A DNA stretch of 64,000 bases from Thermoplasmatales archaeon E-plasma. Its GTDB lineage: Archaea > Thermoplasmatota > Thermoplasmata > Thermoplasmatales > Thermoplasmataceae. Below the pieces are notes generated by a model. That model had not been told where the DNA came from. It made no database searches and saw only the letters and a program-made list of their open reading frames with translations. The stretch covers positions 186,001-250,000 of the forward strand of contig KI542675.1 in NCBI GenBank assembly GCA_000496135.1, in the 5' to 3' direction. Made by a program: the position numbers and the translations under genes. Below, piece by piece: positions 1-64,000 of the stretch (positions are counted from its first letter, which is position 1; the number at the start of each line of letters is the position of its first letter).

Positions 1-514
1 TTTCATCTATTGATGGAATGGAAGAATTCACAGTTTTATTGATTTTCTCATAGAAAGAACTGTATTTCTCGTCGATTGGATTTCGATCTATCATCATTAC
101 ATTTCCATCTTTTACGACTTGCTTAGAAACACTCATTTCTACGAATGGTAAAAAATCATGAGATGCAAAGATATATTTTGTTCCTGCCTGCCTCATAGTT
201 TCCAGTATCTGATCAGGAGACTGCCGGACATCCACAGGGTGAATCACGTTGCCGGACAATGGAATCGAATACATCATCTTCGCGAAATCTATGTTGTTCC
301 AGCACATCACTGAAACGACATTGTCTTTCCCAATAAACCGGTTAATGGCAGAGGAATACAAAACAATATCATTATAAAAGTCCTCGAAGCTTGCCGATAA
401 CGATAGATCTTTTACGATGCCTTCCGGACGCCTGACCAGTGTTTGATCAAACAGTTTATCGAGCGTCAATCCGCTGTTATTAAATTTATACCTTGCCATG
501 CTATAACATGTCAT
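1..514 (-). CDS. Acyl-CoA synthetase (AMP-binding), N-terminal part, cut by window edge
   Basis: The minus frame is open from an ATG at 514 (or the in-frame ATG at 499) to the window edge, about 171 codons. The sequence includes VVSVMCWNNIDFAKMMYSIP followed by a GNVIHPVDVRQSPDQ stretch, the N-terminal pattern of fatty-acyl-CoA ligases of the AMP-binding (ANL) superfamily, where a solvent-exposed WNN loop precedes the small-molecule pocket. These enzymes adenylate a carboxylic acid with ATP and transfer it to CoA. The P-loop and C-terminal lysine lie outside the window, so substrate class and integrity cannot be judged. A palindrome with a TATA-like core lies 32-53 bases upstream of the first ATG. 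Confidence 0.72.
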   Translation of the reverse strand, partial: MTCYSMARYKFNNSGLTLDKLFDQTLVRRPEGIVKDLSLSASFEDFYNDIVLYSSAINRFIGKDNVVSVMCWNNIDFAKMMYSIPLSGNVIHPVDVRQSPDQILETMRQAGTKYIFASHDFLPFVEMSVSKQVVKDGNVMMIDRNPIDEKYSSFYEKINKTVNSSIPSIDE

Positions 515-545
515 AATACGTATTTATTTTTTATCTCAGATATAT

Positions 546-567
546 AGTTATGGTACCATATATAACT
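546..567. promoter_or_regulatory. Palindromic operator-like site upstream of acyl-CoA synthetase
   Basis: The 12-base perfect palindrome TATGGTACCATA (549-560) is nested in a wider inverted repeat, AGTTAT (546-551) and ATAACT (562-567). It overlaps an AT-rich TATA-like stretch in front of the minus-strand acyl-CoA synthetase. Its role as a regulator-binding site is inference. Confidence 0.4.
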
Positions 568-782
568 AAATTGGATCTGATAATCATAGCTTGATATTCG
601 TGCCCTTCCGATGGTCTCATGGTATCTTTATTGTAGCGTATAACATGGTCGCCTGAATCGACTTTGTCACATATTCATAGAATCGCCCGGGAGAATCTTC
701 ATCCTAATAAACAGGCATAATTGATTGCCATATTTTCATTAATCCTTTTGATTATTCTGTTCTCTTTCAGTACGAAAATGTC

Positions 783-2414
783 TTATATAGAATGGGCTCG
801 ACAGGACTTCATTATAGGTGTAATCAAGTCCAAAATGGAACGTGTAAACCTGATTGCATTAGTTGCAGCAGAACACACATTATGTCTATGGTTACGGGGG
901 GCTGTCTTTAAATTCACGAGACACATGTGGAAGGCGACCATAGATGAAAATGCCGAAATTATAGTGAATGAAGACAGAATGAACAGAACGAGGAAAGATT
1001 CCTGTATGGCAGAAGACATTGCTATGGCATTAATACCATATTTACCCAGATTCGTAGAAGTCATATGGCTCATCAAGTCTAATTCATTATACCTGAGATA
1101 GATGAACGCTGTTAGGAAAGAGAGGATAATACTTCCTCCCAAATTGCCCATAAATTGTACAATAGAACTTGACGCGCCAATATCTCTCGGTTCTGCTGAG
1201 TATTGCGCAGAAAGAGTTGTTGCAGCCAATGTAAAGCCAACGCCAAAGCCTATTGGGATTAGACCCTCCACCAAGCCTAAGACAGGAAGCGGTCCCACGA
1301 ATATATAAGGTTGTGTACTCGGTGATATTTTCAGAAGGGGGAGAAACCCAAGTGTCATGCAAATTGTCCCTACAATGCAAAAAAACCTGTAAGATAGCTT
1401 TGGTAATAAAATTCCTCCGAGTATAGATCCCAATACCATTGGAACGACGAAACCATAGAGAACATTTCTGAGTGTATTTGCCGTTCCGAAGAGAACCTCT
1501 GTTACAAATATGGCGATGAATGTACTAAGGGAAAAAAGAACTCCTCCACGAAAGAAACTAAGAAAACTGTCTGAAATTATTGTTTTATGCCTGAACATTC
1601 TGAGAGGTATAACTGGCTCTTTTGCAATCCGCATTTCTACTAGCAAGAAAAAGGCCAATAACACCAGTCCTGATGCAAGAAAGGTAATAGCTAGGGGGTC
1701 ACTCAGAGACCATCCTGAATATGCCATTTCTATTAAAGGGAGTGTCAGAAGTGAGATCCATGAAGCAAGTAGAATGGAGCCCAGATAATCAAACTTTCCA
1801 CGCAAAATAGGTTTTAGTGGACTCAGTAACATCCATACAAGAATGAAAGAGACCATGCCGAACGGAATATTCACGTAAAAAACCCATCTCCAGCTTGTCG
1901 TATCAACGATGAACGCTCCAATTTCGGGACCAACCACAATGGCAATTCCAATGAAGCTGGTTACTGCACCCGTCAATTTAGCACGCGCAGCAGGGGGTAG
2001 AATTACTGCTATCACAGCAAGCCCCACTGGAAGAAACCCACCACTCCCAAGTCCCTGAACTGCTCTGAACGCAATCAATTCAGGTAGATTCTGGCTTAAT
2101 CCTGCCAAGATTGAACCAATGATGAAGATGAATAATGTTACTAAAAGAATTATTTTCTTACTGAAGTGGTCAGAAAGCTTCCCAAATATAACCATCCCGA
2201 CCGCGGATGAAGTGATATAAGCATCGATAAGGAATGCAAGACCATTTGGCTGGTGTAACGCGCCAACTATGGCCGGCATTGCAGTTGTTACAATAAGATT
2301 GTCGAGAGCGCCCATGAGCACGCCGATTACAATTCCAACCATTATCAGATATGGGTGAATTGTTGGTTTTATTCTCTTATTAATTTCGTTACCTCTAGTC
2401 CCACCAAAAGACAC
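783..2414 (-). CDS. MFS drug-exporter-like transporter, DHA2/EmrB type
   Basis: A 543-residue polytopic membrane protein with about 14 predicted segments, the size of the 14-TM drug:proton antiporter-2 family. Visible signatures are motif D1-like LDNLIVTTAMP near residues 38-48, motif A-like GKLSDHFSKK after TM2, and VVGPEIGAF followed by WRWVFYVNIPFG in the motif C/TM6 region. The family expels hydrophobic compounds using proton influx. The start is GTG at 2414, immediately after the TAA of the MarR gene, so the two are almost certainly one transcript. The substrate cannot be read from sequence. The long C-terminal tail (about 45 basic residues after the last TM) is unusual. Confidence 0.85.
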   Translation of the reverse strand: MSFGGTRGNEINKRIKPTIHPYLIMVGIVIGVLMGALDNLIVTTAMPAIVGALHQPNGLAFLIDAYITSSAVGMVIFGKLSDHFSKKIILLVTLFIFIIGSILAGLSQNLPELIAFRAVQGLGSGGFLPVGLAVIAVILPPAARAKLTGAVTSFIGIAIVVGPEIGAFIVDTTSWRWVFYVNIPFGMVSFILVWMLLSPLKPILRGKFDYLGSILLASWISLLTLPLIEMAYSGWSLSDPLAITFLASGLVLLAFFLLVEMRIAKEPVIPLRMFRHKTIISDSFLSFFRGGVLFSLSTFIAIFVTEVLFGTANTLRNVLYGFVVPMVLGSILGGILLPKLSYRFFCIVGTICMTLGFLPLLKISPSTQPYIFVGPLPVLGLVEGLIPIGFGVGFTLAATTLSAQYSAEPRDIGASSSIVQFMGNLGGSIILSFLTAFIYLRYNELDLMSHMTSTNLGKYGINAIAMSSAIQESFLVLFILSSFTIISAFSSMVAFHMCLVNLKTAPRNHRHNVCSAATNAIRFTRSILDLITPIMKSCRAHSI

Positions 2415-2897
2415 TTATTCACCATCTGTTTTCTCCATACTACCCAGAACCTTTACCATAGTTCCCATAATTCTTGAGAACGCACTTATATCTTCTTTAT
2501 TGAGTGCCTTTTCAAGTTTCTCCGTTGTTGACTGTTGCAGCTTCTGAAACTTAAGCAGTCTCTCTGTTCCTTTCTCTAATATAGAAATTTCTACTCTCCT
2601 TCTATCTTCGCTGCTTCTTAATCGATATATATAATTTAATTTGCTCAATCCGTCAAGCAGATCAGTGATGCTTGGAAGGCTCGTTCCTGAATAGGATGAT
2701 ATCTCCTTGGGAGAAATTCCTTTTCGCACTGATATTACCTGCAACGCCCATGCCTGCTGCAATGTAAGACCTGCTTTTTTCGAATTTATCCTAGAAATTT
2801 TCGTGAATTTTGATATAAGTGTTCCAAAATCTGTCCAGACTTCCCCAATATTCTCAACTCTGTTGTTTAATATTTTATCTGATCCGTTTCTTGACAT
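2415..2897 (-). CDS. MarR-family transcriptional regulator
   Basis: 160 residues with a winged-helix core: ISPKEISSYSGTSLPSITDLLDGLSKL is the recognition-helix region, and RSSEDRRRVEISILEKG is the beta-wing with the DxRR motif typical of MarR. MarR proteins are dimeric repressors that release DNA on binding small phenolic or hydrophobic ligands. It sits directly upstream of an MFS exporter with no gap, the classic repressor-exporter arrangement. A near-perfect palindrome lies 18-30 bases upstream of its ATG and is a plausible autoregulatory operator. Confidence 0.86.
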   Translation of the reverse strand: MSRNGSDKILNNRVENIGEVWTDFGTLISKFTKISRINSKKAGLTLQQAWALQVISVRKGISPKEISSYSGTSLPSITDLLDGLSKLNYIYRLRSSEDRRRVEISILEKGTERLLKFQKLQQSTTEKLEKALNKEDISAFSRIMGTMVKVLGSMEKTDGE

Positions 2898-2910
2898 ATT
2901 AGGTAACTTA

Positions 2911-2927
2911 ATAGTTAGGAATCCTAA
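2911..2927. promoter_or_regulatory. Putative MarR operator
   Basis: TTAGGAATCCTAA (2915-2927) has perfect 6-base arms around one central base, with the flanking context TAGTTAGGA. A related TAGTTAGGA site occurs at 40369 before the second MarR-MFS cassette. Position between promoter and start fits repression; binding is inferred. Confidence 0.45.
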
Positions 2928-3024
2928 ATATATTTCTATTCACGACAAACCTTACTTTTATAAAGAATTGAAAAAGCGAATCTGAACCTCGCTTTCTTCT
3001 TGTTTTATAGGAATAACCGGGTAT

Positions 3025-3384
3025 TCAAAACTGCATAGTATCAGTTCTGAAGTCCAGTTTCAACCCAATCATTTGAAGTATTTCGACTCCAATTATGGCT
3101 GGAAAATCTATATTTTCAAGAATTATGAATTCCGGGTCAGAAACCACAACTCCGTTCAGTGTTAGATTTTTAAATGTCAGAGAACCATGCATATCTCGGA
3201 ATGATGACCCTGGAATTGAAACAGGAATTTCACTGTAAGATATAAATCCAAGTTGTTCCGGTCTGATTCCATTGGGTAATTCAGTACTGATATAATTCCC
3301 TTCAGCTCCCGAATCTATCAAAGCAGAGACTTTGACACTCTTGATTGTCCCCTTTATTTCAACCTGTTCGATGATCAATCCCAT
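3025..3384 (-). CDS. Retropepsin-like aspartic protease domain protein
   Basis: A 119-residue single-domain protein. ALIDSGAEGNYIS (residues about 21-33) carries the Asp-Ser-Gly active-site triad motif of retroviral-type aspartyl proteases. The C-terminal PAIIGVEILQMIGLKLDF matches the hydrophobic-Gly motif that follows the flap in this fold. Such half-size pepsins act as homodimers. No signal peptide or membrane segment is visible, so it is probably cytosolic. It lies 14 bases downstream of the 83-residue gene on the same strand and is probably cotranscribed with it. The substrate is unknown; clan AA fold is fairly secure, actual protease activity is inference. Confidence 0.68.
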   Translation of the reverse strand: MGLIIEQVEIKGTIKSVKVSALIDSGAEGNYISTELPNGIRPEQLGFISYSEIPVSIPGSSFRDMHGSLTFKNLTLNGVVVSDPEFIILENIDFPAIIGVEILQMIGLKLDFRTDTMQF

Positions 3385-3398
3385 TTGAAAAAGAGTCC

Positions 3399-3650
3399 TC
3401 AGGTTGGGTTCTCTAAAAATGCCTCAACTTTTCTGGTTGTATCATTGATTATCAATGCGGCAATTATACCTGTCTTTTGCTTTTTATCTCCTATTTCTAT
3501 GTCTCTTGAATAGACAACAACAATATTCCAATAACCCTGATAGAATTTTGCGGACGCAATCCTAACAGGTCCTTCTATACCTAGATCTTTTAGGTGCTTT
3601 TCTACTGTGAGTCTCACATCTTTAATGTCCATCTGGACCTCTTGATCCAT
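3399..3650 (-). CDS. Small conserved-looking protein of unknown function
   Basis: An 83-residue acidic/basic mixed protein with a helix followed by beta-rich sequence (GYWNIVVVYSRDIEIG, then GIIAALIINDTTRKVEAFLENP). This resembles PepSY-like or small alpha+beta domains in general layout, but I do not recognise a family. No membrane segment is present. ATG at 3650; an in-frame ATG at 3632 is an alternative. It precedes the retropepsin-like gene by 14 bases, so the two probably form a unit and may work together as a protease and its substrate or inhibitor, which is only a guess. Confidence 0.55.
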   Translation of the reverse strand: MDQEVQMDIKDVRLTVEKHLKDLGIEGPVRIASAKFYQGYWNIVVVYSRDIEIGDKKQKTGIIAALIINDTTRKVEAFLENPT

Positions 3651-3884
3651 AGCATATATATGATAATAAGTTTAATAAGCATTGTTTTGGATTTCAGTCT
3701 ATAAATTTTCTCCTGAAAATACAATGCGCGAGTAAAGTTTTAGGCTTTGAGAAATATAATTATATTAATACTATTATATTTAGCGGCTCTACCACATTTA
3801 TTCAACATATTGAGAGACTTTCGCCTCAGCCTGAGTTTCAACTGACGCGCAAAGGTTTATACTGATTATTCTATTATAAAATTA

Positions 3885-4100
3885 ATGAGATTTACAGTGG
3901 TCATGGAGAAGGATGAGGATGGAATATATGTGGTTACAGTTCCAGCTTTGCCTGGGTGCATATCTGATGGGTGCACTGTAGAAGAGGCCATGTCAAACAT
4001 AAGGGAAGCTATCCGGGGGTTTATAGACGACATGAATGCAGATGGAGAGACCATTCCCCATGACATAGACATCATTGGAAACATTGAACTCAATGCCTAA
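3885..4100 (+). CDS. hicB: HicB-family antitoxin (UPF0150-like)
   Basis: 71 residues: MRFTVVMEKDEDGIYVVTVPALPGC gives the partial RNase-H-like HicB fold with the diagnostic PALPGC motif, then SDGCTVEEAMSNIREAI. HicB proteins neutralise the HicA mRNA interferase. A TATA-like tttata box at 3856-3862 stands about 25 bases before the ATG, suggesting a leaderless transcript. The following hicA overlaps by 8 bases, giving antitoxin-first order. This protein is only the HicB core without a separate DNA-binding domain. It is intact whereas its partner is frameshifted. Confidence 0.82.
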   Translation: MRFTVVMEKDEDGIYVVTVPALPGCISDGCTVEEAMSNIREAIRGFIDDMNADGETIPHDIDIIGNIELNA

Positions 4101-4313
4101 GCATCCGTCTGTTTCTGGAAAAGATACCGTGAAAGCTCTTTCTAAAGTTGGATTTAGACTCAGGAGACAGGTTGGAAGTCATATGATACTGAAAGAGAAT
4201 CAGATGGAAAGAGGGTGGCAATTCCAAACCACGATGAATTGCCAAAAGGCACACTGAGAGCAATAATTAGGCAATGCGACCTTACTGTAGAGGAATTCAT
4301 TGGGTTATTGTGA
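4093..4313 (+). pseudogene. hicA: HicA-family toxin, frameshifted
   Basis: From the ATG at 4093 the frame reads MPKHPSVSGKDTVKALSKVG, then FRLRRQVGSHMILKEN, the HicA dsRBD-like fold with the catalytic His in GSH. At about 4200 it leaves the family pattern and stops at 4255-4257. The next frame, from about 4203 to the TGA at 4311-4313, continues the family exactly: DGKRVAIPNH then DELPKGTLRAIIRQ and LTVEEFIGLL. The shift corresponds to one missing base near AATCAGATGG. No obvious slippery heptamer is visible, so a disabling mutation or a sequencing error is likelier than programmed frameshifting. The toxin would be non-functional if the shift is real. Confidence 0.8.
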
Positions 4314-4382
4314 ATTGCCGTAAAATCTTATGAATTTCAAAATACACAATTCAAAACAATTGGAGCGAGATTAGTAGATCGA

Positions 4383-4862
4383 CTAATCTTCGTTACTGTC
4401 ATTCTTTTTCCTTTTTGATACATAATCTCCAGGTATCATCTGAAATGCAATGTTGGCTCTGTTCCATGAGTTTATGCTTATTACCGCTCCTGTTAGTTCG
4501 ACAAGTTCAACCTCGTTAAATTCTTTACTTACTTCCTCAAACAGTTCATCGGTTATGTGATTTTCAGAAATTAGAGTAACCGCCTCCGTCCACTTAAGTG
4601 CCATTTTTTCCCGATTCGTAAACTGTGGAGATTCTTGCCATGCATTTAGAAGAAATATTCTCTGAGGAGATTCACCGGATTCCATCGCATCCTTGGTATG
4701 CATATCTATGCACCATGCGCATCCATTTATTTGGGATGACCTTATTTCTACCAAGTCTAGAAGGCTTTTTTCTAGGTTACTATTAGCCAGATATTTTGAA
4801 AAGCCAAGCATTGCCCCATACAGTCCGGGAGATACTGATTTATAATTAGTCCGCTTAAACAT
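4383..4862 (-). CDS. AhpD-like / carboxymuconolactone decarboxylase family protein
   Basis: The motif LVEIRSSQINGCAWCIDMHTKDA has the EIxxSxxNGCxxC...H arrangement of AhpD-like alkylhydroperoxidases, in which the CxxC pair and a nearby His reduce peroxides. The remaining sequence (REKMALKWTEAVTLISENHI and LVELTGAVISINSWNRANIAF) fits the all-helical family. I prefer the ATG at 4862 (MFKRTNYKSVSPG), since the 17 residues before it in the longer frame are unlike the family; this gives 159 residues. Likely a cytosolic antioxidant enzyme. Its reductant partner is not encoded nearby. Confidence 0.82.
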   Translation of the reverse strand: MFKRTNYKSVSPGLYGAMLGFSKYLANSNLEKSLLDLVEIRSSQINGCAWCIDMHTKDAMESGESPQRIFLLNAWQESPQFTNREKMALKWTEAVTLISENHITDELFEEVSKEFNEVELVELTGAVISINSWNRANIAFQMIPGDYVSKRKKNDSNED

Positions 4863-4943
4863 GAAATTCAAAGAGTTATTCCTGATAATGATATAACAAT
4901 ACCGTAGTCCCATTTTCGTGGACTTCCAACAACTGGTGGTAAA

Positions 4944-5015
4944 TGGGCCCGACCGGATTTGAACCGGTGGCCTCCTCCGTGTCAGGGAGGCATCATACCG
5001 CTAGACTACGAGCCC
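4944..5015 (-). tRNA. tRNA-Val (anticodon GAC)
   Basis: The reverse complement folds as a cloverleaf. The acceptor stem pairs GGGCTCG with CGGGCCC, the D arm contains GTAGTCTAGCGGTA, the anticodon stem CCTCC/GGAGG encloses loop CTGACAC (anticodon GAC, codon GUC), and the T arm is CCGGTTCAAATCCGG. Discriminator is A; CCA is not encoded. No intron is seen. Confidence 0.95.
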
Positions 5016-5116
5016 TTTAGGGTTGATAAAATAAAGGTTATTTATGTTTTCTAAAGCATCACCGGCACATATAGGTGCTACGAACAAACTATTATTCTCA
5101 TGTTCATATTGCGTGT

Positions 5117-5959
5117 ATGGAAAATATCATTTATCTTCATGGTGGTGTTGGAGGGCGTACCGATTATTCAGAAAGAGTCCGTGGGTACGCAATGAATTCC
5201 ATGACCACAGATTCACTTGAATCTGCCATACATGGCGTTATGCAGATGGAAGACGATCCTGATTTCAACGCAGGAACCGGGTCTTATCCGAGAATTGACG
5301 GGAGTATTCAGATGGATGCTGCTGTGATGACTGAATCTGCATTCGGATCTGTCATAGCAATAGAACAGGTGAGAAATCCGGTTCTTGTTGCAAGAGATGT
5401 AATGGAGAAATCGCCGCATGTTATGATGTCCGGAGACGGTGCAATTGAATTTGCAAGGAAGATGGGACACGGATTCTATGATGTATCCACGGAGAGAACC
5501 ATGGAGAGACACATTAAGATGATGGCCAGGCTCAGGGAAGGAACTGAAAATCTCAGTGAAAAAGAAAAATTTATCAGGAATATTATGGGGTTTGGTGAAA
5601 GTACAGGAGATACCGTGGGTGCAATTGCAAGGATCAATGGAAAGTTCGCCGTTGCTGTTTCTACAGGAGGATCGGTGCCAATGCTCAGAGGGCGTGTTGG
5701 CGATACCCCCATTATTGGCTGTGGATTTTATTGTGGGCCAAAGGGAGGAATTGTAACAACCGGCATAGGAGAGGAGATTACGAAAAGGATGCTCTGCTAT
5801 AACATATACAATCAAATAGGATCAGATTCCCTGAAAAATATTCTTGAAAAGGCAGTTAAGGAGTTTGGAGATATTCATGTTGGTATCATAGCTGTTTCAA
5901 GAGATGAGTATGCAAGCTCTGCCAATGGCATAATGTCAACCGGAATACACATATTTTAA
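5117..5959 (+). CDS. Isoaspartyl peptidase / plant-type L-asparaginase
   Basis: A 280-residue Ntn-hydrolase precursor. LHGGVGG (residues 7-13) and FNAGTGSYPRIDG (50-62) are family signatures. GDTVG (164-168) holds Thr166, the expected autocleavage site and N-terminal nucleophile of the beta subunit. STGGSVPMLRGRVGDTPIIG follows as the substrate-binding region. The enzyme removes beta-aspartyl residues from peptides and hydrolyses L-asparagine. I start at the ATG of MENIIYLHGG; the preceding 14 codons from a GTG at 5075 are unlike the family. Cytosolic. It stands alone between tRNA-Val and the egsA operon. Confidence 0.88.
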   Translation: MENIIYLHGGVGGRTDYSERVRGYAMNSMTTDSLESAIHGVMQMEDDPDFNAGTGSYPRIDGSIQMDAAVMTESAFGSVIAIEQVRNPVLVARDVMEKSPHVMMSGDGAIEFARKMGHGFYDVSTERTMERHIKMMARLREGTENLSEKEKFIRNIMGFGESTGDTVGAIARINGKFAVAVSTGGSVPMLRGRVGDTPIIGCGFYCGPKGGIVTTGIGEEITKRMLCYNIYNQIGSDSLKNILEKAVKEFGDIHVGIIAVSRDEYASSANGIMSTGIHIF

Positions 5960-5975
5960 AACCGGGGTGTCAAAA

Positions 5976-5983
5976 TTTATATG
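5976..5983 (+). promoter_or_regulatory. TATA-like box for the egsA operon
   Basis: The TTTATATG box lies 24-31 bases upstream of the egsA ATG at 6007, the spacing expected when transcription begins at or just before the start codon. No Shine-Dalgarno is present in between. Confidence 0.5.
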
Positions 5984-6006
5984 CTGCAATCTAATGATAG
6001 TGAGAT

Positions 6007-7065
6007 ATGGAGTTTGAAAAGTTCCGGACCATGCAGTTCCCAAGGGACATTTATGTAGGTCACGGCGTTCTTTCACAGATCAAGAATATAGCCAAAAGAA
6101 ATATACGTGAAGGAACAGTTGTTATTATAACCGGAGAAAACACAATAAAACTGGCAGGAAATGAGGTTTCAAATCATCTCACAGATGCAGCAATAGATAA
6201 TCATATTATTGTTACAGGCGCCGCTTCATATGAAAACCTTGAATCATGCATATCCCAGTCAAAGGAATTTAATGCAGGTCTTATGGTAGGAGTCGGTGGA
6301 GGAAGCAAGATCGATATCGCCAAGAAAATTGCATATATTATGAATATACCATTTGTAAGTGTCGCTACAACACCAAGCCATGACGGCATCGCGTCTCCAA
6401 GAGCTTCAATTAAAAAGAATGGATGGTCAGTTTCAGAACAGGCGGCAATGCCTGTTTCCATAATAGCAGATACCTCCATAATGGTAAAGGTTCCATTCAA
6501 ATATCTTGCCGCTGGAGCAGCAGATGTAATATCGAACGAAACGGCAATACTTGACTGGAAGCTTGCGAACAGGATCAAGGGGGAGGAGTTCAGCAGCAGT
6601 GCAGCTGCAATAGCTGAATATGCCGCGAAGGAACTTATTGAGAAGGCTCACCTTATTCTTCCAGGAGTAGAGGAATCTGTCTGGCTGGTGGTAAAGCAAA
6701 TACTTGCATCAGGAACATCCATGGCAATAGCATCGTCTTCAAGGCCTGCCAGCGGCAGTGAACATCTCATTGCACATAACCTTGAAAATCTGGCCCCTGG
6801 AAAAGCCATTCATGGAGAGCAGTGTGCAATAGGTTCCGTAGTATCCATGTTTCTCCATGGCGGTGACTGGAAATCACTTGTTTCAACATATTCAAAATTT
6901 GGCCTGTCTGTTAAGGCAAGGGATTATGGAATACCTGAAGATTTAATGATTGAAGCTGTGAGAACAGCTCACAGAATAAGAAAAGAAAGATATACTATTT
7001 TAGGAGAGGTAGATTTAAGCAGAGAGGCATCTCAAAACGCTCTCTATATAACTGGAATACTTTAA
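6007..7065 (+). CDS. egsA: sn-glycerol-1-phosphate dehydrogenase [NAD(P)+]
   Basis: 352 residues, the usual family length. GVGGGSKID (95-103) is the nucleotide-binding glycine loop. TPSHDG (122-127), SEHLIAHNLE (251-260) and IHGEQ (268-272) supply the Zn and substrate ligands of the family. The enzyme reduces dihydroxyacetone phosphate to sn-glycerol-1-phosphate, the stereospecific backbone of archaeal ether lipids. It is therefore a strong marker that the chromosome is archaeal. First gene of an operon with UPF0179 and a TGS GTPase (gaps of 14 and 1 bases). Confidence 0.95.
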   Translation: MEFEKFRTMQFPRDIYVGHGVLSQIKNIAKRNIREGTVVIITGENTIKLAGNEVSNHLTDAAIDNHIIVTGAASYENLESCISQSKEFNAGLMVGVGGGSKIDIAKKIAYIMNIPFVSVATTPSHDGIASPRASIKKNGWSVSEQAAMPVSIIADTSIMVKVPFKYLAAGAADVISNETAILDWKLANRIKGEEFSSSAAAIAEYAAKELIEKAHLILPGVEESVWLVVKQILASGTSMAIASSSRPASGSEHLIAHNLENLAPGKAIHGEQCAIGSVVSMFLHGGDWKSLVSTYSKFGLSVKARDYGIPEDLMIEAVRTAHRIRKERYTILGEVDLSREASQNALYITGIL

Positions 7066-7079
7066 GGTGGTAATTGTTT

Positions 7080-7517
7080 ATGTCAAAAATTTCGCTCATT
7101 GGAGTTGATCAGGCACGGGAGGGTAACGTCTTCACTTTCGTTACTCCCCTGCAAACATGCGGAGAATGCAGGATAAAAAATGTATGCTTTAACCTTGAGG
7201 CCGGGAAAACCTACAGAATTTCAAAGGTAAGGGAGAAGATTAACCCCTGCTTTGTTTATAATCAGGGGAAGGTTTCCACAATAGAGGTTGAGGAAGTTGA
7301 TGAATCCCTGAATATCAGGTATGGCAACAGGCTTCAGGAAGGGTCTACTATCAACGTTTCAGGAATGAAATGTGATCATATATCATGTCCGGAGATCGAG
7401 ACCTGCAATCTTATTCATAAGAAAGATTCCATGAAGGTAACCGTGAACAGGATCAATGAAAAAATCGATTGCCCGAAGGGATATGACATGAGAAGAGTTT
7501 CTGTAAAGATACATTGA
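7080..7517 (+). CDS. UPF0179 family protein
   Basis: A 145-residue cysteine-rich archaeal protein of unknown function. The spaced cysteines CGECRIKNVC and CDHISCPEIETC look like metal ligands. KTYRISKVREKINPC and CPKGYDMRRVSVKIH match the UPF0179 pattern as I know it. ATG at 7080 is chosen because AGGTGG ends 9-10 bases upstream; a TTG at 7074 is possible. Between egsA and the GTPase, probably in one operon. Zinc or iron-sulfur binding is inference. Confidence 0.8.
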   Translation: MSKISLIGVDQAREGNVFTFVTPLQTCGECRIKNVCFNLEAGKTYRISKVREKINPCFVYNQGKVSTIEVEEVDESLNIRYGNRLQEGSTINVSGMKCDHISCPEIETCNLIHKKDSMKVTVNRINEKIDCPKGYDMRRVSVKIH

Positions 7518-7518
7518 T

Positions 7519-8682
7519 ATGCCACTGAAAATAGGAATTCTTGGAAAGCCTAATTCCGGCAAATCCACGCTATTTTCTGCTCTTACCGGAACCGCGGTTG
7601 CAATAGGAAATTATCCTTTTACCACAACAAGCACAGAAGTGGGGGTGGCATATATAACAGGAAAATGTCCTCATGTGGAGATCAACGTTCCATGCAACCC
7701 TAATTATGGAAGATGCATTAACGGAATCAGGGAAATACCCATAGAGATTGCAGACGTTCCCGGTCTAGTACAGGGTGCAAGCCAGGGGAAAGGTATGGGT
7801 AATCAGTTTCTTGACAGCGTGAGTGATCTCAATGCAATTGTGAATCTGATAAACCCCATGGGGGAAGATGGCCAGCCACTCACACCGGAAGGCATAGAAG
7901 AATCTGCTCTGGAAACAGAAAATGAAATATTCACGTGGTTTGCATCAAGGATATCCAGAGACTGGCAGAGATTTGCAAAAAAAGAGGATGCCTCGGACTC
8001 ACCTCTTGACGAGAAGCTAATCACAAAAATGTCATTTTTCGGCATAAACAGAGAGCAGATAAGAATCGTCATTTCCAGGGAGTCTTTTCCGCACGCACTT
8101 TCGGCATGGTCTGACGAAGATTTCATGGGTTTTTCCAGATCTGTTTTCACGCACATCAAACCGGTTATAAGGGTCGTAAACAAAGGCGATCTCATTCACG
8201 ATGCTAAGACGATGGAAAGGCTGCTTGAAATGGGCTATTCAGTAATTAGCGCTGATTACGAACTTTCCATATGGAAGGCACTGAATCATGGATTGATAGA
8301 TTCCCCGGAATCAATAAAACCAAAGGAGAATGCCACCGCAGCTCAGAAGAATGCACTGGTACAGATATCATCACTCTTCTCAAGCGGGAAAATATTGAGA
8401 ATTTCCAGCATGTTCAGCAGGATAATATATGATTATCTGCAATATATTGTGGTTTATCCTGTATATGACGAATCAAAATGGTCAGATAAGACGGGAAAGG
8501 TTCTCCCAGATGCTTTTCTCATGAAACATTCATCAACTGCTGAAGATCTTGCCTATATGATCCATACTGACATAGGAAATGGTTTCATAAGAGCAGTTGA
8601 CGGCAGAACAAGAATGGTACTTGGAAGAAGTTATGAATTGAAGGATCGGGATGTTATAAGAATCGTATCAAAGACGAAATAG
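7519..8682 (+). CDS. OBG/YchF-type GTPase with C-terminal TGS domain
   Basis: 387 residues. G1 is GKPNSGKST (9-17), G3 is DVPG (79-82), G4 is NKGD (221-224), and a TGS-like domain occupies the last 70 residues (KVLPDAFLMKHSSTAEDLAYMIH). The NKxD box implies GTP preference, unlike bacterial YchF, which has NxxE and prefers ATP. CPHVEINVPCNPNYGRC is a family insert of archaeal members. Likely ribosome- or translation-associated. The start ATG follows the UPF0179 stop by one base, so they are cotranscribed. Confidence 0.88.
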   Translation: MPLKIGILGKPNSGKSTLFSALTGTAVAIGNYPFTTTSTEVGVAYITGKCPHVEINVPCNPNYGRCINGIREIPIEIADVPGLVQGASQGKGMGNQFLDSVSDLNAIVNLINPMGEDGQPLTPEGIEESALETENEIFTWFASRISRDWQRFAKKEDASDSPLDEKLITKMSFFGINREQIRIVISRESFPHALSAWSDEDFMGFSRSVFTHIKPVIRVVNKGDLIHDAKTMERLLEMGYSVISADYELSIWKALNHGLIDSPESIKPKENATAAQKNALVQISSLFSSGKILRISSMFSRIIYDYLQYIVVYPVYDESKWSDKTGKVLPDAFLMKHSSTAEDLAYMIHTDIGNGFIRAVDGRTRMVLGRSYELKDRDVIRIVSKTK

Positions 8683-8730
8683 CCCTTCTATTTTAATAAT
8701 ACTTTTTAAGTTGTATTCCCTTATCATTGA

Positions 8731-9177
8731 ATGGATCAAAAGGAAACTGCTCTGGGTACAGTCATTATTTTATTGGGCGTTCTGTTTATATTTCTCAGAA
8801 GTTATTTCGTTGCAGTAATACTCATAATCGTGGGTGGGTACTTTCTTTACAGAGGAATCCGGAGCCCTTCTGATACCCAGATAGCAAAAAGGACAAATTC
8901 ATTGATTTATAATGAGATCTACAAGAAAGGCATTGACAAAATCAGATCAGGGACAATGAATGTGACAGAAGAGCAATTCAACAGTGTAATGGAAAAAATA
9001 GCATGGATATTTGGCAGGCAGTCTCTTATGCCCCAGATAGGCTTTGATGCAGTATATCTTCACTTTCAGAAAGAATCCGAGGCAACAGAGAACCTTGAAA
9101 GGCTCCAGAAGGATGGAATTAAAGCCTCAATAGTGCAGGATAAATCGGACTGGCAGATTATGATCGAGTTCAAGTAA
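8731..9177 (+). CDS. Small membrane protein of unknown function
   Basis: 148 residues. Two hydrophobic segments occupy residues 9-24 (VIILLGVLFIFLRS) and 27-43 (FVAVILIIVGGYFLYRG), followed by about 100 soluble residues with an alpha/beta pattern ending in KASIVQDKSDWQIMIEFK. I do not recognise a named family. An actttttaag box around 8700-8709 lies about 25 bases before the ATG, indicating a leaderless transcript. Stands alone downstream of the egsA operon. Confidence 0.65.
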   Translation: MDQKETALGTVIILLGVLFIFLRSYFVAVILIIVGGYFLYRGIRSPSDTQIAKRTNSLIYNEIYKKGIDKIRSGTMNVTEEQFNSVMEKIAWIFGRQSLMPQIGFDAVYLHFQKESEATENLERLQKDGIKASIVQDKSDWQIMIEFK

Positions 9178-9913
9178 AGGAAATGAATATGCAAAGACAG
9201 GGACAAGAATACTTTTATCTTTTGAAATTTAAAATGGAGGTATAAGTAATCATTAGAGCGCATAGGGCAAGGCAATATAACCTTCAGAATTTTTGCTTCA
9301 GAATCATTTTAGCAAGAAAGCCATCCAACGAGAATTTTAAAGTAATGAAAAACCAAATTCACTGTAATACAGATTAACCTTTTGGATGTTTAATTATATT
9401 GGGGCATCGGACTTTCGCGTGGTTAAGAACTTTTAGATCGTATCGATCCCGTATTATTTGTGCTTTCATTAAAAGATTGCCTGTTTGAACGAATCGAAAC
9501 TTGATTAAAAGTGCCTGGAAATTAAAAGAATTACCATATTTCAGGACAACATTCAATAGAACAACCCACATTAAAGTGTGAAGAGCCAAATTATGTTCGT
9601 GTTGTTTAATCTACAGAGGCAGTGTTACATTGGTTTTTTCTTCTAAATATAAATCCACATCCAGGATGTTTGTAAATAGTGAGTACTCTCTTATCATTGA
9701 TACGTGTTCCCTTATTGATTATATTATTTCAAGGATGCAAGGCTAAAGTCCCGAATAATCAAGTATTCGGAGAAGGTTAGGGAAGAAATGAATGCATGAA
9801 AGCAATTGATGAGAATTGAAGAAAAGTCTTCTAAATTATTGGGTTCAGATAATTAATGTTTTATATTTCAATGATAAAACTATATATGTCCTGATTATTG
9901 ACGTTAGAAATTT
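9178..9913. other. Decayed intergenic stretch of 0.7 kb
   Basis: No gene is convincing here. Short coding-like patches in different frames (for example KDARLKSRIIKYSEKVREEM at about 9727-9790 on the plus strand, and a 71-codon minus frame ending at 9374) suggest an eroded gene or transposase. A perfect hairpin, CCGAATA/TATTCGG with a 6-base loop, is at 9751-9770. The right end carries the promoter of the next gene (TATATATG box near 9881-9890). Confidence 0.4.
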
Positions 9914-10747
9914 ATGGATGAAAAAAACAGTGACCAAACCATACGGTGTCCCTATTGTCTCGCATCTAATCCAATAACCGCATAAGTATGCGAAACATGC
10001 GGCAAGTCTTTAACAGAGGCACCCCAAAACAATCCGGCAGGCACGTATTCCAAAGCGAATAATAACGTTAAATTTGATGGAGATATCTCAAATACAATTA
10101 CCGGGCTTCTTTTACTTGGAATTGGAACAGGTATATCATGGATTCCTTATGTTCAGTATTTTGCAATTTTCCTTAATTTGATTGGTGTTATTTTGATTTT
10201 CATGAACAGGCATAGCTTTGAAACAAAACATTCAACCTATGTTATATTGTCTATTGCAATATATCTGGTAGCTTTTGTAATTGGAGTAATCATTGCAGTC
10301 GCAGGAGTTCTAAGCATAGTTACTACAACTTCCTTTTCAACGCTATCTCTCTCCCAGCAAGAGAGCCTGATTAGAGGTCGGATGCAAACTATAATACTTG
10401 GAACTATCATTGCAGGAATGATTGGGTCAATTGCCTATTTCACAATTACATATGGTCTGCAGGATGAGAAGGGAAAATTATTACTGCTTATTGGGCTGGT
10501 ATCATACTTCATAGTTGAGGCTATTATCGGAGCATTCCTTTACAGTTATACAACAGCAATTCTAAATAGTACATTCTCTAACAATTCATTCCATCAATCC
10601 AATTTAACTTCATTCTCCGGTGATTTGACTTTATACTCAATGTTGACCGTAATACCTATGGTAACATATGCCATTGCTTACCTGAGAATTCGATCAGTAA
10701 TTCAAAAAGAAAACAATGAAGGAGGTTCTGCAGCTAATCTGGCGTGA
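9914..10747 (+). pseudogene. Zinc-ribbon polytopic membrane protein interrupted by an in-frame stop
   Basis: From the ATG at 9914 the frame reads MDEKNSDQTIRCPYCLASNPITA, then TAA at 9983-9985, then VCETCGKSL and on to a membrane protein ending at 10747. The two CxxC knuckles on either side of the stop form one zinc ribbon, so the stop is a single-codon disruption (for example AAA or CAA to TAA). Downstream are about five hydrophobic segments. A shorter product could start at the ATG at 10178 but would lack the ribbon and the first TM. Family not recognised. Zinc ribbon plus TM proteins often act in membrane sensing, which is inference only. Confidence 0.7.
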
Positions 10748-10887
10748 TTACATAAATAAGGGATGAATCTAAAAAATTACCAGGTCAGGATAGGTGATAT
10801 TACATCCCAAAAGGATTTATATTCTCCTCTCATTTACCGGTTTACCTATCTCTGATAGTAATTTAAGATCATGTTAAAGGTGATTTA

Positions 10888-11316
10888 TTGGCAAATGGAG
10901 AAAATGCAGGAACTAAACTGAAGAACGACAGGGAAAAATTCCGCTGGTCAGACAGCAAATATAAGAAGAGAATATTACAGCTTAAGAAAAAGAGTGATCC
11001 ACTGGAGGGCGCTCCTCAGGCAAGAGGAATCGTCATAGAAAAGATTGGTATTGAGGCAAAGCAGCCTAATTCAGCTATCAGAAAGTGTGTCAAGCTTCAG
11101 CTCATTAAAAATGGAAGGCAGATAACCGCCTTTGCACCCGGAGACGGTGCCATTAATTACATTGATGAACATGATGAAGTTCTCGTTGAAGGAATAAGGG
11201 GAAGACAGGGAAGAAGTAAGGGGGATATTCCGGGAGTAAGGTATAAAGTAGTTCAGGTCAACGGAATTGCATTGAACGAGCTTGTAAGAGGAAGAAAAGA
11301 GAAGACGGTGAGGTAA
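10888..11316 (+). CDS. rps12: Small ribosomal subunit protein uS12
   Basis: 142 residues, archaeal/eukaryal S12 length. [20 protein letters not shown] and [18 protein letters not shown] are the decoding-centre loops; [15 protein letters not shown] is the conserved C-terminal loop. It acts in decoding fidelity on the 30S subunit. TTG start at 10888 is selected because AGGTGA ends 4 bases before it. A ggatttatattc promoter-like box lies at about 10809. Followed by uS7 with one base between stop and start. Confidence 0.96.
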
Positions 11317-11317
11317 A

Positions 11318-11881
11318 TTGGATATCAAATTATTTGGACATTATGAAATCACGGGCATTGAAATTCATGATCAGGGACTTTCAAACTACATTAACCTGAA
11401 TTCATATCTGAATCTGCATACCGGTGGAAGATTCTCAAACTATTCTGCCGGAAAGCGTAATGTGAACACAATTGAAAGATTTCTGAACAAGCTCATGAGA
11501 ACAGAAAACTGGACAGGGAAGAAATATAGCGCATACAGAGTATTGAGAGAGGCCTTTGAAATAGTCGAGAAGAAAACCAAGCTCAACCCGGTTCAGGTTT
11601 TTGTTAACGCCATTGAAAATGCTGCACCCAGAGAAGAGGTAACCAGGCTCAAATACGGAGGAATAGCTGTTCCAAAGGCAGTGGACGTTTCTCCTTCAAG
11701 AAGAGTAGATGTGGCATTGAGAAACATTGCCCTTGGCGCAACGAATGCATCATACAAGAAGAAAAAATCCATTGAGGCATGCCTCGCAGATGAACTTATA
11801 CAGGCATCAAAGAACGATGCAACTTCATTCTCTGTTAACAAGAAAGAGGAGATTGAAAGAATAGCGGCGTCAGCAAGATAA
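11318..11881 (+). CDS. rps7: Small ribosomal subunit protein uS7
   Basis: 187 residues. [26 protein letters not shown] is the S7 signature, and [34 protein letters not shown] is its 16S-contacting C-terminal half. It nucleates assembly of the 30S head. TTG start at 11318 overlaps the GGTGAGG site at the end of rps12, indicating translational coupling. The usual archaeal neighbours (RNA polymerase A2, NusA, EF-2) are not here; instead an insertion sequence lies about 135 bases downstream. Confidence 0.95.
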
Positions 11882-12017
11882 TTTCCAAATTACCCTCTAT
11901 TTTTACAATTTCTAATCGTTCACTTTGAAATTAAGATAATTCTAGGTTTGAGCAAATAATAAGTTCACATAAAGTACGGAAAAATTTACAAAATTTCAAA
12001 ATAGAATTAATATTTAT

Positions 12018-13282
12018 GGATCTCTTGAACTCATTGGGGGTAAATTATAAACTCCCAATGAATTACATTCTGTGAATTCAGAGGAACTGTTCAGGAAGCT
12101 TCTAGGCTTAGAGGAACCGTGGATCATAAAGGAGATCAAGTTCGATCACAAGGAAAAGAGAGTTGATATTTTCATAGACTTCCCAAGGGGATCAAGATTC
12201 CCATGCCCTGTCTGTGGTATTCCTTATGGTGTTCATGACACAGAGGAACGTACATGGAGGCACCTTAACATATTCCAGTATCCCGCATATGTCCATGCAC
12301 GAGAACCCAGGATAAAATGCAATGATCATGGAAAGAAGACCGTTGATCTTCCATGGGCCAGAAAAGGATCAGGATTCTCACTGCACTTTGAGGCGATGAT
12401 TATGGAGATGGGCAGAGAGATGCCGGTATCCGCTGTTTCCAGAATAGCGGGAATCAATGAGGATTCTGTGTGGAGGATCCTGAAGCATTATGTGGATGAG
12501 ACCAGGAAGGATGTGGATCTTTCAGATCTGAAGGTGCTTGGAATTGATGAATTCTCAGTGGAGAAACATCATGTGTATGTCACTCTTTTTTATGATATAA
12601 AAAACAGCAGGGTCATACACATCGAAGAGGGAAAGGAATCAGATGTGTTTGGAAAATTCATAATGAAGCATCCCTTCCTTGATCCTTCGGGAATAGAGCA
12701 CATCACCATGGATATGTATCCATCATACATATCCGGGGCAAAAGAGTATTTTCCTGCATCTGAGATAGTCTTTGATCATTTTCATGTCATAAAGATGATG
12801 AATGACACACTTGATAAGATCAGGCGAAAAGAAGCAAGGGAGAATGAGATCCTGAAACACACAAGATACGACTGGCTGAAGAATTATCCTGATCTCTCAG
12901 AGAAGGAAAGGGATCGACTGATGTCTGTGAAATCTTTGGATCTACAGACATCACATGCCTATCATTTCAGGATTGCACTCCAGAGATTATGGCAGGTGAA
13001 TGCTTCCATTGCTGAATCATATCTGATGAAATGGATATCATGGGCATCCAGGTCAAGGATGCCTGATATAATCAAGCTTGGAAAGACCATGAAGAGACAT
13101 CTCAATGGCATTCTTGAAGCCATAAGATCTGGAATAAATTCAGCTGTTGTGGAAGGGCTGAACAACAAGATCAGAACAGCATTCAAGCGTTCATACGGTT
13201 TCAAGGCCCAGAAATACAGAGACACAATAATCTATCTGGTGGCAGGAGGATTGAAGTTACCCCCAGAATGTTAAAGAGATCC
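12018..13282 (+). mobile_element. ISL3-type insertion sequence, complete (1265 bp)
   Basis: Terminal inverted repeats begin GGATCTCTT at 12018 and, read inward from 13282, GGATCTCTT again; both continue to TGGGGGTAA with a few mismatches (about 26 bp). The element is flanked by identical 8-bp direct repeats ATATTTAT at 12010-12017 and 13283-13290, a target-site duplication of the length expected for the ISL3 family. A hairpin (ATTGGGGG/CTCCCAAT, 12033-12059) lies between the left end and the transposase start. Intact ends, TSD and open frame indicate a recent insertion. Confidence 0.93.
12072..13274 (+). CDS. tnpA: ISL3-family transposase
   Basis: 400 residues. The N-terminal zinc-binding region has CPVCGIPYGVHD with a second cysteine later (IKCNDHGKK). 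A helix-turn-helix follows (MPVSAVSRIAGINEDSVWRI). The DDE domain shows VLGIDEFSVEKHHVY (first Asp), ITMDMYPSYISGAKEYFP (second Asp), DHFHVIKMMNDTLDKIRR, and SAVVEGLNNKIRTAFKRSYG (Glu), all characteristic of ISL3/IS204-like enzymes. The GTG start at 12072 lies just after the hairpin. The gene appears intact and potentially active. Confidence 0.94.
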   Translation: MNSEELFRKLLGLEEPWIIKEIKFDHKEKRVDIFIDFPRGSRFPCPVCGIPYGVHDTEERTWRHLNIFQYPAYVHAREPRIKCNDHGKKTVDLPWARKGSGFSLHFEAMIMEMGREMPVSAVSRIAGINEDSVWRILKHYVDETRKDVDLSDLKVLGIDEFSVEKHHVYVTLFYDIKNSRVIHIEEGKESDVFGKFIMKHPFLDPSGIEHITMDMYPSYISGAKEYFPASEIVFDHFHVIKMMNDTLDKIRRKEARENEILKHTRYDWLKNYPDLSEKERDRLMSVKSLDLQTSHAYHFRIALQRLWQVNASIAESYLMKWISWASRSRMPDIIKLGKTMKRHLNGILEAIRSGINSAVVEGLNNKIRTAFKRSYGFKAQKYRDTIIYLVAGGLKLPPEC

Positions 13283-13322
13283 ATATTTATTATCAGAAAC
13301 AGAAAAATTGTCAGGAAATAAT

Positions 13323-13475
13323 TCACTTAACTTTCTGCAACTTCTTTTCCATTTCCTTCAATTCTTCCTGTAGTTGCTTATTCATAGGGTTTTTATGAAT
13401 TTTCTGTTTTAATTCCTCTATTTTCAGTTCTATACTCTTGTTTTTTCTGGTAAGGTCTCTCTTCCCAAGTCCCAT
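13323..13475 (-). CDS. 50-residue coiled-coil microprotein
   Basis: ATG at 13473-13475 and TGA at 13323-13325 frame a 50-codon gene. After MGLGKRDLTRKNKSIELK come heptad-like repeats (IEELKQKIHKNP then QLQEELKEMEKKLQKVK) typical of a charged coiled coil. An AT-rich TATA-like stretch (tataatataatttt on the minus strand) lies about 15-30 bases upstream. It sits immediately next to the ISL3 target duplication but outside the element. No family is recognised. It could be a small structural or toxin-type protein; that cannot be decided from sequence. Confidence 0.5.
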   Translation of the reverse strand: MGLGKRDLTRKNKSIELKIEELKQKIHKNPMNKQLQEELKEMEKKLQKVK

Positions 13476-13615
13476 AAATATCTAAAATTATATTATAATC
13501 ACAGATATTATATTATCTAAATGAGAATCCCATGGATGTGTAATGTTTGTGTATTTTTTGGACAACGGGCAATTTCTTTGATACAAACATTTAAATCACA
13601 TTTTCCTTTCTCAAT

Positions 13616-14239
13616 TTGATTTACTTGAATTCTAATAAAAATCTGTCATCCATCAAAACCGAACTGTTAGTAGCCATGATATTTCTTATCCTAACACTTA
13701 TTGGATCAATAATATTCTTTGTATTTTTCATTTTCCTTATATTATTTGTATCCTCGAATTCAGGTTTTAGTGGACCACCAATATTTGTTTCTCCATTTGG
13801 TCTTTTAGCCCTTGTGTTTTTTATTCCGGCTTTGATCATATTATTACGAGTAAGGGAAATGCAAGATGCTGCTGACCGGGGCGATGTTGAAAAATTAAAA
13901 TCTATGAATTCTCTGGGAGTAGCCATAATAGCACTATTACTGACAGGAATCATACCTGGAATTATGCTGTTGATTGCATACAGTGAAATAAACCAGTTGA
14001 ATACTGAAATGAGCCAGGTTGATCCCATGGAGAGAATTGGAGCGCTCAAGCAAATGCTGGACGAAGGAATAATCGGAAAAGAAGAATTTGAGTCCAAAAA
14101 GGCTTCATTACTTAAAACTGCAAATCCTATGGAAAGCAAGGTGGATGATATGAGAAAACTCAAGGAAATGAGAGATCAGGGGCTTCTAACAGAGGAAGAA
14201 TTTGAAAAGATGAAGAGCAAACTTCTTTCAAAATTTTAA
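13616..14239 (+). CDS. Membrane protein with tandem SHOCT-like C-terminal domains (paralogue 1)
   Basis: 207 residues. Three hydrophobic segments occur at about 18-46, 58-78 and 100-122. Two short helical-hairpin repeats end the protein: MERIGALKQMLDEGIIGKEEF then DDMRKLKEMRDQGLLTEEEF. Both fit the SHOCT pattern (helix, G-x-I/L-T-x-E-E-F, helix), commonly found at the C termini of membrane or secreted proteins and thought to aid oligomerisation. TTG at 13616 is about 25 bases after a catttaaatc box, so a leaderless TTG start is likely; TTG at 13625 is an alternative. Followed by a diverged paralogue. Confidence 0.72.
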   Translation: MIYLNSNKNLSSIKTELLVAMIFLILTLIGSIIFFVFFIFLILFVSSNSGFSGPPIFVSPFGLLALVFFIPALIILLRVREMQDAADRGDVEKLKSMNSLGVAIIALLLTGIIPGIMLLIAYSEINQLNTEMSQVDPMERIGALKQMLDEGIIGKEEFESKKASLLKTANPMESKVDDMRKLKEMRDQGLLTEEEFEKMKSKLLSKF

Positions 14240-14359
14240 TTATATCTTTTAATTTTAAAATATGCCCAAAATAGAAAGAATATCATAAATAATGATGTTA
14301 TGAGCACAAATGGCGTGAAAAAACTTATTAAAAGTTATCTTTATATCCCTTGAATAAAA

Positions 14360-14968
14360 ATGAATGACGAAACTGAAACTATCTATTCTAATTTAGGGAT
14401 AGCAGAAATTTTCCTGTGGATTTCAGCAATTCTCTCCGGATTTTTTGCAACCTTGCTTTCCGTACTCCTGGTTCTGACTTATTATGACATACATTCATAT
14501 TTAGAAAAACCTTCAATAGCTTACATGGGGATAATTGGGTTTGCATTTTTCGGGTCGTCATTGGACATAGCTTTAATCGTTGGAAGGATGAAACGTTCAA
14601 TAAGGAAACACGATATAACCGGCCTTAAGGCCCTAAATTCCCGAGCTATATATGTAACAGCCCTATTTCTTGCAGGAATAATACCCGGTGTGATTCTTCT
14701 TTATCTTCATAAGAAGATAGATTCTATGGACAGCGATGTCTTTAGAACTGATTCCACAGATAAGATGGAGGGGCTCATCCGGATGTATAAAGAGGAATTA
14801 ATTTCAAAGGACGAATTTCTTGAAAGGAAAAGTGAACTTCTTGAAAATTTCGACCCGGTGGAATTTGACGTAAATAGTTTAAGAAAAATAAACGATATGT
14901 TTAAAAGTGGAAAAATAAGTGAGGATGAATTTACAGAGCTAAAGAAAAAAGTCCTTTCAAAATATTAG
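14360..14968 (+). CDS. Membrane protein with tandem SHOCT-like C-terminal domains (paralogue 2)
   Basis: 202 residues with the same plan as its upstream neighbour: three hydrophobic segments (about 14-38, 54-72, 94-114), a basic loop, then two SHOCT-like repeats (KMEGLIRMYKEELISKDEF and LRKINDMFKSGKISEDEF). Both proteins also share AGIIPGVILL / TGIIPGIMLL in the third TM, which shows the tandem duplication directly. A TTTATAT box lies at about 14339-14345 before the ATG, so it has its own promoter. Function unknown. Confidence 0.75.
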   Translation: MNDETETIYSNLGIAEIFLWISAILSGFFATLLSVLLVLTYYDIHSYLEKPSIAYMGIIGFAFFGSSLDIALIVGRMKRSIRKHDITGLKALNSRAIYVTALFLAGIIPGVILLYLHKKIDSMDSDVFRTDSTDKMEGLIRMYKEELISKDEFLERKSELLENFDPVEFDVNSLRKINDMFKSGKISEDEFTELKKKVLSKY

Positions 14969-15168
14969 ATTATCCAATCTGAAAAACCAATCTTCACATA
15001 AACTCTTCTTTACTCCTCTTAAATTTCAGGAATGATATGAACTGCAATGATAATTTCAATCACAGGTAAATTTCCACAATATGTTTGCTTTTATAAAACA
15101 TGGTCAGAGAGGGAACAGGATTCCCAGCAACATGTCCCTATTATACTTCCTTTCAATATTCTTCCATT

Positions 15169-17106
15169 ATGGTTGTCAAAGTAAACTCAAATGAGACCGG
15201 AATTATGAAGGTATCCATTGGAGAGCCTTTTGAATATCTTCGGACAAATTTTACCGGTGATCACGAAATTGATGTGAAATCATTGAAAGATTCTGGAATT
15301 GAAATTGATATAAGTAATGAAAATACAGAAATCTCAATCCCTCTGGATCCATCGGATCACATATTAGGATTGGGAGAAAAGGCTTTACCGGTTGACAGAA
15401 AGAGAACAAAGAGTGTTCTGTGGAACAGCGATTCCTATGGATATTCAATATATTCCGACCCACTTTACTGTTCAATACCGTTTTTCATTAAAATAACCAG
15501 TGGAGGCAGTTATGGCTATTTCATAAATTATCCTGGCAGAATAACAGTTGACTGCGGCATTTCCCATTACAATAAAATATTAATTCAAAGTTTATCACAA
15601 TCGCTTGCATTCTATATCATAGGGGGGAAATCCCCTGAAGAGATCGTGGAAAAATATTCTGGTTTGACAGGAAAGCCATTTCTTATACCAAATTGGGCAC
15701 TTGAGCATCAGATATCGCGTTATTCATACTATCCGGATAACATAATAATTTCAATGCTGAAAAGATACAGAGATGAATTCGGTGTTAATTCTGTTGGCTC
15801 AATTTACCTTGACATTGACTATATGGAAAACTATAAACTATTTACCATAGATAAAATGAAGTTTCCGGATATTAAGGAATTTTTAAAAAGTGTTCATGAA
15901 ATGGGTGTAAAGGTAATTCCAATACTGGACCCGGGGATAAAGGCTGAACAGGGATATCAGCAATTTCATCAGGGAATGGGAAGCTATGTCGAAACCATGA
16001 AGAATGAGATCTATACAGGTGGAGTATGGCCTGGCAAATGTGTATTTCCGGACTTCTTCAGCGAAGAGGGGAAATCCTTCTGGAAGAAAGAGGTGGAGAA
16101 GTTTATGGAAAACGGTTTTGACGGCATATGGCTTGATATGAATGAGCCTGCTGTTCAGGATGAGAAATCAGGAACGTTCCCTGAAGATCTGATTCATTCT
16201 GCCGGTGGAATCAAAATGAAGCACAGAGAGCTTCATAATGCCTATGCCCTTGCTGAAGCAGAGGCAACATCCTCTGCTCTTGGAAAAAACAAATTCATAC
16301 TGAGCAGAGCCGGTTATTCAGGAATTCAAAAATACGCAGCAATCTGGTCAGGTGATGGCACTTCATCATCTGAAAGCATGGCACTTCAGATACCAGTACT
16401 TACCGGGTTGAGCATATCAGGTGTTCCATACGTCGGCTGCGATCTTGGCGGGTTTCTTGGATATTCATCTCCGGAGCTCCTGCTGAGATTTTACCAGATG
16501 GCTCTGCTCTTCCCAATATACAGGAATCATAAATCCAATACCGGGAATGATCAGGAACTGTATATCTATCCGGATGACATAAAGCAAAAATTCAGGCAAA
16601 TTCTTTCCTTACGCCATGCTCTTGTTCCATATCTTCACTGGAAAAGTGTAAAGGCAGTGGAGAAAGGAACTCCAATAATAAGACCTCTGGCATTTAACTT
16701 TCCGGATATAGAGTCTCTGTTCACAATAAATGATGAATATATGGCTGGAAAAGAGCTCCTTCTTGCTCCCATTGTGAATAGCAACACTGAAGAAAGGTTT
16801 ATAACGTTCCCTCCGGGAAAATGGTATTCATTCGAGCACGGAAAAGTCTATGAAGGGAATTCAACGACCAAATATTCAGGGGACATACCTCTCTTTCAGG
16901 GTAAGGATACCTGTATTATTGCCGGAGAAAGATTATGCATATTTGGTGATGTGAACGAAAGGGTATTTTTCAAGGGTAAATGGATTAATGTAACGGTTAG
17001 CGGTGATTCTGTCATTATTGATGGCAACAAGGCTCCTGAAAATGAATATATAATCATAGACAGAGGAAGAGTTATTTATTTAAAGGATCTAATGGAAGAA
17101 CTGTAA
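15169..17106 (+). CDS. malA: Alpha-glucosidase, glycoside hydrolase family 31
   Basis: 645 residues from the ATG at 15169, a size and N terminus (KVSIGEPFEY) matching the Sulfolobus MalA type. GIWLDMNEP contains the nucleophile Asp323; WSGDGTSS contains the acid/base Asp396. HILGLGEKALPVDRKRTK and the late LFPIYRNHK segment are further GH31 signatures. It releases glucose from maltose, maltooligosaccharides and glycogen; no signal peptide, so intracellular. An in-frame ATG at 15100 exists, but a tattatac box about 25 bases before 15169 supports the shorter leaderless start. Convergent with the CopD-like gene, overlapping it by 18 bases. Confidence 0.92.
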   Translation: MVVKVNSNETGIMKVSIGEPFEYLRTNFTGDHEIDVKSLKDSGIEIDISNENTEISIPLDPSDHILGLGEKALPVDRKRTKSVLWNSDSYGYSIYSDPLYCSIPFFIKITSGGSYGYFINYPGRITVDCGISHYNKILIQSLSQSLAFYIIGGKSPEEIVEKYSGLTGKPFLIPNWALEHQISRYSYYPDNIIISMLKRYRDEFGVNSVGSIYLDIDYMENYKLFTIDKMKFPDIKEFLKSVHEMGVKVIPILDPGIKAEQGYQQFHQGMGSYVETMKNEIYTGGVWPGKCVFPDFFSEEGKSFWKKEVEKFMENGFDGIWLDMNEPAVQDEKSGTFPEDLIHSAGGIKMKHRELHNAYALAEAEATSSALGKNKFILSRAGYSGIQKYAAIWSGDGTSSSESMALQIPVLTGLSISGVPYVGCDLGGFLGYSSPELLLRFYQMALLFPIYRNHKSNTGNDQELYIYPDDIKQKFRQILSLRHALVPYLHWKSVKAVEKGTPIIRPLAFNFPDIESLFTINDEYMAGKELLLAPIVNSNTEERFITFPPGKWYSFEHGKVYEGNSTTKYSGDIPLFQGKDTCIIAGERLCIFGDVNERVFFKGKWINVTVSGDSVIIDGNKAPENEYIIIDRGRVIYLKDLMEEL

Positions 17107-17598
17107 TGCAACCGCAAGAATTGTGATTATAACCATTAGAAGAAGCGTAATGTATGAGAGAAGATGGGAAGTTTTTCTCAGTCTCTTCAATCCTTCCATA
17201 TTGCCCTCCAGCGCCATCTTCATTATTCGCTTTCCATGATACATATTGTTGGCGTACATCAGCAGAACCATGGCTACGACTATAATTCCCTTTACAAATA
17301 GTATCTGACCACCAGAAGTGTAAAGGAGTGCATTAATAAAATCAGGACCAAGATACCATGTCGCATTGTATAGCCCTGTCAATATTAAAATTATGATTGA
17401 AGCATTGGTAAAAACTGCAAATCTCTTCCCTATTCTGCCAACAATCCTTGTTCGCAGTTTTTCATCATCTGTTATCTTGAATGATTCAGGGTAAACCACA
17501 AGCCATATGAAGAATGATCCACCAATAAAGAATATTGCTGTAAATATGTGAATCCATAAAATTATGAGATCTATAAAATCAATAAACGTGCTCGTCAT
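17089..17598 (-). CDS. CopD-like four-TM membrane protein
   Basis: 169 residues with four hydrophobic segments. The first reads LWIHIFTAIFFIGGSFFIWL, with the His and Gly-Gly of CopD-superfamily TM1. The third region has GQILFVKGIIVVAMVLLMYANNMYHGKR, again with the K...H pattern of the superfamily. Members are linked to copper handling or haem-containing redox membrane proteins. Three genes on this strand (PadR remnant, 81-residue protein, this one) are tightly packed. Metal binding here is inference. Confidence 0.68.
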   Translation of the reverse strand: MTSTFIDFIDLIILWIHIFTAIFFIGGSFFIWLVVYPESFKITDDEKLRTRIVGRIGKRFAVFTNASIIILILTGLYNATWYLGPDFINALLYTSGGQILFVKGIIVVAMVLLMYANNMYHGKRIMKMALEGNMEGLKRLRKTSHLLSYITLLLMVIITILAVALQFFH

Positions 17599-17602
17599 TT
17601 AT

Positions 17603-17845
17603 TCACTCTCTATTCCTGTTATCATTTCTTTCACCTTTCATTTCCTCTATAAGGTCAAGAATATCGGCCTTGAAATGCTCCAGCCTTTCCCTTCTGTCCT
17701 TTTTGGTAAGTATGAACGCTGATTTTACTATTTCTACTATCACTCCTGCTACCTGGTCAATTGCTTCATTCAATATTCTGGAATCCTCCAGATCAGTAAG
17801 GATCTCCGGGAAAATGATATCTCTGTTCATTGAAGTAGCCAGCAT
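17603..17845 (-). CDS. Small helical protein of unknown function
   Basis: 80 residues from the ATG at 17845, which follows the PadR-frame TAA by one base; an upstream GTG at 17875 is possible. The sequence is helical (ILTDLEDSRILNEAIDQVAG, IVKSAFILTKKDRRERLEHF) and ends in a charged tail rich in N, R and E. No motif is recognised. It lies 4 bases before the CopD-like gene and is evidently cotranscribed with it, so its job may concern that membrane protein. Confidence 0.55.
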   Translation of the reverse strand: MLATSMNRDIIFPEILTDLEDSRILNEAIDQVAGVIVEIVKSAFILTKKDRRERLEHFKADILDLIEEMKGERNDNRNRE

Positions 17846-17846
17846 C

Positions 17847-18105
17847 TTATTCCCTGATGTTTTCTCTAAACTCACGTAGATTCTTCACGTAACTTTTTCC
17901 TTTGTCTGTAAGGAAATAAACCTTTGATTTGCCCACCTTTTCATGACGTACCAGGTCTTCTGCTTCTATGCTTTCGAAGCGGCCTTATAGTTCCGCCTGA
18001 AACAGAAGTTCCATCCCATTTTATCCTTCTGGAAAGTTCATATCCATTCATAGGTTTGAGAGAAAGGATGAAAAGTGTGCTGTCAAAATATTCGCCATAA
18101 CTCAT
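17847..18105 (-). pseudogene. PadR-family regulator, frameshifted
   Basis: From the ATG at 18105: MSYGEYFDSTLFILSLKPMN then GYELSRRIKWDGTSVSGGTI, the PadR N-terminal winged helix up to the GTIYP motif. There the frame changes: the expected YPxLxRLE is reduced to RPLRK and the frame ends at about 17941. A second frame resumes RFESIEAEDLVRHEKVGKSK then VYFLTDKGKSYVKNLREF to the TAA at 17847-17849, the PadR wing and last helix. A small deletion at about 17985 explains both. PadR proteins repress stress or efflux genes; here the operon is probably deregulated if the shift is genuine. Confidence 0.72.
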
Positions 18106-18106
18106 A

Positions 18107-18120
18107 TATCGATTTCGATA
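18107..18120. promoter_or_regulatory. Palindromic operator next to the padR start
   Basis: TATCGATTTCGATA has perfect 6-base arms around TT and begins two bases before the minus-strand padR ATG. The location suits autoregulation by PadR; that the regulator itself is frameshifted makes the site a possible relic. Binding is inference. Confidence 0.5.
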
Positions 18121-18344
18121 ATAGATTAAGAACATATAAACCATGGTTTTCAAAGGCATGGTTGGAGTTTTACATTTTATGTTTACAGGATAATAGCCGC
18201 TTACTGAAACCAGATCACCCAGAGAATTTAGTATTTGGTCGGATATAGCCAATAAAAGAGATAATATTATAATATACCGTATGGAAACCGTAATCTAGTA
18301 ACAAACAACAGGATGACAGGTTCTGGCAATATCATGCCATCACG

Positions 18345-18360
18345 CTGTTTCCGGAAACAG
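18345..18360 (-). terminator. Hairpin at the end of the acyl-CoA operon
   Basis: CTGTTTCCGGAAACAG is a perfect 16-base palindrome four bases beyond the stop of the last operon gene (18365). It could form a 3'-end stem in the RNA. No U-run follows, so a role in termination or mRNA stability is only a suggestion. Confidence 0.35.
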
Positions 18361-18364
18361 AGAA

Positions 18365-19885
18365 CTACTTTAAGGCATGCCTCAGTTCATTTTTCTGGAT
18401 CTTTCCAACAGAATTCTTTGGAAGTGCATCAATAAAAAAGATCTCTTTCGGGCATTTGTACCGTGCAAGATTTTTTTTACAGAACTCAATCACCTGCGTC
18501 TCATTCAGATGCACATCTCTCCTCACAATAAAGGCAACAACTTCTTCGCCATATTTCTCGTCTTCTTTTCCTACTACTGCCACCTCTGAGATGCCCGGCA
18601 TTGCACTGATTACATTCTCAACCTCCTTTGGGTACACGTTTTCTCCTCCCCTTATAATCATATCCTTCTTCCTGTCAACAATGTAGAAATAGCCATCTCT
18701 GTCCATGTACCCGAGATCACCAGTATGGAGCCATCCATTTCTGAGAATTTCCTCAGTTTCATTTTTCCTGTTGAAATACCCTTTCATGACGTTTGGTCCT
18801 CTGATCACAATTTCCCCAACCTGCCCGGGCGGCAGATCCTCATCGATCTCTGAAAAAATTCTAACATCCTGTCCAGGGAGTGGTATACCGATAGACCCTA
18901 TTTTTCTTGCCCCGAACCTTGGATTTATTGTTGAGGCTACTGTGCCTTCAGTCATTCCGTACCCCTCTATTATCTTTATCCCATAGGCCTTCTCAAAGTC
19001 TTCAAACCATTTGACCGGCATGGGGGCAGCACCGCAAATCCCAATCTTGAGCGGAGAAAGACTTGCTTTGTGTTCTTCACTTATCGAGTCGGAGAGCATC
19101 TTGTAAATTGTGGGCACACCAGAAAACATGGTTGGCTTATATCTCTTCACAGACTCAAAAAACTCCTCAGAATCAAATTTCCTGAGAATAACAAGGGGTC
19201 CTCCCTTAAGGATGGAGGCGATGCTGAACATAAGATTGTTCACATGGAAGAGAGGTAGGATAATTATCATCCTGTCGTTGTCCTCTAGACCTACGGCCTG
19301 CTGAAGCTGAATGGCTTCTCTATAAACGTTCTGCGCCGTGAGAACCGCCCCCTTTGGTTTTCCCGTGGTACCTGAGGTATATACAATAAAAAGATCATCA
19401 GGATTATCCGGGAAAGCAGTAAAATCTGCCTTACCGTGGAATATCCTTCTATAGAGGTCTCCTGATTCATTTCCATTATCAAAGTCCAAAATTACCCTTT
19501 CAACTCTTAGCCCAGTCCTTTCAACGGCATTTTCAATCTTTTCCCTGTAGGATAACTCTCCGAAGACTATTTTTGCTCCTGAATCAGCAATCTGGTAGGA
19601 GATCTCCTGTTCCTTCAGATTAACATTTATTGGAGTAACAGTGGCACCGGCCATCCACGATCCCATGATAATTACGATCAGTTCTGGTCGATTAAGAAGA
19701 TCGATAGCAACGACATCTCCGTTGCCGACGCCAAGTTCAGTGAGGTATCCCGCAACGGATCGGTACATCTCCACAACATCCTCTGACGAATAGGTTCTAC
19801 CGTAAAAGATAAAAGTCTCCCTGTCACTCTTGAGAAGGTTCTCTTCCATCATCCTAAGCAGCTGTATCGCTGTCAAGGGTATCAC
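18365..19885 (-). CDS. Acyl-CoA synthetase (AMP-forming)
   Basis: 506 residues of the ANL superfamily. YTSGTTGKPKGAVLT is the P-loop-like A3 motif, GYGMTEGTVAS is A5, GWLHTGDLGYMDRDGYFYIVDR is A7-A8, and PKNSVGKIQK contains the adenylation lysine. The enzyme activates a medium or long carboxylic acid to its CoA thioester. It is the last gene of a five-gene operon with a second synthetase, MaoC, thiolase and DUF35; its start overlaps DUF35 by 4 bases. Exact substrate cannot be read; context suggests fatty or branched acids. Confidence 0.92.
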   Translation of the reverse strand: MIPLTAIQLLRMMEENLLKSDRETFIFYGRTYSSEDVVEMYRSVAGYLTELGVGNGDVVAIDLLNRPELIVIIMGSWMAGATVTPINVNLKEQEISYQIADSGAKIVFGELSYREKIENAVERTGLRVERVILDFDNGNESGDLYRRIFHGKADFTAFPDNPDDLFIVYTSGTTGKPKGAVLTAQNVYREAIQLQQAVGLEDNDRMIIILPLFHVNNLMFSIASILKGGPLVILRKFDSEEFFESVKRYKPTMFSGVPTIYKMLSDSISEEHKASLSPLKIGICGAAPMPVKWFEDFEKAYGIKIIEGYGMTEGTVASTINPRFGARKIGSIGIPLPGQDVRIFSEIDEDLPPGQVGEIVIRGPNVMKGYFNRKNETEEILRNGWLHTGDLGYMDRDGYFYIVDRKKDMIIRGGENVYPKEVENVISAMPGISEVAVVGKEDEKYGEEVVAFIVRRDVHLNETQVIEFCKKNLARYKCPKEIFFIDALPKNSVGKIQKNELRHALK

Positions 19886-20448
19886 TCCATTATTTCATAC
19901 CAGAAATCAGAAACCACTCCTGTCCTCTTTTCCTTGAATTTTGCTATGACCTTTGTTCCGGGTTCAATCTTTTCTCTCCCTTTGAGATCTATTCTCTGAA
20001 GTATACCGGTATCTGCATCCAGTGGCTTGACATATCCAACTGCGTAAGGAACCTTATCAAAGAACTCAGAGGTTGCATACCAGGATGTTGTGCTTGATAA
20101 CACAATTCCCTCGTTGCTCACTTTTTTCCATTCAGTTTCTCCATAACATTCAGAACATCTCGATCTTGGAGGAAAATGCAATATTCCACACTTACTGCAT
20201 CTGGAACCGTACAGTTCCGCGGAATTCATGAGTTCGGAGAAGAACCTTGACTGCTCTCCGTAGCTGTATTTATAGAACATGACCATCTTATCGGGAACCT
20301 CGAAATATTTCTCGTGTTCAAGAATAGAAGGATTCTGGTTGAGTTTTTCAAAAATAATCCTGTCTATGACGCTTTCCAAAGGTTCTGACTTAAGTTCCTT
20401 TCTTGCAGTTTCCCTTGCCTTTTCAGTAGACGTTTTCAACTCAATCAA
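19882..20448 (-). CDS. DUF35 OB-fold / zinc-ribbon acyl-CoA-associated protein
   Basis: 188 residues. The rubredoxin-like knuckles SRCSKCGILHFPPRSRCSEC are followed by an OB-fold (GIVLSSTTSWYATSEFFDKVPYAVGYV) and KVIAKFKEKRTG. DUF35 proteins partner with thiolases; in archaeal HMG-CoA synthase/thiolase complexes the family bridges the two enzymes and binds CoA. Here it overlaps the upstream thiolase by 8 bases and the downstream synthetase by 4, so complex formation with this thiolase is strongly suggested by context. Confidence 0.88.
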   Translation of the reverse strand: MIELKTSTEKARETARKELKSEPLESVIDRIIFEKLNQNPSILEHEKYFEVPDKMVMFYKYSYGEQSRFFSELMNSAELYGSRCSKCGILHFPPRSRCSECYGETEWKKVSNEGIVLSSTTSWYATSEFFDKVPYAVGYVKPLDADTGILQRIDLKGREKIEPGTKVIAKFKEKRTGVVSDFWYEIME

Positions 20449-21694
20449 CCCCCAGCACTGACACAGAGCAGTATGACGATCCAGGTCCGCCGATTGAATG
20501 CGCCAGTCCAGTGCCTCTGTTTATCTCCACCTGTCTCTTTTCCGCCCTGTTTCTGAGCTGATTTACAACTTCACCTATCTGCATCACCCCGGTTGCTCCC
20601 ACTGCATGTCCGGCGCCCAGAAGGCCGCCAGAAGGGGATACCGGGAGATCACCGCCCATCATTGGAACACCATCCTCTATGAATTTTCCTCCTTTGCCCC
20701 TTTCACAGAAGCCCATAGCCTCGTAAGCCTGAATTTCTGTAAAACTGAATGCGTCATGAAGTTCGGCGACATCTACCGATTTCCTCGGATTCTCGATGCC
20801 TGCCATTCTGTAAGCCATAGCCGCGGATTCGTAGTGATTCCTCAGGTCAGCTATGTCACCATATTTTCCCATTCTGTCATTCACAGTTCTTGATCCGGTG
20901 AAGGACTTGTCATTGGACGAACCTATTCCCATGACCCATACCGGATCTTTAACATCAGTTTCTCTGGCTTTCTCCTCACTCATCAGAACAAGTGCATATG
21001 CACCTTCCGTGTAAAGTGAACAGTCAAGCATCTTGAACGGGTGGGAAATCATCCTGGACTGCATAACCTCATCAACGGTTATCTTCATCGGACTCTGAGC
21101 AAATGGATTGTTGATAGCATTTCCATGGTTCTTCACACTTACCAAGGCTGCCTGTTCCTCTGTGGTGCCATACTTTTTCATGTGCGCAGATGCAAGAATG
21201 GCGTATGAAGAGGCAGCTGAAGTCCCGAGAGGAAATTCCCAGGTCATATCCGCGCTGTATGCGATGGACTTTATGACTTCAGGCGTTGTTTTCCCTTGAG
21301 CCCAGTCATAACAGTCCTGGGCCTTCTCTGCACCTATCACCAGAGTAACATCCGCAAGACCGGAAGCAATCTCCGAATACCCTGACCGGAACGCATAGCC
21401 ACCTGTAGCACCGCCAGTTGTGATTCTGATCCCGGGTTTTCCGTACATTCCAATGTAATCATGAACGTACGTATCCGGCATTATCTGCCTCTCGAAAAGG
21501 TCGTTATAAATTCCATAAACTACTGAATCTATGTTTCCCAGGGTAATTCCTCCATCACTCATTGCCATCATAGCGGCTTCCAGAGCAAGTTCATAATAGG
21601 TCTTATTCGGGGTTCTTGCCTCAAATTTGGTCTGCCCAGTTCCTATAACCGCAACTCTCCTCTTTTCACTTTTCAATTGCCTGTACGATTTCAT
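20441..21694 (-). CDS. Thiolase-superfamily acyltransferase (SCP-x/acetyl-CoA C-acyltransferase type)
   Basis: 417 residues from the ATG at 21694, with GGAG 8-12 bases upstream; a longer frame from 21727 would overlap maoC. RVAVIGTGQTKFEARTPNKT begins the fold. The reactive-cysteine loop position has GGATGGYAFRSG, lacking an obvious Cys, as in many archaeal thiolase-like proteins that work with DUF35. VAELHDAFSFTEIQAYEAMG and SPSGGLLGAGHAVGATG supply the His motifs. Expected to catalyse thiolytic cleavage or condensation of acyl-CoA, or act as a partner. Catalytic competence is uncertain because of the missing Cys. Confidence 0.85.
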   Translation of the reverse strand: MKSYRQLKSEKRRVAVIGTGQTKFEARTPNKTYYELALEAAMMAMSDGGITLGNIDSVVYGIYNDLFERQIMPDTYVHDYIGMYGKPGIRITTGGATGGYAFRSGYSEIASGLADVTLVIGAEKAQDCYDWAQGKTTPEVIKSIAYSADMTWEFPLGTSAASSYAILASAHMKKYGTTEEQAALVSVKNHGNAINNPFAQSPMKITVDEVMQSRMISHPFKMLDCSLYTEGAYALVLMSEEKARETDVKDPVWVMGIGSSNDKSFTGSRTVNDRMGKYGDIADLRNHYESAAMAYRMAGIENPRKSVDVAELHDAFSFTEIQAYEAMGFCERGKGGKFIEDGVPMMGGDLPVSPSGGLLGAGHAVGATGVMQIGEVVNQLRNRAEKRQVEINRGTGLAHSIGGPGSSYCSVSVLGVD

Positions 21695-21710
21695 AACGTA
21701 TATCTCCGTT

Positions 21711-22124
21711 TTATCTATTTTTCTCAAGGTGCACTGTGACGAATTCCATCACACACTCCTTTCTCTGGTTGAACGTCTTCGCAGAAAGCGTTACTACCAC
21801 CGATCCGGACTTTGATTCTCTCCTTTCCGCTGAGTATGATACTGTTAGGGTATCACCTATCTTCACGGGTTCAAGAAAACTGACCCTTTCTATGGATTTC
21901 AGTGCCATAAATACATTCGTGTTGATGGCGCCCGAACGGATCATAAGACCAAGAGAAACAGACAGTGTGAGATAGCCGTGGGCCACACGTTCACCAAAAA
22001 TGCTTTTTTCCGCCATTTCCCTGTCTGTATGCAGATATGTCCAGTCTCCCGTGAAATATGAGAACATCACAAGATCGGTCTCAGTTATTGTCCTGCCTTC
22101 TGTAGTTTTCTCTTCTGCAGTCAC
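21711..22124 (-). CDS. MaoC-like (R)-specific enoyl-CoA hydratase
   Basis: 137 residues with the hot-dog fold. ETDLVMFSYFTGDWTYLHTD carries the Asp-x4-His hydratase dyad (D31/H36 region), and GERVAHGYLTLSVSLGLM is the second signature. It hydrates trans-2-enoyl-CoA. It overlaps the upstream synthetase by 4 bases and precedes the thiolase, so together they cover activation, hydration and thiolysis steps. A dehydrogenase for the middle oxidation is not encoded within the operon. Confidence 0.88.
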   Translation of the reverse strand: MTAEEKTTEGRTITETDLVMFSYFTGDWTYLHTDREMAEKSIFGERVAHGYLTLSVSLGLMIRSGAINTNVFMALKSIERVSFLEPVKIGDTLTVSYSAERRESKSGSVVVTLSAKTFNQRKECVMEFVTVHLEKNR

Positions 22125-23596
22125 TTCTTCACCTGATCATTTATGTACAGGTCCTTGTACTGCTCCCTCAATTCCTTCTTGAGTATTTTTCCGCTTGAGT
22201 TATGCGGAAGAGATGGAAGAACTATGATCTTCTTGGGTATTTTGTAATTTGCCATTCTTGGTTTGAGATATTCAATGATCTCATCAGGAACCACCTTCTG
22301 ATCTTTTCTGGCGGTTACAAATGCGGTGACTGCCTCCATCCAGTAAGGATGTTTTATACCAACCACTGCAGCTTCCCCAATGGACCTTTGTGTAAGAAGT
22401 TCTCTCTCCACCTCTATGGAAGGTACATTCTCTCCACCTGTGCGGATTATGTCCTTCTTTCTATCTACAAAGTAAGGGAAACCATCGCTGTCCATCACTG
22501 CGAGGTCTCCGGTTCTGATCCATCCCCCATCGAATGAAGTTCTGGTTCTCGCTTCGTCATTGAAGTAACCTCTCGCAACCGTAGGTCCTTTCATCAGTAT
22601 CTCTCCAACTTCTCCTCTTCTGGCCTCGGATCCATCATCCTTGACCAGTTTAAGGGAGATGTTGATATGAGGCCGCCCTATGGATTCCTTTCTGCCTTCA
22701 AAATCATCTGGCTGAATCGTTGCTCCCATTGGAGTGGTCTCAGTCATGCCGTAATAATTTCTCCACTGCACTCCGGGGAAAATCCTGGAGACAGCGTTGA
22801 ACTGTGTTTCACTTATAAAGGCACCAAAGCTGATGCACTTTTTCACAGAAGAGAAAGGCTCTTTCACAAACTGGGAAAGACCTATGAATACAGTGGGTGG
22901 GAAAATAAGGTATGTAACACTGTACTTGTTTATCAGGGAAATTATCTCAACTGGATTTGGATTAGCCTCAACGACTATGGATGCCCCAACGTTCATAAAG
23001 CCCAGGAATGTGTACAGGCCAGCCACATGGTAAACAGGAATGCTCAACAAAAACACATCGTCATGACGCCAGTCCAGATCATGGACAGAACTCAATAATG
23101 AGGAATACCAGTTCATATGGGTGTTCATAACGCCTTTTGGGGCGGATTCAGTTCCCGAGGTGTAAAGGAGAGTTGAAACATCGTTTGGTTCAGTTTCATA
23201 GGTAAAATTGTCGGTACCGGTAAGGTCCACATTGTCAAATTCCACCGTTCTGGTTCCGGGATCAAAGTTTAAGGCAGTGTCAGTGAAAAGAACAACAGGT
23301 CTGGAATTCTGGACAAGCGTCTTAATCTCATCCTGTTTCAGGTTGAAATTATATGGAGAATATACCGCGCCTATACGATTTACGGCCATCCAAAGTTCAA
23401 GCATCTCCGGCCGGTTTTTGGAGAAAACGGCAACGATGTCACCAGCCTTTATACCGCTCTTTCTGAGATATGATACCCATTGGAGTACCCTTTTCCTGAA
23501 TGCCTCAAAGCTAAAGGTTCTGTCGTTGAAATATATAAAATTTTTATTGGGCCATTTTTCCGAGGATCGATCAATAACATCAGAAACATTTAACAT
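22121..23596 (-). CDS. Acyl-CoA synthetase (AMP-forming), operon leader
   Basis: 491 residues. LLYTSGTESAPKGVMNTHMN is the A3 motif with ESAPKG rather than TGKPKG, NYYGMTETTPMGA is A5, GGWIRTGDLAVMDSDGFPYF is A7, and PHNSSGKILKKELRE holds the catalytic Lys. It activates carboxylic acids for the downstream MaoC and thiolase. First gene of the operon; an AT-rich promoter-like stretch (ttaaaaactttatt on the plus strand) is at about 23626-23640. Paralogous to, but clearly diverged from, the synthetase that ends the operon, so two substrate ranges are likely. Confidence 0.92.
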   Translation of the reverse strand: MLNVSDVIDRSSEKWPNKNFIYFNDRTFSFEAFRKRVLQWVSYLRKSGIKAGDIVAVFSKNRPEMLELWMAVNRIGAVYSPYNFNLKQDEIKTLVQNSRPVVLFTDTALNFDPGTRTVEFDNVDLTGTDNFTYETEPNDVSTLLYTSGTESAPKGVMNTHMNWYSSLLSSVHDLDWRHDDVFLLSIPVYHVAGLYTFLGFMNVGASIVVEANPNPVEIISLINKYSVTYLIFPPTVFIGLSQFVKEPFSSVKKCISFGAFISETQFNAVSRIFPGVQWRNYYGMTETTPMGATIQPDDFEGRKESIGRPHINISLKLVKDDGSEARRGEVGEILMKGPTVARGYFNDEARTRTSFDGGWIRTGDLAVMDSDGFPYFVDRKKDIIRTGGENVPSIEVERELLTQRSIGEAAVVGIKHPYWMEAVTAFVTARKDQKVVPDEIIEYLKPRMANYKIPKKIIVLPSLPHNSSGKILKKELREQYKDLYINDQVKK

Positions 23597-23796
23597 GATC
23601 TATCCAAAAGATAACAGTATCACTACTTAAAAACTTTATTCAAGTCACAGAATATTTGATATCTGCTATCATTTAAAAATAATAACACATTAGACACGGT
23701 AAATGGTAAACGATAATGAAACCAGGTCACAATGGTATATAAAATTCCAATATGAACCAGGTACAGTATAGTTTGCGAAGCAGGTTTCACCAATCA

Positions 23797-24830
23797 GTCG
23801 CAAGGAAGCCCACCTCTTTAGGGGTGGGAGGAATTGCGACAATCTTATATATTGAGTTACTGTATCAATATTGTGCTTAAAACTCTCCAGATAAAGTTGC
23901 TTCCAGATGATAAACAGCGGGAAGCGTTGATCGATACCTTCATCAAATTCAACGATGCCTGTAATTTTGTTTCAGAAGCAGCATTTGAAAAGAAACTTTA
24001 CAACAAAGTTTTCCTCCAGAAAGTCGTATACAGGGACATCAGGGAGAAGTTCAATCTTGCCGCACAGCTTGCCATCAGAGTCATAGGGAAGGTTGTTGAA
24101 ACCTATAAGTCTGATAAAACAGTTTTTCATGAATTCAGGGATTTCGGTTCCATAGTCTATGATCAGAGGATACTGAGCTTCAAGGGCATGGATCAGGTCA
24201 GCATCAGCACTACCAATGGAAGGATAAGAGTGCCTGTAACCATTGGAAAATATGGTGAAATACCTTTTAAAAGGATCAGGGGGCAGTGTGATCTTGTCAG
24301 GAAAAACAAATTGTTCTATCTCATGGTTGCCGTTGAGTTTCCTGAAAAGCATTCCATCGAACCGGAAAACATCACAGGCATTGACATGGGCATCGCCAAT
24401 ATCGCAGTGGATTCCACAGGGAAATACTATTCCGGTGATCATATCAAGGATGTCAGGGAGCACTACGCTGATCTCCGTTCCAGACTTCAGTCTGTCGGGA
24501 CTAATTCCGCAAAACGTCATATGAAGAAGCTCTCCGGGAAGGAGAGCAGATTCGTCAGGAATACCAACCATGTAATATCCAGTGAGATCGTGCATGAAGC
24601 CAAAGGCACCTCCTCCGCAATTGCCATGCCATAACTAGAAAGAACAGGCCTGAACGATCCCGGTTTAGATGCATTTCCTGTGGCCTTGAGGGAGAAGCGG
24701 ATCTCATCGCTTCCATCAACATCAGAAACAGGGCTGCTGTCAAACAGCCTATTGTAGCGGGTGATATTTTTGACCATTCGATCCACCCGGTTGCAAGCCA
24801 ACGTGCTTCAGCCGTTGGTAGTTGACAAAT
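23797..24830 (+). mobile_element. IS200/IS605-type (TnpB-only) element remnant
   Basis: A structured left segment at 23797-23840 has outer arms GTCGCAA/TTGCGAC and an inner stem CCCACCTC/GGGGTGGG with a TTTA loop. A right-end hairpin CCAACG/CGTTGG at 24798-24818 is followed by GTTGAC. These stem-loops bracket a broken tnpB and are typical of single-strand-transposing IS605-group elements. No tnpA is present. The element is disabled by deletion in tnpB; exact ends are uncertain because this group makes no target duplication. Confidence 0.7.
23873..24825 (+). pseudogene. tnpB: TnpB (OrfB, RNA-guided nuclease family), internally deleted
   Basis: A GTG start at 23873 opens VLKTLQIKLLPDDKQREALI, the N-terminal OrfB_IS605 domain. 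NITGIDMGIANIAVDSTGK holds the first RuvC Asp. After IVHEAKG the frame meets a stop at about 24634. A different frame resumes at 24643 with NRPERSRFRCISCGLEGEAD and LIASINIRNRAAV, the second zinc knuckle and last RuvC part, ending at 24823-24825. The stretch containing the RuvC Glu and first CxxC (about 40-50 codons) is missing, so no active nuclease is made. Confidence 0.82.
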
Positions 24831-24988
24831 TACGTCTGTAAATATTTGAACATCACAAGCATGGTTAACTCAGTTATGGAAGCGGAAATCCTTATGCCGT
24901 AGAGAATGGATGATGTCAGGTGATCTGTTTTGTATTCTCCTTAAACGTTTATATGTAATTATCTATACAAAAGTAGGTTTAATAGTAT

Positions 24989-25681
24989 ATGAATGTATGG
25001 TCATATGTGAAAAGAGAAGATTTCATGGATTATTTGATCAATCATGGAATAAAGGTATTCAACATCCATGAGGCAGCCAGGATATTTGGAAAACCGGAAA
25101 AGTACGTATCAATAAGAATGTCGCAAATGCCAAAGATAAATAGAGCCGCCAGAGGCATTTACTTTATTCAGGATACCGACTTAAGTGAAGTGGCTACAAA
25201 GATAATTTCACCCTCTTATCTAAGCCTCCTTTCAGCATATGCATTCCATGGTGTTACCACTCAAATTCCCATAGAATATCAGGTAATGTCGCCGGTACAA
25301 CATAAGAATATGAAAATAAATGGTTACCAAATAAAGTTTTTCAAACTAAGGCAGGATAGGGTTTTTGGCTATTCAGCCGCAAGTGGTACAATTGTAGCAT
25401 CCATTGAGAAGGCAATTGTTGACTCCCTTTATTTCAATCTGTACACGGATGAAACTCTGGACATCCTGCTAAACTACTATTCAGAAATAAATAAGGAAAG
25501 ACTCATACAGCATGGAATTCGAATGAACTCCAAAGCAACGATCAGCAGGTTAGGTTATTTGCTGGAAACTTCTGGATACGATTCAGATTCTCTTTTAGAG
25601 TACCGATCACAAAGGTATGTGAATTTTGGCGGAGGCGGGGAATCAAGAAGCTCGAAATGGAGGGTGAATTATGCTGAATAG
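24989..25681 (+). CDS. abiEi: AbiEi-like antitoxin / transcriptional regulator
   Basis: 230 residues. An N-terminal winged helix (FNIHEAARIFGKPEKYVSIR) is followed by RAARGIYFI and ATKIISPSYLSLLSAYAFHG, the AbiEi antitoxin pattern, then GTIVASIEKAIVDSLYFN. AbiEi represses its own operon and neutralises the partner nucleotidyltransferase toxin (type IV toxin-antitoxin, phage abortive infection). The toxin gene overlaps by 11 bases. A ctataca box about 25 bases before the ATG suggests leaderless transcription. It lies just after the TnpB remnant, in accessory DNA. Confidence 0.85.
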   Translation: MNVWSYVKREDFMDYLINHGIKVFNIHEAARIFGKPEKYVSIRMSQMPKINRAARGIYFIQDTDLSEVATKIISPSYLSLLSAYAFHGVTTQIPIEYQVMSPVQHKNMKINGYQIKFFKLRQDRVFGYSAASGTIVASIEKAIVDSLYFNLYTDETLDILLNYYSEINKERLIQHGIRMNSKATISRLGYLLETSGYDSDSLLEYRSQRYVNFGGGGESRSSKWRVNYAE

Positions 25682-26417
25682 GGAAGAACTGCAGGACACA
25701 CCCATAGAGTTCAATCTATATCAGAAAGAAAAGGATTACCTGCAGCATATCATCCTGTCCAGAATCTATTCCAGAATCAACTCCCAACTTGTTTTTAAAG
25801 GTGGTACTTCCCTGCAGAAGTGCATGGGACTTAACAGATTCTCGGAAGATCTTGATTTCACAGCATCCAAAGATTTCCAGCCAGAGACTATAGAGCATGC
25901 GATTCTTGAGGTTGGGAGATTTTACACAACTTCTTATTCAATGACAGAAAATGAAAATTCGCTGACTTACAGACTCAAGATAGAGGGACCTCTTTACCGC
26001 AACCCTTCATCTCTACAGACAGTGAAGGTAGAAATAAGCCTGAGGGAGCAGGTGTTACTTAAGCCCTCAAACCGTATCATAACCCCGTTGTATATTGATC
26101 TTCAACCATATACAGTATTATTCATGGATCCTCTGGAGATAATGTCCGAAAAGTTCAGGGCACTGATTACACGAAAGAAGGCAAGAGATCTTTATGACAT
26201 ATACTTCCTGATTTTAAAACAGACAGGGTTTGATATAAAACTCGTGAACAAAAAGTTGGAATTCTATTCCATGAGCTTTGACAGCAAGGTATTTTTAACA
26301 AGGGTAAAGAATCTGAAATACCAGTGGGAAAAAGAAATACAGGGATTAGTTAGATCAGTTCCTGAATTTGATGAGGTAATCTCCTCGATTGTTAAGTTCA
26401 TTGGAATGTACACCTGA
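25671..26417 (+). CDS. abiEii: AbiEii-type nucleotidyltransferase toxin
   Basis: 248 residues. LVFKGGTSLQKCMGLNRFSEDLDFTAS holds the GG(S/T) and DxD motifs of the DUF1814/AbiEii nucleotidyltransferase fold. PLEIMSEKFRALITRKKARDLYDIYFL is the family's second conserved block with K, R and D residues. Homologues modify tRNA or use GTP to block growth during phage infection. Translationally coupled to the antitoxin. All recognisable catalytic motifs are intact, so the pair is probably functional. Confidence 0.88.
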   Translation: MLNREELQDTPIEFNLYQKEKDYLQHIILSRIYSRINSQLVFKGGTSLQKCMGLNRFSEDLDFTASKDFQPETIEHAILEVGRFYTTSYSMTENENSLTYRLKIEGPLYRNPSSLQTVKVEISLREQVLLKPSNRIITPLYIDLQPYTVLFMDPLEIMSEKFRALITRKKARDLYDIYFLILKQTGFDIKLVNKKLEFYSMSFDSKVFLTRVKNLKYQWEKEIQGLVRSVPEFDEVISSIVKFIGMYT

Positions 26418-26786
26418 GTCTTATTAGATCTGGTTTCAATGCAGGCAAACGGAGTTTTCATACTAACCGGTATATTCGTTATTCCTCTCCTGCCGGTGTC
26501 GTCATAATACAGATCCTTAATGAGTGGAGGAAAGATATTCCAGCCAGCTGTATGCTTCATCAATGCAATAGGGTATTTGATTGAATTATTCTGTATTTTT
26601 CATTCAGGGAATGGTCAGGAATACTACCATGCACTAACATATATGCCTGTTCAATGAATAAACGTTAAGGCAGCATTACCTTCTCTTAACGAAGTGTTTT
26701 AGAAATGCTCCATGGACATTTCGTTCCGTGCCCTTATTACTTCGTATTAAACCTGCACATTTTCCCATTTCAATCTATGAATAGCG
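26418..26786. other. Non-coding or eroded stretch after AbiE
   Basis: No gene is supported. A minus-strand frame (26264-26563) reads plausibly in part (WNIFPPLIKDLYYDDTGRRG) but extends antisense into abiEii and matches no family I know; it may be a fossil fragment. The right end runs into the chimeric dys-fragment frame. Confidence 0.35.
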
Positions 26787-26924
26787 ATGGTCTTCATTAT
26801 TTACAGAGGATTCAGTAAACTATCCTTTTCTGACTATTTCTGCGGTTCATTTGAGTACGATGACATAAAGCTGAAGGATATGGGGATCAACAGGCTGGGA
26901 AGTGTATTTATTCATGCCATCTAA
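26787..26924 (+). pseudogene. Chimeric 45-codon frame carrying a copied deoxyhypusine synthase segment
   Basis: Bases 26822-26913 repeat 29114-29205 of the deoxyhypusine synthase gene with two mismatches in 92. The copy stays in the dys frame: an ATG at 26787 adds MVFIIYRGFSKL, then SFSDYFCGSFEYDDIKLKDM and GINRLGSVF, then IHAI and stop. One mismatch is silent (Tyr), the other is Val to Ile. It cannot be an active synthase, as it lacks the catalytic Lys and most of the NAD site. Whether it is translated is unknown. Confidence 0.6.
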
Positions 26925-26975
26925 ACTGTAAACTTCATTCATAATTACTCAAAATTAACAGAATATTTCTTAATA

Positions 26976-27413
26976 TTATTCCTTGAAGCTACTTTCATCT
27001 AATGTATTTAAGTAATTTTTGTCCTGTTTATGAAAGACAACCATGATCATTAATGAAAGTATGGAAAGTAACAGAGCAATGTATGCTGGAAAATGATTAA
27101 AGAGGAACATTCCTATTAAAATTAAATTTACTGTTATAAATATCAGGATATATTTTAATGATGTTCTTGTCCTAATTTGAAAATTATGATTTGCCATAGT
27201 TTTACCGCTCTCTTTTTGTTTTAATTGAATGTAGGTTTGGCTGGTTGCCATAATTGAGCTCATAACTGCTATTGAAGCTGAAAATTCTAACAAGAAGTAA
27301 CTAATCTGATAACTAAAATCACCTGCAAAAATAAATACAATGGTAAACACAATTACTGCAAATAATGGGATAATTAAAAGATATTTATAATTTATTTGAC
27401 CGTTTAACTTCAT
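26976..27413 (-). CDS. Four-TM membrane protein, partner of the secreted protein
   Basis: 145 residues from the ATG at 27413, which has AGGT 8 bases upstream; a longer frame from 27473 would overlap the previous gene. Hydrophobic segments are at about 10-28, 34-52, 86-104 and 108-125. Between TM2 and TM3 is a charged loop (IQLKQKESGKTMANHNFQIR). No family is recognised. It follows the 400-residue exported protein by 13 bases, so the two form a cassette; an immunity or anchoring role is possible but not shown. Confidence 0.55.
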   Translation of the reverse strand: MKLNGQINYKYLLIIPLFAVIVFTIVFIFAGDFSYQISYFLLEFSASIAVMSSIMATSQTYIQLKQKESGKTMANHNFQIRTRTSLKYILIFITVNLILIGMFLFNHFPAYIALLLSILSLMIMVVFHKQDKNYLNTLDESSFKE

Positions 27414-27426
27414 AAGAATACCTGTT

Positions 27427-28629
27427 TTATGTGTCAGGGCTCTGTGAAGCGTAAACCCAGTTGTTTTGCCCATATTTATTACTTAATGATTGAACCGTTC
27501 CACCAAAACCGCTAAATATTTGGGGTAAAGTTGGGACAACTGAAAGCCATGAATTAGAGGTTTTATCCCAGGCAGATAGTGAAAAAGACTCCGATGCCCC
27601 GTCGAGCGTTTTTACCTCACCATATCCAAGTTCTAAACATCCTTGCCCATTATGAATGTATATGGAATCGAAAGCGTTATTGAGATTGCTAAGCATCGTA
27701 CTTGAGCAGTAAAGATTAACAGCATATATTGCTGCAGCATATGCCAGCATAACAGCAAGATCAATTCCGGCACTAGCTACTGCTATTGCAGCTGCAGTTA
27801 CACCGGTTAATATTGCTTGGGCGGCCGTGAGCCCCGTAAACACTCCGTTTATTTCATTTCCTAAATTCTGATATTCTTTTAGAGCATTTAACCCATGATA
27901 TGTTACATAAAGGTTATATACATCACCTATAGTTAATGAGCCGAACCAACCAAATGAAATTGTTATAAGATTTATTTGAACCATTATATCTGGGTCAATA
28001 AGATCGTTCTTTCCAAGAGGAGTATAATAGATAATGTATGACGTTTTATTATCAACCTCTTTCGTTGAACTCAGCTCTGTTACCATATAAGTTGAGTTAT
28101 CAATCGATATTTTGTCTTTAAATATTTCCTGATAGGTATTCAAAGGCGCGGAATTCCCAGTTTTAGGTCCTAATAAATTGTTCTGCAAACCTTTCAAATG
28201 AGATTCATAGTTCATTAATAACATAAATTCCTCTTTATATAAAGAATTAGAGTTCAAAAAATTATGAAACAGTATTTCCTTTTCTCCAGCATTCAATTTT
28301 GTAAAACCATGATTACTTAACAATTTGTTGTTTAGGAGCCATCTTGTAAAAAGGAAAGATAGCGTGCCCTCATATTCTGATATTTTCGTGTTCAGTTGCT
28401 TTGAATTTACAATATTATTTGAATAAATATTATTATTAATGTTTGAAAATTGATCCGATGCATTAACAGGTTTCTGTATGAAATATCTGTCATACTCAAT
28501 CTGTTGCTTCACAGATACCGTTGCTGTCCTCTGATTACTATGAGTGGTTGCAGGTTGCATTGCCATTCCCATAAATAATACCACAATTACAATTGCCGTT
28601 ATTGATAATAGAGCTTTTGTAAGTTCCAT
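27427..28629 (-). CDS. Large exported protein with central hydrophobic Ala/Gly segment
   Basis: 400 residues. An N-terminal signal or anchor (LLSITAIVIVVLFMGMAM) is followed by an Asn/Ser-rich exported domain with many Asn-X-Ser/Thr sites. Around residues 265-310 lies a long hydrophobic stretch (GVFTGLTAAQAILTGVTAAA, then IAVASAGIDLAVMLAYAAAI), followed by a C-terminal domain with two cysteines and Trp/Gly-rich sequence. No known family is recognised. The layout resembles membrane-active secreted proteins (for example sulfolobicin-like archaeocins), but this is inference only. A 92-bp dys copy lies on the far side of the cassette. Confidence 0.6.
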   Translation of the reverse strand: MELTKALLSITAIVIVVLFMGMAMQPATTHSNQRTATVSVKQQIEYDRYFIQKPVNASDQFSNINNNIYSNNIVNSKQLNTKISEYEGTLSFLFTRWLLNNKLLSNHGFTKLNAGEKEILFHNFLNSNSLYKEEFMLLMNYESHLKGLQNNLLGPKTGNSAPLNTYQEIFKDKISIDNSTYMVTELSSTKEVDNKTSYIIYYTPLGKNDLIDPDIMVQINLITISFGWFGSLTIGDVYNLYVTYHGLNALKEYQNLGNEINGVFTGLTAAQAILTGVTAAAIAVASAGIDLAVMLAYAAAIYAVNLYCSSTMLSNLNNAFDSIYIHNGQGCLELGYGEVKTLDGASESFSLSAWDKTSNSWLSVVPTLPQIFSGFGGTVQSLSNKYGQNNWVYASQSPDT

Positions 28630-28811
28630 AGAGTTGAATGGGGGGATTAATAAAAATACCGTGACACATTATGACAAACACCCCGCACACAGGGGAGAAA
28701 GCTAATATCCCAATGTAAATTTAACAGTTGGAAAATAGATGTTGCATAATAATTATTAAAATTCATTATGAATCATGGAAACCTTACTAAGTCACAAAGC
28801 AATAATCCCTT

Positions 28812-29750
28812 ATGGCAGATAAGAGGAAAGAATTACTTGTAAACAGGGTTAAAGACTTCAAAATCAATGGAAAAACAACTATTTCAGATTTCGTATCTCA
28901 GTGTAATGCATCCGGGGGGTTCACATCTTCAAAGATTGCAGTGGCTCATTCCATAATGGAAAAAATTGTGAAAGAAGAAAATACCACTTTTCTCTCCTTT
29001 CCAGCAGATATAATATCAACTGGTACCAGGGGAGTCATAATTGACATGATCAAAAAGGGACTTGTGGATGTCATAATTACAACAACAGGAACCATTGATC
29101 ATGATATAGCAAGATCCTTTTCTGACTACTTCTGCGGTTCATTTGAGTACGATGACATAAAGCTGAAGGATATGGGGATCAACAGGCTGGGAAGTGTATT
29201 TGTTCCTGATGAAAGTTATGGTTCACTCATAGAGGAATTCATGATGAAACAGCTGGATACCCTTTATAAGGAAAAGAAGACATGGTCACCATCTGAAATT
29301 CTTGCAAGGATAGGCAGGAATATGGATCATCCTGATTCAATACTCTCCGCTGCTGCAGAGAAAAACGTACCAATTTTTATCCCCGGCATCCCGGACGGTT
29401 CTGTTGGTTCCCAGTTCTGGTCATTCTATGAAACGCACAGAGATTTTAATCTTGATATCCTTATGGATCAGCACCTGATTTCTGACATCGTATTCACGTC
29501 TGACAGGGCCGGGGCAATCATGATTGGGGGAGGAATATCAAAGCACCATACAATATGGTGGAATCAGTTCCGGGGAGGATTGGATTATGCCATATACATA
29601 ACTACCGCACAGGAATATGACGGGTCACTCTCCGGCGCAAAGCTCGAGGAAGCTATTTCCTGGAAAAAGGTAAAACCAGATGCAGAGTTTGTGAATGTTT
29701 ACGGGGATGCAACAGTTCTGCTTCCAATAATTGTTGCAGATTACCTTTGA
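28812..29750 (+). CDS. dys: Deoxyhypusine synthase
   Basis: 312 residues. DIISTGTRGVIIDMIKKGLVDVIITTTGTIDHD opens the NAD-binding fold, GINRLGSVFVP is a conserved active-site segment, NVPIFIPGIPDGSVGSQFW and IMIGGGISKHHTIWWNQFR are further signatures, and SWKKVK holds the catalytic lysine. It transfers the aminobutyl group of spermidine to a lysine of translation factor aIF5A. Complete and apparently functional. Residues about 102-131 are those duplicated at 26822-26913. Confidence 0.95.
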   Translation: MADKRKELLVNRVKDFKINGKTTISDFVSQCNASGGFTSSKIAVAHSIMEKIVKEENTTFLSFPADIISTGTRGVIIDMIKKGLVDVIITTTGTIDHDIARSFSDYFCGSFEYDDIKLKDMGINRLGSVFVPDESYGSLIEEFMMKQLDTLYKEKKTWSPSEILARIGRNMDHPDSILSAAAEKNVPIFIPGIPDGSVGSQFWSFYETHRDFNLDILMDQHLISDIVFTSDRAGAIMIGGGISKHHTIWWNQFRGGLDYAIYITTAQEYDGSLSGAKLEEAISWKKVKPDAEFVNVYGDATVLLPIIVADYL

Positions 29751-30067
29751 TATATTCTGTAGAACAAATTATCATAGGTTCTCATTTCGTTTCATTATAG
29801 CCTTCTCCATACAGTTTAAACTATATTTTGAAAAGCCATTACTGAGTTATGACGCCCTTCCAGGCAAGAAAGTTGTATAGCGGTTCGTATCATTGCACCA
29901 CCTGTATCCATACCTGCCTGTATGCAATTGGAATCTTTCCTGAACCCATTTCTATGGGTATAATGTAGATAATCCTAACCTCATGCTGAAACCATTTCTG
30001 ATCAATCCGATCAGGGGAACTTCCGGCAGGAATTTCTCATGGTCATTCTGTTTAAATGATCATAATC
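29751..30067. other. Intergenic stretch after dys
   Basis: Between the dys stop and the HTH_10 gene's stop, converging from either side. I see no gene, tRNA or strong repeat. Short out-of-frame coding-like patches may be fossil sequence. Confidence 0.4.
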
Positions 30068-30781
30068 TTATTTACTTTTCTCAGTGTTCCTTGCCTCCAT
30101 GTATTTTGAATACAGCATAAGGTAAGGCTCCATTGATTTCATTATGCGCGACTGCGCCTTATTGAGATGCTCCTGAAGCGTTGACTGGCTGATTCCTCTT
30201 GTTGATGACAGATTTTCAATATGAGTTCTCTTTGGAATTTCATAATATCCCCTTGAGACCGCCTCATTGAGAATTTCAAGCTGCGTCTTTGACATTCCGG
30301 AAAAAAGGTCGCTGAGTGAAATAGCCCAGACATCCCTCAGATCATCGGAGACGAGCTTTTTTTTCTCCATGAGTTCAATGGAGGCAATTGTCATATATTT
30401 CTCAAAAAGCCTGGAAGGAACCTCTGGTTCCATTGAAATAAAAGTAATCTTTTCCACAGCGTTTTCATAAATTACAGGTGAACGGACCATGCATCCAAAG
30501 GATTCTGCAATCTTTACTGTGGAATTGGAAACACTGCATCTGCACCTGATCATTATTGATCCGTAGTCTTTGTGCTTTGAAGAAAACACAACGGTACTTT
30601 TCAGGGATTCAGAAAATTCAGTCATCTCATTGAGAAACCTTTCAAAATCCAAATTCCTGTCATAAATTTCGAGATAGTCCACGTAGGAGTTGCACCATCT
30701 GAAGATCCTTGAATCTGGAAATAGCGACGAAACGTTGCTGAATGGTAAATTATGTCTTAATCCCAGGGTTATTTCTTCCAT
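30068..30781 (-). CDS. Bat/HTH_10-type transcriptional regulator
   Basis: 237 residues. The C terminus (MSKTQLEILNEAVSRGYYEIPKRTHIENLSSTRGISQSTLQEHLNKA) is a clear HTH_10 (bacterio-opsin activator type) DNA-binding domain. The N-terminal 150 residues form an alpha/beta sensor-like domain with Cys pairs (MIRCRCSVSN), possibly ligand- or redox-sensing. It is divergent from the small 30847 gene across a short intergenic region with a perfect palindrome, suggesting that the regulator controls one or both. Confidence 0.85.
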   Translation of the reverse strand: MEEITLGLRHNLPFSNVSSLFPDSRIFRWCNSYVDYLEIYDRNLDFERFLNEMTEFSESLKSTVVFSSKHKDYGSIMIRCRCSVSNSTVKIAESFGCMVRSPVIYENAVEKITFISMEPEVPSRLFEKYMTIASIELMEKKKLVSDDLRDVWAISLSDLFSGMSKTQLEILNEAVSRGYYEIPKRTHIENLSSTRGISQSTLQEHLNKAQSRIMKSMEPYLMLYSKYMEARNTEKSK

Positions 30782-30784
30782 AGC

Positions 30785-30802
30785 TACCGTTGTATAACGG
30801 TA
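30785..30802. promoter_or_regulatory. Palindromic operator in divergent promoter
   Basis: TACCGTT-GTAT-AACGGTA has perfect 7-base arms. It lies 3 bases upstream of the HTH_10 regulator start and just before the actatatta box (about 30808) of the divergent gene, so a bound protein would block both promoters. Confidence 0.6.
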
Positions 30803-30846
30803 TAATGACTATATTAATCTATGCCATTGTAAGTTAAGTGAAAAAC

Positions 30847-31107
30847 ATGGCAAACTTAATAGTGGAACATGAGTGGAAGGAAAAGAACAAGGAAGAAGCA
30901 TTCAAAGTGGTAGGAAGCATCGTGGAAATGGCCAAGAACTCAAAGCTCCCGGCTGGATTCAAACTTCAAAGCATTCAGGTGCTTGGAAGCGAAAACAAGG
31001 CAATATGCAACTGGGAAGCCCCAAGCAAGAACGATATGATCGGACTGCTTAAACAGGTAAATCCGCCCACAAAACACACCGTTTTTGAAGCACAGAAATT
31101 GTTCTAA
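30847..31107 (+). CDS. Small dimeric alpha/beta barrel-like protein (DUF3303-like)
   Basis: 86 residues from the ATG at 30847 (the upstream GTG at 30838 is less likely). NLIVEHEWKEKNKEEAFKVV, LPAGFKLQSIQVLGSENKAIC and PPTKHTVFEAQKLF give the beta-alpha-beta-beta-alpha-beta layout of small ferredoxin-like domains such as DUF3303. No catalytic residue can be assigned. Divergent from the HTH_10 gene, with TATA-like actatatta about 38 bases upstream, and probably under its control. Confidence 0.6.
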   Translation: MANLIVEHEWKEKNKEEAFKVVGSIVEMAKNSKLPAGFKLQSIQVLGSENKAICNWEAPSKNDMIGLLKQVNPPTKHTVFEAQKLF

Positions 31108-31150
31108 TCTTTTTAATAATGAAGCAGGGCCATCTGGCCCAATCAAATTT

Positions 31151-31909
31151 TTAGATTTCTCTCCATCTTGTGAGATATCTGGCTATTGAAAAGTAAATGA
31201 CAGTTTCAATCAGAAGGATACTCATCATTAAATATAGTGTACTGTAAACAACAGGTTGAAGCCCAAATGCGAACTGTGCAAGAATTGCTGCCGGTGTTGC
31301 CGGAGAGAATGACATAAGATATATGATTATATTTCCGCTATTTCTTGACATTATGTATGTGTAGGGATAAAACGTGGGCGGTATAACAGTCATTATTATG
31401 GATAGAACAGAAACGATGCCCCAGACATTCCTCACATGTTTTATGAGACTGGAAATTATGAATGAAATGGCGGCCGTTGAAAATATGAGTAAAACGATCA
31501 AGGACAGCATAATAAGAGAGTCAACGAGGTTGTAAAGGTTGTAAAGCACACCCAGTGAAACATAGACAATTATGCCTGGTATTGAAAATGCAAGAAAACT
31601 CATTGTAAGTGCAAGCATATAATCAGTCGGGGAAACCCTGCTGGCAACATAGAGATCCTGAAGACGAAGCTGGAGCCTTAAAAATGTGGCGTCACCTGCA
31701 CTCTGAATCCCGATGGATGCAACCAGCGTTATCATTCCTCCAACGATTGCATATTTTACAAGGGCACCTGATGTGAGAATATATACAACAAATAGAAGGG
31801 AAAGCGGTGTTGTCAGAGATGCTATGATATATGAAGGTCCCCGTTTCATGAACTTGACTCCGTAGTACCACGTAAAGGTGAAGATGAATTTAAGATTCAA
31901 AGTCAACAC
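31151..31909 (-). CDS. ABC-2 type transporter permease
   Basis: 252 residues with six hydrophobic segments. Starting at about residue 20 are FMKRGPSYIIASLTTPLSLL and, later, SFSPATPAAILAQFAFG, the ABC2_membrane layout of drug or polysaccharide exporters. The start overlaps the ATPase gene by 20 bases, so it is translationally coupled. GTG at 31909 preceded by GAGA is used; an internal TTG is possible. Substrate unknown. Confidence 0.85.
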   Translation of the reverse strand: MLTLNLKFIFTFTWYYGVKFMKRGPSYIIASLTTPLSLLFVVYILTSGALVKYAIVGGMITLVASIGIQSAGDATFLRLQLRLQDLYVASRVSPTDYMLALTMSFLAFSIPGIIVYVSLGVLYNLYNLVDSLIMLSLIVLLIFSTAAISFIISSLIKHVRNVWGIVSVLSIIMTVIPPTFYPYTYIMSRNSGNIIIYLMSFSPATPAAILAQFAFGLQPVVYSTLYLMMSILLIETVIYFSIARYLTRWREI

Positions 31910-32729
31910 CTCTCATAATGAAAAGATCGTCAAGCGAAATTTTTCTTACGCTATCCCCTTCCTTTATGAATCGGGTGGCTTCGTCCTGCGGCACATATCG
32001 TATATATATTGTCCCAACCCGGAAGGAATTATCCATTTTCCTGTAGCTTTCTATCCTTACCTTGTTTTCAAAGCCCTTCAGGAGAGATTTGATCGTTCCC
32101 CTGTCTATAATCGATCCTGATTCAAACAGAAAAACCTCCTCTGACAGTTTTTCTGCCTCTTCCATATAGTGGGTTGTGAGAATAATATTTCCCTGAAGCT
32201 GCTTAATTGCAGACCATACCTCAAGCCTTGATATGGGATCGAGGCCGGTTGTGGGTTCGTCCAGGAAAATTACATCAGCATTTGCAGCAAGGGCCATTGC
32301 CACAAAGCACTTTCTCTTCATACCTCCTGAGAGGGTATCAGCTGGATTGTTCCTTGCTTCGTGGAGACCAACAGCCTCCAGAGCATCCAGCGTAGCCTTT
32401 CTGGCATCGGCCGTTGAAAAGCCCCTTCCCACAAGATACATAGATACCTGTTCCATGGGTGTCAGGATACCGATTGTTGAGGCCTCCTGCGGAATACTCA
32501 CAATTCTCTTTCTAATTTCCTTTGCCTGATGAACAACGTCCAGACCGAAGATTGTGGCCTTTCCTGAAGTTGGCATGAGCTGCGTTGAAAGAATTCTAAG
32601 AAGAGTTGTCTTTCCTGCCCCGTTTCTCCCGATGATTGTGGTAATTCTTGCGGACATTTCTGCACTTATATCTTTCAGCGCTACGTTATGATCAGAATAT
32701 ACTTTTCTAAGATTATTGATAACGATAAT
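31890..32729 (-). CDS. ABC transporter ATP-binding protein, apparent ATT start
   Basis: Walker A is GRNGAGKTT, Q-loop SIPQEAS, signature LSGGMKRK, Walker B VIFLDEPTTGLDP, and H-loop TTHYMEEAE, a standard exporter ATPase. The first ATG (32657) would begin only 10 residues before Walker A. The same frame continues upstream with IVINNLRKVYSDHNVALKDI, the missing first strands, and meets a stop at 32730-32732 with no ATG, GTG or TTG. GGTGG lies 5 bases before ATT at 32727-32729, so I extend to that codon (279 aa). Pairs with the downstream permease. Confidence 0.85.
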   Translation of the reverse strand: MIVINNLRKVYSDHNVALKDISAEMSARITTIIGRNGAGKTTLLRILSTQLMPTSGKATIFGLDVVHQAKEIRKRIVSIPQEASTIGILTPMEQVSMYLVGRGFSTADARKATLDALEAVGLHEARNNPADTLSGGMKRKCFVAMALAANADVIFLDEPTTGLDPISRLEVWSAIKQLQGNIILTTHYMEEAEKLSEEVFLFESGSIIDRGTIKSLLKGFENKVRIESYRKMDNSFRVGTIYIRYVPQDEATRFIKEGDSVRKISLDDLFIMRGVDFES

Positions 32730-32814
32730 TTATACCACCTATGCAACTGGATATTCAGTGAGATATGCTCATTGGTTAATTTATTTTACGAAGTGAGAAA
32801 TTGCTACAAAACCA

Positions 32815-32833
32815 ATAAAAAGAAAAAAATAAG
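32815..32833 (-). terminator. U-rich terminator after the DUF981-like gene
   Basis: Read on the minus strand, bases just beyond the stop at 32856 form a T-rich tract (TTATTTTTTTCTTTTTATT), the usual archaeal intrinsic termination signal. No hairpin is needed in archaea. Confidence 0.45.
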
Positions 32834-32855
32834 ATAAATGGTGGAATTAAAAGAT

Positions 32856-33512
32856 TTACGGTGCTGTGAGCAGATGCTGTGGAATTGCGCTCAATCCTAT
32901 GTATGCGGTTGCAATTATGGCACCCAGCAGTGCAATCCAGAACAGTACAAGCAATATCATCCAGCCTTTCCATATCTTTTCCTTGCTTCCCGGAACCGTA
33001 TCAACTATTAGCGTTACAGGGAAGGACAATATTCCAACTGCTCCAAATGCAATATACATCAAAAGCATTCCAAGCGGTTCAGAAGTCATATTTAGGAGGT
33101 ATCCCTGATATCCGTAATCTATTGCAAAAATACCGGCAAACAGTGCCAGAATACCCACATATTGCAATTTATATTTCATTTTTACAGAAATAACATAGGA
33201 AATAATCACTATACCAGCGAACATGTAAGGGTCGTAAAAGAGTATATTATAACTCTGGAATTTTGCCTCCACTGCTGCAGGAACTGCACTTCCAAGACTC
33301 AGCGGCCATGTCATCTCACTGTAAAGACCCATCAGGATCATTACAATTCCCACTATGGCCAGGGGGCCGACACCGCTAAGCATGTGCTCCTCAAGATTTC
33401 TCTCTCCCTTTTTGCTGTAATCATAATACACTCCAAGTGTCATGTACAGCAAAATTACTCCGGCAAACACAAGCGTAAACAACTCAAAGGCAAGATCATC
33501 AATAAATGCCAT
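32856..33512 (-). CDS. DUF981-like polytopic membrane protein
   Basis: 218 residues with six or seven hydrophobic segments (first at 10-30, last near 185-208). GERNLEEHMLSGVGPLAIVG after TM1, and YNILFYDPYMFAGIVIISYVIS, fit my recollection of the archaeal DUF981 family. Asp and Glu occur within membrane regions (FYDPYMF). Function unknown. It stands alone on the minus strand, with its own terminator-like tract downstream. Confidence 0.6.
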   Translation of the reverse strand: MAFIDDLAFELFTLVFAGVILLYMTLGVYYDYSKKGERNLEEHMLSGVGPLAIVGIVMILMGLYSEMTWPLSLGSAVPAAVEAKFQSYNILFYDPYMFAGIVIISYVISVKMKYKLQYVGILALFAGIFAIDYGYQGYLLNMTSEPLGMLLMYIAFGAVGILSFPVTLIVDTVPGSKEKIWKGWMILLVLFWIALLGAIIATAYIGLSAIPQHLLTAP

Positions 33513-33607
33513 TTTTTTTCACCAAATATAAATTATTCTGGTGTATTTATAGGCATACCTTAATAATTAATGCTAAAAAGCCAATTTCGCCATTTTAGCC
33601 ACAATAT

Positions 33608-33865
33608 TCAAGCTTCTGCAGAATTGTCTTCATTAAAATCATGAATTGAATTAATATCGATATCCGGGTGTTCCCTTATGAATTCATCCCTGTCAAATGA
33701 TCCCAGGGACTTTACCGGATCAAATGCAGTTTCACCGCATTTTATGCACCTGAATCTAAGGTCATTGAAGATATGGGGCCTCAGCAAATCTGATGCGTGG
33801 AAGATATGTTCAAATTCGTAACCGCATTTAACGCATCTGACAAGCCAGATATGAATTTTCTTCAT
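33608..33865 (-). CDS. Small zinc-ribbon protein
   Basis: 85 residues. WLVRCVKCGYEFEHIF and FRCIKCGETAFDP give two CxxC knuckles about 34 residues apart, a zinc ribbon. The acidic tail (FDRDEFIREHPDIDI and HDFNEDNSAEA) may be disordered. It resembles small archaeal nucleic-acid- or protein-binding ribbons, but no family can be named. Divergent from the ABC operon at 33974. Confidence 0.68.
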   Translation of the reverse strand: MKKIHIWLVRCVKCGYEFEHIFHASDLLRPHIFNDLRFRCIKCGETAFDPVKSLGSFDRDEFIREHPDIDINSIHDFNEDNSAEA

Positions 33866-33973
33866 AAGAAACGATTACATGATTTTTAATATTTTTTTTG
33901 GAATATTTTCAGGGTTAAACCAGTTCAATTTTTGAACTCTGCTGTGTATATATATCACCCTGAATCATGTATT

Positions 33974-34762
33974 ATGATGCTTGAAGTGCATAACATTAAT
34001 GTCTGTTATGGAAAGAGCAGGAAGCAGGTCCTGAATGACGTTTCCATTTCAGTGGACAGTGAAAAAGTTGCAATAGTTGGTCCAAACGGTTCCGGGAAGA
34101 CAACACTGTTAAAGGCAGTTGCAGGGTTAACAGATATTAATTCCGGTAAAATCAGTATTTTTGGAAAAGATCTATCAGCCATAAGGAATGAGCTGAGAAT
34201 CTCAACCAATCTTCCAGAGGTCTACCGCCTCATGAGGATGAATACTGCAGATACTGTAAGGCTATACTCAGAACTGAAAGGTCGCGATTCAAAGGAAATT
34301 CTGGATCTCATTGAAGATATGGATCTTTCTGATACGCTTGACAAAATGCTTTATGAACTGAGCACAGGCCAGCAGAAGATGATCTGCAATCTGTTATCAC
34401 TTTCAGGCATTTCAAAACTTATCCTTCTGGATGAGCCATTTGAAAGCATCGATCTCAGAAGAAGAATGAAATTAACCGATCTCATCATAAATCACAATGC
34501 GGAAATTGTTATGAACACCCATGAATTTGATATCCTGACACGATTGAAAGGGTGGGGCCTCTATTTTATCATTGAAGGAAGACTCTTCGGAAAATTTGAA
34601 GCCAGCGAGGTAAAAAATCTGTATATCAACAGGGGTGTTGCTCCGAATCATATATCTGTAATGGAAACCGGGTTTGGAACTTTCTCCATAACACGAAATG
34701 ATGGTGAAATATCAATATCTGCTGCAAGGAATTTCAATTCCCTTCTCAACGAGGTGACATAA
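33974..34762 (+). CDS. ABC transporter ATP-binding protein
   Basis: About 262 residues. GPNGSGKTT is Walker A, LSTGQQKM is a degenerate signature (usually LSGGQ), ILLDEPFESID is Walker B, and NTHEFD is the H-loop. The start codon is ATG at 33974, 25 bases after a tatatata box, so leaderless; the longer frame from 33932 would include the promoter. First gene of a four-gene operon with two membrane proteins and a winged-helix regulator, consistent with a regulated exporter or a membrane-stress responder. Confidence 0.87.
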   Translation: MMLEVHNINVCYGKSRKQVLNDVSISVDSEKVAIVGPNGSGKTTLLKAVAGLTDINSGKISIFGKDLSAIRNELRISTNLPEVYRLMRMNTADTVRLYSELKGRDSKEILDLIEDMDLSDTLDKMLYELSTGQQKMICNLLSLSGISKLILLDEPFESIDLRRRMKLTDLIINHNAEIVMNTHEFDILTRLKGWGLYFIIEGRLFGKFEASEVKNLYINRGVAPNHISVMETGFGTFSITRNDGEISISAARNFNSLLNEVT

Positions 34763-35571
34763 TGATAGGAAAATACTTCATTAAATCCATGCTGAAAAAC
34801 AGAAATCTATGGGGATGGGAAGTATTGTTCATGCTCTTCTGGCTATTCATGGGGGCATTTGTTTTCACATCAGGTTTCCCAAAACAGGAGGTTTACTACA
34901 AATTGAATGCAGCCATATGGTTTGGCTTAATAGGCTTAATTTCAGCAAGCACCCTGGCCACATCAATCTCACAATCCATATATTATGGAAACAGTTCTCT
35001 GGCATATGCATTCAGGTTTACAACCCTTAAGCCATCCGGATATATATCAAGCTTTATGCTTAGCGCAGCGATTATTGGAGGAGTTTTTTCAGGGATTATG
35101 CTCACTGTGACATACGCCCTCTTCAGCTATAACACCGGTTATATGCTGATTCCAAAATTCCCTTACGTTTCTGTAATAACCGGATTTGCTGCAGGGGCAT
35201 TCATGTTTCTCCTCGCCTCCATAATAATTATCGTTTTCAACAATTATCTCGGTTTAAGAAATGTGACATTTGCCTCATTTATTCCAATGATACTCACATA
35301 TCTCTTTGGATTTACCCAGTTCAATACGGTTTTACCCGCATATATTATTTATGGTAGCCCTTTTACAGACATCTCAGATATCCTTGTATGGAGTTATTAC
35401 GGCCATCGTGTCCCATTAAATACGCTGGAGCCAATAGGCACTGGAGGCTATATCAATCCGGAAATACAGGCTATGATTCTGGTGATCTGGATATTAATCC
35501 TCGCGCTCAGTTCATTTTTGCTCATCAAAAAAATAAAGCCAAGATCCATTGAGGAGGGAAGACAGGTATGA
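34762..35571 (+). CDS. Membrane subunit of the ABC operon
   Basis: 269 residues with six hydrophobic segments, starting MIGKYFIKSMLKNRNLWGWE and ending in a basic tail (LLIKKIKPRS). The arrangement and ATPase neighbour indicate an ABC-2-type permease, though the sequence is diverged. Its ATG overlaps the ATPase stop by one base (TAATG), so translation is coupled. Confidence 0.78.
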   Translation: MIGKYFIKSMLKNRNLWGWEVLFMLFWLFMGAFVFTSGFPKQEVYYKLNAAIWFGLIGLISASTLATSISQSIYYGNSSLAYAFRFTTLKPSGYISSFMLSAAIIGGVFSGIMLTVTYALFSYNTGYMLIPKFPYVSVITGFAAGAFMFLLASIIIIVFNNYLGLRNVTFASFIPMILTYLFGFTQFNTVLPAYIIYGSPFTDISDILVWSYYGHRVPLNTLEPIGTGGYINPEIQAMILVIWILILALSSFLLIKKIKPRSIEEGRQV

Positions 35572-36242
35572 GTCATCCCCTTTCTGAAACCGATATTGCA
35601 GATTTAACAGGAGTTGCTGCAAAAGCCCTCAAGTTTGATTTTTACATTTTCAGAAAGGCATATGGATTATATTATGCAGTATGGGCAACCGCTATTTTTC
35701 TGTTCATTTTTCTTCCAAATATAATATATTATCCAGCGATTATCCCTTATGTTCCATATATTTTCCTCATTGTATATATGGCCATATTAGCTGTTGCTAT
35801 CTGGATAACCGGAAGAGTTTTCCGGAACGCTGCACAGATCATAGGGTTCAAATCCATACTCCGTGGGAAGCGTAATGATTCTCCGGGTAGTGAAATTTTA
35901 AAAGCTTTGTCAATAACTCTGTTCATTGTAGTCATAATAGTCATATCAATTTATGGAATCGACAATATATTTGAATTTCTCATATTTTTCAGTTTCCTGG
36001 TATTTATTATGCTTTCTCACTGGAAAAATATGGCATTGACATTTGAGAAAATACCAGTTGAAGGCTTCATATCACTGGGAAGCTACATTTTAACACTGGT
36101 AATGTCTCTAATCAGCATCTTTGTTTTAAAGTCACAGCTGGATTTCTACCTTTCATGGATACCGGTAATAGCCGGCTGGTATTTCTCGGCGTTCTACGCA
36201 ATACGCTCAAGCAGGCAGTTTCTGGAGGAATCAAATGCCTGA
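35568..36242 (+). CDS. Second membrane protein of the ABC operon
   Basis: 224 residues. After a soluble start (ETDIADLTGVAAKALKFDFY) come at least six hydrophobic segments in pairs (about 35-52, 56-78, 112-132, 135-150, 168-185 and 190-208). It overlaps the upstream gene by 4 bases and the regulator gene by 8. No family recognised; it could be a second permease or an accessory of the ABC unit. Confidence 0.65.
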   Translation: MSHPLSETDIADLTGVAAKALKFDFYIFRKAYGLYYAVWATAIFLFIFLPNIIYYPAIIPYVPYIFLIVYMAILAVAIWITGRVFRNAAQIIGFKSILRGKRNDSPGSEILKALSITLFIVVIIVISIYGIDNIFEFLIFFSFLVFIMLSHWKNMALTFEKIPVEGFISLGSYILTLVMSLISIFVLKSQLDFYLSWIPVIAGWYFSAFYAIRSSRQFLEESNA

Positions 36243-36609
36243 GAATGCTCAATATGCAGGGGAATCATCCGGAGCTAACGCAGCTGCTCAAAAGAATACT
36301 GACGATTTAAACAGTATCATTGCTGAACTTTCTGAGCAACTTCAGGAGCCGCTGCTGAAATCGTCTATCAGGTTAATTATTTTGATTTCCCTTGTTCATA
36401 ACAAACATTTGAGTTTCAGTGAGCTGTCAAAAATAACATCATCTGGAAAGGGCAGCATGAGCAATCATCTGGAAAAACTTCAGGAGAAAGGGCTCATCAG
36501 GACATATTATGCCTTCAGCCTTACAGGTCCAAGACTGATGGCACAGATAACAGAAAGGGGGATTGCCGCCTATAACACCTACGCAAATCTTCTCAGAAAA
36601 ATTCTATGA
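36235..36609 (+). CDS. Winged-helix transcriptional regulator (ArsR/MarR-like)
   Basis: 124 residues. A disordered polar start (about 25 residues) is followed by IRLIILISLVHNKHLSFSEL, then SKITSSGKGSMSNHLEKLQE and KGLIRTYYAFS, a winged helix that matches the archaeal DNA-binding domain fused to or encoded with ABC exporters. As the last gene of the operon it probably regulates it. Effector unknown. Confidence 0.8.
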   Translation: MPENAQYAGESSGANAAAQKNTDDLNSIIAELSEQLQEPLLKSSIRLIILISLVHNKHLSFSELSKITSSGKGSMSNHLEKLQEKGLIRTYYAFSLTGPRLMAQITERGIAAYNTYANLLRKIL

Positions 36610-36694
36610 TAAAATAATCCTTATACAGCTTTTTCATGGAATATAAGAAGATATATATAAAAAAATGCTATTAGTGCTACTTCCAGGTGAATTA

Positions 36695-37627
36695 TTGGTT
36701 AAGATTGTAATAGCATTTGGTGGAAACGCCCTTTTGGAAACAACAGACAGCCGGGATTATGCAACTCAGGTAAAACGGGCATATAGGGCATTCGATGCCA
36801 TTTGGAAAATAATATCCATGGAGGACGTTGTCATTACACACGGAAATGGTCCTCAGGTTGGAGACATCCTGCTGAGGAATCAGATTTCAGACGGTTTGCC
36901 GCCGCCAATGCCCCTGGACACCTGCGGAGCAATGTCTCAGGGTCTAATAGGGCAGATAATGCTGGAGGCCTATGAAATGGTACGGGCAGAAAAGGGCATT
37001 TCAAAAGAAGGCGTGGTTACCCTTACAAGATCAATAGTTGATCCTGATGATAAGGCATTCATTGAACCAACAAAACCTGTGGGTGCTGTATTTTCAGATG
37101 AAAAAGCCACTGAATTTATGAATAACAGAGGCTGGAAAATGGCAAAAACAGAGAAGGGCTGGAGAAGGGTCGTACCATCCCCGTTTCCCATGGAGATAGT
37201 AGAAAGAAATGTCATACTCACACAATTGAGATCAGGATTTCTTCCAATATGCACAGGAGGCGGGGGAATTCCAGTTATCAGGAAAAATAAAACGCTCCTT
37301 GGGGTTGAAGCTGTAATTGACAAGGATCTGGCATCATCTGTCCTGGCAAGCTCCATAGAAGCGGATAAGCTTGCAATCCTAACCGATGTAAATAGTGTAT
37401 TCCTGAACTACGGAAAACCTGATCAGAAGGCATTATCCCGGATTACAATGGAAGAGGGAAAGGAATATCTGTCAAAGGGTTTCTTCGGAAAGGGGAGCAT
37501 GGAGCCCAAGGTGAGGGCAGCCATCAGATTCATTGAAAAGGGTGGGAAGGAGGCTGTAATTGGAAGCTTATCTGACGCTCTGAACGTTCTCTCCGGTAAA
37601 TCCGGAACAAGTTTTGTTAAATCATGA
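36695..37627 (+). CDS. arcC: Carbamate kinase-like amino-acid kinase
   Basis: 310 residues from the TTG at 36695, which is preceded by AGGTGA with a 4-base spacer; the upstream frame from 36665 is unlike the family. VIAFGGNALL, VITHGNGPQVGDILLRNQ, PLDTCGAMSQGLIG and ICTGGGGIPVIRKN are carbamate kinase signatures. The enzyme converts carbamoyl phosphate plus ADP to ATP, or the reverse. No arginine deiminase or transcarbamylase gene is nearby. Convergent with the phosphoribosyltransferase, overlapping by 6 bases. Confidence 0.9.
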   Translation: MVKIVIAFGGNALLETTDSRDYATQVKRAYRAFDAIWKIISMEDVVITHGNGPQVGDILLRNQISDGLPPPMPLDTCGAMSQGLIGQIMLEAYEMVRAEKGISKEGVVTLTRSIVDPDDKAFIEPTKPVGAVFSDEKATEFMNNRGWKMAKTEKGWRRVVPSPFPMEIVERNVILTQLRSGFLPICTGGGGIPVIRKNKTLLGVEAVIDKDLASSVLASSIEADKLAILTDVNSVFLNYGKPDQKALSRITMEEGKEYLSKGFFGKGSMEPKVRAAIRFIEKGGKEAVIGSLSDALNVLSGKSGTSFVKS

Positions 37628-38275
37628 AGCGTCCGATGGAGAATATTTCCCGTCATGTGATTTTATTTTATTCAATCTTTCCATATATTCAAGAATTGTT
37701 TTAAGCCTCGGCTCTTCTATTTCAAGTTCGAATGAGTGCCGGAGTTCTTTCTTTATCTGATCAATTGTCATAGGTTCCCTTAGAATTTTGCCGGTTAGAT
37801 TCATAACATCCTCAAAAACGTTCCATGGGAATATAAACCATGTCCATTGCGAATCACTTATTTCCCTTGCGAAATAATCCGGAATAAATTCTGAATGTGA
37901 AATGTGAAGCATGGCAGCAGTTTTTACGCTCTTTGGAGATTGTGACCTGACATAATCAAGGGCTACCTTCATGCTCTGGCCTGTATCGGTAATATCGTCA
38001 ACAATCAAAACATTCATTCCCCTTATATCAGAAGAAAGCCCCTGCTTCAGTTTTGCATTACCATCCTTTGAGGCAGTAAGCCCCCAGTGTTCTGTTTTTA
38101 CTGCATATAACTCCTTCCTCAGGAGTTTGTCCGAAATAATCCTGGCAGGTACCAGCCCTCCCCTGGACATTCCAATAACTGCATCCGGTATCTGCCCTGA
38201 TATGATCTTATCTGACAGGCTCTTGCACCAGTCTTCTATCTCTTCCCACGTCACCAGTTTTGCCCTGAATTCCAT
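37622..38275 (-). CDS. Purine phosphoribosyltransferase-like protein (Gpt type)
   Basis: 217 residues from the ATG at 38275 (MEFRAKLVTWEEIEDW). VIGMSRGGLVPARIISD and VLIVDDITDTGQSMK are the PRPP-binding loop of type I phosphoribosyltransferases. WTWFIFPWNVFED is typical of the xanthine/hypoxanthine archaeal group. It salvages purine bases to mononucleotides; the precise base is unproven. The C-terminal 60 residues are a charged helical extension. Confidence 0.85.
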   Translation of the reverse strand: MEFRAKLVTWEEIEDWCKSLSDKIISGQIPDAVIGMSRGGLVPARIISDKLLRKELYAVKTEHWGLTASKDGNAKLKQGLSSDIRGMNVLIVDDITDTGQSMKVALDYVRSQSPKSVKTAAMLHISHSEFIPDYFAREISDSQWTWFIFPWNVFEDVMNLTGKILREPMTIDQIKKELRHSFELEIEEPRLKTILEYMERLNKIKSHDGKYSPSDAS

Positions 38276-38327
38276 TTTAAACACAAGCACTATTATTTAA
38301 TTACACATTTTCTTTTTGGTTTTCTCT

Positions 38328-39863
38328 CTAAACTGTCTTCTCAGGATTTGAGGACGGCAATGTGGCAACTTTCAGCTTTCTCGCCTTCTTTCCTGTGCCA
38401 AGAACCTCCTCAGCGGTAAGAGTAAGAATGGCTGCAAGGCCAAAGGCTGCTGCAGATATTATGAAGATTATGAAATAAGCGGAAGGAGACGGAAGTGGTG
38501 CATATACTGGTTGGTTATTATATGAGCCTACCAGGTAAACGGCTGTTATGGTCGACATTATTGATCCGGCTATGGGTGCTCCTATACTGCTTCCAACATT
38601 CCTGAATGTTCCGTTCATGGCAGTTGCCAGACCCATATCCCTGGGATTCACCGTGAGGATAATGAGGTTAATTAATGAGGCGTTCATAAGAGACAGACCA
38701 CCGCCGGTAAAGAATTCAAGGAAGAGTATCTCATCGTAACTCGTGCTGTATGCCATTAGGAAAAAAGCCACTGCTGCAATGGAAGCACCAAGAATTGCAA
38801 GGGGTTTTACCCCGGTTTTCGAAACCATCTTTCCGGTGACAATTGCCAGGAAGAATATACCAAGGGCAAACGGGACAAGTGAAAGGCCTGTTCCAAGAAT
38901 GGAAAGGTTAAAGCCTGCAGGTGAAGGGTCTTCAAATTTGTATGTAAGCGCCTGCATTGCAAGAAACATGCCCATTCCTGAAATTGAAAGTATTATGTTT
39001 GCCACCATGACATTTCTCATTGAGAGAAGCTTGAAATGGATTATTGCTTCCCCTCCATTGAGCGAATACCGTCTTTCGTATATGAGCAAAGGAAACAGCA
39101 AAATTATTCCTGTCATAACAAGGCCAATGGTGGAGGTTGAATACCATCCCCATGATGATCCTTCAGATAGTGCGAATACTATGGATGCCAGAGACAGGGC
39201 AAGAAGGGTAGCTCCAATATAGTCAATCTTCACTTCCGGTCTTCTGAATCTTGATTCCTTAACCATGACGAATGTTATAACTGCCAGAAATATAATAAAA
39301 GGAATCGCAGAATGGTAGGTCATTCTCCATCCAAAGTCATTTGAGATAAGCGAGCCAAGAGGCAATGATATTGCAAAACCAACTCCAAACATGGCACTGA
39401 TAAGGGCCTGTGCTCTAGGCACTATTTCTCTTGGAAATTCTTCCCTGACAAGGCTCATGCCCAGAGGCATAATTGCCAGTCCAATTCCCTGGACTGTTCT
39501 TGCAGCAATCATGAAATCATATGTGGGCGAAAAACCTGTTACGGATACAGATATGGAATAGATCACAAGAACAATCGTGAGCATTTTCTTCTTTCCGTAC
39601 AGATCTCCAAGCTTTCCTATGACAGGTGTAAGAGCAACGCCGCCAATGAGATACGTGGAAAGAAGCAGACTTGCCTGTGCTACAGAAATGTTGAACTCTT
39701 TCTCAATGGCAGGCAGCGACGGGGTAAGCATCCCCTCAATATACATAACAATAAGGACAAGCCCTGCAAGAATGAGCATAACCCTAAGGGCATATTTAGA
39801 ATCGAACTCTTCTTTTGACTTGAAATTTTTATCATCAATCATATCATTTTCCATTTCATTCAC
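38328..39863 (-). CDS. MFS drug-exporter-like transporter, DHA2 type (second copy)
   Basis: 511 residues with about 14 hydrophobic segments. YIEGMLTPSLPAIEKEFNI is the first TM, GKLGDLYGKKKMLTI is motif A, ARTVQGIGLAIMPLGMSLV is the motif B region, and GFAISLPLGSLISNDFGW is motif C-like. A proton-driven exporter of hydrophobic compounds is expected. Its start overlaps the MarR gene by 8 bases, forming the same MarR-MFS cassette as at 783-2897 but clearly diverged. Confidence 0.88.
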   Translation of the reverse strand: MNEMENDMIDDKNFKSKEEFDSKYALRVMLILAGLVLIVMYIEGMLTPSLPAIEKEFNISVAQASLLLSTYLIGGVALTPVIGKLGDLYGKKKMLTIVLVIYSISVSVTGFSPTYDFMIAARTVQGIGLAIMPLGMSLVREEFPREIVPRAQALISAMFGVGFAISLPLGSLISNDFGWRMTYHSAIPFIIFLAVITFVMVKESRFRRPEVKIDYIGATLLALSLASIVFALSEGSSWGWYSTSTIGLVMTGIILLFPLLIYERRYSLNGGEAIIHFKLLSMRNVMVANIILSISGMGMFLAMQALTYKFEDPSPAGFNLSILGTGLSLVPFALGIFFLAIVTGKMVSKTGVKPLAILGASIAAVAFFLMAYSTSYDEILFLEFFTGGGLSLMNASLINLIILTVNPRDMGLATAMNGTFRNVGSSIGAPIAGSIMSTITAVYLVGSYNNQPVYAPLPSPSAYFIIFIISAAAFGLAAILTLTAEEVLGTGKKARKLKVATLPSSNPEKTV

Positions 39864-40341
39864 CAGACTTTTTTATCTTTGATTCAACAGAATTATGAAG
39901 AATGCCTGTAAGTTTTCCAAGAAAATCAACAGCAATTTCAAAATTCTCAACAGGCATTGAATTCAGAGCCTCCTCTATGAGACCCTGATTATGCTTCTCA
40001 AGGCTGTTAACAAGAGCTTTTCCCTCATGGCTCAATTCTATTGCCACAATTCTCCTGTCATTTTCATCATGCGTTCTGATAATGAGATTTTCATTTTCCA
40101 TTGAATTCAGAATCTCGGAGACTGCAGGAAGGCTGATACCCAACAGTTCGGAAATTTCCGAGGTCTTTCTTCTCCCATGATAATAGAGGAACTTCATGAG
40201 GAAGAATTTTGGTATTGTAATTCCTCTGGTTCTCAATGAGCCCATCTGAAGAAACATGATCTCCTGAAGTAACGTTCTGAGGGACTTTGTAAATTCAGAT
40301 ATTTTACTTCCGTCCTGTGATCCTTCATTGGAATGATTCAT
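39856..40341 (-). CDS. MarR-family transcriptional regulator (second copy)
   Basis: 161 residues. IPKFFLMKFLYYHGRRKTSE and ISELLGISLPAVSEILNSME are the winged-helix core, and HDENDRRIVAIELSHEGKAL is the wing with DRR. The long C-terminal helix mediates dimerisation. It directly precedes and overlaps the MFS gene it presumably represses. An inverted repeat with the shared TAGTTAGGA element lies 28-47 bases upstream of its ATG. Confidence 0.86.
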   Translation of the reverse strand: MNHSNEGSQDGSKISEFTKSLRTLLQEIMFLQMGSLRTRGITIPKFFLMKFLYYHGRRKTSEISELLGISLPAVSEILNSMENENLIIRTHDENDRRIVAIELSHEGKALVNSLEKHNQGLIEEALNSMPVENFEIAVDFLGKLTGILHNSVESKIKKSGE

Positions 40342-40367
40342 ATCTGGTAATCAAGACAAACTATATA

Positions 40368-40388
40368 TTAGTTAGGATTCATTAACTA
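40368..40388. promoter_or_regulatory. Putative MarR operator (second cassette)
   Basis: TAGTTA (40369-40374) and TAACTA (40383-40388) are inverted arms around GGATTCAT. The TAGTTAGGA core is shared with the site at 2912-2920 before the first MarR cassette. It adjoins the minus-strand tatatag promoter-like box. Binding is inferred. Confidence 0.42.
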
Positions 40389-40438
40389 TTAACTACTGTT
40401 TATTTTACATTCTTTAACCATTCTCCATATAATCAGAT

Positions 40439-40452
40439 CAGAACATGTTCTG
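40439..40452. promoter_or_regulatory. Perfect 14-bp palindrome CAGAACATGTTCTG
   Basis: A perfect dyad between the divergent MarR operon and tRNA-Glu, about 79-92 bases before the tRNA. It may be a regulator site; nothing else in the sequence identifies its ligand or target. Confidence 0.3.
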
Positions 40453-40530
40453 GTAAAGATTCCTTAAAAAATTCAAAAACTTCAATTCATTACAAAAATT
40501 AAATATAAGAACTAGTCCTTACCTGTTACC

Positions 40531-40605
40531 GCTCCGATGGTGTAGTCCGGTCAAGCATATCGGCCTTTCGAGCCGACGACCCGGGTCCAAATCCCGGTCG
40601 GAGCA
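40531..40605 (+). tRNA. tRNA-Glu (anticodon TTC)
   Basis: Acceptor GCTCCGA pairs with TCGGAGC, the anticodon stem TCGGC/GCCGA encloses CTTTCGA (anticodon TTC, codons GAA/GAG), and the T arm is CCGGGTCCAAATCCCGG. Discriminator A, no encoded CCA. A taaatataag box lies about 30 bases upstream. Confidence 0.95.
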
Positions 40606-40680
40606 TAGTAAATTTCATTCTATTCGCAGTTAAAGGAAATCAGCGAAGAGCAGATTTTCCATAAATTTTTGTTTCAATAG

Positions 40681-40774
40681 ATACCATTCTCTCCTGATTG
40701 AAAGTTGACTATTCCACCTTATTAATCAATCCCCCATAATCCCACATACCATTCTCTCCTGATTGAAAGTTGAC
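40681..40774 (+). repeat. Two identical 29-bp repeats separated by 36 bp
   Basis: Copies at 40681-40709 and 40746-40774 are identical, both containing CTCCTGATTGAAAGTTGAC. The 36-bp interval (40710-40745) is unrelated to the repeat. Repeat length, spacer length and the internal GATTGAAAG, a common 3' end of archaeal CRISPR repeats, fit a one-spacer mini-CRISPR, but no leader, further units or cas genes are present here. An alternative is a tandem regulatory site: the second copy ends about 10 bases before the TATA-like box of the surface-protein gene. Confidence 0.55.
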
Positions 40775-40812
40775 AAAAGAAATATTTAAATTATCATGAT
40801 GCTTAATCATTA

Positions 40813-43800
40813 GTGAACGGTAAACGCTTTTTAATAATAGTCAGTATTTTAACCATAATAATGATGCTTGCACCTAATTTTCAATTGGTAGGTAATATTT
40901 CCAATAATTCTCAAATTCAAAGCAATCCGTCAAACGTTATGAATGTGCCAGTCAGAACTGATGTATCAGGTGGAATAATATCCATCAATATCAATACCGA
41001 CGCATTTATTGCTAATGGAAACAGTACAATTTCTATCCTGAACACTCTGGGACTATCACCGGTGCAATATCTGTATTTAAACGATAAGACATCCATCACA
41101 TCAAGCGTCGCAGTTACTCCCAATGGTTCCTCTATTCTGGTAGGTACCTCCAATGATATGGGGTTGAACATTATCAATACGACAACCGCGCAGACTGATA
41201 AGATAATATTGACACCTGCAACAAAGGATGAGTCTAATATAACGGTATCTCCAAACGGGCATTATGCCTATGTTTCAGGTTCGAACACATATAATATTTC
41301 GGTCGTTTCTCTTCTGAATTACAGCGTAGTGAAGGTTCTCAACGTTTCATATGATCCCGGTAAAATGGTCATTTCTCCCAACGGAACAACAGGTTTTTCA
41401 TTCAGTATGGAGGGCCCAAATGGTGCAACATCCGAGAGCATTACAGAAATCAATACTGTAAACAACTCAGTTATAAGGAATGTTACTGACAACCTCTTAA
41501 ACAATCCCGATACAGGAGCAATTTCCCCCAATGGATCAATGCTCCTCATAGGCAACAATGGAAATGTAACCGTAACTGCCATAAACATATCCAACGGTGC
41601 ATTTAAAAATATCAGGGAAGTGCCTACACAGGTGGAGACAAAGAGCATCACCTTCAATTTGCAGGGAACACTGTTTTTCTTTGTTGGAAAAAACCCAGCA
41701 GTACCACCATTCTCGCATGGGGGAGCAACTGCAGAATTATATTCGGCAACTACATTTGGATATGACTGGTCATTAAACTTAACAAAGACAAATTCCTCCA
41801 CTGCAAACGGTATGATATATCTTTCTTCATCAAACAGAATATTTGTCAGTGTGGCAAATCCAGACAGAATAGTTGAGGTAGGAATAGAGGGGACACCCGG
41901 ATCACCCTGTCTGAAGAATGAAGGAAACCTGACAAATCCATTGACTCCAGGCCAGATGTCATATTTTCCCACTTCATTCCTTGGAAGTTTCATGGTATTT
42001 GAGAATGGATTGCCATCAAACAGCAAATGGGATATTAATTTAGGCGGATTCACTTTCTCCTCCAACAAATCATATATTAACGTGACAGCATATTATGGAA
42101 AGCAATCATACGGTTTAACCGCACCAAACTTTTATGCTTTCCATAACTCCAGCGGTTATCTCAACGTTAATTTAACCTCTTCATACAGCTTCAGGGCCTT
42201 TTACTCATTGAATTATAGCCAGAGCAGAAATTATGCAATATTAACTGAAAATACCACATGTACAGGGTCTCCGGTTTTCAGTACTTTGAACAACACATAC
42301 CTTGCATCTCTACCAACCGGTTATCAACCATTTTCCAACGCCATAACCCCTAATGGGACCTTCTTGGTTACGCTGGACAATTATCCAACACCCTCTCTGA
42401 ATGTAATAAATATGCATACATTCAAGCAAATCGCCAATATCTCACTGCCAGCCGAAAAGAGCCCATGCTTTGTTTCAATAAACCCGGATGGCCTTTATGC
42501 CTATGTGGGTGCGTGCAGTTACAATCTTTCAGTAGTTTCACTTAACACATTCAGCGTTGTTAAGGTACTTAATGTAAGCTATGACTCCACCCATATGGCA
42601 TTCCTGCCAAACGGAACAGAAGGCTTTGTTACGACTGGAGAAACCTACAATTGCATTGGAACGCCTAGGAATTTTACTGTGATTAATACAGAGAATAACA
42701 CTGTTATAAAAACTGTATATAACCCCATTCTAAATTGTTCATTTGATGATGCTGTTTCACCAAATGGAACTTATCTGGTAATTCCAAATTGCAATAATCT
42801 TACAATATTTAATACAAAGACGCTAAAGATAGTGAAGAATCTGCATTCAAATGAATTCGGTTTTGATGTTGCTGAATTTAGCTCAAACGGATCGAAACTC
42901 TATGTTACATCGAATTATGGAGGCACCTACAATTTTAGTGAGATATGGATGAATAATTTCACTTTACACACAATGATCTCCGCACAATCAATATCTATAG
43001 GTCAAAATTTTGCCTTCAATGGAAATGAATCTGAAGTGTACCTTACGAATTTTGGTTCATCAACGGAAGCTTATAACATGAACAATCTTAGCCAGGTTAC
43101 CAGTATACCGTCAGGAGCCAATCCATTTTCAAAAATATTGATTCCCGCATCTTCATATTATGGTTCGGTTACTTTTATGGAGAACGGATTGCCTGCAAAC
43201 ACACCATGGTCAGTAACACTAAGCGGTTTGAAATACGGTTCAGGCAGTTCAAATATTACCGCATATTCCTATGCAGGTTTACAGAATTATTCCATTAATA
43301 TACCAGCCGGATATTCACTTTCAGTAAGATCCAGTGGTCAGATCATGGTGTCATATGAAAATACCACTGTGAGGTTAACATTCATCCCCACAATCATATT
43401 TGAAGAAACCGGACTCGGTTCGGCTCCTGTCTGGTATCTGAATATTAAGGGATATAACACATCAGGCAAAATCACCTCTGGTACTTACAGCATGGGTCTC
43501 CCCCTTGGCTCATATGAAGCCATAGCAACTTCACCCTATGCGCAGACATATTACCTGAATTTCTCCTTCAGTACAACAGGTCAGACTTTCACAATTCCAT
43601 TCAAGGAACAATATAACTTTTCAGTTTCTCAAACAGGTTTATCAAATGTAGTATGGTATGTCAACGTAACAAACAAAACAGGAATTGTTTCTCAGATGAG
43701 CGGAACAGGTTCAACCTTATCAGCGAATCTGATCAATGGATCATACAACTATACCGTTGCATCATCCAACAAGATCTATAAACCCTCACCCTATGATACG

Positions 43801-44673
43801 CATTTCACAATAAGTGGTTCATCATATGCAGTTAGAGAGCCTTTCACTACCCTGACATACAATGTAACATTCTCTGAATCAGGGTTGCCTTCCGGCACCG
43901 CATGGTATGTGAATATCACCGGGCAAAACTCATCAGGACCAATATCTGCAGGATCATCTTACTTCAAAAACCTCACAAACGGTACATATTACTATTCCAT
44001 ATGGGCACCAGACAAGAACTACTATGCAAATTCATCCAACTTCATTGTAAACGGAACACATAAATTAATACATGTGAAATTCATAGAATCGTTCTCTGTC
44101 ATATTCAGTGAATCTGGTTTACCATCTTCCACGATATGGTATGTTAATATTACTGGTCAAAAGCCATCAGGACCAATAGCATCAGGTTCAACATTCACCA
44201 TCTCTCTACCAAACGGATCATACCAATATAATATTGCAACAAACAACAAGATATACCATGCACCCGCATCATCGTTCACAGAATCTGCAGGATCTCCATC
44301 ATCAGTTTCGGTAACATTTTCACTTTACACATATACAGTAACATTCACAGAATCAGGTTTGCCTTCCGGCACCGCATGGTATGTGAATCTCTCAAACGGG
44401 ATGAAGTCAGGAGCAATAACAACATCCACATATTCATTTTCTTTAACAAACGGATCTGTGAGCTATACTATATCGGGAACATCAGGCTATTCTGCAAACA
44501 GAACTTCAGGAAGCTTTACAGTTAACGGGAATAATGTGGCAATATCTGTTAAATTCAGCAAACCGTCATCGCCTTCATCATCGATAACAGCCATAGAAGA
44601 ATATTCAATCGTCGGTGCAGTTGTGGCATTAGCACTTATTGGAGCATTCATATGGAAAAGGAGGTCTCCATAA
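40813..44673 (+). CDS. Giant surface protein: YVTN-type propeller repeats plus GLP-type repeats, C-terminal anchor
   Basis: 1286 residues. Signal peptide at 1-28. Residues about 60-400 and 490-790 contain Ile/Val-rich NHL/YVTN-like beta-propeller repeats (VTPNGSSILVGTS, VSPNGHYAYVSGSNTYNISV). Seven repeats with E-x-GLP or GLS followed by WxVN or WYxN (at about 400, 795, 875, 940, 1015, 1100 and 1180) follow, e.g. FSESGLPSGTAWYVNITGQ. Dozens of N-glycosylation sequons are present. The C-terminal TM (YSIVGAVVALALIGAFIW) ends in KRRSP. It is an extracellular, membrane-anchored adhesin or S-layer-like protein. The GTG start is about 20 bases after a tttaaatt box. Confidence 0.8.
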   Translation: MNGKRFLIIVSILTIIMMLAPNFQLVGNISNNSQIQSNPSNVMNVPVRTDVSGGIISININTDAFIANGNSTISILNTLGLSPVQYLYLNDKTSITSSVAVTPNGSSILVGTSNDMGLNIINTTTAQTDKIILTPATKDESNITVSPNGHYAYVSGSNTYNISVVSLLNYSVVKVLNVSYDPGKMVISPNGTTGFSFSMEGPNGATSESITEINTVNNSVIRNVTDNLLNNPDTGAISPNGSMLLIGNNGNVTVTAINISNGAFKNIREVPTQVETKSITFNLQGTLFFFVGKNPAVPPFSHGGATAELYSATTFGYDWSLNLTKTNSSTANGMIYLSSSNRIFVSVANPDRIVEVGIEGTPGSPCLKNEGNLTNPLTPGQMSYFPTSFLGSFMVFENGLPSNSKWDINLGGFTFSSNKSYINVTAYYGKQSYGLTAPNFYAFHNSSGYLNVNLTSSYSFRAFYSLNYSQSRNYAILTENTTCTGSPVFSTLNNTYLASLPTGYQPFSNAITPNGTFLVTLDNYPTPSLNVINMHTFKQIANISLPAEKSPCFVSINPDGLYAYVGACSYNLSVVSLNTFSVVKVLNVSYDSTHMAFLPNGTEGFVTTGETYNCIGTPRNFTVINTENNTVIKTVYNPILNCSFDDAVSPNGTYLVIPNCNNLTIFNTKTLKIVKNLHSNEFGFDVAEFSSNGSKLYVTSNYGGTYNFSEIWMNNFTLHTMISAQSISIGQNFAFNGNESEVYLTNFGSSTEAYNMNNLSQVTSIPSGANPFSKILIPASSYYGSVTFMENGLPANTPWSVTLSGLKYGSGSSNITAYSYAGLQNYSINIPAGYSLSVRSSGQIMVSYENTTVRLTFIPTIIFEETGLGSAPVWYLNIKGYNTSGKITSGTYSMGLPLGSYEAIATSPYAQTYYLNFSFSTTGQTFTIPFKEQYNFSVSQTGLSNVVWYVNVTNKTGIVSQMSGTGSTLSANLINGSYNYTVASSNKIYKPSPYDTHFTISGSSYAVREPFTTLTYNVTFSESGLPSGTAWYVNITGQNSSGPISAGSSYFKNLTNGTYYYSIWAPDKNYYANSSNFIVNGTHKLIHVKFIESFSVIFSESGLPSSTIWYVNITGQKPSGPIASGSTFTISLPNGSYQYNIATNNKIYHAPASSFTESAGSPSSVSVTFSLYTYTVTFTESGLPSGTAWYVNLSNGMKSGAITTSTYSFSLTNGSVSYTISGTSGYSANRTSGSFTVNGNNVAISVKFSKPSSPSSSITAIEEYSIVGAVVALALIGAFIWKRRSP

Positions 44674-44674
44674 A

Positions 44675-44701
44675 TTTATCTTTATTTATTTTTATTTTTG
44701 A
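44675..44701 (+). terminator. T-rich terminator of the surface-protein gene
   Basis: Directly after the TAA, a 27-base tract is mostly T in several short T-runs (TTTATT, TTTTTATTTTT), the usual archaeal intrinsic terminator. Confidence 0.5.
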
Positions 44702-44778
44702 ACATTAAACTTAATTGATGTGTTTATACGCACTGAATGCATCTATTAGGGTCAAAACAACCCCCTTTATTTGATTTC

Positions 44779-45522
44779 TCACTGTTTTTTTAGACCGTAT
44801 TTACAAAAATCAAGGGATCTCTGGAGTGTTCCCGAATATTTCTCAGCAACACCAACACTGATCCATTCTTCCGCAGGGATAAGATGAAACCTGAATTCTC
44901 TATTGATTGCAATGAGTTCATTAATTGCCGGGGTAAGCTCATTTGAAACTGACAGTTTTTCAAAACATTTGAATATTTCAGATTCTAGGACATATGTTGC
45001 GCATAATGCCACATCGCTCTTAGGGTGCTCAGGCTTTTCAGTGACTCCAATTACTTTTCCCATGGAAGAAAATTCAACATTTCCATACGATTTCGGGTGG
45101 TCAGTCTTAAAGCCTGCAAGTACATTGACATTCCCTGCAGAGGCATCAGTAATCATTTCCGAGTACATTTTCCTGTTCAGAATCACTCCATCTCCAGCAT
45201 TTAATATGAAACTATCCTTTCCTATGAAATCTCTGGCAATGCTCACTGCATGGCCGTAACCCAGAGGTTCTTCCTGAAACATCAGCTCTACCTGAGGAAA
45301 TTCCCTTGCAAGATAGGTTTTTGTAATTGAATCATCAGGATTTAGAACAATGCCAATTTTTTCTATGCGGTTTTCAATCATTCTGTTTATGATAAGGTCA
45401 ATAATTGGTCTTAGAACTGTCTTTCCCTCTCTTATATCATACATAGGCAGCATCTCCTTCCTGAATTTTCCATCCAGACCGGACCTTGTGCCTTTTCCAG
45501 CAGCCGTTATGAGACCTTTCAT
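44779..45522 (-). CDS. Sugar-1-phosphate nucleotidyltransferase (UTP-glucose-1-phosphate uridylyltransferase-like)
   Basis: 247 residues. ITAAGKGTRSGLDGKFRKEM is the nucleotide-binding GxGTR...K motif, PLGYGHAVSIARDFIG is the family's second motif, and ILNAGDGVI supplies the Asp for Mg2+. It makes an NDP-sugar for glycolipids, glycoproteins or nucleotide-sugar pools. It neighbours the heavily glycosylatable surface protein, but no functional link is proven. UTP and glucose specificity are inference. Confidence 0.82.
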   Translation of the reverse strand: MKGLITAAGKGTRSGLDGKFRKEMLPMYDIREGKTVLRPIIDLIINRMIENRIEKIGIVLNPDDSITKTYLAREFPQVELMFQEEPLGYGHAVSIARDFIGKDSFILNAGDGVILNRKMYSEMITDASAGNVNVLAGFKTDHPKSYGNVEFSSMGKVIGVTEKPEHPKSDVALCATYVLESEIFKCFEKLSVSNELTPAINELIAINREFRFHLIPAEEWISVGVAEKYSGTLQRSLDFCKYGLKKQ

Positions 45523-45627
45523 CTGACCTTACCCTATGGTATTAATTATTTTATATATTCCCTGTTCTGTTCAAAAACGTTAATCATATCGCAAAAAGCA
45601 TATAAGTTGCAAAGCATACCCAAAAAT

Positions 45628-46893
45628 ATGGCTGAAGAATCGGGGAAGTTTTTTACGCTCGACAGTTTTGATTTGAAAGGTAAAACCGTATTGTTAAGAC
45701 TTGATCTGAATTCTCCAATTCACCCAATAACAGGGGAAATTCTCAGCGAATCCAGACTGAAATCTCATGTGAGCACAATCAATGATCTGAAATCATCCAG
45801 AGTGGTGATTCTGGCTCATCAAAGCAGACCTGGAAAAAGCGATTTTATATCACTGAGGGAACATTCCAGAAGACTCCAGAGGCTCACAGGAAGGAAAATA
45901 ACATTTGTTGATTCACTTTTCAACAGCAGTGCTGTTAATGAAATCTCAAAAATGAAAGACGGAGATATATTAATGCTGGAAAATACAAGGTTTTATTCTG
46001 AAGATGTTTCCATTGACTCCACTGATTATGATATCCTTGAATCAACCAATTTCGTAAAAAATCTCTCTCAGGTAACAGATTACTTTGTCAATGATGCCTT
46101 TCCTGCTATCCACAGACCGCAAACAAGTCTCATAGGTTTTACCAGACTGATGCCAAATATTGCGGGTAGACTCATACAGACTGAAATAGAAGCGCTGGAC
46201 AGATTTCTAAAAGGTCATGAGAAACCAAAGATTGCCATTCTGGGAGGTGCAAAAATTGACGATTCCATTGCAGTTTCAAGATCATTCCTCGAAAAGGATA
46301 TTGTGAAGACCATAATAGCCGGTGGTGTTGTTGGAAATGCATTTTTAATGGCAAAGGGCGCGAACATAGGAAAAAAGAACAAAGACTTCATCATAAAGAA
46401 CAACAGGAATCATGAAAAGCTCATAGCAATTTGCAAAGAGCTCCTTGAAAAATACCCCGACAGGATAATTTTGCCTGTTGATTCCATTCTCAATCCATCC
46501 AGACGGATTTTAAAAACAGAGGAAAGTGTTCCTGATGATGAGATTATGGCAGATATAGGGCCCGAAACAGCAAATATTTTCCGCGATGCCATTGCAAAGG
46601 CAAAGGGAATCTTCATTAACGGCCCAATGGGAATGTATGAGATCGCAGAATACGCAGGCGGAACACTTGATATATTTATGGCAGTATCTGAAGCCAGAGC
46701 AATCAAAATAGCAGGAGGCGGACATACAATATCCGTTCTGGAATCTCTGAACGTAATGGATAAAGTTGATCATGTATCAACAGGAGGCGGGGCACTCATA
46801 AGCTATTTATCCGGTGAGAAGATGCCAGTTCTTGAGGCTTTAAAACTAAGTTATAAGCACTTTATTGAGGATGATAAGATTGACAGAAAATGA
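45628..46893 (+). CDS. pgk: Phosphoglycerate kinase
   Basis: 421 residues from the ATG at 45628; a gcatataag box 23-31 bases upstream supports a leaderless start. VLLRLDLNSPIHP is the substrate-binding N-terminal motif, ILAHQSRPGK follows, HRPQTSLIGF and KIAILGGAKIDDSI are ADP-side signatures, and FINGPMGMYE then TISVLESLNVMD close the C-terminal lobe. It transfers phosphate between 1,3-bisphosphoglycerate and ADP in glycolysis/gluconeogenesis. Its 3' end overlaps the prefoldin start. Confidence 0.94.
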   Translation: MAEESGKFFTLDSFDLKGKTVLLRLDLNSPIHPITGEILSESRLKSHVSTINDLKSSRVVILAHQSRPGKSDFISLREHSRRLQRLTGRKITFVDSLFNSSAVNEISKMKDGDILMLENTRFYSEDVSIDSTDYDILESTNFVKNLSQVTDYFVNDAFPAIHRPQTSLIGFTRLMPNIAGRLIQTEIEALDRFLKGHEKPKIAILGGAKIDDSIAVSRSFLEKDIVKTIIAGGVVGNAFLMAKGANIGKKNKDFIIKNNRNHEKLIAICKELLEKYPDRIILPVDSILNPSRRILKTEESVPDDEIMADIGPETANIFRDAIAKAKGIFINGPMGMYEIAEYAGGTLDIFMAVSEARAIKIAGGGHTISVLESLNVMDKVDHVSTGGGALISYLSGEKMPVLEALKLSYKHFIEDDKIDRK

Positions 46894-47293
46894 ACAGGAA
46901 ATAACCCTGAGCCAGGAAATCCAGTATCTGCAAAATATTATAGAATCAACTGACAGACAGATATCTGTCCTTTCCAAGGGCGCTGAAGATTATCTGAGAG
47001 CACTCTCAGTTCTTGAGGAATCTGCCATTGAAAGCTCCGGTGATGTGAGAATATCCATTGGCGGTGGCGTATTTGTAAAGGCAAGAATAGAGAGCAGCAA
47101 ACCTCTTATTATACCCATAGGTTCCGGAATTTTCATTGAAGAATCTCCAGATCAGACAAAGGAAAGATTAAAAAAACTCATAAGTGACATTAATGCAACA
47201 CTGGAAAACATGAATGCACAGCGGAAAGTTGCAGCATCGCAATATGAGCAGTTAATATCCATGATGAGAGAAAACGCTGGAAAGAAGGAATGA
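46871..47293 (+). CDS. pfdA: Prefoldin alpha subunit
   Basis: About 140 residues. Two long coiled-coil arms (EQEITLSQEIQYLQNIIEST and KERLKKLISDINATLENMNA) flank a beta-hairpin region (GDVRISIGGGVFVKARIE, LIIPIGSGIFIEE), the alpha-class prefoldin layout. Prefoldin hands unfolded proteins to the chaperonin. The ATG at 46871 or the TTG at 46880 (GAGG at 46867-46870) both fit; the latter matches the AGG-spacing used at rps12. It overlaps pgk and abuts ftsY, so it sits in an archaeal pgk-pfdA-ftsY string. Confidence 0.88.
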   Translation: MIRLTENEQEITLSQEIQYLQNIIESTDRQISVLSKGAEDYLRALSVLEESAIESSGDVRISIGGGVFVKARIESSKPLIIPIGSGIFIEESPDQTKERLKKLISDINATLENMNAQRKVAASQYEQLISMMRENAGKKE

Positions 47294-47297
47294 TTCC

Positions 47298-48197
47298 GTG
47301 TTTAAAGGACTGAAGAACAAGTTTTCAAACATATTTGGCGGTGAAAGCGAGACCGAAATAAGAGGGTCAAATTTTATTCAGAATGTATATGAAGCACTTC
47401 TGGAATCGGATGTATCAGTGGAAGCATCAGACAAAATATCCACAGTTCTATCAAAAAGGATTCAGGACCCCAAAAAAAAGTATTCCAGGGAAATGCTTAA
47501 AAAAAGCCTTTATGATACCGTTCTGGAGTTTCTCAAGGGGGTAACCGCTGATACCTGGGGCATGCTTCAGGGAGATGCTCCATTCAAGATTCTGTTCCTC
47601 GGAATCAACGGAACAGGTAAAACAACAACCATTGCAAAGATGGCAAGATTCCTTATTGAAAGAAACAGGCGCGTTGTTCTGGCTGCATCAGATACATTCA
47701 GAGCAGGGGCTATCGATCAGCTCAGCTATCAGGGGGAGAGAGTGGGTGTAAAGGTGATTAAACACCAGCCGGGAAGCGATCCATCGGCAGTTGCATATGA
47801 TGCAATTGAGCATGCCCGTTCCAGAGGAATAGATTATGTTCTCATAGATACCGCGGGACGTATGCAGAACAATATTAATCTCAGAGAGGAGATGAAAAAA
47901 ATCAAGAGAGTAACCAAACCGGACCTGACAGTTCTCGTAATAGACTCCATGGCTGCGAACGATGTAATGGAACAGTCAAAAACATTTTCCAGGGAGATTG
48001 GATTCGACGGCCTTATTGTAACCAAACTTGATACCGATGCAAGAGGTGGTTCTATCCTTACAATATCTTCAGAATTAAAAAAGCCAATATTATTTATAGG
48101 CACCGGCCAGAATCCTGAGGATCTTATGGAATTCTCTCCGGATTGGGTTATAAAAAAGATGCTCCCCGAAGAGCTTTTGCCCTCATCTCAGACCTGA
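47298..48197 (+). CDS. ftsY: Signal recognition particle receptor FtsY
   Basis: 299 residues with a short helical N domain. GINGTGKTT (102-110) is G1, AASDTFRAGA and DTAGRMQNN (G3) follow, and TKLDTDARGGSILTI is G4 with the closing motif. It docks SRP-ribosome complexes at the membrane. GTG start at 47298, just after prefoldin. Its last 15 bases overlap the converging HTH gene. Confidence 0.95.
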   Translation: MFKGLKNKFSNIFGGESETEIRGSNFIQNVYEALLESDVSVEASDKISTVLSKRIQDPKKKYSREMLKKSLYDTVLEFLKGVTADTWGMLQGDAPFKILFLGINGTGKTTTIAKMARFLIERNRRVVLAASDTFRAGAIDQLSYQGERVGVKVIKHQPGSDPSAVAYDAIEHARSRGIDYVLIDTAGRMQNNINLREEMKKIKRVTKPDLTVLVIDSMAANDVMEQSKTFSREIGFDGLIVTKLDTDARGGSILTISSELKKPILFIGTGQNPEDLMEFSPDWVIKKMLPEELLPSSQT

Positions 48198-48857
48198 GAT
48201 CGCCCTGCAAACATCCTTGACAGGCATCTCTGTTGTTATCAGAGGAATATTTTCAATCTCTGCTATTTTCACTGCCAGTTCATCAACGCGATCAGCCTGG
48301 ATATATACAACTGCAGCAGGCTTGAGAGGATGAACGCGGATTGCGATCATGGGGCTCCTGCCCAGCTTAACATCTGTAAAAAATATTGCCCTCTGGCTCG
48401 ACCATCCATAGAGAAGGCTGTATTCTGAATATGAAAATGAAAGGATCGCCTTTATGCCGTCAACGACGGTATATCCATGGACATACCTGTCTATCCCTTT
48501 TTTTGAATGTACTACTCCATCTATTGCTTTAATCATTCTGGAAAGGTGAACATCGTGATCATAATCGCTTATGTCTATGAGAGCTTCGTAAGGAACTCCG
48601 CTGTTATACCTTCTCAGTATTATACCGCCCCTTGCCTTATCTATTTCAGTCAGGGCATAGACAAATTTCTTAATGGTAGCAATCCCGGGAGACTTTCTTC
48701 TTCCAGACTCATAATCGCTTATCATGGACGGGGAAATCTCCATTGCTCTTGATAGGTCAACCTTGGCAACCTGAAATTCCTCTCTCCACTTTCTCATGGT
48801 TTCTCCGGGATTTTCAGAAATAGTTATCTCTCCTGCGACCTTCTCCTCAAGATTCAT
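48183..48857 (-). CDS. Archaeal XRE-type HTH regulator
   Basis: 224 residues. An N-terminal Cro/CI helix-turn-helix (AKVDLSRAMEISPSMISDYE, then SGRRKSPGIATIKKFVYAL) is followed by a large alpha/beta domain typical of a widespread archaeal HTH family (GVVHSKKGIDRYVHGYTVVD, AIRVHPLKPAAVVYIQAD). Ligand and targets are unknown. Convergent overlap of 15 bases with ftsY. Confidence 0.82.
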   Translation of the reverse strand: MNLEEKVAGEITISENPGETMRKWREEFQVAKVDLSRAMEISPSMISDYESGRRKSPGIATIKKFVYALTEIDKARGGIILRRYNSGVPYEALIDISDYDHDVHLSRMIKAIDGVVHSKKGIDRYVHGYTVVDGIKAILSFSYSEYSLLYGWSSQRAIFFTDVKLGRSPMIAIRVHPLKPAAVVYIQADRVDELAVKIAEIENIPLITTEMPVKDVCRAISGLR

Positions 48858-48963
48858 TAAATCTTATGCTCATCGGTAATAATAATTTGACGATTTCAAG
48901 TTCATTTTTAAGTAAAGCTTGAAAAATACGTTACTATGCGGTATTTTTATCAATGTACAATTT

Positions 48964-48978
48964 TCATTACGGTAATGA
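48964..48978. promoter_or_regulatory. Palindrome upstream of the COG4280-like gene
   Basis: TCATTAC-G-GTAATGA, 7-base perfect arms, sits about 20-34 bases before the tttaatata box (about 48998) of the gene at 49031, where a regulator could act. Confidence 0.4.
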
Positions 48979-49030
48979 TTAATTCTCTCTGAATGTATTT
49001 AATATATTGAGGCAATACCTGAATCATACA

Positions 49031-49681
49031 ATGAATATTCCTATTCTTCTTGCCGCACTGGGTATAACACTGCTGGAAATGTCAGAAGCGTCTGCAGTTG
49101 GAATTGCGCTCTATGCAGAGCAGAAGGAAATATCAATATTTCTGGCAATTGCTGTAAGCTCTGCAATAGTGCTGACTATTACAGCTATAGCAGGAGACCT
49201 TCTTACTTATTTTCCCTTATTTTACGTCAGGCTGATTTCTGCAACGCTGCTTCTCTATTTTGGAATAAGACTTTTCTTCAGTGCAAGGCGATCTGTAAAA
49301 TTTCAGAAGTATGGGCCGCCTAAAAATTCTCATGGGGAAACTGGCAAAAGCAGCCTGCTGGTAACAGCATTCTCTGTGGGTGCAGTGGAATCATTTGAAG
49401 CGGCAATAGTTCTGGTCGCACTTTTCCCCCAATCGTATAACTCCACACTGGAAGGGTTATTTGCCGGTGTATTCATCGTTATAATTGCAGCATATGTATT
49501 GAGATCGCAGGTTAGAAAGGTTAAGCAGGCAATAATGAAGATACTGGTATCATCCCTGCTACTTACATTTTCCATCTTCTGGTACCTTGAAAGTGTTACG
49601 ACGACAATGGACATCTACCTTATTCCTATCTTTGCAGTTGTATTTTTAACGGTCAATCATATGGCAAGAAGAGGAATCTGA
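49031..49681 (+). CDS. Polytopic membrane protein with duplicated E..E motif (cation/GDT1- or COG4280-like)
   Basis: 216 residues from the ATG at 49031, 25 bases after tttaatata. Six or seven hydrophobic segments. TLLEMSEASAVGIAL in TM1 and AVESFEAAIVLVAL in TM4 are an internal repeat with a membrane Glu pair, reminiscent of LysE/TMEM165-type transporters in which such acids bind cations. I cannot separate GDT1-like from COG4280-like assignment. The substrate is unknown. A palindrome sits in front of its promoter. Confidence 0.6.
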   Translation: MNIPILLAALGITLLEMSEASAVGIALYAEQKEISIFLAIAVSSAIVLTITAIAGDLLTYFPLFYVRLISATLLLYFGIRLFFSARRSVKFQKYGPPKNSHGETGKSSLLVTAFSVGAVESFEAAIVLVALFPQSYNSTLEGLFAGVFIVIIAAYVLRSQVRKVKQAIMKILVSSLLLTFSIFWYLESVTTTMDIYLIPIFAVVFLTVNHMARRGI

Positions 49682-49687
49682 AAAGGA

Positions 49688-50284
49688 TCACATCTCCTTT
49701 TCAAAATCCAGAACTGCAGCAAAAATAATTGCCTGAAGCCCCATTTTCTTATCATGAATTTTAATGGGCCAGACATCCCTTACGGCAACTATTTTGTGTC
49801 TGATCTTTGCAATTTCGGTTCCATCGGAGCCAATAATGAGGTATTTTCTCCGCATTACATTTCCCTTAACTGTCATGACAGGATCATCACTGTCGCTCTT
49901 TGTCCATATGGCTTTTATACCTCCTACGAGAAAACTTCTTTTTAGCAATATTTTTCCAATTACAGTTCCAGCTTCAGGCTCAACAACCTCAAAGGATGTC
50001 TTCCATGAACCGGCATATTTTTTTACTTCCAGTGCAAGGTTATCCTGATTATCGTTAATCCTGTAAGTATATTTCATGGATCTCCCCAGCCATTTTCCGT
50101 ACTGGCTGATGGCTTCACCGCCGAGATTCTGACCCCAGCTCAGGTGTACCGAACATATGGTGTTTTTATCCTTATCCATAACATTATAGTGTTTTCCCAG
50201 AGCAACTATCTTTTTTTTCATTAGAACTTCTTCTTTTCCATTCAATTCAGCCATAATTGAGTTTAACGCATTCTGTGCCATCAA
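49688..50284 (-). CDS. Tubby C-terminal/LURP-one-like protein
   Basis: 198 residues of beta-rich sequence: GKHYNVMDKDKNTICSVHLS, SMKYTYRINDNQDNLALEVK, VVEPEAGTVIGKILLKRSF and MTVKGNVMRRKYLIIGSDG, with a C-terminal hydrophobic helix (GLQAIIFAAVLDF). This is the LURP-one-related/scramblase-like 12-strand barrel with buried helix. In archaea the family is uncharacterised; lipid association is inference. Confidence 0.72.
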   Translation of the reverse strand: MMAQNALNSIMAELNGKEEVLMKKKIVALGKHYNVMDKDKNTICSVHLSWGQNLGGEAISQYGKWLGRSMKYTYRINDNQDNLALEVKKYAGSWKTSFEVVEPEAGTVIGKILLKRSFLVGGIKAIWTKSDSDDPVMTVKGNVMRRKYLIIGSDGTEIAKIRHKIVAVRDVWPIKIHDKKMGLQAIIFAAVLDFEKEM

Positions 50285-50376
50285 TCTATAATAGTTTGGT
50301 TCATATTTAAATTATTTTACGTATTCAGGATGAAACAATCATCTATTACGCGAATAAGTTTTGAAATGATTTTGTG

Positions 50377-50763
50377 TCATACAAATTCACCAATATGTTC
50401 AAGCAGGGGTTTCAGGTCTTTTCTAATAAGCTTCCCATAATCTGTTAGAGAATATGTTATTGTTTGATTCTCATCTCTTGAAACTAGACCAAGTGAGATA
50501 AGCTCCTTAAGCCTGGAAGATATTGCCGTTGCACTTGAAAACGGGATATCTTTCAAAATTTCATTGAAGTTCTTTTTCTGGATATTATTTCCCAGCAGTG
50601 CAAGAATAAGAATGGTGTATTTTTTACCTAGCACTTTTAAAATGGAGATTGAAGGGTCTATGCAAATAGTTAGATTTCCATATTCAATCATACACGCTCT
50701 AGTTCTGTTGCTTATTCTTCGCTGCTCATTTTTATTCAAATCTTCGCCCTCAGAAATTCCCAT
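50377..50763 (-). CDS. HxlR-family winged-helix regulator
   Basis: 128 residues. ISILKVLGKKYTILILALLG, NFNEILKDIPFSSATAISSR and LKELISLGLVSRDENQTITY are the HxlR core, ending in LTDYGKLI. HxlR proteins sense electrophiles or thiol stress through a Cys near the N terminus (here Cys24 and Cys34). A candidate target is the adjacent permease at 51180, across a 0.4-kb region. Confidence 0.82.
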   Translation of the reverse strand: MGISEGEDLNKNEQRRISNRTRACMIEYGNLTICIDPSISILKVLGKKYTILILALLGNNIQKKNFNEILKDIPFSSATAISSRLKELISLGLVSRDENQTITYSLTDYGKLIRKDLKPLLEHIGEFV

Positions 50764-51179
50764 TTTCTAGCATGTGAAGACTCTATATTTCCATTTTCAG
50801 TTGAAAGAAAAATAAAGCTATGTTTTGTAAATTACATGATCAAACGCGCTTGGCAATGCGGATGTACTGGCAATATTATAAAGCTATGTCTTGTAGGCAG
50901 AATGAAATCTAACATAGCCAGAGTTAACGGTTATTTCGATTTCCCTTTGAAAATAAGATCTACTGCAGGTTCAATGTAATAGTCATGGCATTGGAAATTC
51001 GATTTTTACTTCTTGTTTCCTGTCCTAATTGATTCTTCAAGTGTAATGACACAATTAAAATTCGTATTCCCTTCTGTCTTTTTCTATTTGCAGCTGGTCT
51101 AAGCTTTCAGTAAGATAAAATTAAATACATTAGTATTATACTAATTAAGTATTCATGACACTAAGAGGGGATTCATTCA
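50764..51179. other. Regulatory intergenic region before the amino-acid permease
   Basis: No gene is seen in 416 bases. It holds an imperfect direct repeat (ATAAAGCTATGTTTTGTA at 50813 and ATAAAGCTATGTCTTGTA at 50878) and the palindrome ATTAGTAT-T-ATACTAAT at 51129-51145, with the permease start at 51180. Both could bind the HxlR regulator encoded on the other side. Confidence 0.45.
51129..51145. promoter_or_regulatory. Perfect 8+1+8 palindrome before the permease
   Basis: ATTAGTAT-T-ATACTAAT lies 35-51 bases before the GTG at 51180 and is AT-rich enough to overlap the promoter. A repressor site is likely; the HxlR gene nearby is the leading candidate. Confidence 0.5.
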
Positions 51180-52730
51180 GTGAATAACGATAAAACAAAC
51201 TTCCGGCTAAAGAGGGATCAGGTTGGCGTTTGGGGTGCAATTGCAGAGGAGATTTCGGCAATGGCCCCTGCATGCGATACAGTTGCATTTATGACATCTG
51301 CTGCTGCTTTCGCATTCTTCCTGACACCTCTGGCTTTTCTCATTGCTACAGTTACGATGTTTCTGGAGGTAAACACATTATACCACCTTTCAAAGAGGCA
51401 CGCAAGTGCAGGCGGTTATTATGGATATATAGGTACGGCATTTGGGCCAACTCCTGCCATAACATCCGGACTTCTCTATGTAATGTACCAGATAGCAAGT
51501 ACTGCCGCTATTCCCGTATATGTCGGTGGCGTTGTCCTGCCAGGTGTTCTTTCCTATTTTCTGCACATATCTCTGCCCGGATGGATATGGATTCCTTTGA
51601 TTCTGGTTTTCATCCTTGCACCAATCCTTCTGGCAATCTTTGGTATTCGTCCACAGATGAAATATATCAGAATAGCTGCATTTTTTGAAGTAATATTTCT
51701 TGCAGTTATGTCCGCAATAATTATTTTTGAGGCGAAGGATAATACCCTGTCTGTTTTTGACCCATTCACAACAAATCCCGTATTCAACAGTGTGGGAGGA
51801 CCATTGAGCGGTCTAGGTCTTGGAATGATATTTGGTCTAACAAGCTTCATTGGTTATGGAGGTTCGGCACCATTGGGCGAAGAGGCAGTTAATAGCAGGG
51901 CCATAACGAAAAGCCTTGTTTTTGGTCTCATCATAGTGGGAATGGTATTGACAGAGGTTGCTTACGCGCTCACAGTTGGATGGGGGGTTTCGCTTATGAG
52001 CGGTTTCGCACAGGCAAATATTCCGGGAATAATTGTTGCAACGATGTATACAGGAGTTGCAGGAGGGGTAATGTTATCTCTTGTGGCTTTCAACTCCGCA
52101 TTTTCGGATTCTGTTGCTATGCAGTCCAATGCTGGAAGAGTATATTTTGCCATGGGCAGGGATGGAGTTTTACCTCACTATTTTGCAGAGATTCATGAAA
52201 AATACGTAACCCCTCATAAGGCACTTATATTCATTGGTGCAATGGCATCTCTGCTTGCAATCGGGGGAACAATATTGATTAATGCTATGCTGGGTCATTC
52301 TTTCTTGAAGATATTTGATTCCAGTACTTCCGATCCACTTGTTTATTCAACTCTATCCAGCACTTTCGACTTCCTCACTACTCTTGCGCTTTTTGGTTTA
52401 ATAATTACACACATTCTCCTGAATACAAGCGTTATGACTCTGTTTTTAAGACTTAAAGAGAAGCATTATGGAATCTTCATCTTTATTCATATAACAGAGC
52501 ATTATGTTCTTCCAATAATTGCGACCATAATCTTTGTCTGGGTACTCTTCGAATCTTTGTATCCACCGGTATTTCCAATTTCGGAAGCAGTCATGGCCTC
52601 TTTTGGATATCTTATTTTTGCAATATTTTATGCTGTAAGGACAGTTAAACTAAAGCCTGATGTAGCGGCCCGGGCAGGAAAATCAGTAAATATTGTGGAG
52701 GAAGAAAAACTTGCAGAACAGTTACATTAG
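51180..52730 (+). CDS. APC-family amino-acid permease
   Basis: 516 residues with 12 or more hydrophobic segments. ISAMAPACDTVAFMTSAAAF in TM1 and KRHASAGGYYGYIGTAFGP (TM2-3) are APC signatures. GSAPLGEEAVNSRAITKSL is the family's inner loop. It probably imports amino acids. The start is GTG at 51180, with GAGGGGATT 5 bases upstream. A small protein gene follows at once. Confidence 0.88.
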   Translation: MNNDKTNFRLKRDQVGVWGAIAEEISAMAPACDTVAFMTSAAAFAFFLTPLAFLIATVTMFLEVNTLYHLSKRHASAGGYYGYIGTAFGPTPAITSGLLYVMYQIASTAAIPVYVGGVVLPGVLSYFLHISLPGWIWIPLILVFILAPILLAIFGIRPQMKYIRIAAFFEVIFLAVMSAIIIFEAKDNTLSVFDPFTTNPVFNSVGGPLSGLGLGMIFGLTSFIGYGGSAPLGEEAVNSRAITKSLVFGLIIVGMVLTEVAYALTVGWGVSLMSGFAQANIPGIIVATMYTGVAGGVMLSLVAFNSAFSDSVAMQSNAGRVYFAMGRDGVLPHYFAEIHEKYVTPHKALIFIGAMASLLAIGGTILINAMLGHSFLKIFDSSTSDPLVYSTLSSTFDFLTTLALFGLIITHILLNTSVMTLFLRLKEKHYGIFIFIHITEHYVLPIIATIIFVWVLFESLYPPVFPISEAVMASFGYLIFAIFYAVRTVKLKPDVAARAGKSVNIVEEEKLAEQLH

Positions 52731-52731
52731 A

Positions 52732-53004
52732 ATGGATCTGGCCATTTATGATGGTATGAAAGGAACCCTGAAATTGACAGATAAATCATTGGATTTTGTT
52801 CCTAAGAAGGGTAAAGGATTTACAATCCCGGTAGGAGATATCAAAAAGCACTCATTCATAAAGACTGCTCTTACGACATCCACTCTCTATGTGAATGAAG
52901 TTGAAATTACAGTATGCAGAGCACACCTCTGGTCAGCAGATATCTCCAGGCTTTTACAATTTAAATACGAGAATGGATACACAAAGGAAATTGAAGGTTC
53001 GTAG
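52732..53004 (+). CDS. Small PH/GRAM-like protein after the permease
   Basis: 90 residues from the ATG at 52732, which lies one base after the permease stop. DGMKGTLKLTDKSLDFVPKK and FTIPVGDIKKHSFIKTALTT with ITVCRAHLWSADISRLLQFK give a compact beta-barrel plus helix, like bPH_2/GRAM domains that bind membranes or proteins. Cotranscription with the permease suggests an accessory role, not proven. Confidence 0.6.
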   Translation: MDLAIYDGMKGTLKLTDKSLDFVPKKGKGFTIPVGDIKKHSFIKTALTTSTLYVNEVEITVCRAHLWSADISRLLQFKYENGYTKEIEGS

Positions 53005-53272
53005 AATCTGTCCATTATCATTCCATAAAAAACAAATTAAAAATTCCATGATGTAGATATGACTTTGGTTGTTAACATTCTTAAATAGTTAAGGAGATAA
53101 TACCACTTATTGATGAAATATTTATTTAATTATATGAGCATTCAAAGCATGTTTTCTCTCTTAAGCCAGGATGGATAAATAACAGAAAAAGCAAAAAGCA
53201 GTTGGCACGTCTTGATGGATTCCAGTAATAACTATGCGGTAAATATATAAGAGCCATTTCATAAACATAGAC

Positions 53273-55222
53273 ATGGCAGACACATCAGAAATCAGGGATG
53301 TACTCCCAGTTGAAGAACGGTATCATCCGGGCATTGGGGCATTTGAGAAAACCCACACTGAGTCGTTAGAGCATCCTGAGGAATTTTGGTCACGAGCAGC
53401 AACTGTGCTTGATTGGTATAAAACATGGGATAAAGTTCTGGATGATAGTAATACCCCATTTTACAAGTGGTTTGTAAATGGAAAACTAAATATTTCATAC
53501 AATGCGGTTGACAGGCACATAACATCTCACAGGAGAAACAAGGCTGCGTATATGTGGATTGGAGAAAACGGTGAAGAGAAGATTATAACATTTGACGGTT
53601 TATATCGCAGAGTAAATAATCTTGCATCTGCTCTTCTGAATCTTGGAATAAAAAAAGGTGACAGGATACTTATTTATCTCCCCATGATTCTTGAAGCGCC
53701 GGTTGCCATGCTCGCATCTGCAAGGATTGGAGCCACATTTTCCTTTGTTTTTGCCGGGTTTGGCGCATCTGCCATAGCAGAAAGAATAGAAGATGCCGGG
53801 GCAAAATTGATTATTACAGCAGATGGTGCGTACAGGAACGGGAAGATCGTAGAGCTTAAGAGGATAATGGATGAAGCACTGGAACAGACATCTACTGTAT
53901 CAAATGTCATAGTTGTCAAGAGAACACATCAAAATGTCTCCATGGAAGAAGGCAGGGACATATGGTATCAGGATATTGTGGGAGACGGTATGACCTATGT
54001 AAAACCCGTAGAAATGGATGCCAATGATCCGCTATATATTCTGTATACTTCAGGAACAACAGGGAAACCAAAGGGAGTTGTGCATGGAAACGGCGGTTAT
54101 GCTGTTTGGGTTACAAACACAATGAAGTGGGCATTTAATCCCGGTGAGGATGACAGATGGTGGTGCGCAGCAGATATTGGATGGGTGACCGGGCACAGCT
54201 ATATCGTATTTGCACCTTTGATACTTGGTTTAACATCAATAATGTATGAAGGCTCTATTACATACCCTGCACCTGATAGAATGTGGGAAATTATTGAAAG
54301 ATACAGGGTCAATATTCTCTACACATCTCCAACAGCCATAAGGACATTGATGCGATTCGGAGAAAAATACCCAAAAATGCACGATATTTCCACGCTTAAG
54401 GTCCTTGGTACTGTGGGAGAGCCAATCAATCCTGCAGCATGGAAGTGGTATTATGAAATAATAGGCAAATCAAATTGCCCCATAATTGACACATACTGGC
54501 AGACCGAGACGGGCGGATTTGTAATTTCTCCTTCATTTGGGTTAGGACTGCCTCCGCTGAAACCAGGTTCTGCAACTTTTCCTATGCCAGGCATCGATCC
54601 GGTTATCCTTGACGAGAGTGGAAATGAAGTTAAATCCGGGGAGAAGGGGTTTATAGCATACAGGAAGCCCTGGCCGGGTATGTTTCTCACTCTGAATAAT
54701 GATCCGGACAGGTTTAAGAAAACATATTTTGAAAGGTTCGGGGGAATGTATTATTGCGGAGATTATGCCATGAAGGACAGGGACGGGTATTACTGGCTCC
54801 TTGGAAGGGCTGATGAAGTTCTTAAGGTTTCAGGGCACAGACTGGGTACAATAGAAATAGAGGATGCCCTGATTTCATCAAGAGAGGTCGCTGAGGCTGC
54901 AGTTTTTGGAAGACCTGACGACATTAAGGGTGAAAGCATAGTTGCCTTTGTTGTAATCAAGGATGATTTTAAGGGAACGCCTGAGATCATTGGAACACTA
55001 AGGAAAAGAATACGGGAAGAGCTTGGGCCGATATACGTGCCGGATGAAATACGCCTTGTAAACAATCTGCCAAAAACAAGAAGCGGGAAGATAATGAGGA
55101 GGGTCGTCAAGGCGGTGTTTCTGGGACAGTTGCCGGGGGATATTACAACACTGGAAAGTTCCGCTTCAGTTGATGAAATTAAGGCTGCCATATCAGAATT
55201 CAGGAAAGAGAGTAACAAATGA
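53273..55222 (+). CDS. acs: Acetyl-CoA synthetase (AMP-forming)
   Basis: 649 residues, full family length. FWSRAATVLDWYKTWD is the Acs N domain, YTSGTTGKPKGVVHGNGGY is A3, DTYWQTETGGF is A5 with the acid-pocket Trp, YYCGDYAMKDRDGYYWLLGR is A7-A8, and PKTRSGKIMRR holds the regulatory/catalytic lysine. Activates acetate and perhaps propionate. A TATA-like aaatatataag ends about 24 bases before the ATG, so leaderless. Confidence 0.92.
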   Translation: MADTSEIRDVLPVEERYHPGIGAFEKTHTESLEHPEEFWSRAATVLDWYKTWDKVLDDSNTPFYKWFVNGKLNISYNAVDRHITSHRRNKAAYMWIGENGEEKIITFDGLYRRVNNLASALLNLGIKKGDRILIYLPMILEAPVAMLASARIGATFSFVFAGFGASAIAERIEDAGAKLIITADGAYRNGKIVELKRIMDEALEQTSTVSNVIVVKRTHQNVSMEEGRDIWYQDIVGDGMTYVKPVEMDANDPLYILYTSGTTGKPKGVVHGNGGYAVWVTNTMKWAFNPGEDDRWWCAADIGWVTGHSYIVFAPLILGLTSIMYEGSITYPAPDRMWEIIERYRVNILYTSPTAIRTLMRFGEKYPKMHDISTLKVLGTVGEPINPAAWKWYYEIIGKSNCPIIDTYWQTETGGFVISPSFGLGLPPLKPGSATFPMPGIDPVILDESGNEVKSGEKGFIAYRKPWPGMFLTLNNDPDRFKKTYFERFGGMYYCGDYAMKDRDGYYWLLGRADEVLKVSGHRLGTIEIEDALISSREVAEAAVFGRPDDIKGESIVAFVVIKDDFKGTPEIIGTLRKRIREELGPIYVPDEIRLVNNLPKTRSGKIMRRVVKAVFLGQLPGDITTLESSASVDEIKAAISEFRKESNK

Positions 55223-55652
55223 TTAAAGGGAAACTTGAATTCCTTTTAAAGGAAGCAATTTTAAGTTCTGTGGAACAATTGATCTGGTAGGTTATTTGAA
55301 GGAGTCCAATCGCATAAATAAATTAATCCAAATATTAGTGTCTTCGAACATGTGAGTTTAAGAAAATGTAGAGGCATAGAACTTGACGAAATGACCAATT
55401 TTTCAGGAGCAGGAAATACGACAAAGTTCATTCTTTTCTCTTTTAACAATGGCCCTTAACAGAATATTGATTGTGGAAGAATTAGTGCCGGAACTCGTAG
55501 GTTAAGCATAATAAGTGGAGTACAAAATAAATATTCAGTAAACAGGGTACCTACTGAAATAACGATCTAATATTCTATTTAGACGGGACATATTGAAAGC
55601 TACAATTAGAGTCAATTGCTGTACTTGAATCCAAAACCTTTCGATAATAGCC
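55223..55652. other. Intergenic region between acs and VapC
   Basis: No gene is supported over 430 bases. A short minus frame (55261-55449) lacks any motif. Sequence is AT-rich and scattered with stop codons in every frame. Confidence 0.4.
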
Positions 55653-56033
55653 CTAAACATATGTTCCTGCGGTTTCGACATATTTTTCTGCTTTATCACG
55701 AAGTTTCTTATCATCTGTGATAAGCTCGGACCTGGTCGAATACGCAATTTGTATGTAAGATGCATCATAGAACGTCAGACCTTCCTTAACTGCAATTTTC
55801 AACGTATTCACAACATCTATATTGATATACTTCATTTTATCTATTAATAAGGATGCTGAAAGAATTATTTTTTCTCCCTGAGACTGATTCAATCTTTTTG
55901 TTAAGTGGACTTGTTTCCATACAGCATTACCTATCTCGTAAAGTGCCAGATTAATAGTTGCGGATTCTGAAAAATCAGGTAAAGTGCCTTCTTCCAATAA
56001 ATTTAATATTGCCGAAGCGTCAAAAATTTTCAT
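55653..56033 (-). CDS. vapC: VapC-type PIN-domain ribonuclease toxin
   Basis: 126 residues. MKIFDASAILNLL gives the first catalytic Asp, YEIGNAVWK the Glu, and LTFYDASYIQIAYS and ELITDDKKLRDKA the remaining acids of the PIN quartet. VapC toxins cut tRNA or rRNA. Its ATG overlaps the antitoxin by 4 bases. Near the tRNA-Thr-bounded remnant. Confidence 0.88.
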   Translation of the reverse strand: MKIFDASAILNLLEEGTLPDFSESATINLALYEIGNAVWKQVHLTKRLNQSQGEKIILSASLLIDKMKYINIDVVNTLKIAVKEGLTFYDASYIQIAYSTRSELITDDKKLRDKAEKYVETAGTYV

Positions 56034-56260
56034 CTTGAATCACGGTTTTCCCTTATGCTGCTTACCCAACCATCCTTACCCACTTTTTTTAGCCATGGCT
56101 GTATCTCCTGCATCAGGAGCATAAGTTCATCAAGCTTTTTCTGATTTATGGTTTCCTCCAGACTCTTTCTTATTGTGGCGGATATATCAACCTTTCTTTC
56201 TTTGGCTTCTTTTAAAAGTTCGCGGCTGATCTTCGCTGATACTGTGACTTTTTCGTTCAT
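56030..56260 (-). CDS. vapB: VapB-like antitoxin
   Basis: 76 residues. VTVSAKISRELLKEAKERKVDIS then ATIRKSLEETINQKK is a ribbon-helix-helix domain for DNA binding, and the acidic/Trp-containing C terminus (MLLMQEIQPWLKKVG) is the usual toxin-binding tail. A repressor and antitoxin for the overlapping vapC. Confidence 0.85.
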   Translation of the reverse strand: MNEKVTVSAKISRELLKEAKERKVDISATIRKSLEETINQKKLDELMLLMQEIQPWLKKVGKDGWVSSIRENRDSR

Positions 56261-56577
56261 TAATACTTATAATTTTGTAGTATTTAATTGTAATTTAAAT
56301 TTATACTTATTATTTTTACTTAATAGATCGAACTACAAAAAAACTCAAGGATGCAAGTCTTCAGGCTGAAAATATTTCAATAATGTCCACACAATAAAGG
56401 AAGTATTGGTGGCAATGTAGCGAGAGGTATAAATTATATCACAGTGTTTAATTGATAAAAGAGAGTTGACCTCGACAGGTGCTTCGAGAATTAAATAATT
56501 AAAAAATTTCGGGAAGCAAATAGCTTATACAAAAGATTCCTTATGGTCTAGTATTATAACTCATTTTTCACAACAGG

Positions 56578-56615
56578 AAGCCACCGGGGGGATTTGAACT
56601 CCCGACCTGCTGATT
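56578..56615 (-). repeat. Distal attachment-site copy (tRNA-Thr 3' fragment)
   Basis: Contains GATTTGAAC, CCCGACC and TGCTGATT of the T arm, variable loop and anticodon stem of tRNA-Thr, then diverges into unrelated sequence. Cannot form a tRNA by itself. Confidence 0.65.
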
Positions 56616-56786
56616 GTGAATTACAATTTGTACATTTTTGAAACAGGGTCAAAAGGCTAATGGAAAATAATTACTTCCTAGATAGTGTTGTTCTACAGAT
56701 ATTAAATTATCATATTAGTGAGCAAATAAAAAAATTATGAGAATGTAATAAACACATTCTCAGCAGTGTAAATTAGATTTGTTCTA

Positions 56787-57092
56787 TTATTGTCCAGATT
56801 TTTTCTCCTTTTTGCTCTGGCCCTTAAATCCTATTATCATTAGCACTAATCCAATTACAAAAAATATTACACCACCTATGAAACCAGCAACAGCATCTCC
56901 AAATTGAGTGCTTACTAATGCATTATTAGTAGCATTGTTTAATGCATTACCATTAGCTATTTGTGTACTGTTATATGAATAATGACCGTAAGCAACTGCA
57001 CCAAAACCCAATAGCGCGACCCCTATTATAAGAAGTATAATTCCTAAAATCAATGTCCCTTTTTTCACTTTTAATATACGATATGGATACAT
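56787..57092 (-). CDS. Two-TM membrane protein inside the att-bounded remnant
   Basis: 101 residues. TM1 is LILGIILLIIGVALLGFGAVAY and TM2 is AGFIGGVIFFVIGLVLMIIG, linked by an Asn/Ala-rich, probably external loop with three NxT/NxS sequons (NST, NAT and similar). A basic tail (FKGQSKKEKKSGQ) ends it. No family is known; comparable small membrane proteins occur in archaeal viruses and plasmids. It is the only gene between the two att copies. Confidence 0.6.
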   Translation of the reverse strand: MYPYRILKVKKGTLILGIILLIIGVALLGFGAVAYGHYSYNSTQIANGNALNNATNNALVSTQFGDAVAGFIGGVIFFVIGLVLMIIGFKGQSKKEKKSGQ

Positions 57093-57573
57093 ATAAATGT
57101 TTCTTTTAGATTGTTTTTTTTAAGTCATTGAAGTAAACTATGCTCCAATGTACAATCACTGGTCATAAATGGTTAAAATCACTGATTATGGAAATAATTT
57201 AGGTGTACAAATATTTCATTTCTGATGGTTTAACAACATTTATCTCGGTACGAAAATTCTACTAAGTCATAAGACTACTCCAATTAGGAGAGCAATTTTC
57301 AATCAATTAAATTAACGCCAGTACAAATCAGATGATTGTGAACTTTATTGTGAAAAATTCAGATTCGTAACTTGAAAAGTTGTCATGAATATTACACTGA
57401 ATATTATGTATAATTAAGTAGACAAATAATCACAATAACATACATAAGGAAAACGCCTCAAAACAGAGAAGAAACCACATTGATTCAATTTATACTTACA
57501 GGAAAGTGAAAATCAGTTGATTATGGAAATAAACGCTTTGCACTATGTTAAGAGATCAATCTTTTGTAATATA
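57093..57573. other. Non-coding part of the remnant next to tRNA-Thr
   Basis: 480 AT-rich bases with no gene. TGATTATGGAAATAA occurs twice (about 57182 and 57518), a 15-base direct repeat. Otherwise featureless to the eye. Confidence 0.4.
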
Positions 57574-57646
57574 AGCCACCGGGGGGATTTGAACCCCCGA
57601 CCTGCTGATTACGAATCAGCTGCTCAACCAGCTAAGCTACAGTGGC
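57574..57646 (-). tRNA. tRNA-Thr (anticodon CGT)
   Basis: The reverse complement has acceptor GCCACTG/CGGTGGC, D arm with AGCTGGTTGAGC, anticodon stem GCTGA/TCAGC with loop TTCGTAA (anticodon CGT, codon ACG) and T arm GGGGGTTCAAATCCCCC. Discriminator T, no encoded CCA. Its 5' end overlaps the 3' end of the DUF1015 gene by 15 bases; its 3' end is duplicated at 56578. Confidence 0.95.
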
Positions 57647-58837
57647 AGGACTCACAAAAGAGATTCTATGGCAATACCTGAAGGGAATCTTAGGGTAAAA
57701 ATATGTTGACTTCGGCGGCATGATCTCTCCGGCAAGGACTTCATTCATGAACTCTTCTTTATCCCAGCCGGGCATAAGAATTGCATATGATGCATTTTTT
57801 CTGTCAACTGAATTTATTGCAGTAGCAACATCGTTGGTATATTCGATGAGGCTGTCCTTTGCCTCCTGACTCAAGTTAAGGGTTCTTCTAAAAACGAAGT
57901 AATCTACCAGGAATGGAGATGATAACCCCTTAAGGTTCCCTTCAAGGAATTCTTTTCTGATATTTTCCTTAATTGGTATCAGCGTGTTGAATCTTCCATC
58001 GTATAACACGATCTCTCCATCAGAGTGGTAATTATTCATTGTTTCTACCCTGAAAACATCTGAAATGTTTTGCAATATTGAAGCCGTAGTGTGTTTATTA
58101 TCCTTTACTATCCTATGGATTCCGCCTATTTTTATCGCCCTCTCATAGACGGATGTAATATATGTTAAGGAATATCTCCAAAAGTCTCTTTCTGTCTGGT
58201 TATTTGCAGACCCAAACAGATCCTTGGAAGCTCTTATTCTGTGATGTCCATCCGCGATAACTGAATTTTTGCCTCTCAATATATCTTGAATTTTAAGGAG
58301 GCTCTGTTCTTCTTTTATGATATAAATATAATTTTTAACACCAGTAGATTCTTCGATGATTTTATCAGGCAATTTTCCAGATATGAGCCTGTTAAGGGTC
58401 TTTTCTAACTGATTTTCAAATGAAATCAGGAAAACAGGCTCAAGCTGACTCTTAAGCGTTTCCATCAGCTGACGTCTCTGTATTACATAAGCTTCAATGG
58501 TATCTTCATGAGGTTTTATTGTATTTTCCTCAGATATAATATCTGTAAGGCAGATAACCCCAAGCCTCTGAAATGTTTCTGAATTGTGCTTAAAATACTG
58601 TGATACAACTATCATAACCGGTTCATCAGTTCTTACAAGAACGCCATCGGAAATCCATCTCTTCAGTAAATTGTATGAGCTTTCATCGCTCCATGTAAGT
58701 CTGCTTAAGTGGGACACATTGTAAGGTATCTTAAGCAGAGCTTTTTCCTGGTCTTCCGGAATGGTATCAAATGGTGGCGATACAACATTTTCCAGACTTT
58801 TATTATATAGGAAAGGCTTAAACGGTTTAACTATCAA
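57632..58837 (-). CDS. DUF1015 family protein
   Basis: 401 residues. MIVKPFKPFLYNKSLENVVSPPFDTIPE is the conserved family start, ENTIKPHEDTI follows, and IADGHHRIRASKDL carries the GHHR motif shared by this ParB/sulfiredoxin-like superfamily, suggesting nucleotide chemistry. MPGWDKEEFMNEVLAGEIMPPKSTYFYPKI is the family's C-terminal signature. Function undetermined. Its stop codon lies inside the 5' part of tRNA-Thr on the same strand, so messenger and tRNA share sequence. Confidence 0.85.
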   Translation of the reverse strand: MIVKPFKPFLYNKSLENVVSPPFDTIPEDQEKALLKIPYNVSHLSRLTWSDESSYNLLKRWISDGVLVRTDEPVMIVVSQYFKHNSETFQRLGVICLTDIISEENTIKPHEDTIEAYVIQRRQLMETLKSQLEPVFLISFENQLEKTLNRLISGKLPDKIIEESTGVKNYIYIIKEEQSLLKIQDILRGKNSVIADGHHRIRASKDLFGSANNQTERDFWRYSLTYITSVYERAIKIGGIHRIVKDNKHTTASILQNISDVFRVETMNNYHSDGEIVLYDGRFNTLIPIKENIRKEFLEGNLKGLSSPFLVDYFVFRRTLNLSQEAKDSLIEYTNDVATAINSVDRKNASYAILMPGWDKEEFMNEVLAGEIMPPKSTYFYPKIPFRYCHRISFVSPATVA

Positions 58838-58846
58838 TTTATATCA

Positions 58847-59704
58847 TTACCTTAAGATTGAATTGAGTTCATTTATATCATCCATGTATCCATCCTCACC
58901 CTTTGGGGTTTCAAGGATCATTGGCTTCCCCCTTATTTCTTCATCGAAGATAAAATTCCTGAATCCATCCAGACCAATAGTTCCTTTTCCAATCTGTTCA
59001 TGTCTGTCTACCCCTGAACCCTTCCCTTTTTTTGAGTCATTCATATGAAAGCCAAGGAGATATTTTGCACCAAGATTGGATTTTAAATCATCCATGGTTT
59101 CTTTATATCCTTCAGGAGAAACGATATCGTAACCTGCAGCCCATACATGACATGTGTCAAGGCAAACGCCTATCTTATCTTTCAACAGAACACCATCTAT
59201 GATTGATGCAAGTTCCTGGAAGGTTTTTCCAACACTGTTTCCCTGTCCTGCTGAATTTTCAATTAAAACCTTAACATTCTGGTCTTCCCTGATTACAGAA
59301 TTGAGGATTTCAACAACATTCTGAATTCCTTTTTCTAATGAAGCTTCTTTCCTTGATCCCGGGTGGTATGTTAAAAGATCTGCCCCTAATAAATCTGCCC
59401 TATCTATCTCAAGGGATAGGCCTGCCCTCACCTTTTCCTTTAATCCTGAATCACTGGTGGCACTATTGAGCAAATAAGAAGCGTGAATCATGACACTTGA
59501 TATTTTCTTTGCCTTTCTTGATTCCTTAAAGAGGTCAATCGCCTTCTTTTCAAGAGGTTTGGCATTCCACTGCATTTGATTCTTCGAGAATATCTGGAAA
59601 GAACTGAATGAGAATTTTGCAGCTCTTTCCGGAGAAAGTTCAATTCCGCCGTTTGTTGAAACATGCCCCCCCAAATTGATCATATCCGTAATTTTTTTTG
59701 TCAT
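58847..59704 (-). CDS. nfo: Endonuclease IV (AP endonuclease)
   Basis: 285 residues. Zn ligands are recognisable in MIHASYLLN, LTYHPGS, VLIENSAGQGNSVG, CLDTCHVWAAGYD, GFHMNDSKKGKGSGVDRHEQIGKG and ILETPKG, the complete TIM-barrel set. It cleaves abasic sites in DNA repair. Only 9 bases separate it from the DUF1015 gene, so they are probably cotranscribed. Confidence 0.94.
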   Translation of the reverse strand: MTKKITDMINLGGHVSTNGGIELSPERAAKFSFSSFQIFSKNQMQWNAKPLEKKAIDLFKESRKAKKISSVMIHASYLLNSATSDSGLKEKVRAGLSLEIDRADLLGADLLTYHPGSRKEASLEKGIQNVVEILNSVIREDQNVKVLIENSAGQGNSVGKTFQELASIIDGVLLKDKIGVCLDTCHVWAAGYDIVSPEGYKETMDDLKSNLGAKYLLGFHMNDSKKGKGSGVDRHEQIGKGTIGLDGFRNFIFDEEIRGKPMILETPKGEDGYMDDINELNSILR

Positions 59705-59796
59705 ATCAAATTAAACAAAATTACTTTTTACATAAAATATGTATTGTAGTTTTCAACCATCACTACAATGATATTTGTTTTCTTAATTTTAATATA

Positions 59797-60513
59797 TTAT
59801 GAAATCTCATCCTTCCTCTCAATTATCATCTGTATGAACTGGTATACATGCATTGAAAGACCAGGATTATCCGAGAATCCGCAAGCGTCAAGCTCCGCTC
59901 CGGCAATAAGTGCCTTTGATCTATCAACAACAATATCCGTAGCAATAAGACCTTCTTTTCGGAATACTTTTGCATTCTGTGGGACCCTCTTGTTAGGCGG
60001 AGTAACAAATATGACATTTACTCCTCTTTTCATGGCATTGTCCAGATTCTTCTTTAATTCTGTTCTTATGTCTTTTACTCTTGGAGTACAAATTATTATT
60101 TCCTGCTCAGCCAGATTGATCAATTCTGCAAGTTTTTCAAGAACTACATTCTTGCCGTAAATGGTATAGATCAACTGAGGATCACCCTTTGAAGGCATAA
60201 TGTCCTGCAGCTCATGAAGCTTTGAAAAGAGTTCCCTCATTTCACCCTGAAATCTCTTTTCTATTATATCAAGATCCTCCAGTTTAAACATTTTTGGCCT
60301 CCCCTCAGTTTCCCTGGCAAAGCCTTTTTGAACCAGTGATTCCATTACTTTATAAGCAGACGTTCTTGGTATTTTCGCTGTATCCGCAATGGTATCTGCA
60401 TTAGCAACGTTATGATAAACCAGTGCAGCAAAACCCTGGGCTTCATAGGAAGATAAACCCAGAATTTTGAGCATTTCAGTTATTTTATCTATTCTGTCGG
60501 ATGTAGCTTCCAT
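59797..60513 (-). CDS. TrmB-family transcriptional regulator
   Basis: 238 residues. An N-terminal winged helix (SSYEAQGFAALVYHNVANAD then TIADTAKIPRTSAYKVMESL) is followed by a coiled-coil linker and an alpha/beta effector domain (IIICTPRVKDIRTELKKNLD, VIFVTPPNKRVPQNAKVF). Archaeal TrmB proteins control sugar uptake and central metabolism. It is divergent from the UbiD operon across about 250 bases. Confidence 0.87.
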   Translation of the reverse strand: MEATSDRIDKITEMLKILGLSSYEAQGFAALVYHNVANADTIADTAKIPRTSAYKVMESLVQKGFARETEGRPKMFKLEDLDIIEKRFQGEMRELFSKLHELQDIMPSKGDPQLIYTIYGKNVVLEKLAELINLAEQEIIICTPRVKDIRTELKKNLDNAMKRGVNVIFVTPPNKRVPQNAKVFRKEGLIATDIVVDRSKALIAGAELDACGFSDNPGLSMHVYQFIQMIIERKDEIS

Positions 60514-60764
60514 TGCTAATGATTCATTGTTAATTAATAGTCTTTACGATTTACTGGAAACTGAGTTGTTGATTTAGCGAAAAAACTCAATCTCAATTAA
60601 AATTAGAAAGTTAGATCTAAGGAGAAGATGAGGGCTGGTTATATGCATTTAAGTTTGAACCATTATTCCATAAAATTAAAAATGGTTTCTCAAAGTCATT
60701 TAAAAGTGTCTTTATGAAAAGAGTTTGAACAAATTATGATATTCTAATATGCAATATACTAACA

Positions 60765-62204
60765 ATGACGTTTGATGATCTTCAGGATTACATATCATTT
60801 CTTAAGAAGAATAACGATTTAATATCAGTTGAAGAAGTAGTTGATCCCTACCTGGAACTTACATATATTATGGACAGAGAGGAATATTCAGGTAGAAATA
60901 AGTCTATCCTTTTTCAAAATGTTAAAAATTCTCAAATACCGGTAATTGGGAATTTGTTTTCCGACCGGAGGAAAATGGAATGGATCCTTGGGCAAAAGCC
61001 TTATGACATAGGAATGAAGCTTCGCAATTTGATCAGACCCCCTGGAGAATCAGAATCTATGATATCCAGAGGTTTGGAAATGCTCAGAGAACTTTCGGGT
61101 CTGAGGCCAAAGATACACACATCTCTTCCCTCGTCAACAAAGGTACTTGATAAAGTTGATCTGGACAGATATCCCATATGCACAACATGGCCAAAGGACG
61201 GAGGGCCTTTCATTACGCTTCCGATTGTTATTACAAAGAATCCAGTTACGGGTCAAAGAAATGCGGGAATGTATCGTCTTCAAAAATATGATAATGAAAC
61301 TTTGGGAATGCACTGGCAGATTCACAAAGGCGGATCACAAAACATGCAGGATTCAAGGGAAAAAAAGGAAGTTATGGATGTTGCAGTTACAATCGGTTCC
61401 GATCCATTGACTATTTTTTCTGCGGTTGCTCCTTTACCGGATCCGTTCGACGAATTCTCCTTTTCAGGACTTATATCTGGAAAAAGGATTGATCTTGTAA
61501 AGGGAAGTTCGGTAGATCTTGAATACCCGATGAATTCAGAAATAGTTCTTGAAGGCTATGTTGATCCGTCGGAGACCAGAATTGAAGGTCCATTTGGTGA
61601 TCACACAGGCTATTATTCTCTCGAGGAAGAGTTTCCCGTGTTTCATATAAAGAAGATAATAGAGAAGAAAAATCCGGTTTATCCAACAACCATAGTTGGT
61701 AAGCTCTGGCATGAGGATGTTGCAATGGGAAAAGCCATAGAAAGGATGTTTTTACCTCTCATTCAACTACAAATACCTGAAATTTTGGATCTTAACACCA
61801 TGGAGGAAGCAGTTTTCCACAACATGGTTGTAGTTTCAATTAAGAAGAGATATCCGGGTCATGCACGAAAGGTTATGTTTTCAATATGGGGAACAGGACA
61901 ACTTATGTTCTCAAAGTTTGTTCTTGTGGTTGATGATGATATAAATATACACGATAGAAAACAGGTCATCTGGGCAATGACAACCAGAGTAGATCCGGCA
62001 AGGGACATTACGATTGTTCCAAGAACACAGACAGACGCCCTTGATCACGCTTCAGAGATGTTTAACTTTGGCTCAAAGATAGGTATAGACGCAACCAGGA
62101 AGTGGAAAGAGGAAGGGTTCAACAGGAGATGGCCTGACGTAATGGAAATGGATCAGGATGTGGTTAAAAAGGTCGAAGCTATACTGGGCAGGTATATTAA
62201 ATGA
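60765..62204 (+). CDS. UbiD-family prFMN-dependent decarboxylase
   Basis: 479 residues. LGMHWQIHKGGSQN is the prFMN/substrate region, FDEFSFSGLISGK and EGPFGDHTGYYSLEEE hold the family Arg/Glu network, and MFLPLIQLQIPEI follows. It removes aromatic or alpha,beta-unsaturated carboxylates. The next gene, overlapping by 4 bases, is a UbiA prenyltransferase, so menaquinone synthesis (futalosine-route MqnL/MqnP type) is the best fit. An anhydromevalonate-phosphate decarboxylase role is a weaker alternative. Confidence 0.85.
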   Translation: MTFDDLQDYISFLKKNNDLISVEEVVDPYLELTYIMDREEYSGRNKSILFQNVKNSQIPVIGNLFSDRRKMEWILGQKPYDIGMKLRNLIRPPGESESMISRGLEMLRELSGLRPKIHTSLPSSTKVLDKVDLDRYPICTTWPKDGGPFITLPIVITKNPVTGQRNAGMYRLQKYDNETLGMHWQIHKGGSQNMQDSREKKEVMDVAVTIGSDPLTIFSAVAPLPDPFDEFSFSGLISGKRIDLVKGSSVDLEYPMNSEIVLEGYVDPSETRIEGPFGDHTGYYSLEEEFPVFHIKKIIEKKNPVYPTTIVGKLWHEDVAMGKAIERMFLPLIQLQIPEILDLNTMEEAVFHNMVVVSIKKRYPGHARKVMFSIWGTGQLMFSKFVLVVDDDINIHDRKQVIWAMTTRVDPARDITIVPRTQTDALDHASEMFNFGSKIGIDATRKWKEEGFNRRWPDVMEMDQDVVKKVEAILGRYIK

Positions 62205-63052
62205 AATTTAAGGAAATTGCTGACTATATAAAGTTGGAACATACAGTATTCGACGTTCCATTCATAGTTTCAGGCAGCTTTATAGCAGCCAACGGTTATC
62301 CAGGAACACTTGTTCTCATTCTGGTTATACTTGCAGGCAGTTTTGCGAGAGCAACCGGTATGTCAATAAACAGGATTCTGGGAAGAAAGTACGATATAAT
62401 AAATCCAAGGAAGAAAGACTGGGCTCTCGTAAAAGGTTCATTCACGGTTAATAAGGCCATCGGGTTCACAGTTATATCAGCATTTCTTTTTGAAACATGT
62501 GCTTTTTTCCTTAACAGGCTTGTTTTTGAATTATCCCCCATAGTTCTTGCTCTGTTCATAATAGATCCACTTCTCAAGAAAATCACAATGCTTCGTCATT
62601 TCTTCATGGGATTGGTCATAGGAGTGGGTGTTATGGCAGGTTACCTGGCTGTAAATCCATCCTTCCCTGCGATTCCTGAAATTTATATTCTTATACTGGC
62701 AACAGGTCTATGGATTGCTGGATTTGATATGATATACACAATACCAGATATTAAATATGACAGGCAGAATGGATTAAAAACGGTTATGAGCAAAAGCGGG
62801 ATAAAGAAAGGAATTCACTATTCTGAATCAGTTCATGCTGTCACCGGAGCTCTATTTCTGTCCATAGCATTTTTCATAAAGTCCTATATTTATCTGGCAG
62901 CTGCTACGGTAATTATCATACTCATCATTTATCAGCATGTTATTTTAAAGCCGGACGACCCAAAATCAATAAGGGTCTCATTTCTTAACTCAAACTCGTT
63001 CATAGGATTCATATTTCTGGCAGGGGTTATTCTTTCTATATATGTTCATTGA
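62201..63052 (+). CDS. UbiA-family prenyltransferase (menaquinone MqnP-like)
   Basis: 283 residues, eight or nine TM segments. SINRILGRKYDIINPRKKDW is motif 1, in which the first acid of the usual NxxxD is Gly. YTIPDIKYDRQNGLKT is motif 2 with its DxxxD. It joins a prenyl diphosphate to an aromatic acceptor in the membrane. Translationally coupled to UbiD. The missing first Asp may weaken Mg2+ binding or signal a different acceptor. Confidence 0.86.
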   Translation: MKFKEIADYIKLEHTVFDVPFIVSGSFIAANGYPGTLVLILVILAGSFARATGMSINRILGRKYDIINPRKKDWALVKGSFTVNKAIGFTVISAFLFETCAFFLNRLVFELSPIVLALFIIDPLLKKITMLRHFFMGLVIGVGVMAGYLAVNPSFPAIPEIYILILATGLWIAGFDMIYTIPDIKYDRQNGLKTVMSKSGIKKGIHYSESVHAVTGALFLSIAFFIKSYIYLAAATVIIILIIYQHVILKPDDPKSIRVSFLNSNSFIGFIFLAGVILSIYVH

Positions 63053-64000
63053 CGAGGTTATTTTTTGTTCCCTTAACTGATCGCCCGAAGAGTGAGAACA
63101 GTATTATGGAGAAAACTCCAAACATATCTAATGACGCCCAGAGTCTAAGACCGTTATAGTTGAATATAAACATGAAAAATGTTCCAACGGAAGGTCCTAT
63201 TGCTCTACCTACATTGTTAACCATTGAGTTAAATCCGTTATATCTTGCTACCTTTTCCCTGGGTGCTATTTTCGATACTATGGAGCTGATGCCGGGGGAA
63301 GATAGGTTTTCTCCTATTGTTATTATAATCATGTCTATTATGAAAGCAGACAGGCTTGAAGAAAAAGCAGAAAGGAGATAACCGGCTGAATAGAAGATCA
63401 TTCCAAGTTCCATGGATACAAGATCGCTAATCTTTCTGGTTATCCTGGTTGTGGGAAATTGTCCAAGCACAACTACTATCCCATTTACCGCGTAGATATA
63501 TCCAATTTCATAGGGAAGAATGTTGCCTCTGAGAACAGCATATGAAGGGAATGTTACGCTGAATTGCGAAGAAACAACTGTCATGAAAAATGTTCCTATT
63601 GAAAAAATAATTAGAAATCTGTCAAAGGAAACATACTGCTTCTTTTCCCTTACATCTCGTTTCTCCGTCTTATGTGTTTCTTTTAGAAACAGCAGAACAA
63701 TCAGCAACTGCAAAAGTAGTGTTATGGAAGAAAAAAGGAATATATTTCCAACTCCTGAACTGTACAGGAATGAACCAAGTACAGGGCCGACAGCCCATCC
63801 AAGATTGGTTAAAATACGATAAATTGAATACCCTTCTCTCCTGTTGTCAATAGTAGTCACATCTGCTACGATGGCAGACGTTGCTGGAAAAGTAAGTGAT
63901 CCAGATATGGATGACAATATGAAAATAATGGCTATATACAGGGCCATTACATTTCCAATCACAAATAAATATACTGTAAAGTATGTTAAAAATCCCAAAG
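63036..64000 (-). CDS. MFS transporter, 5' end outside the window
   Basis: 320 visible residues with about nine hydrophobic segments. SIVSKIAPREKVARYNGFNS and the earlier SAIVADVTTIDNRREGYSIY are repeated MFS inter-domain loops. Family members are about 400 residues, so 60-90 N-terminal residues are missing beyond the window; the ATG at 63998 is probably internal. Convergent with the UbiA gene, overlapping by 17 bases. Substrate unknown. Confidence 0.8.
   Translation of the reverse strand, partial: LGFLTYFTVYLFVIGNVMALYIAIIFILSSISGSLTFPATSAIVADVTTIDNRREGYSIYRILTNLGWAVGPVLGSFLYSSGVGNIFLFSSITLLLQLLIVLLFLKETHKTEKRDVREKKQYVSFDRFLIIFSIGTFFMTVVSSQFSVTFPSYAVLRGNILPYEIGYIYAVNGIVVVLGQFPTTRITRKISDLVSMELGMIFYSAGYLLSAFSSSLSAFIIDMIIITIGENLSSPGISSIVSKIAPREKVARYNGFNSMVNNVGRAIGPSVGTFFMFIFNYNGLRLWASLDMFGVFSIILFSLFGRSVKGTKNNLVNEHI

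Follow-up and report, generated by a model that had tools for sequence, protein, structure and literature searches.

A 29-bp direct-repeat pair beside a surface-protein promoter as a possible off-target CRISPR spacer integration in a Thermoplasmatales archaeon

Two identical repeats upstream of a surface-protein gene

The window, a 64,000-nt stretch of the genome of Thermoplasmatales archaeon E-plasma, contains an intergenic region in which a pair of direct repeats abuts a promoter. From left to right, the locus comprises a MarR-type regulator gene on the minus strand (39856-40341), a plus-strand tRNA-Glu (TTC) gene (40531-40605), the repeats, a core promoter and a large surface-type protein gene. 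This last gene (40813-44673, plus strand) has a GTG start and encodes a protein of 1286 aa with beta-propeller-like repeats.

A first-pass annotation of the window had described two 29-bp repeats with a 36-bp interval, and this description is confirmed. Copy 1 (40681-40709) and copy 2 (40746-40774) are exactly identical, with the plus-strand sequence ATACCATTCTCTCCTGATTGAAAGTTGAC; they start 65 bp apart and enclose a unique 36-bp insert (40710-40745). The flanks of this repeat-insert-repeat unit are not duplicated, and the 29-bp sequence stands on both sides of the insert. The locus thereby has the form of a CRISPR array, in which identical direct repeats of ~23-50 bp alternate with unique spacers of similar length, with one spacer only. 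The repeat is not palindromic, and a stem-loop in the empty site obtained by joining the flanks across a single copy was set aside, as it scores only slightly better than those of shuffled sequences (z -1.4).

Chance is excluded as the origin of the 29-bp pair. With up to 3 mismatches allowed, the whole 1.66-Mb genome contains no third copy of the repeat. In a survey that covered about 1.65 Mb of this genome, direct repeats of at least 16 bp spaced by at most 400 bp included no other CRISPR-shaped duplication outside its arrays; what else matched was the two CRISPR arrays, surface-protein genes of modular build, tRNA-like pieces and a small number of duplications that were short or of another shape. 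Nor did 0.8 Mb of two relatives that carry cas1 contain a comparable duplication. Tandem duplication of a 65-bp unit was rejected as the origin of the pair, as no second copy of the insert follows copy 2 or precedes copy 1. Two other candidate pairs were likewise set aside. One, of 15 nt, shares the 65-bp spacing (40790/40855), is partly coding and most likely arose by chance; the other consists of copies of GATTGAAAG that lie 75 bp apart in coding-looking sequence (G000:C4:24078/24153), with duplication limited to the core.

The core promoter of the surface-protein gene, with the BRE/TATA-like sequence AAAAGAAATATTTAAATT (40775-40793, plus strand), begins one base past copy 2, at 40775. As judged by eye from orthologous promoters, this promoter is conserved: its GAAAAG..ATTTAAAT style and the gene start are common to relatives at 50-71% protein identity. 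The nearest named orthologues lie on two contigs of the metagenome-assembled genome (MAG) LSA5.bin89 (Thermoplasmata archaeon). The 29-bp repeat is absent upstream of same-genus orthologues, whose best matches (16-18 of 29) are at background level. Since relatives have the core promoter and gene start without the repeat, the repeat pair is no conserved part of the promoter. Congeners have diverged at the repeat site, and DNA homology to one of them, G002, resumes at window position 40775. In this congener (G002:C44:13549-16218; L069), ~2.2 kb of unrelated DNA parts the tRNA-Glu gene from the orthologous surface gene, which marks the intergenic site as variable; a second G002 orthologue of the surface gene is located elsewhere.

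Resident CRISPR-Cas systems and their repeats

No cas genes were seen in the window, in agreement with the first-pass annotation; two cas loci and two arrays sit outside it on the same contig, roughly 18-46 kb left of the window edge. Array 1 (G000:C3:150379-155250) has 72 repeats of 31 bp, GTAAAAGTCTAACTCCTAGAGAGATTGATAG, with spacers of mostly 36 bp, and adjoins a type I-D-like set of genes for Cas6, Csc2/Cas7d, a Cas3-like helicase, Cas4, Cas1 and Cas2. Among the 76 other genomes of the family that were searched, none yielded an array of its repeat. Array 2 (G000:C3:166614-167670) has 15 repeats of 36 bp with spacers of 36-39 bp, and adjoins type I-G genes that include a Cas4-Cas1 fusion. 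Between Cas6 and Csc2 lies a 957-aa protein (L065:15873-18746; G000:C3:141872-144745) with no PADLOC or Pfam family match; its position suggests the role of large subunit (Cas10d/Cas8-like) in a divergent type I-D-like system. In the I-D-like locus, a frameshift near a TTTTCCCCCC homopolymer run interrupts cas1 (L066:3034-3995; G000:C3:149033-149994), with the N-terminal part in one frame and the remainder in another. The split could stem from a genuine disruption, from a slippery tract or from a base-calling error in the homopolymer.

Two properties connect the repeat pair to array 1. The first is insert length: spacers of this array are most often 36 bp long (52/71 spacers), which makes the CRISPR-like dimensions remarked on in the first pass real. 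The second is sequence. Read on the minus strand, the 29-bp unit, GTCAACTTTCAATCAGGAGAGAATGGTAT, aligns end to end with the 31-bp array-1 repeat at 18 of 29 positions with one 2-nt gap. A match of this quality has p=0.0018 against random genomic 29-mers (0.18%), taken over both resident repeats, both strands and all gap positions, and p=0.0012 against shuffles (0.12%) when the array-1 repeat alone is tried on both strands, values that are somewhat optimistic because the likeness was spotted by eye ahead of the test. The plus-strand reading scores lower (13). Both the 29-bp unit and the array-1 repeat start with GT, and in both GAGAGA lies exactly 13 nt from the distal end. The leader-side flank bears a weak likeness to the array-1 leader (13/30, p=0.06). 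In the minus-strand orientation that we propose from the repeat, for the insert as well, copy 2 would be leader-proximal.

Off-target integration and competing explanations

We interpret the repeat-insert-repeat structure, at a probability of about 0.57, as the product of one off-target (non-canonical) event in which Cas1-Cas2, most likely those of the resident I-D-like system of array 1, integrated a spacer. It would then be a plausible, if unproven, instance of an accident whose kind is already known. In this scenario, Cas1-Cas2 loaded with a 36-bp prespacer would attack the minus strand between ...CTTTT and GTCAAC, with the leader-like side beside the TATA box. The second strand would be attacked 29 bp away, at a distance measured from the internal GAGAGA motif, and gap filling would leave the 29-bp target, as which we propose copy 1, duplicated on either side of the new spacer.

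Several observations argue for such an event. An exact repeat-spacer-repeat with unduplicated flanks is the signature of two staggered strand transfers followed by fill-in, and the insert has the length most common among array-1 spacers. The likeness to the array-1 repeat at both ends, the position of GAGAGA and the shared GT point the same way. The resident Cas6, Csc2/Cas7d, Cas3-like helicase, Cas4, Cas1 and Cas2 count in favor of integration as well, as does the fact that the structure is the only one of its kind in the genome. Off-target integrations favor sites like the leader-repeat junction (PMC6895254), and integration by Sulfolobus solfataricus Cas1-Cas2 is non-specific without host factors (PMC5815122).

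Other observations count against integration. The duplication is 29 bp long as opposed to the native 31 bp, a difference that a ruler motif with a fixed distance to the second cut would explain. In types I-B, I-E and II-A, a motif inside the repeat fixes the distance to the second cut, and a change of length on the other side of the ruler alters the duplicated length (PMC6895254). The weak resemblance of the leader-side flank also tells against integration, as does the lack of a protospacer for the insert. The first-pass annotation had suggested comparing the insert with viral and plasmid DNA; no protospacer was found in IMG/VR (exact 19-20-mers), phages, plasmids, the organism's own genome or 41 relatives. 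The resident spacers are likewise without convincing matches in the sequence searched, so this absence says little. A match of the insert antisense to the surface gene (40959-40977, 16/19) was discarded as weak (p=0.04 within the gene, E=29 genome-wide). Finally, the broken frame of the array-1 cas1 at the TTTTCCCCCC run weighs against integration, as the gene may be dead now, or the break may be a base-calling error. It may be that this cas1 died after the event, that the reading is an error or that the I-G Cas1 acted instead.

If integration did occur, the resulting one-spacer "neo-CRISPR" is probably an inert scar, with the core promoter of the surface-protein gene left intact. We regard as highly unlikely a more far-reaching version, in which the type I-D-like Cas1-Cas2 created an archaeal neo-CRISPR by applying a GAGAGA ruler to a foreign site, yielding a "repeat" of 29 rather than 31 bp, the insertion altered expression of the surface protein and the writing machinery acts as a local mutator.

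The strongest rival, although an unlikely one, is a repair scar made without CRISPR, in which fill-in of a long-staggered break would have duplicated 29 bp and end joining or template switching would have supplied a 36-bp filler fragment. Such repair predicts the same anatomy, and would suit both an insert without a protospacer and a 29-bp unit that is not a resident repeat. It does not predict the 36-bp length of the insert or the likeness to the array-1 repeat (p about 0.002), nothing comparable occurs elsewhere in 1.65 Mb, and the filler has no source in the organism's own genome.

Improbable, in our assessment, is that the copies serve regulation in tandem, as a pair of 29-bp operators to which a repressor or activator would bind 5' of the surface-protein promoter. 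The first-pass annotation had placed the repeats just upstream of this promoter, which holds (copy 2 ends at 40774), and had gone on to propose a regulatory role. Their site directly 5' of the conserved BRE/TATA element and the nearby MarR-type regulator gene would fit such a role, but no copy above background occurs at orthologous promoters in the genus, the genome has no further site at up to 3 mismatches, at co-regulated genes or elsewhere, the repeat lacks the symmetry of a palindrome and identity over 29 bp exceeds what an operator needs.

A one-spacer array, functional or relic, that belongs to another CRISPR system and is read on the plus strand with the repeat end GATTGAAAG, is very doubtful: it draws on a sub-threshold Rfam CRISPR-DR6 match (40671-40704, 19.8 bits versus a gathering threshold of 39), but this match covers only copy 1 and 10 unduplicated upstream bases (GTTTCAATA...ATTGAAAG), the repeat has no exact match in viral or genome collections, and the TTGAC shared after GATTGAAAG is left unexplained. 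The first pass had offered an orphan mini-CRISPR as one reading of the pair and had suggested searching the full genome for the repeat and for cas loci that share it; the 29-bp repeat matches neither resident array repeat, nor does any array in the 117 genomes of the order carry it, and it belongs to no cas-linked repeat family among them. The suggestion that GATTGAAAG is an archaeal repeat end probably reflects coincidence, given that TTGAC follows it inside the duplicated unit and that the significant likeness is on the other strand.

Relation to known integration events

Off-target spacer integration and neo-CRISPR loci were reportedly described by Nivala, Shipman and Church in 2018 (Nat Microbiol), who are said to list natural candidates in Yersinia pestis and Sulfolobus islandicus. 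To our knowledge, few such integrations have been seen in nature. Like neo-CRISPR loci, the structure described here has a single spacer between genomic copies that merely resemble the native repeat, away from any array in a genome with cas1-cas2. It differs in having a duplication 2 bp short of the native repeat and an archaeal, I-D-like system, and in that no protospacer was found. Orphan or mini-CRISPR arrays share the repeat-spacer-repeat arrangement without adjacent cas genes, but their repeats match a known cas-linked repeat, whereas the 29-bp repeat does not. Transposon and casposon insertions also lie between direct duplicates; here, however, the 36-bp insert is too small for a transposon and has no terminal inverted repeats. 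Casposon target-site duplications are about half as long as 29 bp.

Passages of PMC9456107 and PMC11788318 cite Nivala et al. 2018 for off-target integration that gives rise to neo-CRISPR loci. The kind of event is already known; its archaeal I-D-like setting and the suggested ruler would be the new elements. Natural off-target integrations bear on the birth of new CRISPR arrays and on the fidelity of Cas1-Cas2 in vivo, and this locus points to a ruler motif, open to testing, within an archaeal type I-D-like repeat.

A further observation concerns the surface-protein genes. Near-identical 237-bp tandem modules occur in such a gene elsewhere on the contig (L099:12166-13790; G000:C3, about 361.6-363.2 kb). 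These modules are related to the C-terminal domain of the 1286-aa protein in the window, and matches resembling them number dozens per genome across the genus.
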